A stretch of DNA of 39,428 nt, taken from the NCBI GenBank assembly GCA_019239415.1, contig JAFAZW010000084.1, positions 1-39,428 of the forward strand. Direction: 5' to 3'. This document shows positions 1 to 39,428 of this stretch, piece after piece. Both the position numbers and the translations under genes were made by a program. Origin of the DNA: Alphaproteobacteria bacterium. Lineage in GTDB: Bacteria > Pseudomonadota > Alphaproteobacteria > Sphingomonadales > Sphingomonadaceae. Positions within the stretch are counted from its first letter, which is position 1. Each line of letters starts with the position of its first letter. The notes beneath the pieces are model-generated. The model worked only from the letters and a program-made list of their open reading frames with translations. It was not told the DNA's origin and ran no database searches.

Positions 1-696
1 AGCCGCAAGTCGGACAACCCGTCGATCACCCGCGACGTCTCGGGCGAGGGCGTCCAGCAGGCGCTCTTGAAGCTGATGGAGGGCACCACCGCCTCGGTGC
101 CGCCGCAGGGCGGCCGCAAGCATCCGCAGCAGGAGTTCCTGCAGGTCGACACGACCAACATCCTGTTCATCTGCGGCGGCGCCTTCGCCGGCCTCGAGAA
201 GATCATCGCCGACCGCCTGCAGGGCAAGTCGATCGGCTTCGGCGCCTATGTCGCCGCGCCCGAGGAGCGTCGCACCGGCGAGGTGCTGCGCCAGGGCGAG
301 CCGGACGACCTGTTGAAGTTCGGCCTCATCCCCGAATTCGTCGGCCGCCTGCCGGTGATCGCCACGCTCGAGGATCTCGACGAGGCGGCGCTGGTCAAGA
401 TCCTCAAGGAGCCGAAGAACGCGCTGGTCAAGCAGTATCAGAAGCTGTTCGACATGGAGGACGTGCGGCTCAGCTTCACCGAGGAGGCGCTGGTCGCCGT
501 CGCCAAGAAGGCGATCGAGCGCAAGACCGGCGCCCGCGGCCTGCGCTCGATCCTCGAGAACATCCTCCTCGACACGATGTTCGACCTGCCGTCGATGGAC
601 GGCGTCGACGAGGTGATGATCGACAAGGACGTCGTCGAGGGCCGCAAGGATCCGGTTCGCGTCTATGCCGAGAAGAAGGGCGAAAGCGCCGCCTGA
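1..696 (+). CDS. clpX: ATP-dependent Clp protease ATP-binding subunit ClpX, C-terminal part (5' end outside window)
   Basis: ClpX is the AAA+ unfoldase that feeds substrates to the ClpP peptidase in the cytoplasm. The frame is open from base 1, so the gene enters from the left edge; the N-terminal zinc-binding domain and Walker A are missing from the window. What remains is the second half of the AAA+ module: [13 protein letters not shown], the pore-loop/sensor region with [13 protein letters not shown], and the C-terminal small domain with the sensor-2 motif [11 protein letters not shown]. The protein ends GESAA, followed by TGA and a hairpin terminator. It lies just upstream of lon, an arrangement (clpX-lon-hup) widespread in proteobacteria. 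Identity is clear; only the true start cannot be seen. Confidence 0.97.
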
Positions 697-719
697 GGCC
701 TCCGTCCGTGGATCGCTTG

Positions 720-750
720 GGGCCGTTCCGCGCGCCGGAGCGGCCCTTTT
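720..750 (+). terminator. Rho-independent terminator after clpX
   Basis: The arms GGGCCGTTCC (720-729) and GGAGCGGCCC (737-746) pair over 10 bp with one G-U wobble around a 7-nt loop, and are followed at once by TTTTCC. It sits 24 nt after the clpX stop and before the lon promoter region, so it separates clpX from lon. Confidence 0.75.
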
Positions 751-775
751 CCTGTGGGCGATCGCCGGCCGCGCA

Positions 776-806
776 TTGATGCTCCGCGCCGCGCGGCCCA
801 TATAGG
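776..806 (+). promoter_or_regulatory. Candidate heat-shock (sigma-32-like) promoter of lon
   Basis: TTGATG at 776-781 is followed after 15 nt by CCCATATA at 797-804. The downstream element resembles the RpoH -10 consensus CCCCATnT and the upstream one keeps the TTGA core of the RpoH -35. Transcription would begin near 811, leaving a leader of about 40 nt before the lon GTG. Lon is a classical heat-shock gene. The same region can be read as a housekeeping promoter with TATAGG (801-806) at a poor 19-nt spacing, so the sigma factor is inferred. Confidence 0.45.
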
Positions 807-850
807 CGAGGACAAGAGGGAGCCCGGGCGGCTCCGAGCGGAGTTATTGC

Positions 851-3241
<2,391 letters not shown>

Positions 3242-3265
3242 GCCTTACGGGCGGCCGGCGCCCTC

Positions 3266-3432
3266 TGCCTCCCCATCCGCGAGGATGGGGAGGGGGACCA
3301 CCCGAAGGGTGGTGGAGGGGTGTTCCGGCGGACGCTCCTGCCGTGGAGCGCCTGGACCGCACAGCAGGCGGCAGGTCACCCCTCCACCAGCTTCGCTGGT
3401 CCCCCTCTCCAAGCGTCCCGCTTGGGGAGGCA
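3266..3432. repeat. Compound palindromic repeat element, intergenic copy (family 1)
   Basis: A 167-bp palindrome in the lon-hup gap. The outer arms TGCCTCCCC and GGGGAGGCA close a structure whose two halves each hold two smaller hairpins: CCCCATCC/GGATGGGG and ACCACCC-GAA-GGGTGGT on the left, ACCAGC-TTC-GCTGGT and CCAAGCG/CGCTTGG on the right. The inner arms TGGTGGAGGGGTG and CACCCCTCCACCA pair with each other. The same architecture recurs at 11687-11816 and 29244-29377. There is no open reading frame of note and no flanking transposase, so it is a non-autonomous or structural repeat. It could also form terminator or mRNA-stabilising structures downstream of lon. Confidence 0.85.
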
Positions 3433-3450
3433 GAAGCCCGCGCTTTCCTT

Positions 3451-3480
3451 TTGACTCGCCCGGCGCTCCCGTTCTTAGAT
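3451..3480 (+). promoter_or_regulatory. Candidate promoter of hup
   Basis: TTGACT (3451-3456) and TTAGAT (3475-3480) are separated by 18 nt, immediately after the palindromic repeat and about 47 nt before the HU start codon. The -35 matches the consensus at five of six positions; the -10 is moderate. Confidence 0.45.
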
Positions 3481-3527
3481 GCGCCGGTGCGGTCGCGACG
3501 CGACTCATCATCAGGGGTTCGGGATCG

Positions 3528-3803
3528 ATGAACAAGCAGGAGCTGATCGGCACCGTCGCCGATTCGACGGGGCTCAGCCGCGGCGAGGCCTCGCGCGCGG
3601 TGGAGAGCGTGTTCGACACCATCACCGGCGCGCTCAAGCGCGGCGACGAGGTGCGCCTGGTCGGCTTCGGCACCTTCTCCTGCTCCAAGCGCAAGGCGTC
3701 GACGGGCCGCAACCCGCGCACCGGCGAGCCCATGGACATCAAGGAATCGACCCAGCCCAAGTTCCGCGCGGGCAAGGTGCTCAAGGACTCGGTCGCGCGC
3801 TGA
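3528..3803 (+). CDS. hup: DNA-binding protein HU
   Basis: Small histone-like nucleoid protein that bends and compacts DNA as a dimer. The 91 residues match the HU/IHF family in length. The start MNKQELIGTVADSTGLS, the VRLVGFGTFS segment, and the arm signature GRNPRTGEPM are diagnostic of HU; there are no features specific to IHF subunits. The C-terminus is the usual PKFRAGKVLKDSV. The ATG at 3528 gives the canonical MNKQEL N-terminus. It lies downstream of lon, as in many proteobacteria, but is separated from it by the palindromic repeat and probably has its own promoter. Confidence 0.97.
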   Translation: MNKQELIGTVADSTGLSRGEASRAVESVFDTITGALKRGDEVRLVGFGTFSCSKRKASTGRNPRTGEPMDIKESTQPKFRAGKVLKDSVAR

Positions 3804-3885
3804 GCGCGGGCGGCTGGACAGGCCGGAATCGCCCGACTAAGGACCCCCGGGGCGCCGCCGGTCGCGGCGGCCTTCGGCGAGGCGT

Positions 3886-3960
3886 GGGCGCGTAGCTCAG
3901 TGGTAGAGCACACCCTTCACACGGGTGGGGTCGTAGGTTCAATCCCTACCGCGCCCACCA
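3886..3960 (+). tRNA. tRNA-Val (anticodon CAC)
   Basis: A full cloverleaf can be drawn. The acceptor stem is GGGCGCG/CGCGCCC, the D stem GCTC/GAGC, the anticodon stem CACCC/GGGTG with loop TTCACAC (anticodon CAC, reading the valine codon GTG), the variable loop GGGTC, and the T arm GTAGG-TTCAATC-CCTAC. The discriminator is A and the CCA end is encoded (3958-3960). The next gene starts only 4 nt later. Confidence 0.96.
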
Positions 3961-3964
3961 CGCC

Positions 3965-4270
3965 TTGACCGCCTTCTGGACAGCCGAGCCCGACGCCGTG
4001 CACCTCGCCGTGCGCGTGACGCCGCGGGCTCGCGGGCACGAGGTCGCGGGCATCGTCCACGGCGGCGACGGGCGGGAGGTGCTGGCCGTGCGCCTCGCCG
4101 CGCCCCCGGTCGACGGCGCCGCGAACCGCGCGCTGATCGCGTTCCTGGCGGAGTCGCTGCGCGTGCCGCGGAGCGCCGTCGCGATCGTGTCGGGCGAAAC
4201 GTCGCGCCTGAAGATCGTTCGGATCGAGGGTCTCGACGTCGCGACGCTGCGGGCGCGGCTGGGTCTCTGA
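3965..4270 (+). CDS. DUF167 (YggU-family) protein
   Basis: A 101-residue protein of the DUF167/YggU family, small conserved bacterial proteins without an agreed function. The family signature is visible: VRVTPRARGHEVAGI near the N-terminus, LAVRLAAPPVDGAANRALIAFLA in the middle (not quoted in full elsewhere), and VSGETSRLKIVRIEG near the end. The start is a TTG at 3965, four bases after the tRNA CCA, with no clear ribosome binding site; it is chosen because the homologous region begins a few residues later and no ATG or GTG lies upstream in frame. It may be co-transcribed with the tRNA. It converges on dprA with an 11-bp gap. Confidence 0.85.
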   Translation: MTAFWTAEPDAVHLAVRVTPRARGHEVAGIVHGGDGREVLAVRLAAPPVDGAANRALIAFLAESLRVPRSAVAIVSGETSRLKIVRIEGLDVATLRARLGL

Positions 4271-4281
4271 ACGCGGCCGGC

Positions 4282-5376
4282 TCAGGCGATCAGGCTGACC
4301 CGGCCTCCCGCGTGGCGCTCGAGCCGCCCCGCCAGCTCGAGCTCCAGCAGCACCGTCTGCACGGTCGCCGGCGGCAGCCCCGCCTGGCGCACCAGCTCGT
4401 CGACCGGGACCGGCGTACCGTTGAGCAAGGCGGCGACCGCGTCGCGGGCGTCGTCCCCGACCTCCGACGGCACGTCCGCGGGCGCGTAATCGAGCTCCTT
4501 CTGCCGGAACGGGCGCAGGCGCAGCGGACTGACCGCCTCGAGCACGTCGTCCGCGGTCTGGACGAGCGTCGCGCCGTCGCGGATCAGCTGGTTGCAGCCC
4601 TGCGCCCGCGGGTCGAGCGGCGAACCGGGGACCGCCATCACCTCCCTGCCGCTTTCGGCGGCGAGGCGGGCGGTGATCAGCGAGCCGGAGCGCGGCGCAG
4701 CCTCGATCACCACGGTGCCGTGCGTGAGCCCGGCGATGATGCGGTTGCGATAGGGGAAGTGCCGCGCGCGCGGCTCCATGCCCGGCGGCTGCTCCGACAC
4801 GAGCAGGCCGCGCCCGCCGATCGCACGCTGCCGCGCCTCGTTTTCGGGCGGATAGAAGACATCGATGCCGCCCGCGACGACCGCGATCGTCCCGGTCTCG
4901 AGGGCGCCGTCATGGGCGGCGGTGTCGATGCCGCGGGCGAGGCCGGAGACGACGACTTGCCCGGCCTCGCCGAGCTTCTGCGCCAGCCCGCGGGCGAAGC
5001 GGCAGGCGGCGGCCGAGGCGTTGCGCGCGCCGACCAGCGCGATGCCGGGCTTCTCCAGCAGGCTGGCGTGCCCCTTGACGATCAGGGCGGGCGGTGCCGT
5101 TTCGATCTCCGCGAGCAAAGGCGGGTAGGCGCCTCGCCCGAGAAACAGGTAGCGCGCGCCGAGGCGGTCGACGGTCTCCATCTCGCGCTCGACCGCGGCG
5201 CGGCTGGCAAGCTTCGGCGCCCGCCCTCTGCCCCGCGCGGCGAGGTCCGGAATGGCGGCGAGGGCGGCGCTCGGCGAGCCGAAACGGGCGAGGAGCTGGA
5301 AGTAGGTGATCGGCCCGACATTGTCCGAGCGGATCAGGCGCAGCCGCGCGATCTGGTCCTCGCTCGGCTCAGCCAT
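4282..5376 (-). CDS. dprA: DNA-processing protein DprA (Smf)
   Basis: DprA binds incoming single-stranded DNA and loads RecA during natural transformation; it is also kept in many species not known to be competent. The 364 residues show an N-terminal SAM-like region, then the Rossmann-like DprA fold with IALVGARNAS and the hallmark SGLARGIDTAAHDGAL, and HFPYRNRIIAGL and PGSPLDPRAQGCNQLI further on. A C-terminal winged-helix domain (VDELVRQAGLPPATVQTVLL) is present. The ATG at 5376 (MAEPSEDQIARLRLI) is preferred over an upstream in-frame ATG at 5433 that would lie deep inside plsY. The plsY stop (5369-5371) overlaps this start, so the two genes are translationally coupled. Confidence 0.95.
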   Translation of the reverse strand: MAEPSEDQIARLRLIRSDNVGPITYFQLLARFGSPSAALAAIPDLAARGRGRAPKLASRAAVEREMETVDRLGARYLFLGRGAYPPLLAEIETAPPALIVKGHASLLEKPGIALVGARNASAAACRFARGLAQKLGEAGQVVVSGLARGIDTAAHDGALETGTIAVVAGGIDVFYPPENEARQRAIGGRGLLVSEQPPGMEPRARHFPYRNRIIAGLTHGTVVIEAAPRSGSLITARLAAESGREVMAVPGSPLDPRAQGCNQLIRDGATLVQTADDVLEAVSPLRLRPFRQKELDYAPADVPSEVGDDARDAVAALLNGTPVPVDELVRQAGLPPATVQTVLLELELAGRLERHAGGRVSLIA

Positions 5377-5989
5377 GCTTCGCCGCGCCGACGCGCGGCT
5401 CGGTGCCGCTGACCAGCCGGCCGAGATTGGCACGATGGGTCCAGAAGATCAGCAGCGTGAAGCCGAGGAAGAGCAAGGCGAGATCGAGGCGCCCGGCGGC
5501 GAACGCCGCGACCGGGGCGACGGCGGCCGCGGTCAGTCCGCCGACGGAGGAATAGCGGGTGAGCGCCAGCATCCCGAGCCAGGCGGCCGCATAGGCCAGG
5601 GGGGCGGCCCAGCCGAGCCCGTCGGCGAGGGCGAAGCCGAGGACGATGCCGAAATAGGTCGCGACGCCTTTGCCGCCGCGGAATCGCAGCCAGACCGGCG
5701 CGAGGTGACCGAGGAAGGCGCCGATCGCGGCGAGCTGGACGGCGGCCGGAAACAGCCAGGCGGCGAGCGCCACGGCCGCCGCGCCCTTGGCCATGTCGAG
5801 CAGCATCGTCGCGGCGGCGAGCCCCTTGCGGCCCGTGCGCAGCACGTTGGTCGCGCCGATATTGCCCGAGCCGATGGCGCGCAGGTCGCCTGCTCCCGCC
5901 GCCTTGGTCAGCAGCAGGCCGAACGGAATCGCGCCCAGCGCGTAACCGAGCGCGAATGCGAGCAGCGGATTGGCGATCGTTGCGTCCAC
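5369..5989 (-). CDS. plsY: Glycerol-3-phosphate acyltransferase PlsY
   Basis: Integral membrane enzyme that transfers the acyl group from acyl phosphate to glycerol-3-phosphate, the first step of phospholipid synthesis. Motifs: AIPFGLLLTK and GSGNIGATNVLRTGRKG near the N-terminus, HLAPVWLRFRGGKGVAT in the middle, and THRANLGRLVSGTE near the end. About five membrane segments are apparent. The GTG at 5989 is taken as start because GGGGAG lies 7 nt upstream; an in-frame ATG at 6019 (10 residues longer) has no ribosome binding site but remains possible. The gene runs into dprA with an 8-nt overlap and is divergent from murI. Confidence 0.93.
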   Translation of the reverse strand: MDATIANPLLAFALGYALGAIPFGLLLTKAAGAGDLRAIGSGNIGATNVLRTGRKGLAAATMLLDMAKGAAAVALAAWLFPAAVQLAAIGAFLGHLAPVWLRFRGGKGVATYFGIVLGFALADGLGWAAPLAYAAAWLGMLALTRYSSVGGLTAAAVAPVAAFAAGRLDLALLFLGFTLLIFWTHRANLGRLVSGTEPRVGAAKHG

Positions 5990-6055
5990 CGGATGGCTCC
6001 CCGAAGCTGATCCTATCATTTCGAAAAGCGCGCGCAACCGGCTAAACGGAAAGCG

Positions 6056-6901
6056 ATGGACGCGGGCGGTTGCGGCGCCGAGGTCCGCTGCTACAGCACA
6101 GAAGTGGCCGGCGCGCGACCCCTTCTCCTGTTCGATTCCGGCGTCGGCGGCCTGTCCGTGGCGGGAGCGATCCGCGCGCTGCTGCCGCAGGCGCCGCTGG
6201 TCTATGTCGCCGACCATGCTGCCTACCCCTACGGAACCAAGCCGGCCGCGGTGATCGAGGCGCGCGTGCCGGCCCTGCTCGGCCGCCTCGCCGAGCGCTT
6301 CGATCCGGCGCTGATCGTCATTGCCTGCAACACGGCCTCGACGATCGCCCTCGACGCCGTCCGGAGCGCGCTCGATCTGCCGATCGTCGGCACGGTCCCC
6401 GCCATCAAGCCGGCCGCTTCGCTGTCGAGGACGCGGGCGATCGGCGTGCTCGGCACCGAGGCGACGGTCAGGCAACCTTATGTCGACCGCCTCGCCGCCG
6501 CGTTCGCGGCCGAGTGCACGATGCTCCGCCACGGCTCCGCCGAGCTCGTCGACCTCGCCGAGGCGAAGCTTCGCGGCGAGCCGGGGAACATGGCGGCCTA
6601 TCGACGCGTGCTGGCGGGGCTGCTCGATCAGCCGGGCGGGAAGCGGATCGACACGGTCGTTCTCGCCTGCACCCACTTCCCGCTCGTCGAGGCGGAGCTC
6701 GCCGCCGCCGCGCCGCGGCCGCTGACCTTCGTCGACGGCAAGGAGGGAATCGCCCGCCGCGTCGCATGGCTGACGCGGGAGCGGGCCTGGCCGCAATCCC
6801 CGCCGGAGCATCGGGCCCTGTTCACCGGTGCCGGGGCGGGGATCGACGCCTATCGCCCCGGATTCGCAGCCTTCGGCTTCGCCGAGGTACGGACAGTCTA
6901 G
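6056..6901 (+). CDS. murI: Glutamate racemase
   Basis: Makes D-glutamate for peptidoglycan from L-glutamate without a cofactor, using two cysteines. Both are present in context: Cys91 in IVIACNTAS and Cys205 in VVLACTHFPLV. The N-terminal signature LLLFDSGVGGLSV and YVADHAAYPYGTK are typical. The 281 residues include about 20 residues before the conserved core; the ATG at 6056 follows GGAAAG and is kept, although an in-frame GTG at 6104 is an alternative. It is divergent from plsY and is followed by hemA. Confidence 0.96.
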   Translation: MDAGGCGAEVRCYSTEVAGARPLLLFDSGVGGLSVAGAIRALLPQAPLVYVADHAAYPYGTKPAAVIEARVPALLGRLAERFDPALIVIACNTASTIALDAVRSALDLPIVGTVPAIKPAASLSRTRAIGVLGTEATVRQPYVDRLAAAFAAECTMLRHGSAELVDLAEAKLRGEPGNMAAYRRVLAGLLDQPGGKRIDTVVLACTHFPLVEAELAAAAPRPLTFVDGKEGIARRVAWLTRERAWPQSPPEHRALFTGAGAGIDAYRPGFAAFGFAEVRTV

Positions 6902-6985
6902 CACATAGCGGCCTTTTCCGGCCTGCCTCTAGCCAGCGGCCCCGCAGATAAGCTATTGGAAGCCGCGGCGGCTACGGGGAGCGAA

Positions 6986-8200
6986 TTGGACTATCATCGC
7001 ATCTTTGCGCAGGCGATCGACCGGCTTCACGCCGAGGGGCGTTACCGCGTGTTCGTCGACATCTTGCGCAACAAGGGCTCATATCCGAGCGCGCGCTGCT
7101 TTGCGGGCCATAACGGTCCGAAGCCGATCGTCGTGTGGTGCTCGAACGATTATCTCGGCATGGGCCAGCATCCCAAGGTGGTGGCGGCGATGGAGGAGGC
7201 GCTGCACGACGTCGGCGCCGGCTCCGGCGGCACCCGCAACATCGGCGGCAACACCCATTATCATGTCGACCTCGAGGCCGAGCTTGCCGACCTGCACGGC
7301 AAGGAGGCGGCGCTTCTCTTCACCTCGGGCTACATCTCGAACGAGGCGACCTTGTCGACCCTCGGCAAGCTGCTCCCCGGCTGCCTCATCTTCTCGGACA
7401 TGTTGAATCATGCCTCGATGATCGCCGGCATCCGCAGCTCCGGCTGCGAGAAGCGGGTGTTCCGCCACAACGACCTCGCGCACCTCGAAGAGCTGCTTCG
7501 CGAGGCGCCGACCGAGGCGCCGAAGCTCATCGCTTTCGAGAGCGTCTATTCGATGGACGGCGACGTCGCGCCGATCGCCGCGATCTGCGACCTTGCCGAC
7601 AAATACAACGCCATCACCTATCTCGATGAGGTCCATGCGGTCGGCATGTACGGCCCGCGCGGCGGCGGCATCTCGGAGCGGGACGCGGTGGCGCACCGCG
7701 TCACCGTCATCGAAGGCACGCTCGGCAAGGCGTTCGGGGTGATGGGCGGCTACGTCGCCGCCGACCGCAACATCATCGACGTGGTGAGAAGCTACGCGCC
7801 CGGCTTCATCTTCACCACCTCGCTGTCGCCGGTGCTGGCGGCGGGCGTGCTGGCGAGCGTCCGCCATCTGAAGGAGAGCGCCGCCGAGCGCGAGGCGCAG
7901 CAGGCCAATGCGGCGACGCTCAAGCGCCTGTTCGCCGAAGCGGGGCTGCCGGCGATGGCGTCGGCGACCCACATCGTGCCCTTGCTGGTCGGCTGCCCGG
8001 TCAAGGCGAAGCGGATCAGCGACATCCTGCTCGCAGAATACGGCATCTACGTCCAGCCGATCAATTTCCCCACCGTGCCGCGCGGCACCGAGCGGCTGCG
8101 CTTCACCCCCGGCCCGCACCATGACGAAGCGATGATGCGCGAGCTCACCGGCGCGCTCGCCGAGATCTGGGACCGGCTCGAAATGCGCGCCGCGGCCTGA
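6986..8200 (+). CDS. hemA: 5-aminolevulinate synthase (C4 pathway)
   Basis: PLP enzyme that condenses glycine with succinyl-CoA to 5-aminolevulinate, the first step of haem synthesis in alphaproteobacteria and mitochondria. The protein shows [33 protein letters not shown], the PLP aspartate in [12 protein letters not shown], and the Schiff-base lysine in [17 protein letters not shown] at 6986 is chosen as start: GGGGAG lies 4 nt upstream, the N-terminus becomes the family-typical MDYHRIF, and the lysine falls at residue 248, as in Rhodobacter HemA. A TTG at 6956 is in frame but has no ribosome binding site. The gene faces the cytochrome c maturation operon tail to tail. Confidence 0.96.
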
Positions 8201-8204
8201 CGGC

Positions 8205-8221
8205 CCCGCCGACCCGGCGGG
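8205..8221. terminator. Weak hairpin between convergent hemA and ccmI
   Basis: CCCGCC (8205-8210) and GGCGGG (8216-8221) form a short GC stem between the two gene ends. There is no T tract on either side, so termination is only a possibility. Confidence 0.25.
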
Positions 8222-8230
8222 AGAGGCGGG

Positions 8231-8890
8231 CTATTGCGGCGTCCGCTCTCTCAGTCCAGGTTGCGCCGCCGCCATCGCCTTTGCGCGTTCGATGAGATCG
8301 ATCTGTGCCTGGACCTGTTCGCGCCACTTGGCCGAGGGTGGCGCGGAGGCGAGGAGGTCGCGCCAGACCCGTTCCGCCTCGTCCAGCCGGCCCCCCTGGG
8401 CGAGCGAGAGGCCGTAGAAGAAGCGCGGCGCCGGATGCTGAGGCGCGAGGCGGGCGGCCCTTTGGTAGGCCATCTCGGCGGCCGGGCTCATTAGCCCGTT
8501 GCCGTGGAGCACCAGCGCGTTGCCGTAGCCGATCCACAGCGTCGCATTGTCCGGGTGCTGGCGCAGCGCCGAGCGGATGAGGTCGGCCGCGCCCTTGGTG
8601 TCGCCCTCCCGTGCATAGCTTTCCGACATGGTCAGCCACCGGTCGGCGGTGTCGAAGCGGCCAAGCATCTCGCCCCGCATCGCGCTGAATGCGGACTCGC
8701 CGGCGCCATGCTCCTCGGCGGCGTGCCTCGGCGCGCCGGCGAGGTCGGGATGGCCCTGCCAGGCATAGCCGGCGCAGGCGAAGCACAAGGCGGCGGCGAT
8801 CAGCTGCAGCCCCGCCCGCCCGGGCCGGACCAGCAGCCACAGCGCCGCGAGCGCGAGCAGCGCCAGGACCGCGAGGATGATCCACCCCAT
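8231..8890 (-). CDS. ccmI: Cytochrome c maturation TPR protein CcmI/CycH-like
   Basis: A 219-residue membrane-anchored TPR protein at the end of the ccm operon. Two hydrophobic stretches near the N-terminus (WIILAVLALLALAALWLLV and LIAAALCFACAGYA) are followed by a periplasmic region with TPR-like helices (DNATLWIGYGNALVLHGNG; APRFFYGLSLAQGGRLDEAE). CcmI-type proteins chaperone apocytochrome c to the CcmF/H haem lyase. The protein is short compared with classical CcmI, so it may represent only the membrane anchor and a reduced TPR part. The start ATG (8888-8890) shares one base with the ccmH stop (TGATG). Assignment rests on TPR content and operon position. Confidence 0.85.
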   Translation of the reverse strand: MGWIILAVLALLALAALWLLVRPGRAGLQLIAAALCFACAGYAWQGHPDLAGAPRHAAEEHGAGESAFSAMRGEMLGRFDTADRWLTMSESYAREGDTKGAADLIRSALRQHPDNATLWIGYGNALVLHGNGLMSPAAEMAYQRAARLAPQHPAPRFFYGLSLAQGGRLDEAERVWRDLLASAPPSAKWREQVQAQIDLIERAKAMAAAQPGLRERTPQ

Positions 8891-9294
8891 CAGCGCCTCC
8901 GCCGGCGGAAGCGGCCGCGCGCCAGGAAGAGGCCGAGCACGAGGAGGATGACCGGCGCGCCCCACAAGGGCCAGGTCAGCGGCTCGACCGGCGGGCGGTA
9001 GCTGACATATTCGCCATAGCGCTCGATCAGCCAGCGGCGGATCGCCTCGGGCTTCTCCCCGGCACGGATGCGCTCGCGCACCAGCGCCCGCATGTCGCCG
9101 GCCATGTCGGCATTGGAATCGGCGATCGACTGCCCCTGGCAGACGAGGCAGCGCAACGTCTCCATCAGCGCCTTGGCCTCGGCCTCCTGCTTCGGATCGG
9201 GGAGCTGCGTATAGGCGTAGGGCGAGGAGGGCATGGTCGGCTGGGCCGCCAGCGGCGCCGTCAGCAGGAGCAAGGCGAGCGCGGCGCGCCTCAT
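8890..9294 (-). CDS. ccmH: Cytochrome c maturation protein CcmH (CcmL-type thioreductant)
   Basis: Periplasmic, membrane-anchored thiol protein that reduces the apocytochrome c haem-binding cysteines. The 134 residues contain a signal sequence (ALALLLLTAPLAAQ), the family motif LRCLVCQGQSIADSNA with its two redox cysteines, the conserved helix bundle ending RRWLIERYGEYVSYRPP, and a C-terminal membrane anchor (LWGAPVILLVLGLFLARG). The start at 9294 overlaps the ccmG stop (ATGA), indicating translational coupling. Confidence 0.95.
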   Translation of the reverse strand: MRRAALALLLLTAPLAAQPTMPSSPYAYTQLPDPKQEAEAKALMETLRCLVCQGQSIADSNADMAGDMRALVRERIRAGEKPEAIRRWLIERYGEYVSYRPPVEPLTWPLWGAPVILLVLGLFLARGRFRRRRR

Positions 9295-9818
9295 TTCGCG
9301 TCCCGCCACGCGCGATAGATGTCGTCCGCTTCGTCGGCGTTGATCGGGCCGATATGCTGGAGGCGGATGATGCCGCGGCCGTCGACGAGGAAGGTCTCCG
9401 GTACGCCCGACGAGCCGAGCGCGAACTGGACGCGGGTGCGGGGATCGTCGCCGATCCGCTCGAACGGGTCGCCATTGTCGGCGAGGAAGGCGGCGACGTC
9501 CTCGGGCCGGTCCCGGACCGCGATCGCGTCGATCGGCACGCCGCGCTGCTTCAGCATGGTCAGCACCGGCGCCTCGATGCGGCAGGGGACACACCAGCTC
9601 GCGAAGACGTTGACGAGGCGCGGCTGGCCGCGCCTGAGGTCGGCGGCCGCGAGGCCCGGATGGCCCGGCTGCGACGGGGCGAGGGCGAAGTCCGGCATCG
9701 GCTTCCCGACGAGCCGCGAGCGGATGGTGGGGTCGGCGGGATTGCGCAGCGCGAATGCCGCCACGACGAGCAGCAGCGCGAAGATTCCGAGCGGAATCCA
9801 GAGCAGGCCGCGCCTCAC
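9291..9818 (-). CDS. ccmG: Thiol:disulfide interchange protein CcmG (DsbE)
   Basis: Membrane-anchored periplasmic thioredoxin-fold protein that keeps the apocytochrome CXXCH cysteines reduced. The 175 residues have an N-terminal anchor (LLWIPLGIFALLLVVAAFAL), the PMPDFALAP segment, the redox site ASWCVPCR, and the cis-proline region SSGVPETFLVDGRG. The GTG start at 9818 is preceded by GGAGG and overlaps the ccmF stop as GTGA. It lies between ccmF and ccmH, the standard order. Confidence 0.95.
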   Translation of the reverse strand: MRRGLLWIPLGIFALLLVVAAFALRNPADPTIRSRLVGKPMPDFALAPSQPGHPGLAAADLRRGQPRLVNVFASWCVPCRIEAPVLTMLKQRGVPIDAIAVRDRPEDVAAFLADNGDPFERIGDDPRTRVQFALGSSGVPETFLVDGRGIIRLQHIGPINADEADDIYRAWRDAK

Positions 9819-11905
9819 GCCCACGCCTCCTCGAAGCTGCGCCGCCGGCTGCGCCACGCGCGCCACACGCGGCCGATGAGCGCGAGCAAGCCGCCCAGCG
9901 CGACCAGGAAGCCGCCGAGCCAGATGAGGGTGACGAACGGCTTCCACCACAGCCGGAGCTGCCAGCGCCCCGCCTCGTCGGACTTGCCGAGGACGGTATA
10001 GAGCTGGCCGTCGAGGACCGTCTGGATCGCCGTCTCGCTGGTCTCCGTCGGCGGCGCGCTGAACAGGCGCGACTGGGGATGGAGCTGGAAGGTGCGGCCG
10101 CCGCGGGTCGCGGTCAGGGTGGCTTCGATCGCCGTCCAGTTCGGGCCTGCGACCGGCTCGACCGCGGCGAAGCGGACCTGGTAGGGGCCGACCGGGATCG
10201 TCTCGCCGACCCGGGCGGCGACGAGCTTCTCCCGAGTGAAGGCGCTCTCGGCGGCCATGCCGGCGAGGCTGACGGCGATGCCGACATGGGCGATCACCAT
10301 GCCCCACAGGAAGAGCGGCGTGCGACGCAGGTTGCGCCTCCACAACGGCGCCACGCTGGCCGCGCCGACGCCGAAGGCAAGGACGAGGCCGAGCAGCGGT
10401 AGCAGGCCGATGCCGGGCGCGAGGAGCACGACCAGCGCGACGGCGAGGAGGCCGATCGCGGCCGGCACGGCCAGGCGCCGGCCCGCCTCTTTGAGCCGGT
10501 CGCGCCGCCAGCGCAGCAGCGGGCCGACCGCCATGGCGACGACGAGGAGGAGGCCGATGGGCCCGGCCGCGCTGTTGAAATAAGGCGGACCGACCGAGAC
10601 CTTGACGCCGATCGCCTCGGTGACGAGCGGATAGAGGGTGCCGATCAGCACCAGCCCGAGCAGCACGGTCAGCAGCAGATTGTTGAGGACGAGCGCGCCC
10701 TCGCGGCTCGCCACTTCGAATTGGCTCCCCTCCTTCACCGTGCCGACGCGGACTCCGAACAGGGTCAGCGCGCCGCCGATATAGAGGGCGAGGAGGATGA
10801 GGATGAAGGCGCCGCGCTTCGGGTCGACGGCGAAGGCGTGGACGCTGGTGAGGATGCCCGAGCGCACCAGGAAGGTGCCGATCATCGACATCGAGAAGGC
10901 GACGACGGCGAGCATCACCGTCCAGGCGCGCAGCGAATCGCGCGTGGCGAGAACCGTCACCGAATGGAGGAGGGCGGTCGCCGCCAGCCACGGCATCAGC
11001 GACGCGTTCTCGACCGGGTCCCAGAACCACCAGCCGCCCCAGCCCAGCTCGTAATAGGCCCAGTAGGAGCCGGCGGTAATCCCGACGGTGAGGAAGATCC
11101 AGGCGGCGAGCACCCAGGGCCGCATCGCCCGCGCGAAGGCCGGGCCGACGTCGCGCGTGATGAGCGCGCCGACCGCGAAGGAGAAAGCGACCGAGATGCC
11201 GACATAGCCGAAATAGAGGGTCGGCGGATGGAAGGCGAGGCCGGGGTCCTGCAGCAGGGGATTGAGGCCGTTGCCCTCGACCGGCGCGGGGAGAAGGCGG
11301 CGGAACGGGTTCGAGGCGAACAACAGGAACGCGTAGAAACCGAGCCCGATGAAAGCCTGGGCGGCGAGCGTGGCGAGCAAGGTCCGCTCATTGAGGCTCC
11401 GCTCGAGCAGCGCCACCGCGGCACCGGCGAGGGCGAGGACGGTCACCCACAGCAGCATCGAGCCTTCGTGATTCCCCCATGCCCCGGCGAACTTGTAGAG
11501 CCAGGGCTTCATCGAATGGCTGTTCGCCGCCACCAGCTCGACCGAGAGGTCCGTGCGCAGGAACAGCTGGATGAGGAGCAGGAAGGCGAGGCCGGCGAAC
11601 ACGGCCTGGACGATGGCGATCGGCCGGACGAGGCGGGCGACGTCGGAGGGGGCGGGTTCCTCGACGGAAACGGAGTAGCCGTCGACGTGCCTCCCCATCG
11701 CCAGATGGGGTCGGGGACCGCCCGAAGGGTGGCGGAGGGGTATCGTCTCGGCCTCGCCGCCTACCCCCCCACCATGCTTCGCATGGTCCCCCTCCCCATC
11801 GCCGATGGGGAGGCACTCTCGCACCGCCATCCACCCGAGGATCAGTTGCAGGAGCGAGAAGGCCGCGGCCAGCCACAAGGCGCCGAGGCCGGCTTCGGCG
11901 ATCAT
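9815..11905 (-). CDS. ccmF: Haem lyase subunit CcmF, with a repeat-encoded insertion
   Basis: Multi-pass membrane protein that attaches haem to apocytochrome c in the periplasm. The 696 residues show the hallmarks: ENSHSMKPWLYKFAGAWGNHEGS, the WWD domain YELGWGGWWFWDPVENAS, and many membrane helices. Residues about 30-73 are encoded by the palindromic element at 11687-11816 and separate the first helix from ARLVRPIAIVQAVFAGLAF; they are polar, rich in Gly and His, and resemble nothing in CcmF. Removing them leaves about 652 residues, the usual CcmF length. The frame is intact across the element and the gene is followed by coupled ccmG, so it is probably functional. The start overlaps the ccmE stop (ATGA). 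Confidence 0.95.
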   Translation of the reverse strand: MIAEAGLGALWLAAAFSLLQLILGWMAVRECLPIGDGEGDHAKHGGGVGGEAETIPLRHPSGGPRPHLAMGRHVDGYSVSVEEPAPSDVARLVRPIAIVQAVFAGLAFLLLIQLFLRTDLSVELVAANSHSMKPWLYKFAGAWGNHEGSMLLWVTVLALAGAAVALLERSLNERTLLATLAAQAFIGLGFYAFLLFASNPFRRLLPAPVEGNGLNPLLQDPGLAFHPPTLYFGYVGISVAFSFAVGALITRDVGPAFARAMRPWVLAAWIFLTVGITAGSYWAYYELGWGGWWFWDPVENASLMPWLAATALLHSVTVLATRDSLRAWTVMLAVVAFSMSMIGTFLVRSGILTSVHAFAVDPKRGAFILILLALYIGGALTLFGVRVGTVKEGSQFEVASREGALVLNNLLLTVLLGLVLIGTLYPLVTEAIGVKVSVGPPYFNSAAGPIGLLLVVAMAVGPLLRWRRDRLKEAGRRLAVPAAIGLLAVALVVLLAPGIGLLPLLGLVLAFGVGAASVAPLWRRNLRRTPLFLWGMVIAHVGIAVSLAGMAAESAFTREKLVAARVGETIPVGPYQVRFAAVEPVAGPNWTAIEATLTATRGGRTFQLHPQSRLFSAPPTETSETAIQTVLDGQLYTVLGKSDEAGRWQLRLWWKPFVTLIWLGGFLVALGGLLALIGRVWRAWRSRRRSFEEAWA
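11687..11816. repeat. Compound palindromic repeat element inside ccmF (family 1)
   Basis: A 130-bp palindrome with perfect 14-bp outer arms (GTGCCTCCCCATCG at 11687-11700 and its complement at 11803-11816). Inside it are four hairpins in the same order as in the lon-hup copy: CCCATC/GATGGG, CCGCCC-GAA-GGGTGG, ACCATGC-TTC-GCATGGT, and CTCCCCATC/GATGGGGAG. The central arms GGCGGAGGGGTA and TACCCCCCCACC also pair. It is read through by ccmF on the minus strand and encodes about residues 30-73 of CcmF. Confidence 0.92.
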
Positions 11906-12342
11906 TTGAGACTCCGGCTCTTATGCTCGCCGGTATTGGCGTCGAGCACCGGCGGCCGGTAATTCTCGTCGTGCTTGGCCAGGATCTCCGTCGCGACGAA
12001 CCGGCCGCCCGCCTCGAAGCGGCCCTCGGCGACGACGCCGCTCTTTTCCTTGAAGAGGTCGGGGACGATGCCGCGGTAGCGGACGGGGATCGTGTGCGGC
12101 GTCTCGTCGCCGACGACGAAGTCGATGGTAACGCCGTCGGCGGCGCGGCGGATCGAGCCGGTCTGGACCATGCCGCCGATCCGCACCGCGCGTCCCGTCG
12201 GCACACCCTGCCGCGCGACGTCGCCCGGCGTGTAGAAATAGGCGGCCTGGTCCTTGAGCGCCGACATGGCGAGCAGCACCGCCGCGACGACGGCGGCGGC
12301 GGCGGCGAGGAGGAGGGCGAGGCGCTGGTTCTTGCGCTTCAC
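11902..12342 (-). CDS. ccmE: Cytochrome c maturation haem chaperone CcmE
   Basis: Membrane-anchored periplasmic chaperone that binds haem covalently and hands it to CcmF. The 146 residues have an N-terminal anchor, an OB-fold body (YFYTPGDV, RIGGMVQTGSI, VRYRGIVPDLFKEKSGVVAEG), and the haem-binding histidine at about residue 124 in AKHDENYRPP, with the conserved tyrosine four residues later. The start is a GTG at 12342 that overlaps the ccmD stop (GTGA). Confidence 0.96.
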   Translation of the reverse strand: MKRKNQRLALLLAAAAAVVAAVLLAMSALKDQAAYFYTPGDVARQGVPTGRAVRIGGMVQTGSIRRAADGVTIDFVVGDETPHTIPVRYRGIVPDLFKEKSGVVAEGRFEAGGRFVATEILAKHDENYRPPVLDANTGEHKSRSLK

Positions 12343-12470
12343 CGCGAGTCCCTCCGTGTCCCGGCCTCGCGCTCGGCGCGGCGCATCGCCGCGTAGCTCG
12401 CCACGACGAGACCGACCGTCGCGACGAGCGTGACGGCATAGGCGCCGGCGATGAATGGCCAGTGGCTCAC
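12339..12470 (-). CDS. ccmD: Haem exporter protein CcmD (43 aa)
   Basis: Small single-pass membrane protein that helps release holo-CcmE from the CcmABC complex. It begins at GTG 12470 with SHWPFIAGAYAVTLVATVG, continues with a hydrophobic helix and ends in a charged tail (RRAEREAG). Length, topology and position between ccmC and ccmE fit CcmD. Both junctions are 4-nt GTGA overlaps. Confidence 0.92.
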   Translation of the reverse strand: MSHWPFIAGAYAVTLVATVGLVVASYAAMRRAEREAGTRRDSR

Positions 12471-13180
12471 GCCGCCAGCCTCCGCAGCCGCGCCTCGACC
12501 TTCTGCCGCGCCAGCAGCGCCCGCATCCGCATCAGCACGACGGCGGCGAACAGGAGGGTGAAGCCCAGGGCCGAGCCGAGCAGCGGCCAGAGCATGGCAG
12601 GATCGATCGTGGTGCCGGTCAGCCCGATCGACTGGCCCTGGTGGAGCGAGCGCCACCACAGGACCGAATAGTGGATCACCGGCAGGTTGACGGCGCCGAC
12701 GAGGCCGAAAATGGCGGCAAGACGGCCGTCGCCGCTGCGCTCGCGCTCCGCCTCCGCGAGGGCGATCCAGCCCGCATAGAGGAAGAGGAGGACGAGCATC
12801 GACGTCATCCTCCCGTCCCATTGCCACCAGGTTCCCCAGGTAGGGCGGCCCCACAACGAGCCGGTGGCGAGGCAGATGGCGGTGAACACCGCCCCGGGCA
12901 CGGCGACCGCCCGCGCGGCGATCGCCGCCAGCGGGTGGCGCCACACGAGCTGCATCAGCGAGGCGGCGGCGAGGGCCGCCCAGCCTCCCATGCCGAGCCA
13001 CGCCGCCGGAACGTGCACGTAGAGGATGCGCACGCTCTCCCCCTGCAGATAGTCGCGCGGCGCCAGCACCAGACCGTCGAGCAATGCGAGCGCCACCAGC
13101 AGACCGCCGCCCCAGCCGAGCCAGGCGGTGAGCGGACGGGCGAGCTTCAGGAAGCGGGCGGGATTGGCGAAAGCGTGCAT
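12467..13180 (-). CDS. ccmC: Haem exporter protein CcmC
   Basis: Six-helix membrane protein that loads haem onto CcmE. The 237 residues carry the WWD-type motif GRPTWGTWWQWDGRMTSML and the flanking haem-ligand histidines in YVHVPAAW and LPVIHYSVLWWRSLHQG. The ATG at 13180 (MHAFANPARFLKLARPL) is preferred to an in-frame ATG at 13267, because the upstream 29 residues are highly basic, look unlike CcmC, and overlap the promoter region of the divergent transporter. It is the first gene of the coupled seven-gene ccm run; the ABC subunits CcmA and CcmB are not in this window. Confidence 0.95.
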   Translation of the reverse strand: MHAFANPARFLKLARPLTAWLGWGGGLLVALALLDGLVLAPRDYLQGESVRILYVHVPAAWLGMGGWAALAAASLMQLVWRHPLAAIAARAVAVPGAVFTAICLATGSLWGRPTWGTWWQWDGRMTSMLVLLFLYAGWIALAEAERERSGDGRLAAIFGLVGAVNLPVIHYSVLWWRSLHQGQSIGLTGTTIDPAMLWPLLGSALGFTLLFAAVVLMRMRALLARQKVEARLRRLAA

Positions 13181-13278
13181 CGACTTGCGCTGCCTTCTAG
13201 CCGAGCCGCGCCGCGGCTCAAAGCGGTGGGATGCACGTATATGGCTTTTTGCCGCCCGCCTCGGCACTAGGGCGGCCG

Positions 13279-14181
13279 ATGGCGTCCCGCCCGCAGCAGA
13301 ACCGGCTCCTCGGCATTGCCTTGCGCATCGGCGCGGCGAGCTGCTTCGGCTGCATGGGCGGCGCGATCAAGCTCGGCTATGCGGCGGGCGCGTCGACGGT
13401 CGAGCTCGGCTTCTACCGCTTCCTGTTCGGCCTCGTGCCGCTGCTCGTCTGGATCGCCCGCAGCGGCAACCGGGAGGTCTGGCGGACCGAGCGGCCGGCG
13501 GCGCACTTCTGGCGCGCCGTCCTCGGTCTGACGACGATGCTGCTGACCTTCAGCGCCCTCGCCTACCTGCCGCTGGCCGAGGCGACGACGATCGCCTTCG
13601 CCGCCCCCTTGTTCGCGGTCGTGCTGTCCGCGACGGCGCTCAAGGAGCAGGTCGGCCGCCACCGCTGGAGCGCCGTCGGGATCGGCTTCGTCGGCGTGGT
13701 CCTCGTCATGCAGCCGCACGGCGAGACATTTCCCGCCATCGGCCTGGCGCTCGCCATCGTCGCCGCCCTGGGCGTCGGTGCGGTCGCGATCACGCTTCGC
13801 CAGATAGGCCGCACCGAGGGGACGCAGACGATCGTGCTTTGGTTCACCTGCCTCTCGCTCGTCGGGCTCGGGCTGCTGATGCCCTTTTACGCCCGCGTCC
13901 ATGACGGGCGGACGTGGCTGATCCTGCTCGCGCTCGGCGGCTTCGGCGGGCTCGGCCAGCTGCTGATGACGGCGTCGCTGCGCTACGCCCCGGTCTCCGC
14001 GGTGGTGCCGTTCGACTATGTGCAATTGCTCTGGGCCGTGCTGCTCGGCTGGCTGCTGTTCGCGCAGCACCCTGCCGGCACCACCTGGGCGGGCGCCGCG
14101 ATCATTGTCGCGAGCGGCCTCTACACCGTCTGGCGCGAGCATGTGCTCGGGCGCGAGAAGGTGCGCGACCTCGCACTTTAG
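13279..14181 (+). CDS. EamA/DMT-superfamily transporter
   Basis: An inner-membrane protein of 300 residues with about ten hydrophobic helices in two repeats, the plan of the EamA (RhaT/YdcZ-like) drug/metabolite exporters. Recognisable pieces are FGCMGGAIKLGYAAG and ALAYLPLAEATTIAFAAPLFA in repeat 1 and SLRYAPVSAVVPFDYVQLLWA in repeat 2. The substrate cannot be told from sequence. The ATG at 13279 (MASRPQQN) is preferred to the in-frame ATG at 13231, since TATATG near 13240 looks like a -10 element and AGGG lies just upstream of 13279. It is divergent from ccmC. Confidence 0.88.
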   Translation: MASRPQQNRLLGIALRIGAASCFGCMGGAIKLGYAAGASTVELGFYRFLFGLVPLLVWIARSGNREVWRTERPAAHFWRAVLGLTTMLLTFSALAYLPLAEATTIAFAAPLFAVVLSATALKEQVGRHRWSAVGIGFVGVVLVMQPHGETFPAIGLALAIVAALGVGAVAITLRQIGRTEGTQTIVLWFTCLSLVGLGLLMPFYARVHDGRTWLILLALGGFGGLGQLLMTASLRYAPVSAVVPFDYVQLLWAVLLGWLLFAQHPAGTTWAGAAIIVASGLYTVWREHVLGREKVRDLAL

Positions 14182-14192
14182 GGTCCAGATCC

Positions 14193-15242
<1,050 letters not shown>

Positions 15243-15282
15243 GCGGGCCCAGTCCTGCGAGCGGGTTTAGGAGGGGCGCAGG

Positions 15283-15360
15283 TGGGGCGATCGAGGGGAC
15301 TTGAACCCCCGACCCTCGGTACCACAAACCGATGCTCTAACCAACTGAGCTACGATCGCC
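15283..15360 (-). tRNA. tRNA-His (anticodon GTG)
   Basis: On the minus strand the acceptor GCGATCG/CGATCGC is preceded by an encoded G at position -1 (15360) facing C73, the identity feature of tRNA-His. The D stem is GCTC/GAGC, the anticodon stem TCGGT/ACCGA with loop TTGTGGT (anticodon GTG), and the T loop TTCAAGT. The CCA is encoded (15285-15283). Confidence 0.96.
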
Positions 15361-15435
15361 ACAAGGTGCGCCTGCGGGTGCGGGGCGCACATAGGGGCGC
15401 GGGGGGGCGAGCGTCAATGGCCCGCTCGCCGCTCA

Positions 15436-16818
15436 TCAGCGCGTCAGCCCGAGCCGCTCCCGGCGGATCCAGCGAAGCAGCATGAGCAGGGCGACAACGG
15501 CGAGGCCGCTCGCCAGCCCGGTCCAGATGCCGACCCCGTTCCAGCCGAACCCGAAGGCGAGGCCGACCGCGATCGCCAGCCCCACGACCCAATAGCCGAA
15601 GGCCGCGAACAGCATCGGCACGCGCGTGTCGTGGAGGCCGCGGAGCATGCCCGCGCCGACCGATTGGGCACCGTCGAACACCTGGAACGCCGCCGCCAGG
15701 AAGAGGAAGGAGACGGCGAGAGGGATGACCGCGGCGTTGGCCGGATCGGCCGGATCGAGGAAGAGGGTGACCAGGCGGTGGGGGATGGCGAACATGACGC
15801 AGGCCATCGCCGCCATGAACGTGACGCCGAGCGCGAAGGCGGTCCAGCCGGCGCGGGCGATCCCGGCGGGGTCGCGGCGGCCGAAGGCGAGGCCGACGCG
15901 CACCGTCGCCGCCTGGCTCAGCCCCAGGGGCACCATGAAGGTGAAGGCGGCGATCTGCAGCGCCACCGCGTGGGCGGCCACCGCGGTGGCGCCGAGCAGG
16001 CCCATCAGGAACACGGCCGCATTGAAGATGGTGATCTCGAGCGCCAGCGTCACGGCGATCGGCGCGCCCAGCCGCCAGACGCCCCGGAACCGCTCCCAGT
16101 CGGGCCGCCAGAAGCGTCCGAACAGGTGGTAGCGGCGAAAACGGGGATGGAGGCTGACCACCGCCGCCATCGCCACGAACATGAAGGCGCTGGCGCAGCT
16201 GCTGCCGATGCCGGCGCCCTGGAGCCCCAGAGCCGGGAAGCCGAAGCGGCCGAAGATGAGGCCGTAGTTGAGGAAGGCGTTGACGGCGACGCCGGCCAGA
16301 CCGACCGCCAGCGACCAGGCGGGCCGCTCCAGCGCCGAGACGAAGGAGCGCAGCACCAGGTACCAGAGGACCGGCACGATCGCCCACATCAGGGCCCTGA
16401 CGAAGCGCTGCGCTCCCGCCGCCAGCGCCGGATCCTGGTGCATGGCGAGAAGGATCGCCTCGGTGTGCCAGAGCACCAGCCAGACGGGCACGGCGATCGA
16501 CACCGCCGCCCACATCGCCTGCCGCACCGTGCGGCGGACGTCGCGGACGCTGTGCCGCCGCGCGCCCAGCTCCTTCGCCATCATCGGCGCCGCGGCGGTG
16601 ACGAGGCCGATGCCGAAGATGAGGAAGGCGTAATAGAGGTTGATGCCGATCGTCGCCGCCGCCAGCGTCCGCGCGCCCGCCCAGCCGAGCAGGACGATGT
16701 CGGTCGACTGGATGAGGGACTGGGTGAGGTTCGTCATCACCAGCGGCCAAGCGAGCGCCACCGTCGCGCGCAGCTCGCCGCGCCAGAGGCGTGTCTCCCG
16801 GTCCCTTTGCCGATGCAT
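15436..16818 (-). CDS. MATE-family efflux transporter
   Basis: Twelve-helix inner-membrane antiporter of the MATE (NorM/DinF-like) family, which expels organic cations using Na+ or H+. From the ATG at 16818 (MHRQRDRETRLWRGEL) it is 460 residues, the normal length. Family features include LAWPLVMTNLTQSLIQSTD and, later, GLAFGRRDPAGIARAGW and GAGMLRGLHDTRVPML. The frame is open for a further 67 codons upstream to 17019, through a 33-bp tandem repeat, but the only early start there is a TTG without a ribosome binding site and the residues are Pro/Arg-rich. A promoter-like sequence at 17211-17239 would give a long leader. Confidence 0.92.
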   Translation of the reverse strand: MHRQRDRETRLWRGELRATVALAWPLVMTNLTQSLIQSTDIVLLGWAGARTLAAATIGINLYYAFLIFGIGLVTAAAPMMAKELGARRHSVRDVRRTVRQAMWAAVSIAVPVWLVLWHTEAILLAMHQDPALAAGAQRFVRALMWAIVPVLWYLVLRSFVSALERPAWSLAVGLAGVAVNAFLNYGLIFGRFGFPALGLQGAGIGSSCASAFMFVAMAAVVSLHPRFRRYHLFGRFWRPDWERFRGVWRLGAPIAVTLALEITIFNAAVFLMGLLGATAVAAHAVALQIAAFTFMVPLGLSQAATVRVGLAFGRRDPAGIARAGWTAFALGVTFMAAMACVMFAIPHRLVTLFLDPADPANAAVIPLAVSFLFLAAAFQVFDGAQSVGAGMLRGLHDTRVPMLFAAFGYWVVGLAIAVGLAFGFGWNGVGIWTGLASGLAVVALLMLLRWIRRERLGLTR

Positions 16819-16864
16819 CGCGGCGCCGTAGCGGGTGCGGGCGGCGGGCGGAAGGCGGGGCGAT

Positions 16865-16963
16865 GCCGGGGACTTGCCGGGTCGCCGCCGGGCGGGAGCC
16901 GGGTGGTTACCGGCTCGCTGCCGGATCGGAGCCGGGTGCTTGCCGGGTCGCCGACCGGTTTCG
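16865..16963. repeat. 33-bp tandem repeat, three degenerate copies
   Basis: Three adjacent 33-bp units begin at 16865, 16898 and 16931, each starting GCCGGG and containing a second GCCGG-like block. Read on the minus strand in the MATE frame they would encode 11-residue repeats of the type RRPGKHPAP. The period is a multiple of three, so the frame stays open through all copies. Confidence 0.75.
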
Positions 16964-17074
16964 ACCGCCGGGCCTCCCGGCTGGGGCGTGAGGGACCCGG
17001 ACGAATTCGGGGACCCCAACCCGCGCGGCGGAAGGTGCGGAAGTTTCGAAGTTTCGCGAAAATAAAAATCCGCT

Positions 17075-17098
17075 CGATCAATCGCGCCCGATTGATCG
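17075..17098. promoter_or_regulatory. Perfect 10-bp inverted repeat (operator or hairpin)
   Basis: CGATCAATCG (17075-17084) and CGATTGATCG (17089-17098) flank a 4-nt spacer. On the plus strand CTTTTT follows directly; on the minus strand a T-rich tract (ATTTTTATTTT) begins 5 nt later. It could be a terminator hairpin or a dimeric repressor site upstream of the MATE gene. Confidence 0.5.
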
Positions 17099-17210
17099 CT
17101 TTTTCCAATCAGTCCCCGCTTCGACCCCCCGGTTTGGGGCGGCGAGTCGCGTCCTCATCTCCACCATGTCAACGAGCCTGCTCGCCGCGGGTCGAGAGCG
17201 ACGAAATAGA

Positions 17211-17239
17211 TACATAGTACGAACATAGAGAGAAGTCAA
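17211..17239 (-). promoter_or_regulatory. Candidate sigma-70 promoter reading towards the MATE gene
   Basis: On the minus strand TTGACT (17239-17234) and TATGTA (17216-17211) are exactly 17 nt apart in an AT-rich pocket. Transcription would begin near 17204, about 385 nt before the MATE ATG and just downstream of the secreted-protein gene. Confidence 0.45.
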
Positions 17240-17268
17240 GCCGTTCGCGGATCACCGGCGCGACGGCC

Positions 17269-18426
17269 TCAGCGGTCGGCGGCGATGCGGAAGCCGGCGA
17301 GGAGCCATTCGCCCCTGCGCCTGACCAGGTCGAAGGAGACGGCGCCCTCCTGGAAGAGGATTGTCTCGCGTCCGCGGCCGGTCTTGCGCCGCTCGACCCG
17401 GTCGGCGAACAGGTAGGGCGGCATGTCGCGGACGAGCTTCCTGGCGACGACGTCGGACGCGCAATAGGCGCGGACGGCGCGAAGGTCGCGCGCCTGGGCG
17501 TGGCGGATCGCGTTGTTCACGGCGGCCAGATCGGGGAGGTTGTAGATCCGGCCGACGAAGCGGGGAGCGTCGCCGGACAGATCGAACGAATCCGCGGCGC
17601 ACAGGGTCGGGTTATCCCACGTATCGACGGCCGAGAAGAAGCAATAAGGCAGCTGGATGACCCTGCCGGACGTGCGGAGCGTGCCGACGTGCTTCGACTC
17701 CGCGGGGTCGAGGCCCTCGGCGCCTTCGATGCTGAGGATCTGCTCGCCCAGCTGTCCCGCCTCCGCGCTCCACTCATAGCCATAATATTGCTCGCCGATG
17801 GAGCCCGCGCAGCCGGAGCGCCAAACCTTCGCCAGGAATCGCGGGCGGCCGCTCGGACCGCGATGCAGGGGAATGAGATCGATGGCGCTGGGGCGGCCGC
17901 TCGGATCGGCAAAGCTGACCTCGCGCCACCTGGTGCCGGGATCGACCGCGGCATCCTTGCCGAGGAAGTAGGCGCCGAAGAGGACGAATCGCGCCGTGTC
18001 GCGGTAGGACATGCGGACCAGGATGGCCGGCTGCACGGCGACGACCTGGAAGTGGAAACGGTTCTCGGCCGGCCAGCCCTTGTCGATCTCGGCGCTCGAA
18101 CGCTCGACCTCGAGCAGAGCCGCGCCGGCGCGCGATGCCGCCTCGGACGCCCGCGCGACCGGCGGGCGGTTCAGCCGCTCGGCGACCAGGTCGTCGACCG
18201 TCCTGAACAGTAAGTCTTCCGCTTCGTGGACCTCGGCGCTTTTCGCCGACGGCAGCGGCGCGTCGCAATCGCCCGGACCCGCGGCAGCCAGCTGGCGCAG
18301 CAGGTCTGGCGCGGTCGGCGGGGCAGCGTCGGCGGCGATCGCGCGCGAAGACGATGCCGCCGCCGCGAGCCACAACAGAATCGCTGAGGCTGACAGGATC
18401 CGCCGAACTGCAGGGCGCGAGGTCAT
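17269..18426 (-). CDS. Secreted protein of unknown function
   Basis: I do not recognise a family. The 385 residues begin with a typical signal peptide (basic MTSRPAVRR, then a hydrophobic run ending AAAASSSRAIAADA), so the mature protein should be periplasmic or exported. The mature part has several cysteines (GPGDCDAP, RSGCAGSI, PYCFFS, TLCAADS, RAYCASD) that could form disulfides, and is otherwise a soluble mixed sequence; the end (VSFDLVRRRGEWLLAGFRI) resembles the exposed strand of NTF2/SnoaL-like folds, but weakly. The ATG at 18426 follows AGAGGA at good spacing; an ORF start at 18495 is ignored. It is divergent from the TMEM175-like gene and lies upstream of the MATE gene. Confidence 0.8.
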   Translation of the reverse strand: MTSRPAVRRILSASAILLWLAAAASSSRAIAADAAPPTAPDLLRQLAAAGPGDCDAPLPSAKSAEVHEAEDLLFRTVDDLVAERLNRPPVARASEAASRAGAALLEVERSSAEIDKGWPAENRFHFQVVAVQPAILVRMSYRDTARFVLFGAYFLGKDAAVDPGTRWREVSFADPSGRPSAIDLIPLHRGPSGRPRFLAKVWRSGCAGSIGEQYYGYEWSAEAGQLGEQILSIEGAEGLDPAESKHVGTLRTSGRVIQLPYCFFSAVDTWDNPTLCAADSFDLSGDAPRFVGRIYNLPDLAAVNNAIRHAQARDLRAVRAYCASDVVARKLVRDMPPYLFADRVERRKTGRGRETILFQEGAVSFDLVRRRGEWLLAGFRIAADR

Positions 18427-18612
18427 CCGGAGTCCTCTTTGTTGCGGCGACGGGAACGACGACGGGATTTTCACCTCGACGCCACGTCGGCGCAAGCCGG
18501 TCGCGGTGGGCAGTCGCGGTGACGGTCACGCTGTCACCCCCGGGTCCGGCGCCGGCCGTGGCGCTTTCGGGAGACGGGAGCAACCTCGCCCGCCATCGCG
18601 CGTTCGCCGCTG

Positions 18613-19302
18613 ATGGATGGGCCTCGTGAGCGCGGAAAGACCTACGGCGCGGAGCGCGGGCTCAGCCGGTTCGAGGGGTTCAGCGACGCCGTCTTCGCGA
18701 TCGCGCTGACGCTGCTGATCGTCGAGATCAAGGTCCCGGGATCGCCGGAAGGACCGCACGGCTACGGCGATCTCGCCCGCGCCATGGCGGAGCAGTGGCG
18801 CGAGCATATCGCTCTCCTGCTCTGCTACGTGACGATCGGCGCCTATTGGCTGCAGCACCATTATTCCGGACGCATCTATGCCCGCAGCGACCATCTGCTC
18901 GGCGCGCTGAACCTCCTGTTCCTGCTGGCGATCGTCGTCATTCCCTATCCGATCCGGGTGTGGTGCTTCCACCTCGGCACCCGTTTCGAGCCGACGGGAT
19001 CGCTGACGCTGGTCGCCGGCCTCGCCCTCACCGCCTGCACGTGGATGGCGAAATGGTTCTACGGCCTGTCGGGCCGGCGGGTCATGGACGAACGCCTTGC
19101 CCCCGATTTCCTGCGCCAGATGACCCGCCGCTACGGCCTCGCGACCCTGATCCAGATCGCCGCCGTGCCGGTCGAGCTGGCCGTGCCGCGCGCCGGCGTG
19201 GCCCTGGCGTTGCTCTGCGTCGCCTTCTTCCTGCTGCCGCAGCCCAAGCCGCGCTACAGGCCGGGACAGGCGCCCGACGCGGAGGAAATCGAGTCCGAAT
19301 AG
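18613..19302 (+). CDS. TMEM175-family (DUF1211) potassium channel-like protein
   Basis: Bacterial TMEM175 relatives are membrane proteins forming K+-permeable channels that lack the classical selectivity filter. The diagnostic first-helix motif is present: SRFEGFSDAVFAIALTLLIV, with the conserved R, FSD and TLL residues. About six hydrophobic helices follow in 229 residues, as expected for one TMEM175 repeat, and the C-terminus is charged. The ATG at 18613 lacks a clear ribosome binding site, but the conserved motif begins soon after it. It is divergent from the secreted-protein gene and precedes a small membrane protein gene on the same strand. Confidence 0.88.
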   Translation: MDGPRERGKTYGAERGLSRFEGFSDAVFAIALTLLIVEIKVPGSPEGPHGYGDLARAMAEQWREHIALLLCYVTIGAYWLQHHYSGRIYARSDHLLGALNLLFLLAIVVIPYPIRVWCFHLGTRFEPTGSLTLVAGLALTACTWMAKWFYGLSGRRVMDERLAPDFLRQMTRRYGLATLIQIAAVPVELAVPRAGVALALLCVAFFLLPQPKPRYRPGQAPDAEEIESE

Positions 19303-19392
19303 CGCCGCTCCGGCGTGGCGGCTCGAATCGTCTTGCCTTCTTCGATCGCCTTGCCGACATTTCCGGGCGCGATCAGGAGCAGGGGAGGGGAC

Positions 19393-19698
19393 ATGACACC
19401 CGTGATCTTCGGCGTCGCGGCGGGCCTCGTGTTCGGCGCCGTGGACGTCGCGCTGATGCTGCCGATGGACTTTCCCGACAAGAAGACCGCCCTCGTCGGC
19501 GCCTTCCTCAGCCGCTTCGCGATCGGCTTCCTGATCCCGCTGGTCCAGCTGCCGCTGCCGGCCTGGGCGACCGGGGCGCTGGTCGGGCTGCTCGTCAGTC
19601 TGCCGGACGCGGTCATCACGAAGGCCTACGCGCCGATTCTGGCGACCGGCCTGCTCGGCGGCGTCGTCATCGGCTGGGCGGCGGGACGATTCGCGTAG
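19393..19698 (+). CDS. Small membrane protein of unknown function
   Basis: A 101-residue protein with three to four hydrophobic helices (VIFGVAAGLVFGAVDVALML; LVGAFLSRFAIGFLIPLVQL; WATGALVGLLVSLPDAVI; ILATGLLGGVVIGWAAG). I cannot name a family. The ATG at 19393 is preceded by AGGGGAGGGG two bases upstream, a very strong purine tract that decides the start over an in-frame upstream ATG at 19315. It stands between the TMEM175-like gene and the sigma factor gene, on the same strand, with gaps of about 90 bp on each side. Confidence 0.75.
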   Translation: MTPVIFGVAAGLVFGAVDVALMLPMDFPDKKTALVGAFLSRFAIGFLIPLVQLPLPAWATGALVGLLVSLPDAVITKAYAPILATGLLGGVVIGWAAGRFA

Positions 19699-19792
19699 GG
19701 CGAGCCGCCCGACGACCCCCGCGCCGCCGCCGTTCGCTGTGTCCGTAAGATCTCCCTTGCGCGTGCGACTACCTGTCTGAGGAAGGGGTCGG

Positions 19793-20311
19793 ATGGCGCA
19801 GGACGAGCTATTTCTGGGGGCGATCGCCGAATTCGGACCGGCGCTGGCGCGGCTGGCGGCGGCTTACGAGGCGGATTGGGATCAGCGGCGCGACCTGCTT
19901 CAGGACGTCAAGCTCGCCTTGTGGCGGAGCTTCGCAGGTTACGCCGGCCAATGCTCGATGCGGACCTGGGTTTTCCGCGTGGCTCACAACACGGCGATCT
20001 CCACGCGATTGCGGCGGCGCAAGCTCGGGCTGGTGAGCCTGGACGAGCTGGCCGACCTGGCGGCGGCCGACGACCCTGAAGCTACGGTCGGGAACGCGCA
20101 CGTGCTGGCGCGGCTGCAGGCGATGATCCGGCGGCTGAAGCCCCCCGACGACCAGGTCATGCTGCTTTACCTGGAGGACCAGGACGCCGCGGCGATCGCC
20201 GAGATAACGGGCCTTTCGGCGGGCGCCGTCGCGACCCGTATCCACCGCGTCAAGCAGTTGCTCTCGAACCGGTTGCGGCAGGCCCCGGGCCAGCAAGGAG
20301 AGGCCGCATGA
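19793..20311 (+). CDS. ECF-type RNA polymerase sigma factor
   Basis: A 172-residue extracytoplasmic-function sigma-70 protein. Region 2 includes RRDLLQDVKLALWRSFAGY and TWVFRVAHNTAIS; region 4 is a helix-turn-helix with LEDQDAAAIAEITGLSAGAVATRIHRVKQLL (its core AEITGLSAGAVATRIHR recognises the -35). Region 3 is absent, as in ECF factors. The ATG at 19793 follows GAGGAAGGGG. The stop overlaps the start of the next gene by 4 nt (ATGA), so that membrane protein is made together with it. Which ECF group it belongs to, and its target promoter, cannot be determined here. Confidence 0.9.
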   Translation: MAQDELFLGAIAEFGPALARLAAAYEADWDQRRDLLQDVKLALWRSFAGYAGQCSMRTWVFRVAHNTAISTRLRRRKLGLVSLDELADLAAADDPEATVGNAHVLARLQAMIRRLKPPDDQVMLLYLEDQDAAAIAEITGLSAGAVATRIHRVKQLLSNRLRQAPGQQGEAA

Positions 20312-20889
20312 AGGATCTGAAGACCGCCTGGAAAGCCCAACAAGTGGAGGTGAATGCCATGACCAGCCTTGTCGAAGTCCGCGCTCGTGCCGCCGAGGTC
20401 GAGGCGGGTGTGCGCCGGCGGAACCTCGCGCTCTACGTCTATTCGGCGGCCAGCATCCTCGTTTCGGCGTGGCTGATCGCGCGGGGGGCCTTTCCGGCGA
20501 TGCGCTATCCCATGGTGCTGATGGTCGCCGCGCACCTCATGGTCCTTTGGCAGATCAACCGACGGATCGCCGCGCGGCGGCTGCCCGCGGATCTGGGCGC
20601 GCGGCCGGCGATCGACTTCCACCGCGAGCAATTGGAGCGCCAGGCGCATGGCCTCTCGCGGGCGTGGCTCTGGTACATGCTGCCATTCCTCGTGCCGTTC
20701 GTCTGGGAGCTCGGCATCATGCTGCACCGCATCCAGACCGGCGAGGCGCCACCGGAGGCGCCGCGGCTGCTCGCGGTGTTCGTCGTGACGGGGGTGCTGT
20801 TCTGGACGGCGGTGCTCCTCGCTTTCTCGCGCGCGGCGCTGAAGGCGCGGCTCGAGATCGAACGGCTGAGCGCGCTTCAGGCGAATTAG
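20308..20889 (+). CDS. Membrane protein coupled to the ECF sigma factor (possible anti-sigma regulator)
   Basis: A 193-residue protein with a cytoplasmic N-terminus (MKDLKTAWKAQQVEVNAMT) that includes a charged, probably helical segment, then two membrane helices (LYVYSAASILVSAWLIARG; YPMVLMVAAHLMVLWQINR), a polar stretch, and two more (WLWYMLPFLVPFVWELGIM; LLAVFVVTGVLFWTAVLL). It lacks the zinc-binding HxxxCxxC motif of ZAS anti-sigma factors. The 4-nt overlap with the sigma gene implies stoichiometric production, and the layout (sigma, then membrane protein with a soluble N-terminus) is that of an anti-sigma pair. The role is inferred from context only. Confidence 0.75.
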   Translation: MKDLKTAWKAQQVEVNAMTSLVEVRARAAEVEAGVRRRNLALYVYSAASILVSAWLIARGAFPAMRYPMVLMVAAHLMVLWQINRRIAARRLPADLGARPAIDFHREQLERQAHGLSRAWLWYMLPFLVPFVWELGIMLHRIQTGEAPPEAPRLLAVFVVTGVLFWTAVLLAFSRAALKARLEIERLSALQAN

Positions 20890-20891
20890 CA

Positions 20892-22022
20892 TCAGGCGAG
20901 GATGCTGCGGCCGATATCCTCGACTCGCGCCACGCCGGTCAGCGCCATGCCGATGCGCAGCTCGGCGGCGACGATGTCGAGCAGGCGGGCGACGCCGGCG
21001 CCGCCGCCGGCCGCCAGAGCATAGGCCCAGGCGCGGCCGAGGAGGACGCCCTGCGCGCCCAAGGCGAGCATCCTCAGGACATCGAGACCGGAGCGAACGC
21101 CGCCGTCGACCAGCAGGGTGGCGCGCCCGCCGACCGCCTCGGCGATGATGGGGAGGGCGCGGGCGGTCGACGGGACGCCGTCCAGCTGGCGGCCGCCATG
21201 ATTGGAGACGACGATACCGTCCGCACCTTCGTCGACCGCGCGGCGGGCGTCCTCGGGGTCCAATATGCCCTTGATCACGAGCGGCCCGGACCAGTGGGCC
21301 CGGATCGCGTCGAGGTCGCGCCAGGTCAGGGAGGCGTCGAAATTGCGGCCGATCCAGCCGACATAGTCTTCCAGGCCGCTCTTCCGGCCGAGTACGGCGG
21401 CGAAATTGCCGAGGCCGTGGGGGCGGCCCCTGAGGCCCACGTCCCAGGCCCAGCGGGGGTGGGCGAGCGCCTGGGCGAGGCGGCGACGGCGGGCGTTCGG
21501 GCCCGCAAGGCCGGAATGGAGGTCGCGGTAGCGGGCGCCCGGCATCGGCAGGTCGACGGTGAGCATCAGGCCGGCGCAGCCCGCGTCGCGGGCGACGGCA
21601 AGGAGCTCGGCCAGGAAGCCGCGATCCTTGATGACGTAGAGCTGGAACCAGAGTGGGAGCGATGACGCCGCGGCCACTTCGGGAAGGGCGCAGACCGCCA
21701 TGCTCGACAGGCAGAGCGGGACGCCCTTCGCCGCGGCGGCGCGGGCGGCCTGCGCCTCGCCGCGGCGGGCGTAGAGGCCGGCGAGGCCGACCGGCCCGAG
21801 CATCACCGGCAGCGCCTGGAGGGCGCCGAACAGGGTCGTCGAGAGGTCGATGCGCGAGACGTCGACCAGCACGCGCTGGCGCAGCTCGACGGCGGCGAGG
21901 TCGTCGACGTTCCGCCGTGCGGTCGCCTCGGCATAAGCGGCGCCGTCTACGTAGTCGAACAGGAAGCGCGGCAACCGCCGCCGCGCCGCTTCGCGAAAGT
22001 CCAGGGCCGAGGAAATCCGCAT
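20892..22022 (-). CDS. lldD: FMN-dependent alpha-hydroxy acid dehydrogenase (L-lactate dehydrogenase-like)
   Basis: FMN enzyme that oxidises an L-2-hydroxy acid such as L-lactate to the 2-oxo acid. The 376 residues are close to LldD length. Seen: [15 protein letters not shown] at the N-terminus, [33 protein letters not shown], the substrate and FMN residues in LVIKGI, the active-site block [16 protein letters not shown] containing the catalytic His, and [21 protein letters not shown] with the FMN phosphate site. No membrane anchor is evident. Other members of this family (glycolate or mandelate oxidases) are possible, so the substrate is inferred. It converges on the sigma-factor pair with a 2-bp gap and is divergent from the luciferase-like gene. 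Confidence 0.88.
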
Positions 22023-22087
22023 CGCCGCTACGCTAACGCCGCGGGGGGCGGTGGCAAGGGGGAGGGCGGCACCCCATCTTGGTCCTC

Positions 22088-23092
22088 ATGGTCCCCCTTT
22101 CCATTCTCGATCTCGCGCCGATTCCGGAAGGCCGCGACGCCGGCGCGGCGCTGCGCAACTCGCTCGACCTCGCCCGGCTCGGCGAGCGGCTCGGCTACCG
22201 GCGCTTCTGGATGGCGGAGCATCATGCGATGCCGGGAATCGCGAGCGCCGCTACGGCCGTCGCGCTTGCCTTCGTCGGCGCCGGCACGTCGACGATCCGC
22301 ATCGGCGCGGGCGGAGTGATGCTGCCGAACCACGCGCCGCTGGCGGTCGCCGAGCAGTTCGGCACGCTGGCGGCCCTGTTTCCCGGCCGGGTCGACCTCG
22401 GCGTCGGCCGCGCGCCCGGGACGGACCGCGCCGCCGCTTATGCGCTCCGCCGCAATCTCGCCTCGGACGAGAACCAGTTCCCGCGCGACGTCGTTGAGCT
22501 GATCGACTATTTCCGCGCCGCCGCCCCCGACGGCGCGCGGCCGGTCCGGGCGGTGCCCGGTGAGGGGCTGGACGTGCCGGTGTGGATCCTCGGCTCGAGC
22601 CTGTTCGGCGCGCAGCTCGCGGCCATGCTCGGCCTGCCTTATGCCTTCGCCTCGCATTTCGCCCCGGCCCAGATGGAGGCGGCGATCGCGCTCTACCGCG
22701 AACGCTTCCAGCCGTCGGAGCGGCTCGCGAGGCCCCATGCGATGCTCGGCTTCAACGTCTTCGCCGCCGCGACCGACGAGGAGGCGCAATTGCTCGCCAC
22801 CTCGGTCCAGCAGGCGTTCGTGGCGCTGACGACCGGCCGGCCGGGCAAGCTGCCGCCGCCGGTCGCCGGCTATGCGGAGACGCTGCCGCCGAGCGCGCGG
22901 GCGATCCTGGCGGACGCCCTGTCCTGCTCGGCCATCGGCTCGAAGGAGACGGTGCGCGCGGCGATCGACGCCTTCGTCGCGCGCACGGGCGCCGACGAGC
23001 TGATGATCACCTCCCAGATATACGACCATTCGGCGCGGCTCAGATCCTACGCGATCGTGGCGGAGGCGGTCAGCGCGCGTCCAGCTCCCTGA
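22088..23092 (+). CDS. LLM-class (luciferase-like) flavin-dependent oxidoreductase
   Basis: A 334-residue member of the bacterial luciferase-like flavin monooxygenase superfamily, related to the YhbW/alkanal monooxygenase-like group. Typical pieces are [67 protein letters not shown] and [19 protein letters not shown]. Its substrate is unknown. The ATG at 22088 is preferred to an in-frame TTG at 22079 because it gives the usual [11 protein letters not shown] start. Its 3' end overlaps the convergent MmcQ/YjbR gene by 23 nt. Confidence 0.9.
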
Positions 23093-23432
23093 CCAGCTTG
23101 CGCGGGGCCTGGGCGCGGTAGCTTTCCTCGACCCATTCCTTGAGCTGGGGGAGCGGCGGGATGGCCTCGTCCGCCGGCGCGAAGCCGACCCAGCCCCATT
23201 TGCCGAGGCCGTAGCCCATCGGCGTGGCGAACGGCAGGTCGAGCGCCACCTCGGCCGTGTAGGGCAGCTTGACGCCGAGCGTGAACGCGTCGCCGGTGCC
23301 GAGGTACGCGAACGTCTTGTCGTTGACGGCGAGGTCGTCATGGCCCTCCCACGGCGCCTTCCGATGGGCGCCGGGGAGCGTCAGCCCCCAGGCTCGAAGC
23401 TCGTCGATCGCCGCCTCCGCCCGTGCGCTCAT
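23070..23432 (-). CDS. MmcQ/YjbR family DNA-binding-like protein
   Basis: A 120-residue protein of the MmcQ/YjbR (CyaY-like fold) family, whose members have been proposed to bind DNA. Visible are [38 protein letters not shown], and the C-terminal helix [21 protein letters not shown]. It overlaps the convergent luciferase-like gene by 23 nt at the 3' end; the last residues of both proteins are encoded by the same DNA. Function in this organism is unknown. Confidence 0.85.
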
Positions 23433-23516
23433 GTCGCTCTCTCCCTCGGCCTGTCGCCGCCGCCGCGCCCTTCTAGCAGATCCGGGCCGAGAGACGCGAC
23501 GGGCACGGCGCGCCGG

Positions 23517-24467
23517 TCAGACGGCGTGGCGGCCGGCGCGGATCCAGCGGCTGGCGAGATATTTGGTGCCGGCGGTGACGGGCAGGCCGGCATGCTCGGA
23601 GAGCGGATCGAGGCCGCCGCCCGGCGCCTCGCTGCGGAAGACGAGCACGTCGCCGGCGCGGCCGCGGACGGTGAGGCCGGCCTTCGCGAACGCGGTCTCG
23701 CCGCCCTCATAATCGTCGTTCAGCCAGGCGAGGGCGGTCAGCACCCGCGGATTGGCCTCGTCGAGCCAGTCGACATGCGGGCGATATTGCTGGCCCGGCC
23801 GGTAGCGCAGGATCTGCAGCGGCTCGCCCTGGTCCCACCGCGTGCCGCTCAATGCGGCGAGGCGGCGGTTGAGCGCGTGGGTCGCCGGATCCTCGATCAG
23901 CCAGTGGAGGGTCGAGCCGTCAGACGTGCGGAGCGGGACGCGCAGGCCGCCCCCGACAGCGACCACCTTCGAAGGCTCGTAGGTCGGTTCGGCGACGCGG
24001 ATCAGGAAGTCGCACTCCGCCGCGGTGAGGGCGTCTCGGAACAAGCGAATGTCCGGCCGGTCGGCCAGGCGCTCCTGGTCCGGCAGCCAGAGCGGATCGC
24101 CGTCGCCGGTGAGCGCCATCCGCCGGATCAGCGCCAGCATCTCGGCGCGGCGGCCGTCGCTCCGCGCCTCGGCTTCGAGCCGGCGCAGCGCCAGGGGCCA
24201 ATCGCGCGGGCCGGCGATGCCGCTGGCGAGCAGGTTCGTGACGGCTCTCGCCGCCGTCGCATCGCCCGCTTCGCTCGCCATCGCGAACAGGGCGCGGCCG
24301 CGGGGATAGTCCTGCACCACCCCGACGCCGCGCCAGAAGACGTCGCCGAGCGCGAACAGCGCCTCGGGGTCTCCCGCTCCGGCGCGCTGCTGGAGGATCC
24401 CAATCGCTTCGGCGACGCGGCCTTCGGCAAAGAGGGCGAGGGCGGCGGCGAGGGGCGGCGGCTCCAT
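23517..24467 (-). CDS. Sel1-repeat / prolyl 4-hydroxylase-type 2OG-Fe(II) dioxygenase
   Basis: A 316-residue two-part protein. Residues about 1-120 are helical Sel1/TPR-like repeats (DPEALFALGDVFWRGVGVVQ; AGDATAARAVTNLLASGIAG). The rest is a P4Hc-type double-stranded beta-helix dioxygenase with the metal ligands His and Asp in YRPHVDWLDE, the distal His in SEHAGLPV, and the 2-oxoglutarate-binding Lys in GTKYLASRW. It also shows LNDDYEGGETAF and GDVLVFRSEA. The predicted reaction is hydroxylation of a protein prolyl or similar residue; the target is unknown. The ATG at 24467 follows GAGG; ATG 24479 is an alternative. It is divergent from topA. Confidence 0.87.
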   Translation of the reverse strand: MEPPPLAAALALFAEGRVAEAIGILQQRAGAGDPEALFALGDVFWRGVGVVQDYPRGRALFAMASEAGDATAARAVTNLLASGIAGPRDWPLALRRLEAEARSDGRRAEMLALIRRMALTGDGDPLWLPDQERLADRPDIRLFRDALTAAECDFLIRVAEPTYEPSKVVAVGGGLRVPLRTSDGSTLHWLIEDPATHALNRRLAALSGTRWDQGEPLQILRYRPGQQYRPHVDWLDEANPRVLTALAWLNDDYEGGETAFAKAGLTVRGRAGDVLVFRSEAPGGGLDPLSEHAGLPVTAGTKYLASRWIRAGRHAV

Positions 24468-24575
24468 GGCCCGCCTCATGCCAATCCCGGCGCGCCGGTG
24501 CCAGCCCCCCGGCTTGACGCGGCCCATCGCGGCTCCCCACTCTCGCGCGTACGTGTATAGGGCCCGTTCGCATCC

Positions 24576-27119
24576 ATGAAGCTTGTCGTCGTCGAATCGC
24601 CCGCCAAGGCGAAAACCATCGAGAAATATCTGGGGTCGGGCTACCGCGTCCTCGCCTCCTACGGCCATGTCCGCGACCTGCCGCCGCGCGACGGCTCGGT
24701 CGATCCGGACGCCGGCTTCGCGATGGAATGGGAGACCTATCCCGACAAGGCGCGGCAATTGAAGGCGATCACCGACGAGGCGAAGAAGGCCGACGCCCTC
24801 ATCCTCGCCACCGACCCCGACCGCGAGGGGGAGGCGATCAGCTGGCACGTCCAGGAGGTGCTGCGCAAACGCCGCGCGCTCCCCGCCGAGGTCGATCGCG
24901 TGACCTTCAACGCCATCACCAAGGCGACCGTCACCGAAGCGATGCAGCGCCCGCGCGCGCTCGACGAGGATCTGATCGACGCCTACCGCGCCCGCCGCGC
25001 GCTCGATTACCTGGTCGGCTTCACCCTTTCTCCGGTGCTGTGGAGGAAGCTGCCCGGCGCCAAGTCCGCGGGCCGGGTCCAGTCGGTCGCTCTGCGCCTC
25101 ATCGTCGATCGCGAGCGCGAGATCGAGCTGTTCCGGGCGCAGGAATATTGGTCGGTCGAGGCACTGATGGAAGCGGACGGGCAGGAATTCCTCGCCCGCC
25201 TCGTCCGCTTCCAGGGGAACAAGGTCGAGCGCCTGACCCTCGCCGATCGCGGCACCGCCGAAGCCGCGAAGGCGGCGGTCGACGCCGGTCGCTTCACCGT
25301 CGCCTCGGTCGAAACCAAGCCGTTCGTGCGCAATCCGCCGCCGCCCTTCACGACGTCGACGCTGCAGCAGGAGGCGGCGCGCAAGCTCGGTTTCTCGGCC
25401 AGCCACACGATGCGCATCGCCCAGGCGCTCTACGAGGACGGCGCGATCACCTACATGCGCACCGACGGCGTCCAGATGGCGCCGGAAGCGGTGTCGGCCG
25501 CTCGCAAGGCGGTGGTGGCGCGCTACGATGCCGGCTACGTGCCCGACAAGCCGCGTCACTACGAGACCAAGGCGAAGAACGCCCAGGAAGCGCACGAGGC
25601 GATCCGGCCGACCGACTTCTCGCGCGACCGCGCCGGCAGCGGCGACCATGGCCGCCTCTACGACCTCGTCTGGAAGCGCGCGCTCGCCAGCCAGATGGCT
25701 TCGGCGCGGCTCGAGCGGACCACGGCCGAGCTTGCCGACGGCACCGGGGCGACGGCGCTGCGGGCGACCGGACAGGTCGTGCTCTTCCCCGGCTTCCTCG
25801 CCCTCTACGAGGAAGGCCGGGACGACGACCAGGATGAGGAGAGCCGCCGGTTGCCGCGGCTGCGGGGAGGCGACGCGCCCGCGAAGAAGCGCGTCATGGC
25901 CGAGCAGCATTTCACCCAGCCGCCGCCCCGTTACTCCGAGGCGAGCCTGGTCAAGAAGATGGAGGAGCTCGGCATCGGCCGCCCGTCCACCTACGCGGCC
26001 ATCCTGCAGACGCTGAAGGACCGCGGCTACGTGCTCCTCGAGAAGAACCGCTTCACGCCGGAGGAGAGCGGCCGCCTGCTCACCGCCTTCCTCGAGCGCT
26101 TCTTCGAGCGCTACGTCTCCTACGATTTCACCGCCCATCTCGAGGACGAGCTCGACGACATTTCCGGCGGCCGGATGGACTGGCAGGCGGTGCTCGAGGA
26201 ATTCTGGCGGGATTTCAAACCGAAGACCGCCGAGGTGATGGAGCAGAAGCCGTCCGAGATCACGGCCGCGATCGACGACTTCCTCGCCCCCTGGCTGTTT
26301 CCGGACAAGGGCGACGGGTCCGACGCGCGCCTCTGCCCGGCCTGCGGCGAGGGCCGGCTGGCGCTCAGGGGCGGGCGGTTCGGCGCCTTCGTCGCCTGCT
26401 CCAATTATCCCGAGTGCAAGTTCACCCGCCGCTTCGGCCAGGGCGGCGAGGAAGCGGAGTCCGACGGTCCCGAGGTGCTGGGGCAGCACCCGAAGACGGG
26501 CGAAGACATCGTCCGCAAGAGCGGCCGTTTCGGTCCCTACATCGAAATGGGCACCGGCAAGGAGGCGAAGCGCGCCTCGATCCCGAAGGATGCCGGCGAG
26601 CTCGACCTCGACCTCGCCGTCCGCCTGCTCTCGCTTCCGCGCACCGTCGGCGCGCATCCCGAGACGGGAATGCCGATCACGGCGTCGATCGGCCGCTACG
26701 GCCCCTACCTCGCCCACGACGGCAAATATGCGAAGCTCCGCTCGACCGCGGAGGTGTTCGAGACGGGCATGAACGCCGCCGTGGTGAAGCTCGCCGAGGC
26801 GGCGAGCGGCGGCGGCCGCGCGGCACGCGGTTCGCGCGAGCCGTTGAAGCTGCTCGGCCGCCACCCCCGCACCGAAGCGGAGATCAAGCTGATGGAAGGG
26901 CGCTTCGGCCCCTACGTCACCGACGGCACGACCAATGCGACGCTGCCCAAGTCGCTGGCGCCCGATCAGCTCACCCTCGAGGAAGCGGCGCAGCTGCTCG
27001 ACGATCGCGCGGCGAAGGGACCGCCCGCGAAGAAGGGCCGCCCTGCGCCGGCCGCCAAGAAGGCCGCGCCCGCGAAGAAGAAGCCGGCCGCGAGGAAAGC
27101 GGCGGCGAAGAAGGGCTGA
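24576..27119 (+). CDS. topA: DNA topoisomerase I
   Basis: Type IA topoisomerase that relaxes negative supercoils. The 847 residues start with the Toprim domain (KLVVVESPAKAKTIEKYLG; ATDPDREGEAISWHV). The active tyrosine is Tyr293 in AITYMRTDGVQ. SAGRVQSVALRLIVDRERE and GRPSTYAAILQTLKDRGYV are classic. The C-terminal part has one Cys4 zinc ribbon (LCPACGEG and CSNYPECKF), then several zinc-less topo-C repeats (SGRFGPYIEMG; IGRYGPYLAHDG; EGRFGPYVTDG), and ends in a Lys/Ala/Pro-rich basic tail. No ribosome binding site precedes the ATG; TATAGG at 24558-24563 is a possible -10, which would leave a leader of only a few bases. Its stop overlaps the next start (TGATG). Confidence 0.98.
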   Translation: MKLVVVESPAKAKTIEKYLGSGYRVLASYGHVRDLPPRDGSVDPDAGFAMEWETYPDKARQLKAITDEAKKADALILATDPDREGEAISWHVQEVLRKRRALPAEVDRVTFNAITKATVTEAMQRPRALDEDLIDAYRARRALDYLVGFTLSPVLWRKLPGAKSAGRVQSVALRLIVDREREIELFRAQEYWSVEALMEADGQEFLARLVRFQGNKVERLTLADRGTAEAAKAAVDAGRFTVASVETKPFVRNPPPPFTTSTLQQEAARKLGFSASHTMRIAQALYEDGAITYMRTDGVQMAPEAVSAARKAVVARYDAGYVPDKPRHYETKAKNAQEAHEAIRPTDFSRDRAGSGDHGRLYDLVWKRALASQMASARLERTTAELADGTGATALRATGQVVLFPGFLALYEEGRDDDQDEESRRLPRLRGGDAPAKKRVMAEQHFTQPPPRYSEASLVKKMEELGIGRPSTYAAILQTLKDRGYVLLEKNRFTPEESGRLLTAFLERFFERYVSYDFTAHLEDELDDISGGRMDWQAVLEEFWRDFKPKTAEVMEQKPSEITAAIDDFLAPWLFPDKGDGSDARLCPACGEGRLALRGGRFGAFVACSNYPECKFTRRFGQGGEEAESDGPEVLGQHPKTGEDIVRKSGRFGPYIEMGTGKEAKRASIPKDAGELDLDLAVRLLSLPRTVGAHPETGMPITASIGRYGPYLAHDGKYAKLRSTAEVFETGMNAAVVKLAEAASGGGRAARGSREPLKLLGRHPRTEAEIKLMEGRFGPYVTDGTTNATLPKSLAPDQLTLEEAAQLLDDRAAKGPPAKKGRPAPAAKKAAPAKKKPAARKAAAKKG

Positions 27120-27427
27120 TGCTGCGCTGGTGGACCATCGGCCTGGCGAGCGGGATCGGCTTCAGCGCCGAGTTCCTCGCGCTGTTCCTGTGGCCGATCG
27201 CCGCCACTGCCGGACCGCGCCTTCTCTTCTGGCCGTTCCTCGCCGCCGCGGGGCTCGCCGGCTTCTGCGCGCTGTCCATCTTCCTGCTCACCGCGCTCGA
27301 CGTGCTCCGACACCCGCGCGGCGAGCGCATCCGCGCGATCCGGATCTTCGATCTCGTCTTCGCGCTGATCGTCGCCGGCCTGACGTTCCTCCAGCTCGAG
27401 CCGTTCGCCATTTACTACGTCCTCTGA
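27119..27427 (+). CDS. Small membrane protein downstream of topA
   Basis: A 102-residue protein with three hydrophobic segments (TIGLASGIGFSAEFLALFLW; LLFWPFLAAAGLAGFCALSI; IFDLVFALIVAGLTFLQL) and a short basic stretch (RHPRGERIRAIR). No family was recognised. The ATG shares one base with the topA stop (TGATG), so translation is coupled to topA. Its 3' end overlaps the convergent moeB gene by 13 nt. Confidence 0.75.
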   Translation: MLRWWTIGLASGIGFSAEFLALFLWPIAATAGPRLLFWPFLAAAGLAGFCALSIFLLTALDVLRHPRGERIRAIRIFDLVFALIVAGLTFLQLEPFAIYYVL

Positions 27428-28176
27428 CCGCAGGCGCGGCAGCCGGGATCCCTCGGGATGCGCAGCGTCCGGATCCCCGGTGCGAGCCCGTCGAACACGT
27501 GGACCTTGCCGGCCGCCTCTTCGCCGAAGCCGGCGATCTGGCGCACCGCCTCGAGCGCCGCCCAGCTGCCGCCGATGCCGGCCATCGCGCCCAGCACGCC
27601 GAGCTCCGCGCAGGTGTCGCAGTCGTCCGCGTCGAATGCGTCGCCGACGAAGCAGCGATAGCAGGGCCGCCCGGCCTCCCACCCGCGCCAGGTCCCGACC
27701 TGGAGCTGAAACTGGCCCAGCGCGGCGGAGACGAGCGGAATGTGCCCGTGCGTGCAAAAGTCGGAGACGACGAGGCGAGTCCCGAAATTGTCGGATCCGT
27801 CGAGCACCAGGTCGACGCCGCCGAGCAGCCTCGGGACCGTGCCCGCAGCGATTCGCGCCTGCTTCGCCTCGACGCAAACGTCGGGGTTGATGCGCCGCAC
27901 CGCTTCCGCGGCGACCTCGACCTTGAGACGGCCGATGTCGGCGGTGCCGAACAGGATCTGGCGTTGCAGATTGTCGAGGCTCACCGCGTCGTCGTCGACG
28001 ATCCGCAGCCGCCCGACACCGGCAGCGGCAAGATACTGAAGTGCCGGGCAGCCGATCCCTCCCGCGCCCACGACTGCGACGGAGGCGGCGAGCAGCTTCC
28101 TTTGCCCTTCCCCGCCGATCTCCTTCAGGACGATATGGCGCGCGTAGCGGTCGAGCTGCGCATCGGTGAGGCTCAT
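27415..28176 (-). CDS. moeB: MoeB/ThiF/HesA-family adenylyltransferase
   Basis: E1-like enzyme that adenylates the C-terminus of a ubiquitin-like sulfur carrier (MoaD for molybdopterin or ThiS for thiamine). The 253 residues begin [20 protein letters not shown], the usual MoeB opening, followed by the ATP site [28 protein letters not shown], and the aspartate in [10 protein letters not shown]. The four zinc cysteines are in RPCYRCF and GCRACGQ. There is no rhodanese domain. Assignment to MoeB rather than ThiF is by N-terminal resemblance; no moa or thi gene lies nearby. The start overlaps the dut stop (ATGA). Confidence 0.88.
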
Positions 28177-28622
28177 CGCCCGGTCGAGCCGAACCCGCCC
28201 GCGCCGCGCGTCGTCGCGTCCAGGTCCTCGACCTCGCGGAACCGGGCCCGCTGCACCGGCGCCGGCACCAGCTGCGCGATCCGCTCCCCGCGGGCGATCT
28301 CGAACGGCGCGTCGCCGAGATTGGCAAGGATCACCTTCACCTCGCCGCGATAATCCTCGTCGATCGTGCCCGGGGTGTTGAGGCAGGTGATGCCGTGCTT
28401 CAATGCGAGCCCGGAGCGCGGCCGTACCTGCACCTCGTAGCCCGCCGGTATGGCAATGGCGAAGCCGGTCGCGACGGCGTGGCGCGCGCCCGGTGCGAGC
28501 ATCAGGCTCTCGGCCGCGACGACGTCCATCCCCGCCGCGCCGGGCGTGGCATAGGAGGGGAGGGGGAGGCCTTCGCCATGCGGCAGGCGTTTGAGGGCAA
28601 TCTCGATGTCAGGCGAGGGCAT
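28173..28622 (-). CDS. dut: Deoxyuridine 5'-triphosphate nucleotidohydrolase (dUTPase)
   Basis: Trimeric dUTPase that converts dUTP to dUMP and pyrophosphate, preventing uracil incorporation. All five family motifs are visible in 149 residues: [47 protein letters not shown], and the C-terminal phosphate-binding [10 protein letters not shown]. The ATG at 28622 ([19 protein letters not shown]) is preferred to an ORF start at 28688 that would run far into coaBC. It overlaps the coaBC 3' end by 14 nt and the moeB start by 4 nt; coaBC-dut is a conserved pair. Confidence 0.97.
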
Positions 28623-29904
28623 CGGCGATCCTTCCCGCCAGCCGCCGCGCGATCTGCGCCTTCGCGTCCGCCGGCCAGTGCTCGACACCCTCCTCGGTCA
28701 CCAGAAGCACTTCGTTCGTCTCACCACCCATCACGTCTCCCGAAACATCGTTCGCCACGATCCAGTCCGCCCCCTTGCGCTCCCGCTTCGCCCGCGCTTC
28801 CGTTTCGACATCCTGCGTCTCAGCCGCGAAGCCAATGAGCAGCCGCGGGCGACGATCGGACCGGGCGAGGCTCGCAAGGATGTCCGGATTCTCCGTCCAG
28901 GCCAGTTGCGGCGGGCCGTCCTTCTTCTTGAGCTTGGAGCCGGCGGCCGCGACGCCCCAGTCCGCCACTGCCGCGACCAGCACCGCCGCATCGGCGGGAA
29001 GCGCCGCGTCGACACCCGCCAGCATCTGCGCCGCCGTCTCGACGTCCACGCGGTGAACGCCCGCCGGCGTCGCCAGCGCGACGGGACCGGCCACCAGCGT
29101 CACTTCCGCCCCCAGCGCCGCAAGCGCCTCGGCGATGGCAAAACCCTGCTTCCCCGAGGAACGGTTGGCGATGACTCGCACCGGATCGATCGGCTCGTGC
29201 GTCGGGCCGGCGGTGACGATGATGCTTTTTCCTCTGAGCCTGCGCTCCTCCCCGGAACGGGGAAGGGGACCAGCCGGAGGCTGGTGGAGGGAGCCCACGT
29301 CCGTGGCGGCAGAGAGGCGGCCCCCCTCCACCGCGCCGCTTCGCGTCGCGGTCCCCCTCCCCGTTCCGGGGAGGAGCTTCTCGATCTCCGCCACGATCCG
29401 TTCCGGCTCCGGCAGCCGCCCGGGACCGAATTCGCCGCAGGCCATCTCGCCTTCGTCGGGCTCAACCACCGCCACGCCGTCCTCCCGCAGCCGCGCGACG
29501 TTACGGACGGTCGCCGCGTGCCGCCACATCCGCACGTTCATCGCCGGCGCGGCGAGCACCTTCTTGTCGGTGGCGAGCAGCAGCGTGGTCGCCAGGTCGT
29601 CGGCGATCCCCGCCGCCATCTTCGCAACGAGGTCCGCGGTCGCGGGGCAGACGACGACGAGGTCGGCGTCGCGGCTGAGCTGGATGTGCCCCATCTCGGC
29701 CTCGTCCTTCAAATCCCAGAGGCTGGTGTGGACCGGCTGCTCGGAGAGCGCCGCCAGCGTCATCGGCGTGATGAACTGCGCGCCGCCTGGGGTCAGCACG
29801 CACCTGACGCTCCCCCCCGCCCTGCGGATCAGCCGGACGAGTTCGCACGCCTTGTACGCCGCGATCCCGCCGCCGACGATGAGGAGGATGCGCGCGCCGT
29901 TCAT
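28609..29904 (-). CDS. coaBC: Bifunctional phosphopantothenoylcysteine decarboxylase/synthetase CoaBC, with a repeat-encoded linker
   Basis: Two steps of coenzyme A synthesis in one protein. CoaC is the N-terminal flavoprotein ([19 protein letters not shown]; the active-site motif [17 protein letters not shown] with the catalytic Cys). CoaB is the C-terminal half ([49 protein letters not shown]). Between them residues about 176-221 ([17 protein letters not shown] and onwards) are encoded by the palindromic element at 29244-29377. The protein is 431 residues; without these it would be about 386, close to the usual length. The junction is an interdomain linker, so both domains should still fold. 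The ATG is at 29904. Confidence 0.96.
29244..29377. repeat. Compound palindromic repeat element inside coaBC (family 1)
   Basis: A 134-bp palindrome with perfect 18-bp outer arms (GCTCCTCCCCGGAACGGG at 29244-29261, complement at 29360-29377). The internal hairpins are CCCCG/CGGGG, ACCAGCC-GGA-GGCTGGT, ACCGCG/CGCGGT around a TTC loop, and CCCCG/CGGGG. The order and the conserved GGGGACC...GGTGGAGGG blocks match the copies at 3266 and 11687, but the stem sequences differ in compensated fashion. It is read in frame as the CoaC-CoaB linker. Confidence 0.92.
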
Positions 29905-29912
29905 GGTCTTGG

Positions 29913-30776
29913 CTATAGCTCAGGTTCCGACGCCGTAGCCACCGTCGCCGCTCCGTGCGTCTCCGAACGAGTCAGCATCACCCGGAACAGCGCCTCCGCG
30001 GCTGTGACGGCCTCGCCAGCGATTCGCGTGGCACCGCCCGCCGATGTGGCGCGGGCGATCGCGAATTCCTCGTCGATGAAGCGCAGGAGCGGCGCCGGGA
30101 TCGGAGCTTCGCCGAGCTCCCGCGTCTGCGCCTTTCGCAGCAGGAGGTCCGCCACGACCATTGTCACCTCCGCGTCGGGATTGCATTCGGCCATCAGCGT
30201 GGGGAAGTGCATAGGCGGAACTTCCATGTCGTGAAGCCGGAGCCATCGCAGCGCCGCGGCGGGCCGAAGCGCGTAAAACACCTTCTTCAGCGGCACCGCC
30301 TTGGTGTCGGCGAAATAGGTCCGGCGCTGCTTCTCGCCCAAGTGGAGGTAGTGGCGGCGCAGGCGTTCGCGGTCCGCGTGGCGGGCCGCAAAGGCGAGGA
30401 GCTCGTCGCGAAAGCGCGGATCGCCGCGATAGGTAATCGGCGAGGTCAGCCACTCGATCACCACGGCATTGCCCTTGAGCAGCAGCTTGAGCGCTTTGCC
30501 GACGTCCCAGCCGTTGATGTCGAGCTCTTCGTCGAGCGGTAGCTCGATCACGTCGCGCTTGTGCCAAGGGGAGAGGTAGTCGTCGCGCCGCCGGAAGAAG
30601 AGGAAGCGACAATCGTAATCGCTGTCCGGCGAGGGAAATCCCCAAGCGCGGCTGCCGCTTTCGATGGCGAGGACGATCGTCACGCGGTGGTTTTGCTCGA
30701 TGGCCTCGAGGGCGGCATCGATGCGGCGGACGGACGCCGGCGCGAGCGTCTCAGGGACCGACCGCAGCTGCGGCAC
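29913..30776 (-). CDS. RlaP-like nucleotidyltransferase (DNA polymerase beta superfamily)
   Basis: A 287-residue predicted nucleotidyltransferase of the RlaP group, named from an association with RNA ligases in RNA repair cassettes. The catalytic core is IVLAIESGSRAWGFPSPDSD with the GS motif and the metal-binding DSDYDCRFLFF. Further conserved pieces are DVIELPLDEELDINGWDVG, GNAVVIEWLTSPI and KKVFYALRPAAALRWL. The start is uncertain: GTG at 30776, or TTG at 30791 which overlaps the ubiB stop as TTGA. It is an unexpected gene between ubiB and coaBC. No RNA ligase or kinase gene is seen nearby, so an RNA-repair role is only a family-based idea. Confidence 0.85.
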   Translation of the reverse strand: MPQLRSVPETLAPASVRRIDAALEAIEQNHRVTIVLAIESGSRAWGFPSPDSDYDCRFLFFRRRDDYLSPWHKRDVIELPLDEELDINGWDVGKALKLLLKGNAVVIEWLTSPITYRGDPRFRDELLAFAARHADRERLRRHYLHLGEKQRRTYFADTKAVPLKKVFYALRPAAALRWLRLHDMEVPPMHFPTLMAECNPDAEVTMVVADLLLRKAQTRELGEAPIPAPLLRFIDEEFAIARATSAGGATRIAGEAVTAAEALFRVMLTRSETHGAATVATASEPEL

Positions 30777-30787
30777 GTCCGTCGCGA

Positions 30788-32329
30788 TCAATGGACCAGC
30801 CACATCGCGCCCGCACCCGCCGCAGCGGCAACCGCAGCCGTCAGCACGTAGCGCCAATAATGGTGGGGCTGGACGACGACCACGTCGGGCAGCGGCGGGT
30901 CGGGCGGCGCCGCGCCGGGCGGGGGGTAATAATGGTCGATGCGGCGGATGAGGTCGGGGATCTTGGCAAAGGTGCGCACGTCGCGGACGATGCGGTCGGC
31001 GAGCGCCGCCTCCGGGCCGAGCTCGCCGCGCACCCACTCGCGCAGGAACGGCTCGGCCGTCTCCCACATGTTGATGTCCGGATTGAGCGCATGGGCGACG
31101 CCTTCCTCCATCACCATCGTCTTCTGGAGGAGCAGGAGGTGCGGCTGCGTCGGCATGTCGAAGTCGCGGGTGATGGTGAACAGCCCATCGAGCATCTGGC
31201 CGATCGAGATATCCTTGACCGGGAGCCCGCGGATCGGCTCGCCGACGGCGCGCAGCGCGGTCGCGAACTCGTCGACATTGTGGTGTGCCGGCACATATTG
31301 TGCCTCGAAATGGATTTCGGCGACGCGGCGGTAATTGCCGGTGAGGAGCCCGTAGAGGATTTCCGCCAGCCAGAACCGCGCCTGCCGGTCGATGCGGCCC
31401 ATGATCCCGAAGTCGATCGCCGCGAGCCGGCCGTCGGGGAGCGCGAAGAGGTTGCCCTGGTGGAGGTCGGCGTGGAAGAAGCCGTCGATCACCGCCTGCC
31501 GGAGGAAGGCGCGCACGAGGATGGCGGCGAGGCTCTTGAGGTCGTGCCCCGCCTCGACCAGTGCGTCGCGGTCGGTGAGCTTGATGCCGTCGATCCACTC
31601 GAGCGTCATCACCCGGCGCGAGGTGCGGGTCCAGTCGATGGCGGGGACGTAGAAGCCGCTCTCGGCGACGAGATTCTCGCGCAGCTCGGAGGCCGAGGCC
31701 GCTTCGCGCCGGAGGTCGAGCTCGCGTGCCGTCCACTGCTTGAACTGGGCGATGACGGCGCGGGGCCGGAGGCGCGCGACCTCCCCGCCCATCGCCTCGA
31801 CCTGCGCCGCCGCCCATTCGTAGGTGTCGAGGGCGCGGGCGAAATCCTCCTCGATGTTCGGCCGCAGCACCTTGACCGCGACGAGGCGGCCGTCGGTCGT
31901 GACGGCGCGGTGCACCTGGGCGATCGAGGCGGCGCCGACCGGCTCGGGATCGATCTCGCGGAACACCTCCTCGAGCGGCTTCTCCAGCCCGGCCTCGATC
32001 GCCCGGCGGACCTCCTCGAACGGGGCCGGCGGGAGGTTGTCCTGGAGCGTCTGCAGGTTGCGCGCGGCCTCGTCGCCGACCAGGTCCGGCCGCGTCGCCA
32101 GGGCCTGACCGAACTTGATCGCGGCCGGACCGAGCTCCTGGAACGCCTCGCCATAGGTCGGCACCTTCGGGATGCGGGCGCCGAACCGCGCGATGCGCGC
32201 CAGGCGGCGCACCTGCGGCGGCGTGTTCGGGTCGCGCTCGATGCCGCGCAGCGCGCCGTGGCGGGCGAGCACGCGCCCCCATTTGAGCAGGCGCCAGACG
32301 TGGACGGCAGGTCGCGTCAAACCTTCCAC
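30788..32329 (-). CDS. ubiB: Ubiquinone biosynthesis regulatory protein kinase UbiB
   Basis: Atypical ABC1/ADCK-type kinase-like ATPase needed for ubiquinone synthesis at the inner membrane. The 513 residues contain the UbiB-specific KxGQ motif in AIKFGQALATRPDLV, AIAQVHRA-like ASIAQVHRAVT, the VAVKVLRPNI lysine, ADLHQGNLF, and the metal aspartate in AIDFGIMGRID. A proline-rich stretch near the end precedes a C-terminal membrane helix (VLTAAVAAAAGAGAMWLV). The GTG at 32329 is used; a TTG at 32320 overlapping the ubiE stop as TTGA is an alternative. It is coupled to ubiE. Confidence 0.96.
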   Translation of the reverse strand: MEGLTRPAVHVWRLLKWGRVLARHGALRGIERDPNTPPQVRRLARIARFGARIPKVPTYGEAFQELGPAAIKFGQALATRPDLVGDEAARNLQTLQDNLPPAPFEEVRRAIEAGLEKPLEEVFREIDPEPVGAASIAQVHRAVTTDGRLVAVKVLRPNIEEDFARALDTYEWAAAQVEAMGGEVARLRPRAVIAQFKQWTARELDLRREAASASELRENLVAESGFYVPAIDWTRTSRRVMTLEWIDGIKLTDRDALVEAGHDLKSLAAILVRAFLRQAVIDGFFHADLHQGNLFALPDGRLAAIDFGIMGRIDRQARFWLAEILYGLLTGNYRRVAEIHFEAQYVPAHHNVDEFATALRAVGEPIRGLPVKDISIGQMLDGLFTITRDFDMPTQPHLLLLQKTMVMEEGVAHALNPDINMWETAEPFLREWVRGELGPEAALADRIVRDVRTFAKIPDLIRRIDHYYPPPGAAPPDPPLPDVVVVQPHHYWRYVLTAAVAAAAGAGAMWLVH

Positions 32330-33045
32330 CCGCTGTGAATGGCGACGAGGCCGCCGAGGATCGGCTCGGCCTTGGTCTGGGTGAAGCCCGCCGTCTCGAT
32401 CATCGCCCTGAAACGCGCCATCGGCGGAAAGCGCCGGATCGATTCGACGAGATAGCGGTAGCTTTCCTCGTCGCGCGCCACCGCCTTGCCGAGCTTCGGC
32501 ACGACATTCAGCGAGTAAGCGTCATAGAGGCGGGCGAAGCCGGGCCAGGTGGTGGTCGAGAATTCGAGGCAGAAGAAGCGGCCGCCGATCTTCAGCACCC
32601 GATGCGCTTCGACGAGGGCCCGGTCGATATGCGTGACGTTGCGGATGCCGAAGGCGATCGTGTAGGCGTCGAAGCTCGCATCGGCGAAACCCAGCGCCTC
32701 CGCATTCTGCACCGACCAGGCGAGGCCCTGGATGCCGCGGCGCTTCGCGCGCTCTTCGCCGACGGCGAGCATGTCGGCGTTGATGTCTGCCACCATGACG
32801 CGCGCGCCGCCCCGGGCGAGGCGGAAGGCGATGTCGCCGGTCCCCCCGGCCATGTCGAGGATCGTCTCGCCCGCGCGCGGCCGTACCCGCCGGACGAACA
32901 GATCCTTCCACGGGCGGTGCAGGCCGCCCGACATGAGGTCGTTCATGAGGTCGTAGCGCCGCGCGACGCGTGAGAAGACCGCGCCGACCCGTTCCGTCTT
33001 CTCGTCCGGGGAAACCTCTTCGAAGCCGAAAGAAACCTTGTCCAT
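32317..33045 (-). CDS. ubiE: Ubiquinone/menaquinone C-methyltransferase UbiE
   Basis: SAM-dependent methyltransferase of the ubiquinone pathway (2-polyprenyl-6-methoxy-benzoquinol methylation). The 242 residues show FGFEEVSPDEKTERV at the N-terminus, YDLMNDLMSGGLHRPWKD, the SAM site ILDMAGGTGDIAFRLA, FDAYTIAFGIRNVTHID, and the C-terminal GLVAIHSGWKV. The ATG at 33045 follows AGAGG. It is divergent from mutM with a 67-bp gap and overlaps ubiB by up to 13 nt. Confidence 0.97.
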   Translation of the reverse strand: MDKVSFGFEEVSPDEKTERVGAVFSRVARRYDLMNDLMSGGLHRPWKDLFVRRVRPRAGETILDMAGGTGDIAFRLARGGARVMVADINADMLAVGEERAKRRGIQGLAWSVQNAEALGFADASFDAYTIAFGIRNVTHIDRALVEAHRVLKIGGRFFCLEFSTTTWPGFARLYDAYSLNVVPKLGKAVARDEESYRYLVESIRRFPPMARFRAMIETAGFTQTKAEPILGGLVAIHSGWKV

Positions 33046-33112
33046 CGGCGCCGCCTCTAGCAGGGCTTTCCGGCGATGTGCACGTGGAGAGTTCAGGGAG
33101 GAGGGGACGATC

Positions 33113-33928
33113 ATGCCTGAGCTCCCGGAAGTGGAGACCACCGTGCGCGGCCTCGCGCCGGTGCTGGAGGGGCGCCGCCTCGCCCGCGTCGGGACCCGCC
33201 GCGCCGACCTCCGCCGGGCCTTTCCGCCGGACCTGCGCCAGCGCCTCACCGGCGCCCGCGTCACCGGGCTCGGCCGCCGCGCCAAATACGGCCTCATCGC
33301 CACCGACCGCGGCGACACGATGGTCTTTCACCTCGGCATGTCCGGCCGCTGGCGAATCGACCCCGCCGATCTCGGCCCGCACGACCACCTCGTCCTGGAG
33401 ACGGAGGAGGGGAGGGCGCTCTCCCTCAACGACCCCCGCCGCTTCGGCTCGGTCGACCTCGTGCCGACGGCGCGACTGGAGGAGTGGCCGCCCTTCGCGG
33501 CGCTCGGCCCGGAGCCGCTCGGGCCCGGCTTCACCGCCGACTATCTCCTCGCCGCGCTCGACGGCCGCGCGGCGCCGATCAAGGCACTTCTGCTCGACCA
33601 GCGCATCGTCGCAGGCCTCGGCAACATCTACGTCTGCGAGGCGCTGCACATGGCCGGCATCGCTCCCGGCCGCCCCGCCGGCCGCATCTCCCGGCCGCGT
33701 CTCGAACGGCTGGTCGCGGCGATCCGACAGGTGCTGCTCGCCGCCATCGAGGCGGGCGGCTCCAGCCTCAGGGATTATGCGCGCCCTTCCGGCGAGCTCG
33801 GCTACTTTTCCAGGCAGTGGCGGGTCTACGGCCGCGAAGGCGAATCGTGCCACTGTGGCGCACCGATTCGCAGACGCAACGACTCGGGCCGCTCGACCTT
33901 TTTCTGCCCGCGTTGCCAGCGGCTCTAG
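33113..33928 (+). CDS. mutM: Formamidopyrimidine-DNA glycosylase
   Basis: Base excision repair enzyme that removes 8-oxoguanine and other oxidised purines and cleaves the strand. The N-terminus MPELPEVETTVRGL includes the catalytic Pro2 and Glu3. LNDPRRFGSVDLV, RIVAGLGNIYVCEALHMAGI (helix-two-turn-helix, residues in the middle of the chain) and a C-terminal zinc finger with CHCG and FFCPRCQ complete the 271-residue protein. The ATG at 33113 is set by a strong GGGAGGAGGGG upstream. The stop TAG abuts the rpsT promoter. Confidence 0.97.
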   Translation: MPELPEVETTVRGLAPVLEGRRLARVGTRRADLRRAFPPDLRQRLTGARVTGLGRRAKYGLIATDRGDTMVFHLGMSGRWRIDPADLGPHDHLVLETEEGRALSLNDPRRFGSVDLVPTARLEEWPPFAALGPEPLGPGFTADYLLAALDGRAAPIKALLLDQRIVAGLGNIYVCEALHMAGIAPGRPAGRISRPRLERLVAAIRQVLLAAIEAGGSSLRDYARPSGELGYFSRQWRVYGREGESCHCGAPIRRRNDSGRSTFFCPRCQRL

Positions 33929-33957
33929 TTGACGAGTCGCCGCCCCTCCGGTAGAGG
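33929..33957 (+). promoter_or_regulatory. Candidate promoter of rpsT
   Basis: TTGACG (33929-33934) and TAGAGG (33952-33957) are spaced 17 nt, starting immediately after the mutM stop codon, about 70 nt upstream of the rpsT ATG. Confidence 0.55.
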
Positions 33958-34025
33958 CGGCGGCCGAACGGGTGCGAGCCGCAGGCCGCGCCTTTTTCAT
34001 TTAAGAAAAAGAGGCACTTGGAACG

Positions 34026-34289
34026 ATGGCGAACACGCCGCAAGCAAAGAAGCGCATCCGCCGCAACGACCGCCGGGCGACGATCAACCGCAACCGCGTC
34101 AGCCGCATCCGCACCTTCGTCAAGCAGGTCGAGGCCGCGATCGAGGCGGGCGACAAGGCGCTGGCGACGGCGGCGATCGCCAACGTCCAGCCCGAGCTGG
34201 CGCGCGGCGTGGCGAAGGGGGTGTTGCACAAGAACACCGCGGCGCGGAAATTCTCCCGCCTCACACGGCGTATCGCGGCCCTTTCCTAA
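34026..34289 (+). CDS. rpsT: 30S ribosomal protein S20
   Basis: Small basic protein that binds 16S rRNA early in 30S assembly. The 87 residues begin [24 protein letters not shown]-like (conserved ANxxxAKKRIRR opening) and end with [17 protein letters not shown], the S20 signature. The ATG at 34026 follows AGAGGCACTTGG. It is followed by a clear intrinsic terminator and lies upstream of dnaA, a neighbour relation common in alphaproteobacteria. Confidence 0.98.
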
Positions 34290-34312
34290 GCCGTTCAAAA
34301 CCCTTTCTAAGC

Positions 34313-34344
34313 AACCCGCCGGGGCGCGTTTCCGGCGGGTTTTT
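34313..34344 (+). terminator. Rho-independent terminator after rpsT
   Basis: Perfect 10-bp arms AACCCGCCGG (34313-34322) and CCGGCGGGTT (34332-34341) around a 9-nt loop, running into TTTTTC, 23 nt after the rpsT stop. Confidence 0.88.
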
Positions 34345-34680
34345 CATGGCCTTTGGAACGTATCGCGAAACGCACGGTTTTCTGCGCGATTCGCGATGGC
34401 CGCGTCCAGTAAATGGCGGATTTCCGCCATTTTCCCGCAAGTGCCCGGAAATGCGTGTCAACTGAAATTTCGTCATCGAACCGTCATTTTCGGCCTTGAT
34501 TGCGCGCCGCACAACTACCTACAAAGAGGGCTCCGGCGGGGCGAATCTCCTGCCGGACGCCACATCAGGAGCATCTTTTTCGATCGGTCGCCGCCGGGGG
34601 TGCGGCCGTGTGCGGAAAAGCCTTGCCCCGGCAAGACGGGCGCCCGCGTCGAGGGGCCTGAGGAAAGAGGGGGTGCGTTC
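34345..34680 (+). other. dnaA upstream region, no gene
   Basis: No convincing coding sequence. The first half is relatively AT-rich (for example around CTGAAATTTCGTCATC). It holds a candidate promoter (34496-34525) and a 6-bp inverted repeat CTCCTG/CAGGAG (34547-34571) followed 4 nt later by TTTTT. No DnaA boxes of the TTATCCACA type were seen, so it is not recognisable as oriC. Confidence 0.55.
34496..34525 (+). promoter_or_regulatory. Candidate promoter of dnaA
   Basis: TTGATT (34496-34501) and TACAAA (34520-34525) with 18-nt spacing, leading to a leader of about 150 nt before the dnaA GTG. Confidence 0.35.
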
Positions 34681-36090
34681 GTGTCTGCAAAGCCGATGGT
34701 CTCCGCCGTGGCCGGTGCAAGGGACGCCGCGCTCGGCGATCCGCTCCAATATGCGTGGGAGTCGATTCGCGCCGGCCTGCGGCGCGATTGCGGCGCGCGC
34801 ACGTTCGACGGCTGGCTGCGCCCGATCGCGCTCGGCAATTTCGACTCGGACACGGGCGTGCTGCGCCTCGAGCTGCCATCGCAATTCATGGCCGACTGGG
34901 TGCAGACCCATTTCTCGGAGCGGCTCGGCCTCGCCTGGCGCGCCGCGTATCCGGCCGTCCGCCAGATCCTGATCGGCGTCGGCGCCGCGGCCCCCCGGAC
35001 CGCCGCCGTGGTCGAGATCCCGGCCCCGCCCGCCGAAGAGGAGCCGGCGGCGAAGGACGGGGTCTACGCCGTCGCCCTCGAGCCGCGCTACCGGTTCGAG
35101 AATTTCGTCGTCGGCAAGGCCAACGAGGTCGCCTACAACGCCTCGCGCACGCTCGCGACCGCGAAGGACGTCGCCTTCAACCCGCTCTTCCTCCACGGCG
35201 GCACCGGCCGCGGCAAGACCCACCTCCTCCACGCCATCGGCCACGAATTCCATCGCCTGCGCCCGCGCGCGAAGATCATCTACATGTCGGCCGAGAAGTT
35301 CATGGTCGAGTTCGTCGCGGCGCTCCGCGCCAACGAGACGATCCAGTTCAAGCAGCAGCTGCGCTCCGCCGACCTGCTCATGATCGACGACGTCCAGTTC
35401 ATCGCCGGCAAGGAATCGACGCAGGAGGAATTCTTCCACACGATGAACGAGATCATCTCGGCCGGCCGCCGGCTGGTGATCTCGTCGGACCGCGCGCCGC
35501 AGGATTTGGACGGCATCGAGCCGCGCATCCTCTCGCGCCTCTCCTGGGGCCTCGTCGCCGACATCAACCAGGCCGATCTCGAGCTCCGCCTCAACATCAT
35601 CCTGAAGAAGCTCGAGGCGCTCCCCGACGTCAGCGTCCCCGAGGACGTCGTCATGTTCCTCGCCAAGCGGATCAGCTCCAACGTCCGCGAGCTCGAGGGG
35701 GCCCTCAACCGCATCGCCGCCTACGCGATGATGCAGAACCGCGTCATCGATCTCGATTTCGTCGCCGAGGTTCTCGCCTCGACGCTGCGCGCCAACCAGC
35801 GCCGCATCTCGATCGACGAGATCCAGACCCGCGTCTCCGACCATTACCGGATCCGCAAGGCGGAGATGACGTCCGCCCGCCGCGCCCGCGAGGTCGCGCG
35901 CCCGCGCCAGGTCGCCATGTACCTGTCGAAGCAGCTGACGCCGCGCTCGCTGCCGGAGATCGGCCGCCGCTTCGGCGGACGCGACCATACGACGGTGATC
36001 CACGCCGTCCGCCAGATCGAGAAGCTCCGCGCCCAGGACCCCGAGCTCGATTCGGACATCCGCCTGCTCACCCGCCAGCTCGAGAGCTGA
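34681..36090 (+). CDS. dnaA: Chromosomal replication initiator protein DnaA
   Basis: AAA+ initiator that binds DnaA boxes and opens oriC. The 469 residues have the N-terminal domain I (PLQYAWESIRAGLRRDCG), a short linker, then domain III with YRFENFVVGKANEVAYNA, Walker A GGTGRGKTHLLHAIG (Lys179), Walker B LLMIDDVQFIAGKE, and domain IV ending GGRDHTTVIHAVRQIEKL, the DnaA-box recognition signature. The GTG at 34681 (MSAKPMVSA) is chosen because GAGGGGG lies 7 nt upstream. The Walker A differs from the common GGVGLGKTH at two positions, but the catalytic Gly-Lys-Thr is kept. Confidence 0.98.
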   Translation: MSAKPMVSAVAGARDAALGDPLQYAWESIRAGLRRDCGARTFDGWLRPIALGNFDSDTGVLRLELPSQFMADWVQTHFSERLGLAWRAAYPAVRQILIGVGAAAPRTAAVVEIPAPPAEEEPAAKDGVYAVALEPRYRFENFVVGKANEVAYNASRTLATAKDVAFNPLFLHGGTGRGKTHLLHAIGHEFHRLRPRAKIIYMSAEKFMVEFVAALRANETIQFKQQLRSADLLMIDDVQFIAGKESTQEEFFHTMNEIISAGRRLVISSDRAPQDLDGIEPRILSRLSWGLVADINQADLELRLNIILKKLEALPDVSVPEDVVMFLAKRISSNVRELEGALNRIAAYAMMQNRVIDLDFVAEVLASTLRANQRRISIDEIQTRVSDHYRIRKAEMTSARRAREVARPRQVAMYLSKQLTPRSLPEIGRRFGGRDHTTVIHAVRQIEKLRAQDPELDSDIRLLTRQLES

Positions 36091-36115
36091 GCCGAGCGGC
36101 CGTGCCGCGGCATGG

Positions 36116-36652
36116 CTAGAAAAGAGGCAGCGCCTCGATCCAGGGCTCGCCGGTGCTCATCCGGTGCCAGGAGGCGACCGGCCGTCCGCCGCGGATCGCC
36201 GGCTGAAAGCGTAGCGTCCGCAGCCGGCGGAGCGCCCTCCGGTCGGTCTCCGCGTTGCCGGAACTGCGCACGGTGAAGACGCGGCCGACCCGTCCGTTGG
36301 CCGTTACCTCGACGCAGAAGCTGAGTTCGCGGCGATAGCGGCCCGGCACGAGCGGACGCGGCACGATCGACAGAAGATAGGGATCGCGCTCGACGTCGCG
36401 GCCAATACGGCACGGCTCGCGCACGTGCTCGTCCAGCTTGAAGAAGCCGTCTCCGCCCGAGGCGCCGACGTGCGCGCGGACTCGCGTCGCGATGAACAGG
36501 CCCGTCTCCTGCACCACCGCGCCGCCGCCGAAGCAGTCCATGCAATCGCGTATGGGGGGCGGCTGCAGAGGGACGAACTGCCACAGCCAACTCGCCACCG
36601 CGTTCGCGGAGGCTGAGCCGATGAGGCCGATGGCGCGCGCCGCGATATGCAT
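36116..36652 (-). CDS. TonB C-terminal-like domain protein, function unknown
   Basis: A 178-residue protein whose second half resembles the TonB C-terminal fold: FCVEVTANGRVGRVFTVRSS, NAETDRRALRRLRTLRFQPA and GGRPVASWHRM. In TonB this domain contacts outer-membrane receptors. The N-terminus has a moderately hydrophobic stretch (AARAIGLIGSASANAVASWL) that might be a weak signal or anchor, but no proline-rich spacer and no ExbBD genes are nearby. Four cysteines occur (RDCMDC, REPCRIG, LSFCVEV). The ATG at 36652 lies next to an inverted repeat. It converges on dnaA with a 25-bp gap. Confidence 0.72.
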   Translation of the reverse strand: MHIAARAIGLIGSASANAVASWLWQFVPLQPPPIRDCMDCFGGGAVVQETGLFIATRVRAHVGASGGDGFFKLDEHVREPCRIGRDVERDPYLLSIVPRPLVPGRYRRELSFCVEVTANGRVGRVFTVRSSGNAETDRRALRRLRTLRFQPAIRGGRPVASWHRMSTGEPWIEALPLF

Positions 36653-36653
36653 G

Positions 36654-36669
36654 TGATGATATTACATCA
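36654..36669. promoter_or_regulatory. Short inverted repeat at the start of the TonB-C-like gene
   Basis: TGATG (36654-36658) and CATCA (36665-36669) flank ATATTA, directly upstream of the minus-strand ATG at 36652. The AT-rich centre could serve as a -10 element or an operator. Confidence 0.3.
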
Positions 36670-36743
36670 TTTCTCGCGGCTTGCAAGCGGCGGGTCGGAC
36701 AGGTAGGCCGGCTTTCGGCCCGGGCCCGGGCCGGAACGGCGTA

Positions 36744-37415
36744 CTAGCGCGGCTGCCGCGGCGGCGGCGGGACGGTGATCCGTACCGTCTCCCCCGAATT
36801 GCCCGGGAAGCCGGTGAACATCGCCTCGACGAGGTTCGGCACCAGGACCTGGAGGCGGTCGGTCGTGGAGCGGGCCTTGGCGGTGCCCTCGAAGAGCGAC
36901 TTGCCGTCCGCCGTGCGCTTGATGTCGAGGTCGAGGAAGCTCGTATAGACGGTGCTGACGTCGACCGCGCTCGGGCCCCAGTTCCACGCGAACGGATCGT
37001 TCCAGCCCCAGTAGAAGGCCGGGCTGGCGCGGCCCCAGCCGCGATAGCCGCCGAAGCGATAGGGATTGTGGTAGGCGCCGAAGCCCCAGGCGCCGAGCAG
37101 CGGCCGGGTGGCGAGATGCTCGCGGCCATGGTCGACGCCATAGTCCAGCGTCACGACCAGCGAGGCGGCCGAGGCGCTCGGCGCTTCCGAATAGCCCAGC
37201 GCGACGAGGTGGCGCCGGACGAGGTCGGCATATTGGCCGAACTCGATGCCGCCCCGGTCGCGGGCGTCGGCGGCCTGGATGACGAAGCTCTGGCCGCTCG
37301 GCACCGGCATCTGCTGGAAGCGCGAGACCTGGGCGGGGAAGCCGGTCGCGCAGCCGCCGAGCGACAGGAGGGCCGCCGGCGCGGCGAGCACGAGGAGTTT
37401 CCTGGAAAGATGCAT
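36744..37415 (-). CDS. DUF4136-type lipoprotein
   Basis: A 223-residue predicted lipoprotein. The N-terminus is a type II signal peptide (KLLVLAAPAALLSLGGCATG) with lipobox LGGC. The body fits the DUF4136 family of envelope lipoproteins: FGQYADLVRRHLVALGYSE, ASLVVTLDYGVD, and the last third (FLDLDIKRTADGKSLFEGTA; VPNLVEAMFTGFPGNSGETV). Between them is an aromatic and glycine-rich insert (FGAYHNPYRFGGYRGWGR; FYWGWNDPFAWNWG). The ATG at 37415 is preceded by GAGGG; ATG 37427 is an alternative. Function is unknown. Confidence 0.83.
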   Translation of the reverse strand: MHLSRKLLVLAAPAALLSLGGCATGFPAQVSRFQQMPVPSGQSFVIQAADARDRGGIEFGQYADLVRRHLVALGYSEAPSASAASLVVTLDYGVDHGREHLATRPLLGAWGFGAYHNPYRFGGYRGWGRASPAFYWGWNDPFAWNWGPSAVDVSTVYTSFLDLDIKRTADGKSLFEGTAKARSTTDRLQVLVPNLVEAMFTGFPGNSGETVRITVPPPPRQPR

Positions 37416-37515
37416 GGGATCCCTCATCGAAAAGCGCGGCTGCAGCGGGCAGGCTACAGCGCTTTCCAGACTGTCGCCAGTGTCGCTGAACCGAGGCTTA
37501 AGCGCGTCGAGCCGA

Positions 37516-39102
37516 TCAGCCGCGCCGCGCCTGCCGCCGCAGCGCCCTGAGGTCGTCGAGGGCGAAGGCGCCGGTGGCGAGGCAGGCGAGGGCGTAGACC
37601 GCCGCGCCGCCGCCGACGAGGGCGGATAAGGCCGCGATGCGCACCATGAGCGACCGCGTCAGATAGGGATCGACGTAGGGCGTGAGGAAGAAGAGGACGC
37701 CGCCCATGACCAGCGCGGCGAGGGCCATGCGCGGCGTGCGGCGGCGCAGTTGCCGGTCGGTCTCGAAATGGCCGCGGTGGCGCAACGTCGTCCACAGGAA
37801 CCAGACGTTGACACTCGAGGAGACGGCGGTCGCCAGCGGCGGCCCGACATGGCCCATGCCGATCGTGCCCAGCGCCGGGATCAGCACGAGGTTGCCGGCG
37901 AGGTTCACCCCCATCGACCAGATGGCGAGCCGCACCGGCGTCTTCGTGTCCTGCCGCGCGTAGAAGCCGGGAGTGAGCACCTTGACCAGCACGTAGGAGG
38001 GGAGGCCGATCGAGAAGGCGGAGAGCGCCCAGGCGCAGCGCAGGGTGTCGACCTCCTTGAAGGCGCCGTGCTGGAGGACGCCGCGGATGATCGGCTCGGC
38101 CGCGAAGATGAAGGCCGCGGTGGCGGGAAGGGTGAGGAAGAGGGCGAGCTCCATGCCCCGGTTCTGGGTGGCCATCGCCTCGGCGTCCCTGGCCGTGCTG
38201 AGCAGCCGGGAGACGGTGGGAAGGAGGACGGTGCCGAGGCCGATGCCGATCATCCCGAGCGGCAGCTGGTTGAGCCGGTCGGCATAGTAAATGTAGGAGA
38301 CCGAGCCTGACGGAAGCAGGCCGGCGGCGAGTGCCGTCGAGATGGCGAGATTGATCTGCACCGCGCCGGCGCCGGTCGCGGCCGGCAGAATGAGCTTCAT
38401 CAGCTGGCGCATGTCGGCGTCGAATACCGGCCGCCGGATCCGGAGGCCGGCACCCGCGGCGCGGCACGCCCAGATCAGCCAGGCGAGCTGCAGGGCGCCG
38501 CCCACGGTGACGGAGATCGCCTGCGCCCGCGCCGTCGCATAGGGGTCTTTCCCGTGGAAGAACCACAAGGCGGCGACCATGGCGATGTTGAGCAGGATCG
38601 GGGCCGCCGCGTTGACCCAGAATTTGTTGAGCGAGTTCAGGATGCCGCCGAGCAAGGAGGCAAGGCTGATCAGCATCAGATAGGGAATCGTGCAGCGCGA
38701 CAGCAGCACGGCGAAGGCGAATTGCGCGTCGGTGGGGCGCTGTTCCCGAAAGCCGAGGGACAGTGCCCAGGTCAGCGGCCAGGCGGCGATGATCATGGCG
38801 CCGGTGAAGGCGAGGAGGATCGGCAGCAGCACCGCCAGCGCCCGCTCCGCGAAGTCGAGGCCGGCGCCGAGGGCACCGCTCTCGCCGACCTTGCGGTTGA
38901 ACATCGGGATGAACGCGGCGGTGAAGGCCCCCTCGGCGAAAAAGGCGCGGAACATGTTGGGCAGGCGGAACGCGACGAAAAAGGCGTCGGACGCGAAATT
39001 GGCGCCGACATAGGTCGCCTGCAGGGTGTCCCGCACGAGGGCCAGCACGCGGCTGGCGAGCGTCATGCCGCCGACGGAGCCGAGGGCCCTGGCGAGGTTC
39101 AC
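37516..39102 (-). CDS. murJ: Lipid II flippase MurJ
   Basis: Polytopic membrane protein of the MOP superfamily that moves lipid II across the inner membrane for peptidoglycan synthesis. The 528 residues, with about 14 helices, start SVGGMTLASRVLALVRDTLQ and show ASDAFFVAFRLPNMFRAFFA, the conserved EGAFTAAFIPMF, and KVLTPGFYARQDTKTPVRLA, all typical of MurJ. The GTG at 39102 is used as start. It lies downstream of secB, separated by a 30-bp-arm palindrome. Confidence 0.97.
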   Translation of the reverse strand: MNLARALGSVGGMTLASRVLALVRDTLQATYVGANFASDAFFVAFRLPNMFRAFFAEGAFTAAFIPMFNRKVGESGALGAGLDFAERALAVLLPILLAFTGAMIIAAWPLTWALSLGFREQRPTDAQFAFAVLLSRCTIPYLMLISLASLLGGILNSLNKFWVNAAAPILLNIAMVAALWFFHGKDPYATARAQAISVTVGGALQLAWLIWACRAAGAGLRIRRPVFDADMRQLMKLILPAATGAGAVQINLAISTALAAGLLPSGSVSYIYYADRLNQLPLGMIGIGLGTVLLPTVSRLLSTARDAEAMATQNRGMELALFLTLPATAAFIFAAEPIIRGVLQHGAFKEVDTLRCAWALSAFSIGLPSYVLVKVLTPGFYARQDTKTPVRLAIWSMGVNLAGNLVLIPALGTIGMGHVGPPLATAVSSSVNVWFLWTTLRHRGHFETDRQLRRRTPRMALAALVMGGVLFFLTPYVDPYLTRSLMVRIAALSALVGGGAAVYALACLATGAFALDDLRALRRQARRG

Positions 39103-39140
39103 GCTATGCTGCGCCCGCGATAAATCACTGAACCCCCAAC

Positions 39141-39229
39141 ACCGTTCGGGCTGAGCCTGTCGAAGCCCTGCCCTCCCTCTCGCTCAGTAAGAACAAGGAC
39201 AGGGCTTCGACAAGCTCAGCCCGAACGGT
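39141..39229. repeat. Palindromic repeat with 30-bp arms (family 2) between secB and murJ
   Basis: The left arm (39141-39170, ACCGTTCGGG...GCCCTG) and the right arm (39200-39229, CAGGGC...CCCGAACGGT) are complementary at 29 of 30 positions, separated by 29 nt. The single mismatch is in GAGCCTGTC versus GAGCTTGTC. It is unrelated in sequence to the family-1 elements. It may act as a bidirectional structure or transcription terminator after secB. Confidence 0.9.
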
Positions 39230-39269
39230 TTTCGTTCCCTGCGCCCACTGCAGCCGGCACGGGAACGAG

Positions 39270-39428
39270 TTACGCCTGCCCCAGCTCGCTGGGCTCACCC
39301 GCCAGCGCCTCGCCGCCCTGGGCGGCGCGCTGCACGTAGAGGGCGTGGAAGTCGATCGGGTCGAGCATCAGCGGCGGGAAGCCTCCTTCCTGGACGGCGT
39401 GGCTGATCACCTCGCGGGCGAAGGGGAA
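39270..39428 (-). CDS. secB: Protein-export chaperone SecB, C-terminal part (start outside window)
   Basis: SecB is the tetrameric cytosolic chaperone that delivers preproteins to SecA. The minus-strand frame is open to the right edge and encodes [20 protein letters not shown], then [17 protein letters not shown], the characteristic C-terminal region, ending ELGQA with TAA at 39272-39270. About 53 residues are in the window. It was identified by eye because the fragment has no start codon here. Confidence 0.93.

Follow-up and report, generated by a model that had tools for sequence, protein, structure and literature searches.

The question raised by this locus is how a palindromic stretch of DNA came to be read as protein in the middle of CoaBC, and whether such a position is occupied once and then inherited or is settled repeatedly. 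For Rickettsia, the choice between hotspots and inheritance of coding palindromes is treated as open in the literature (PMC3767692). The genus studied here offers clean empty sites, several palindrome families per site and a tree, which makes the hotspot question directly testable, and palindromes of this kind would constitute a recurring supply of new linker sequence for essential enzymes. We propose, with a probability of about 0.7, that mobile palindromes resembling the RPEs of Rickettsia repeatedly settle at a few permissive linkers and then turn over. Unless a contig is named, coordinates refer to the window, that is, the whole stretch of DNA analysed (39,428 nt).

The palindrome within coaBC

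The features of the locus are the following.
28609..29904, minus strand: coaBC, intact frame of 431 aa, with the insert at about residues 176-221
29244..29377, unstranded: family-A palindromic element, full copy within coaBC (inverted repeat, BLAST, covariance model, frame)
29244..29271, unstranded: outer arm, 28 nt (inverted-repeat search)
29350..29377, unstranded: outer arm, complementary to the first at 27 of 28 positions (inverted-repeat search)
29272..29282, unstranded: variable inner hairpin 1, 11 nt, between GGGGACC and GGTGGAGG
29333..29349, unstranded: variable inner hairpin 2, 17 nt

A sequence-only reading had described a repeat at 29244-29377, and this element was found to be real: it is a palindrome of 134 nt, its inverted repeat pairs 29244-29271 with 29350-29377 (28 nt, 96%), and its fold, copy number and arm pattern lie far above chance. 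The arms are palindromic as described, with a perfect run of 20 nt where 18 had been given, followed by one mismatch and 7 further paired nucleotides. The linker DNA folds with z = -7.0, and none of 200 shuffles folded equally well.

The minus-strand frame is unbroken and is recognised as CoaBC by the NCBIfam model TIGR00521 (E = 1.2e-116), in agreement with the earlier view that the gene is not a pseudogene. The Pfam domains Flavoprotein and DFP cover residues 5-177 and 223-401, and the insert, which reads LLPGTGRGT..., sits between the CoaC and CoaB domains. The junction thus carries the approximately 45 extra residues that had been predicted, and the protein would measure about 386 residues without them (431 minus 45). 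The linker is 144 nt long, compared with a median of 33 nt among 103 distinct coaBC loci of the order, and an unrelated linker of the same length is therefore not a general property of sphingomonad CoaBC proteins. An AlphaFold2 model built from 32 aligned CoaBC sequences (mean pLDDT 81) has pLDDT values below 50 at residues 182-216, inside the insert, and further weaker stretches near residues 61-70, 231-250 and 311-340. The top Foldseek match of this model is CoaBC of M. smegmatis (6tgv; E = 2.4e-33; whole-chain TM-score of only 0.40-0.44), and the insert is best seen, in the model, as a putative disordered linker. The gene is adjoined by a 789-aa ORF (29913-32282, minus strand), which shows a Pfam match of the RlaP type (RNA repair, DNA polymerase beta family) at residues 520-748 only.

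Family A in its own genome

Two further copies are present in the window, one of them within a gene.
9815..11905, minus strand: ccmF, intact frame of 696 aa
11689..11814, unstranded: copy in ccmF, same family, GCCTCCCCATC arm subtype, in frame
3267..3431, unstranded: third copy, ccmF arm subtype, ends placed by eye

The ccmF copy, which had been noticed as the first in-frame copy, was borne out as well. The third copy lies outside the ORF at 476-3238, its left half belongs to repeat family D5, and it is absent from the list of matches to covariance model R1. Within the window, Rfam at gathering thresholds returned two tRNAs only.

The family is dispersed throughout the genome. BLAST gave at least 84 matches, both strands counted (40 of 155 candidates scored), and the outer-arm pattern with at most one mismatch occurs 95 times forward and 90 times in reverse, compared with 0 and 0 for the backwards control. 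Model R1, built from 29 copies, gave at least 124 matches at no fewer than 65 distinct places in the draft genome (E<=0.01; 150 of 7605 candidates scored, hence a lower bound). The common layout is GCTCCTCCCCGGAACGGGGAGGGGGACC - inner hairpin - GGTGGAGGGGGCCC - about 30 variable nt - GGGCCCCCTCCACC - inner hairpin - GGTCCCCCTCCCCGTTCCGGGGAGGAGC, with 28-nt arms and about four hairpins per element. The frame of the inner hairpin is fitted by 100 of 130 half-elements, which comprise 58 distinct sequences, and 94% of their opposed positions pair, compared with 40% after shuffling. That the inner hairpins vary yet keep pairing is the mark of selection on a nucleic-acid structure. With 82 candidates scored in each genome, R1 had matches at E<=1e-5 in 20 of 24 relatives of the same genus and in none of the 16 genomes from other genera. 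Among public coaBC loci, R1 matched L122 outside coaBC (E = 1.3e-7) and L097 within the linker (E = 3e-5), and according to these two matches the range of family A may extend beyond the genus.

At least 7 of the 65 places are in-frame copies within intact housekeeping genes, consistent with the proposal of a dispersed element with several in-frame coding insertions. This number is a lower bound, since the calls were based on the codon-usage score of spanning ORFs, with Pfam run on ten candidates and the two window genes; four of the ten had no Pfam family, one was set aside, and the remaining places were judged by codon score alone. The candidate set aside is a thiolase (C81:16235), whose thiolase domain lies downstream of the element. 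The hosts are coaBC, ccmF, glyS, truB, the methylmalonyl-CoA mutase gene, dnaE and a murD-like gene, the last identified by an N-domain match too weak for the cut-off (E = 7e-4). The copies fall between domains, as in truB (between its two domains), the mutase (between the catalytic and B12 domains) and dnaE (between the finger and HHH domains), or within domains where relatives vary; the glyS copy lies inside the synthetase domain.

With regard to the reading frame, the idea of an element suited to one frame, a frame-specific coding cassette, was not upheld: all three phases are represented among the seven genic copies, and the lengths of 41 non-genic core copies show no excess of multiples of three (12, 13 and 16 copies with remainders 0, 1 and 2). 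In the proposed check for stop-free frames, all 44 core copies have an open frame on each strand, but this is barely informative, since at a GC content of 78% the test is saturated and dinucleotide shuffles reach 42.8 +/- 1.0. The total number of open frames is in excess (228 of 264 compared with 192 +/- 6 in shuffles, none of 200 shuffles having as many). Non-genic core copies are similarly open (211 of 246), so openness is a trait of the GC-rich element and not an outcome of coding use; the stop-free frames are mostly due to composition. Taken as a whole, the earlier interpretation is partly supported: it holds for a dispersed in-frame insert at a domain junction of an intact coaBC, but not for frame suitability, and its stop test says little. 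The occupation of about the same codons by other palindrome families in congeners could not have been visible to it.

No transposase or mobile intermediate tied to family A was found. ORFs between nearby copy pairs at C32, C98 and C18 (the pairs at C14, C3 and C47 lie outside this comparison) encode hydantoinase B, recR, peptide deformylase and an epimerase-like protein, and a transposon ended by these arms was discarded. The genome has a single Y1/IS200-like transposase match (Y1_Tnp, L221, G000 C35:50507-50809); in its 3.3-kb locus GGGGACC, GGTCCCC, CCTCCCC, GTGGAGGGG and CCCCTCCAC are absent and GGGGAGG occurs twice. An inverted repeat near L221, GTGCACTGTCACCG / CGGTGACAGTACAC, is not a family-A element. 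Target site duplications of 2-9 nt were sought at 40 well-bounded copies, and none rose above the control except one 5-nt match (2 nt, 3 of 40 with a control mean of 3.9; 5 nt, 1 of 40 with a control of 0.02; other lengths, 0). T occupies position -2 of the outward flank in 65% of 80 ends, compared with a background of 15%; a preferred target, an end base overlooked in delimiting the element, or overlap with stop codons may lie behind this. Nothing beyond this preference indicated a sequence-specific target.

The same sites in congeners

For four of the genes, 26 genomes of the genus, the present one included, were queried with the protein half adjoining the element, which kept the insert itself from influencing what was retrieved; for coaBC the query was the entire protein with its insert, run against 41 genomes and a public collection. 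The DNA was read at each site, and inserts were sorted into families by eye. All five sites were picked because the present genome has A there, which inflates the occupancies given below.

Congeners were found to carry palindromic inserts at about the same codons, often of other families. Family B is a CTGAGCCTGTCGAAG palindrome, C a CGTC-like palindrome and D a TCCCCTGAAGGAGAGGGG palindrome. Of the 23 genomes scored for truB, 16 have an insert; ten of these belong to A (one decayed), four to C (two short) and one each to B and D, with G004 and G022 (cut) and G024 (no match) left out. For glyS the figure is 13 of 24 (A 4, D 6, B 2, E 1; G016, whose second half is missing, and G023, without a match, left out). 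The methylmalonyl-CoA mutase gene has inserts in 6 of 24 genomes (A 4, one of them a half copy, and B 2; G005 and G017 left out for lack of a match), and the other 18 show no net extra nucleotides at the site; here A is found in G008, and B in its sister G019 as well as in G006. Presence and absence in coaBC, the comparison that had been suggested for this locus, gave inserts in 5 of 23 genomes (A 3, B 1, F 1), leaving out G023 (decayed, doubtful), G011 (no match) and G041 (outside that search). In ccmF only two of 24 genomes, which are sisters, have an insert, in both cases A (G023, first half missing, and G022, no match, left out).

At E<=0.1, R1 backs the assignment to A at 9 truB, 4 glyS, 3 mutase and 2 ccmF loci, and at 6 coaBC loci besides the present one, of which L062 and L092 seem to be one contig; it fell below this threshold for truB of G001 and for the mutase half copy of G011. 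R1 also matches, weakly and with up to 58.8 bits, inserts that had been scored as D, five of them in glyS and one in truB, and A and D may be distant kin. Several public Sphingomonadales coaBC linkers contain, by eye, A-like or B-like palindromes, and the A-like ones at L097, L100 and L131 are matched by R1, the latter two weakly (E = 0.001-0.002). In two public Sphingomonas records of coaBC (L124 and L168), the linker as read by script has a stop codon; CoaC and CoaB may be separate there, or the frame broken.

Nine of the inserts found in relatives fold much better than shuffles (z from -3.6 to -10.2). Family C is dispersed, with 85 matches in G009 (both strands counted) and 42 in G005, although in G020 and G013, two genomes scored as C, the C query had 0 and 2 matches, respectively. 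Family D is dispersed in all seven genomes tested (22 matches in G008, 27 in G019 and 4-18 in five further genomes). Across the five genes (2,740 aligned residues, 24-25 genomes each), no other insertion of at least 15 residues was seen save in glyS, in a scan built on BLAST pieces that could miss some; the exceptions in glyS are an insertion of 15 residues that G016 and G019 have in the N part, near residue 296, and the variable region of the C part described below.

Repeated arrival and inheritance

In-frame palindromes as such are already known. RPEs are palindromes of about 100-150 bp that occur in many copies and in frame in genes, in solvent-exposed parts of the proteins (Ogata et al. 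2000, 2002, as summarised in PMC10969869 and PMC3767692). According to PMC3767692, every ortholog examined in Rickettsia has its insert at one shared site, although the authors call the possibility of hotspots 'still not negligible'. Being dispersed, 100-150 bp long and in frame in intact genes, family A appears to behave like a coding palindrome of the RPE type; the likeness lies in palindrome size, copy number, in-frame genic inserts and truB as a host in both (PMC3733652). It differs in that the host order is another one, that the two were likened by description and not by sequence, and that congener sites here are empty or filled by other families. CGTC and GTAG REPs, which occur in bacteria that include sphingomonads, are likewise palindromic, often form dimers, and have been described as intragenic in truB and tRNA synthetases of S. 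alaskensis and E. litoralis; the closest case to a shared site is recB of two Xanthomonas (all from the REP survey in PMC3733652). Family C inserts (CATTCCAGCGAAAGCTGGAATC) resemble CGTC repeats by eye, whereas family A has 28-nt arms, about four hairpins and neither tag. Its ends are GCTCCTCC/GGAGGAGC, which does not fit a CGTC REP (CGTC tag, stem of 8-9 bp), and membership of the GTAG REPs or REPINs was set aside because the flanks lack a GTAG consensus and no RAYT gene is flanked by the repeat. REPINs with their RAYTs (PMC3116915, PMC8266576) and MITEs (PMC10969869) resemble family A in being short, non-autonomous, hairpin-forming and dispersed. The RAYT link was rejected, as the one Y1 transposase gene of the genome is not flanked by the element; of the MITE hallmarks, terminal inverted repeats are present and a target site duplication is lacking. 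The open-access PMC literature yielded no report of family A or of same-codon reuse beyond the near cases cited. What is new is that different families reuse about the same codons in congeners, with clean empty sites in others.

According to the reading that we prefer, a mobile family-A palindrome (about 134 nt, each half an outer hairpin plus a variable inner one) would have entered the codons joining CoaC and CoaB. Because the element is rich in GC and has few stops in any frame, a copy whose net length is a multiple of three and which lands in an exposed linker would be translated as a disordered loop and survive, and copies landing elsewhere in genes would be removed. The surviving positions would then represent a limited number of permissive sites, repeatedly settled by the palindrome families of each genome, and resident copies would turn over by replacement, homogenisation with other copies of the genome or internal deletion, or be plainly inherited. 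On a tree of the 26 genomes (five concatenated genes without inserts, quick search), the minimum number of state changes, losses included, was 12 for truB, 9 for glyS, 4 for the mutase, 5 for coaBC and 1 for ccmF. With D merged into A, because R1 weakly matches D, and with doubtful rows taken out (also truB of G001, G013 and G023, the mutase of G011 and glyS of G013), the values were 9, 6, 4, 5 and 1, respectively. A switch between unrelated families at one site needs a new insertion.

The similarity of the inserts points to both arrival and descent. For the five inserts of the present genome, the best copy elsewhere in that genome is 78-91% identical and the best same-site insert of a relative 65-76%, a comparison that favours the own-genome pool, which is larger. 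In mean identity, which is rough because automatic trimming was poor for some copies (identities near 0.15), the truB, coaBC and mutase inserts show no greater likeness to same-site inserts than to the remaining own copies, glyS is nearly balanced (0.80 vs 0.78-0.80), and ccmF goes the opposite way (own copies 0.644, same-site inserts 0.705). Some inserts have been passed on by descent: in glyS, G008 and G019 share D inserts that are 90% identical.

A single ancestral insertion per site, inherited within the genus, with copies kept alike by gene conversion and lost by internal deletion, would account for this pair, for the likeness of copies within a genome and for the frame, which is constant at each site among the species carrying A. 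By eye, A-like end remnants can also be recognised in truB of G003, G011 and G019 and in coaBC of G004, and in truB such ends persist even where the species has a short insert or a different one (G003, G019); together with the constant frame, these ends fit what may be an ancestral insertion at truB. Nevertheless, such a history cannot turn A into B, C, E or F at one site, nor does it explain the 18 empty mutase genes, and as a general account we consider it unlikely. So the picture is probably one of repeated arrival plus inheritance, conversion and deletion. An extension of our preferred reading, to which we give similarly little credence, is that insertion is steered to particular codons of essential genes, as a safe-harbour strategy shared by several families that would provide interchangeable mobile linkers in core enzymes.

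It is somewhat less probable still that resident palindromes act as landing pads, an early insertion making the site prone to later ones in or beside it. The B palindrome between A-like ends in truB of G019 could be read in this manner, and REP dimers within other palindromes are reported in the survey cited above (PMC3733652); against this, the mutase site of the 18 genomes has neither an older palindrome nor a net extra base.

The notion that the linkers are ordinary hypervariable loops of no mobile origin can practically be dismissed, since the inserts are dispersed repeats with strong hairpins and the copy number of family A refutes it for that family, even though such loops do exist, for example in a second variable region of glyS. 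This region, at about residues 125-185 of the GlyRS beta C part (L247-L271), varies among congeners, many of which have 15-40 extra residues, and is mostly non-palindromic by eye; G006 has a seeming B-type palindrome there. The window also holds a palindrome of type B, the same type as the mutase insert of G019: a 37-nt inverted repeat (92%) of the CTTCGACAAGCTCAGCCCGAACGG kind at 39138-39232, past the last listed ORF of at least 120 aa.
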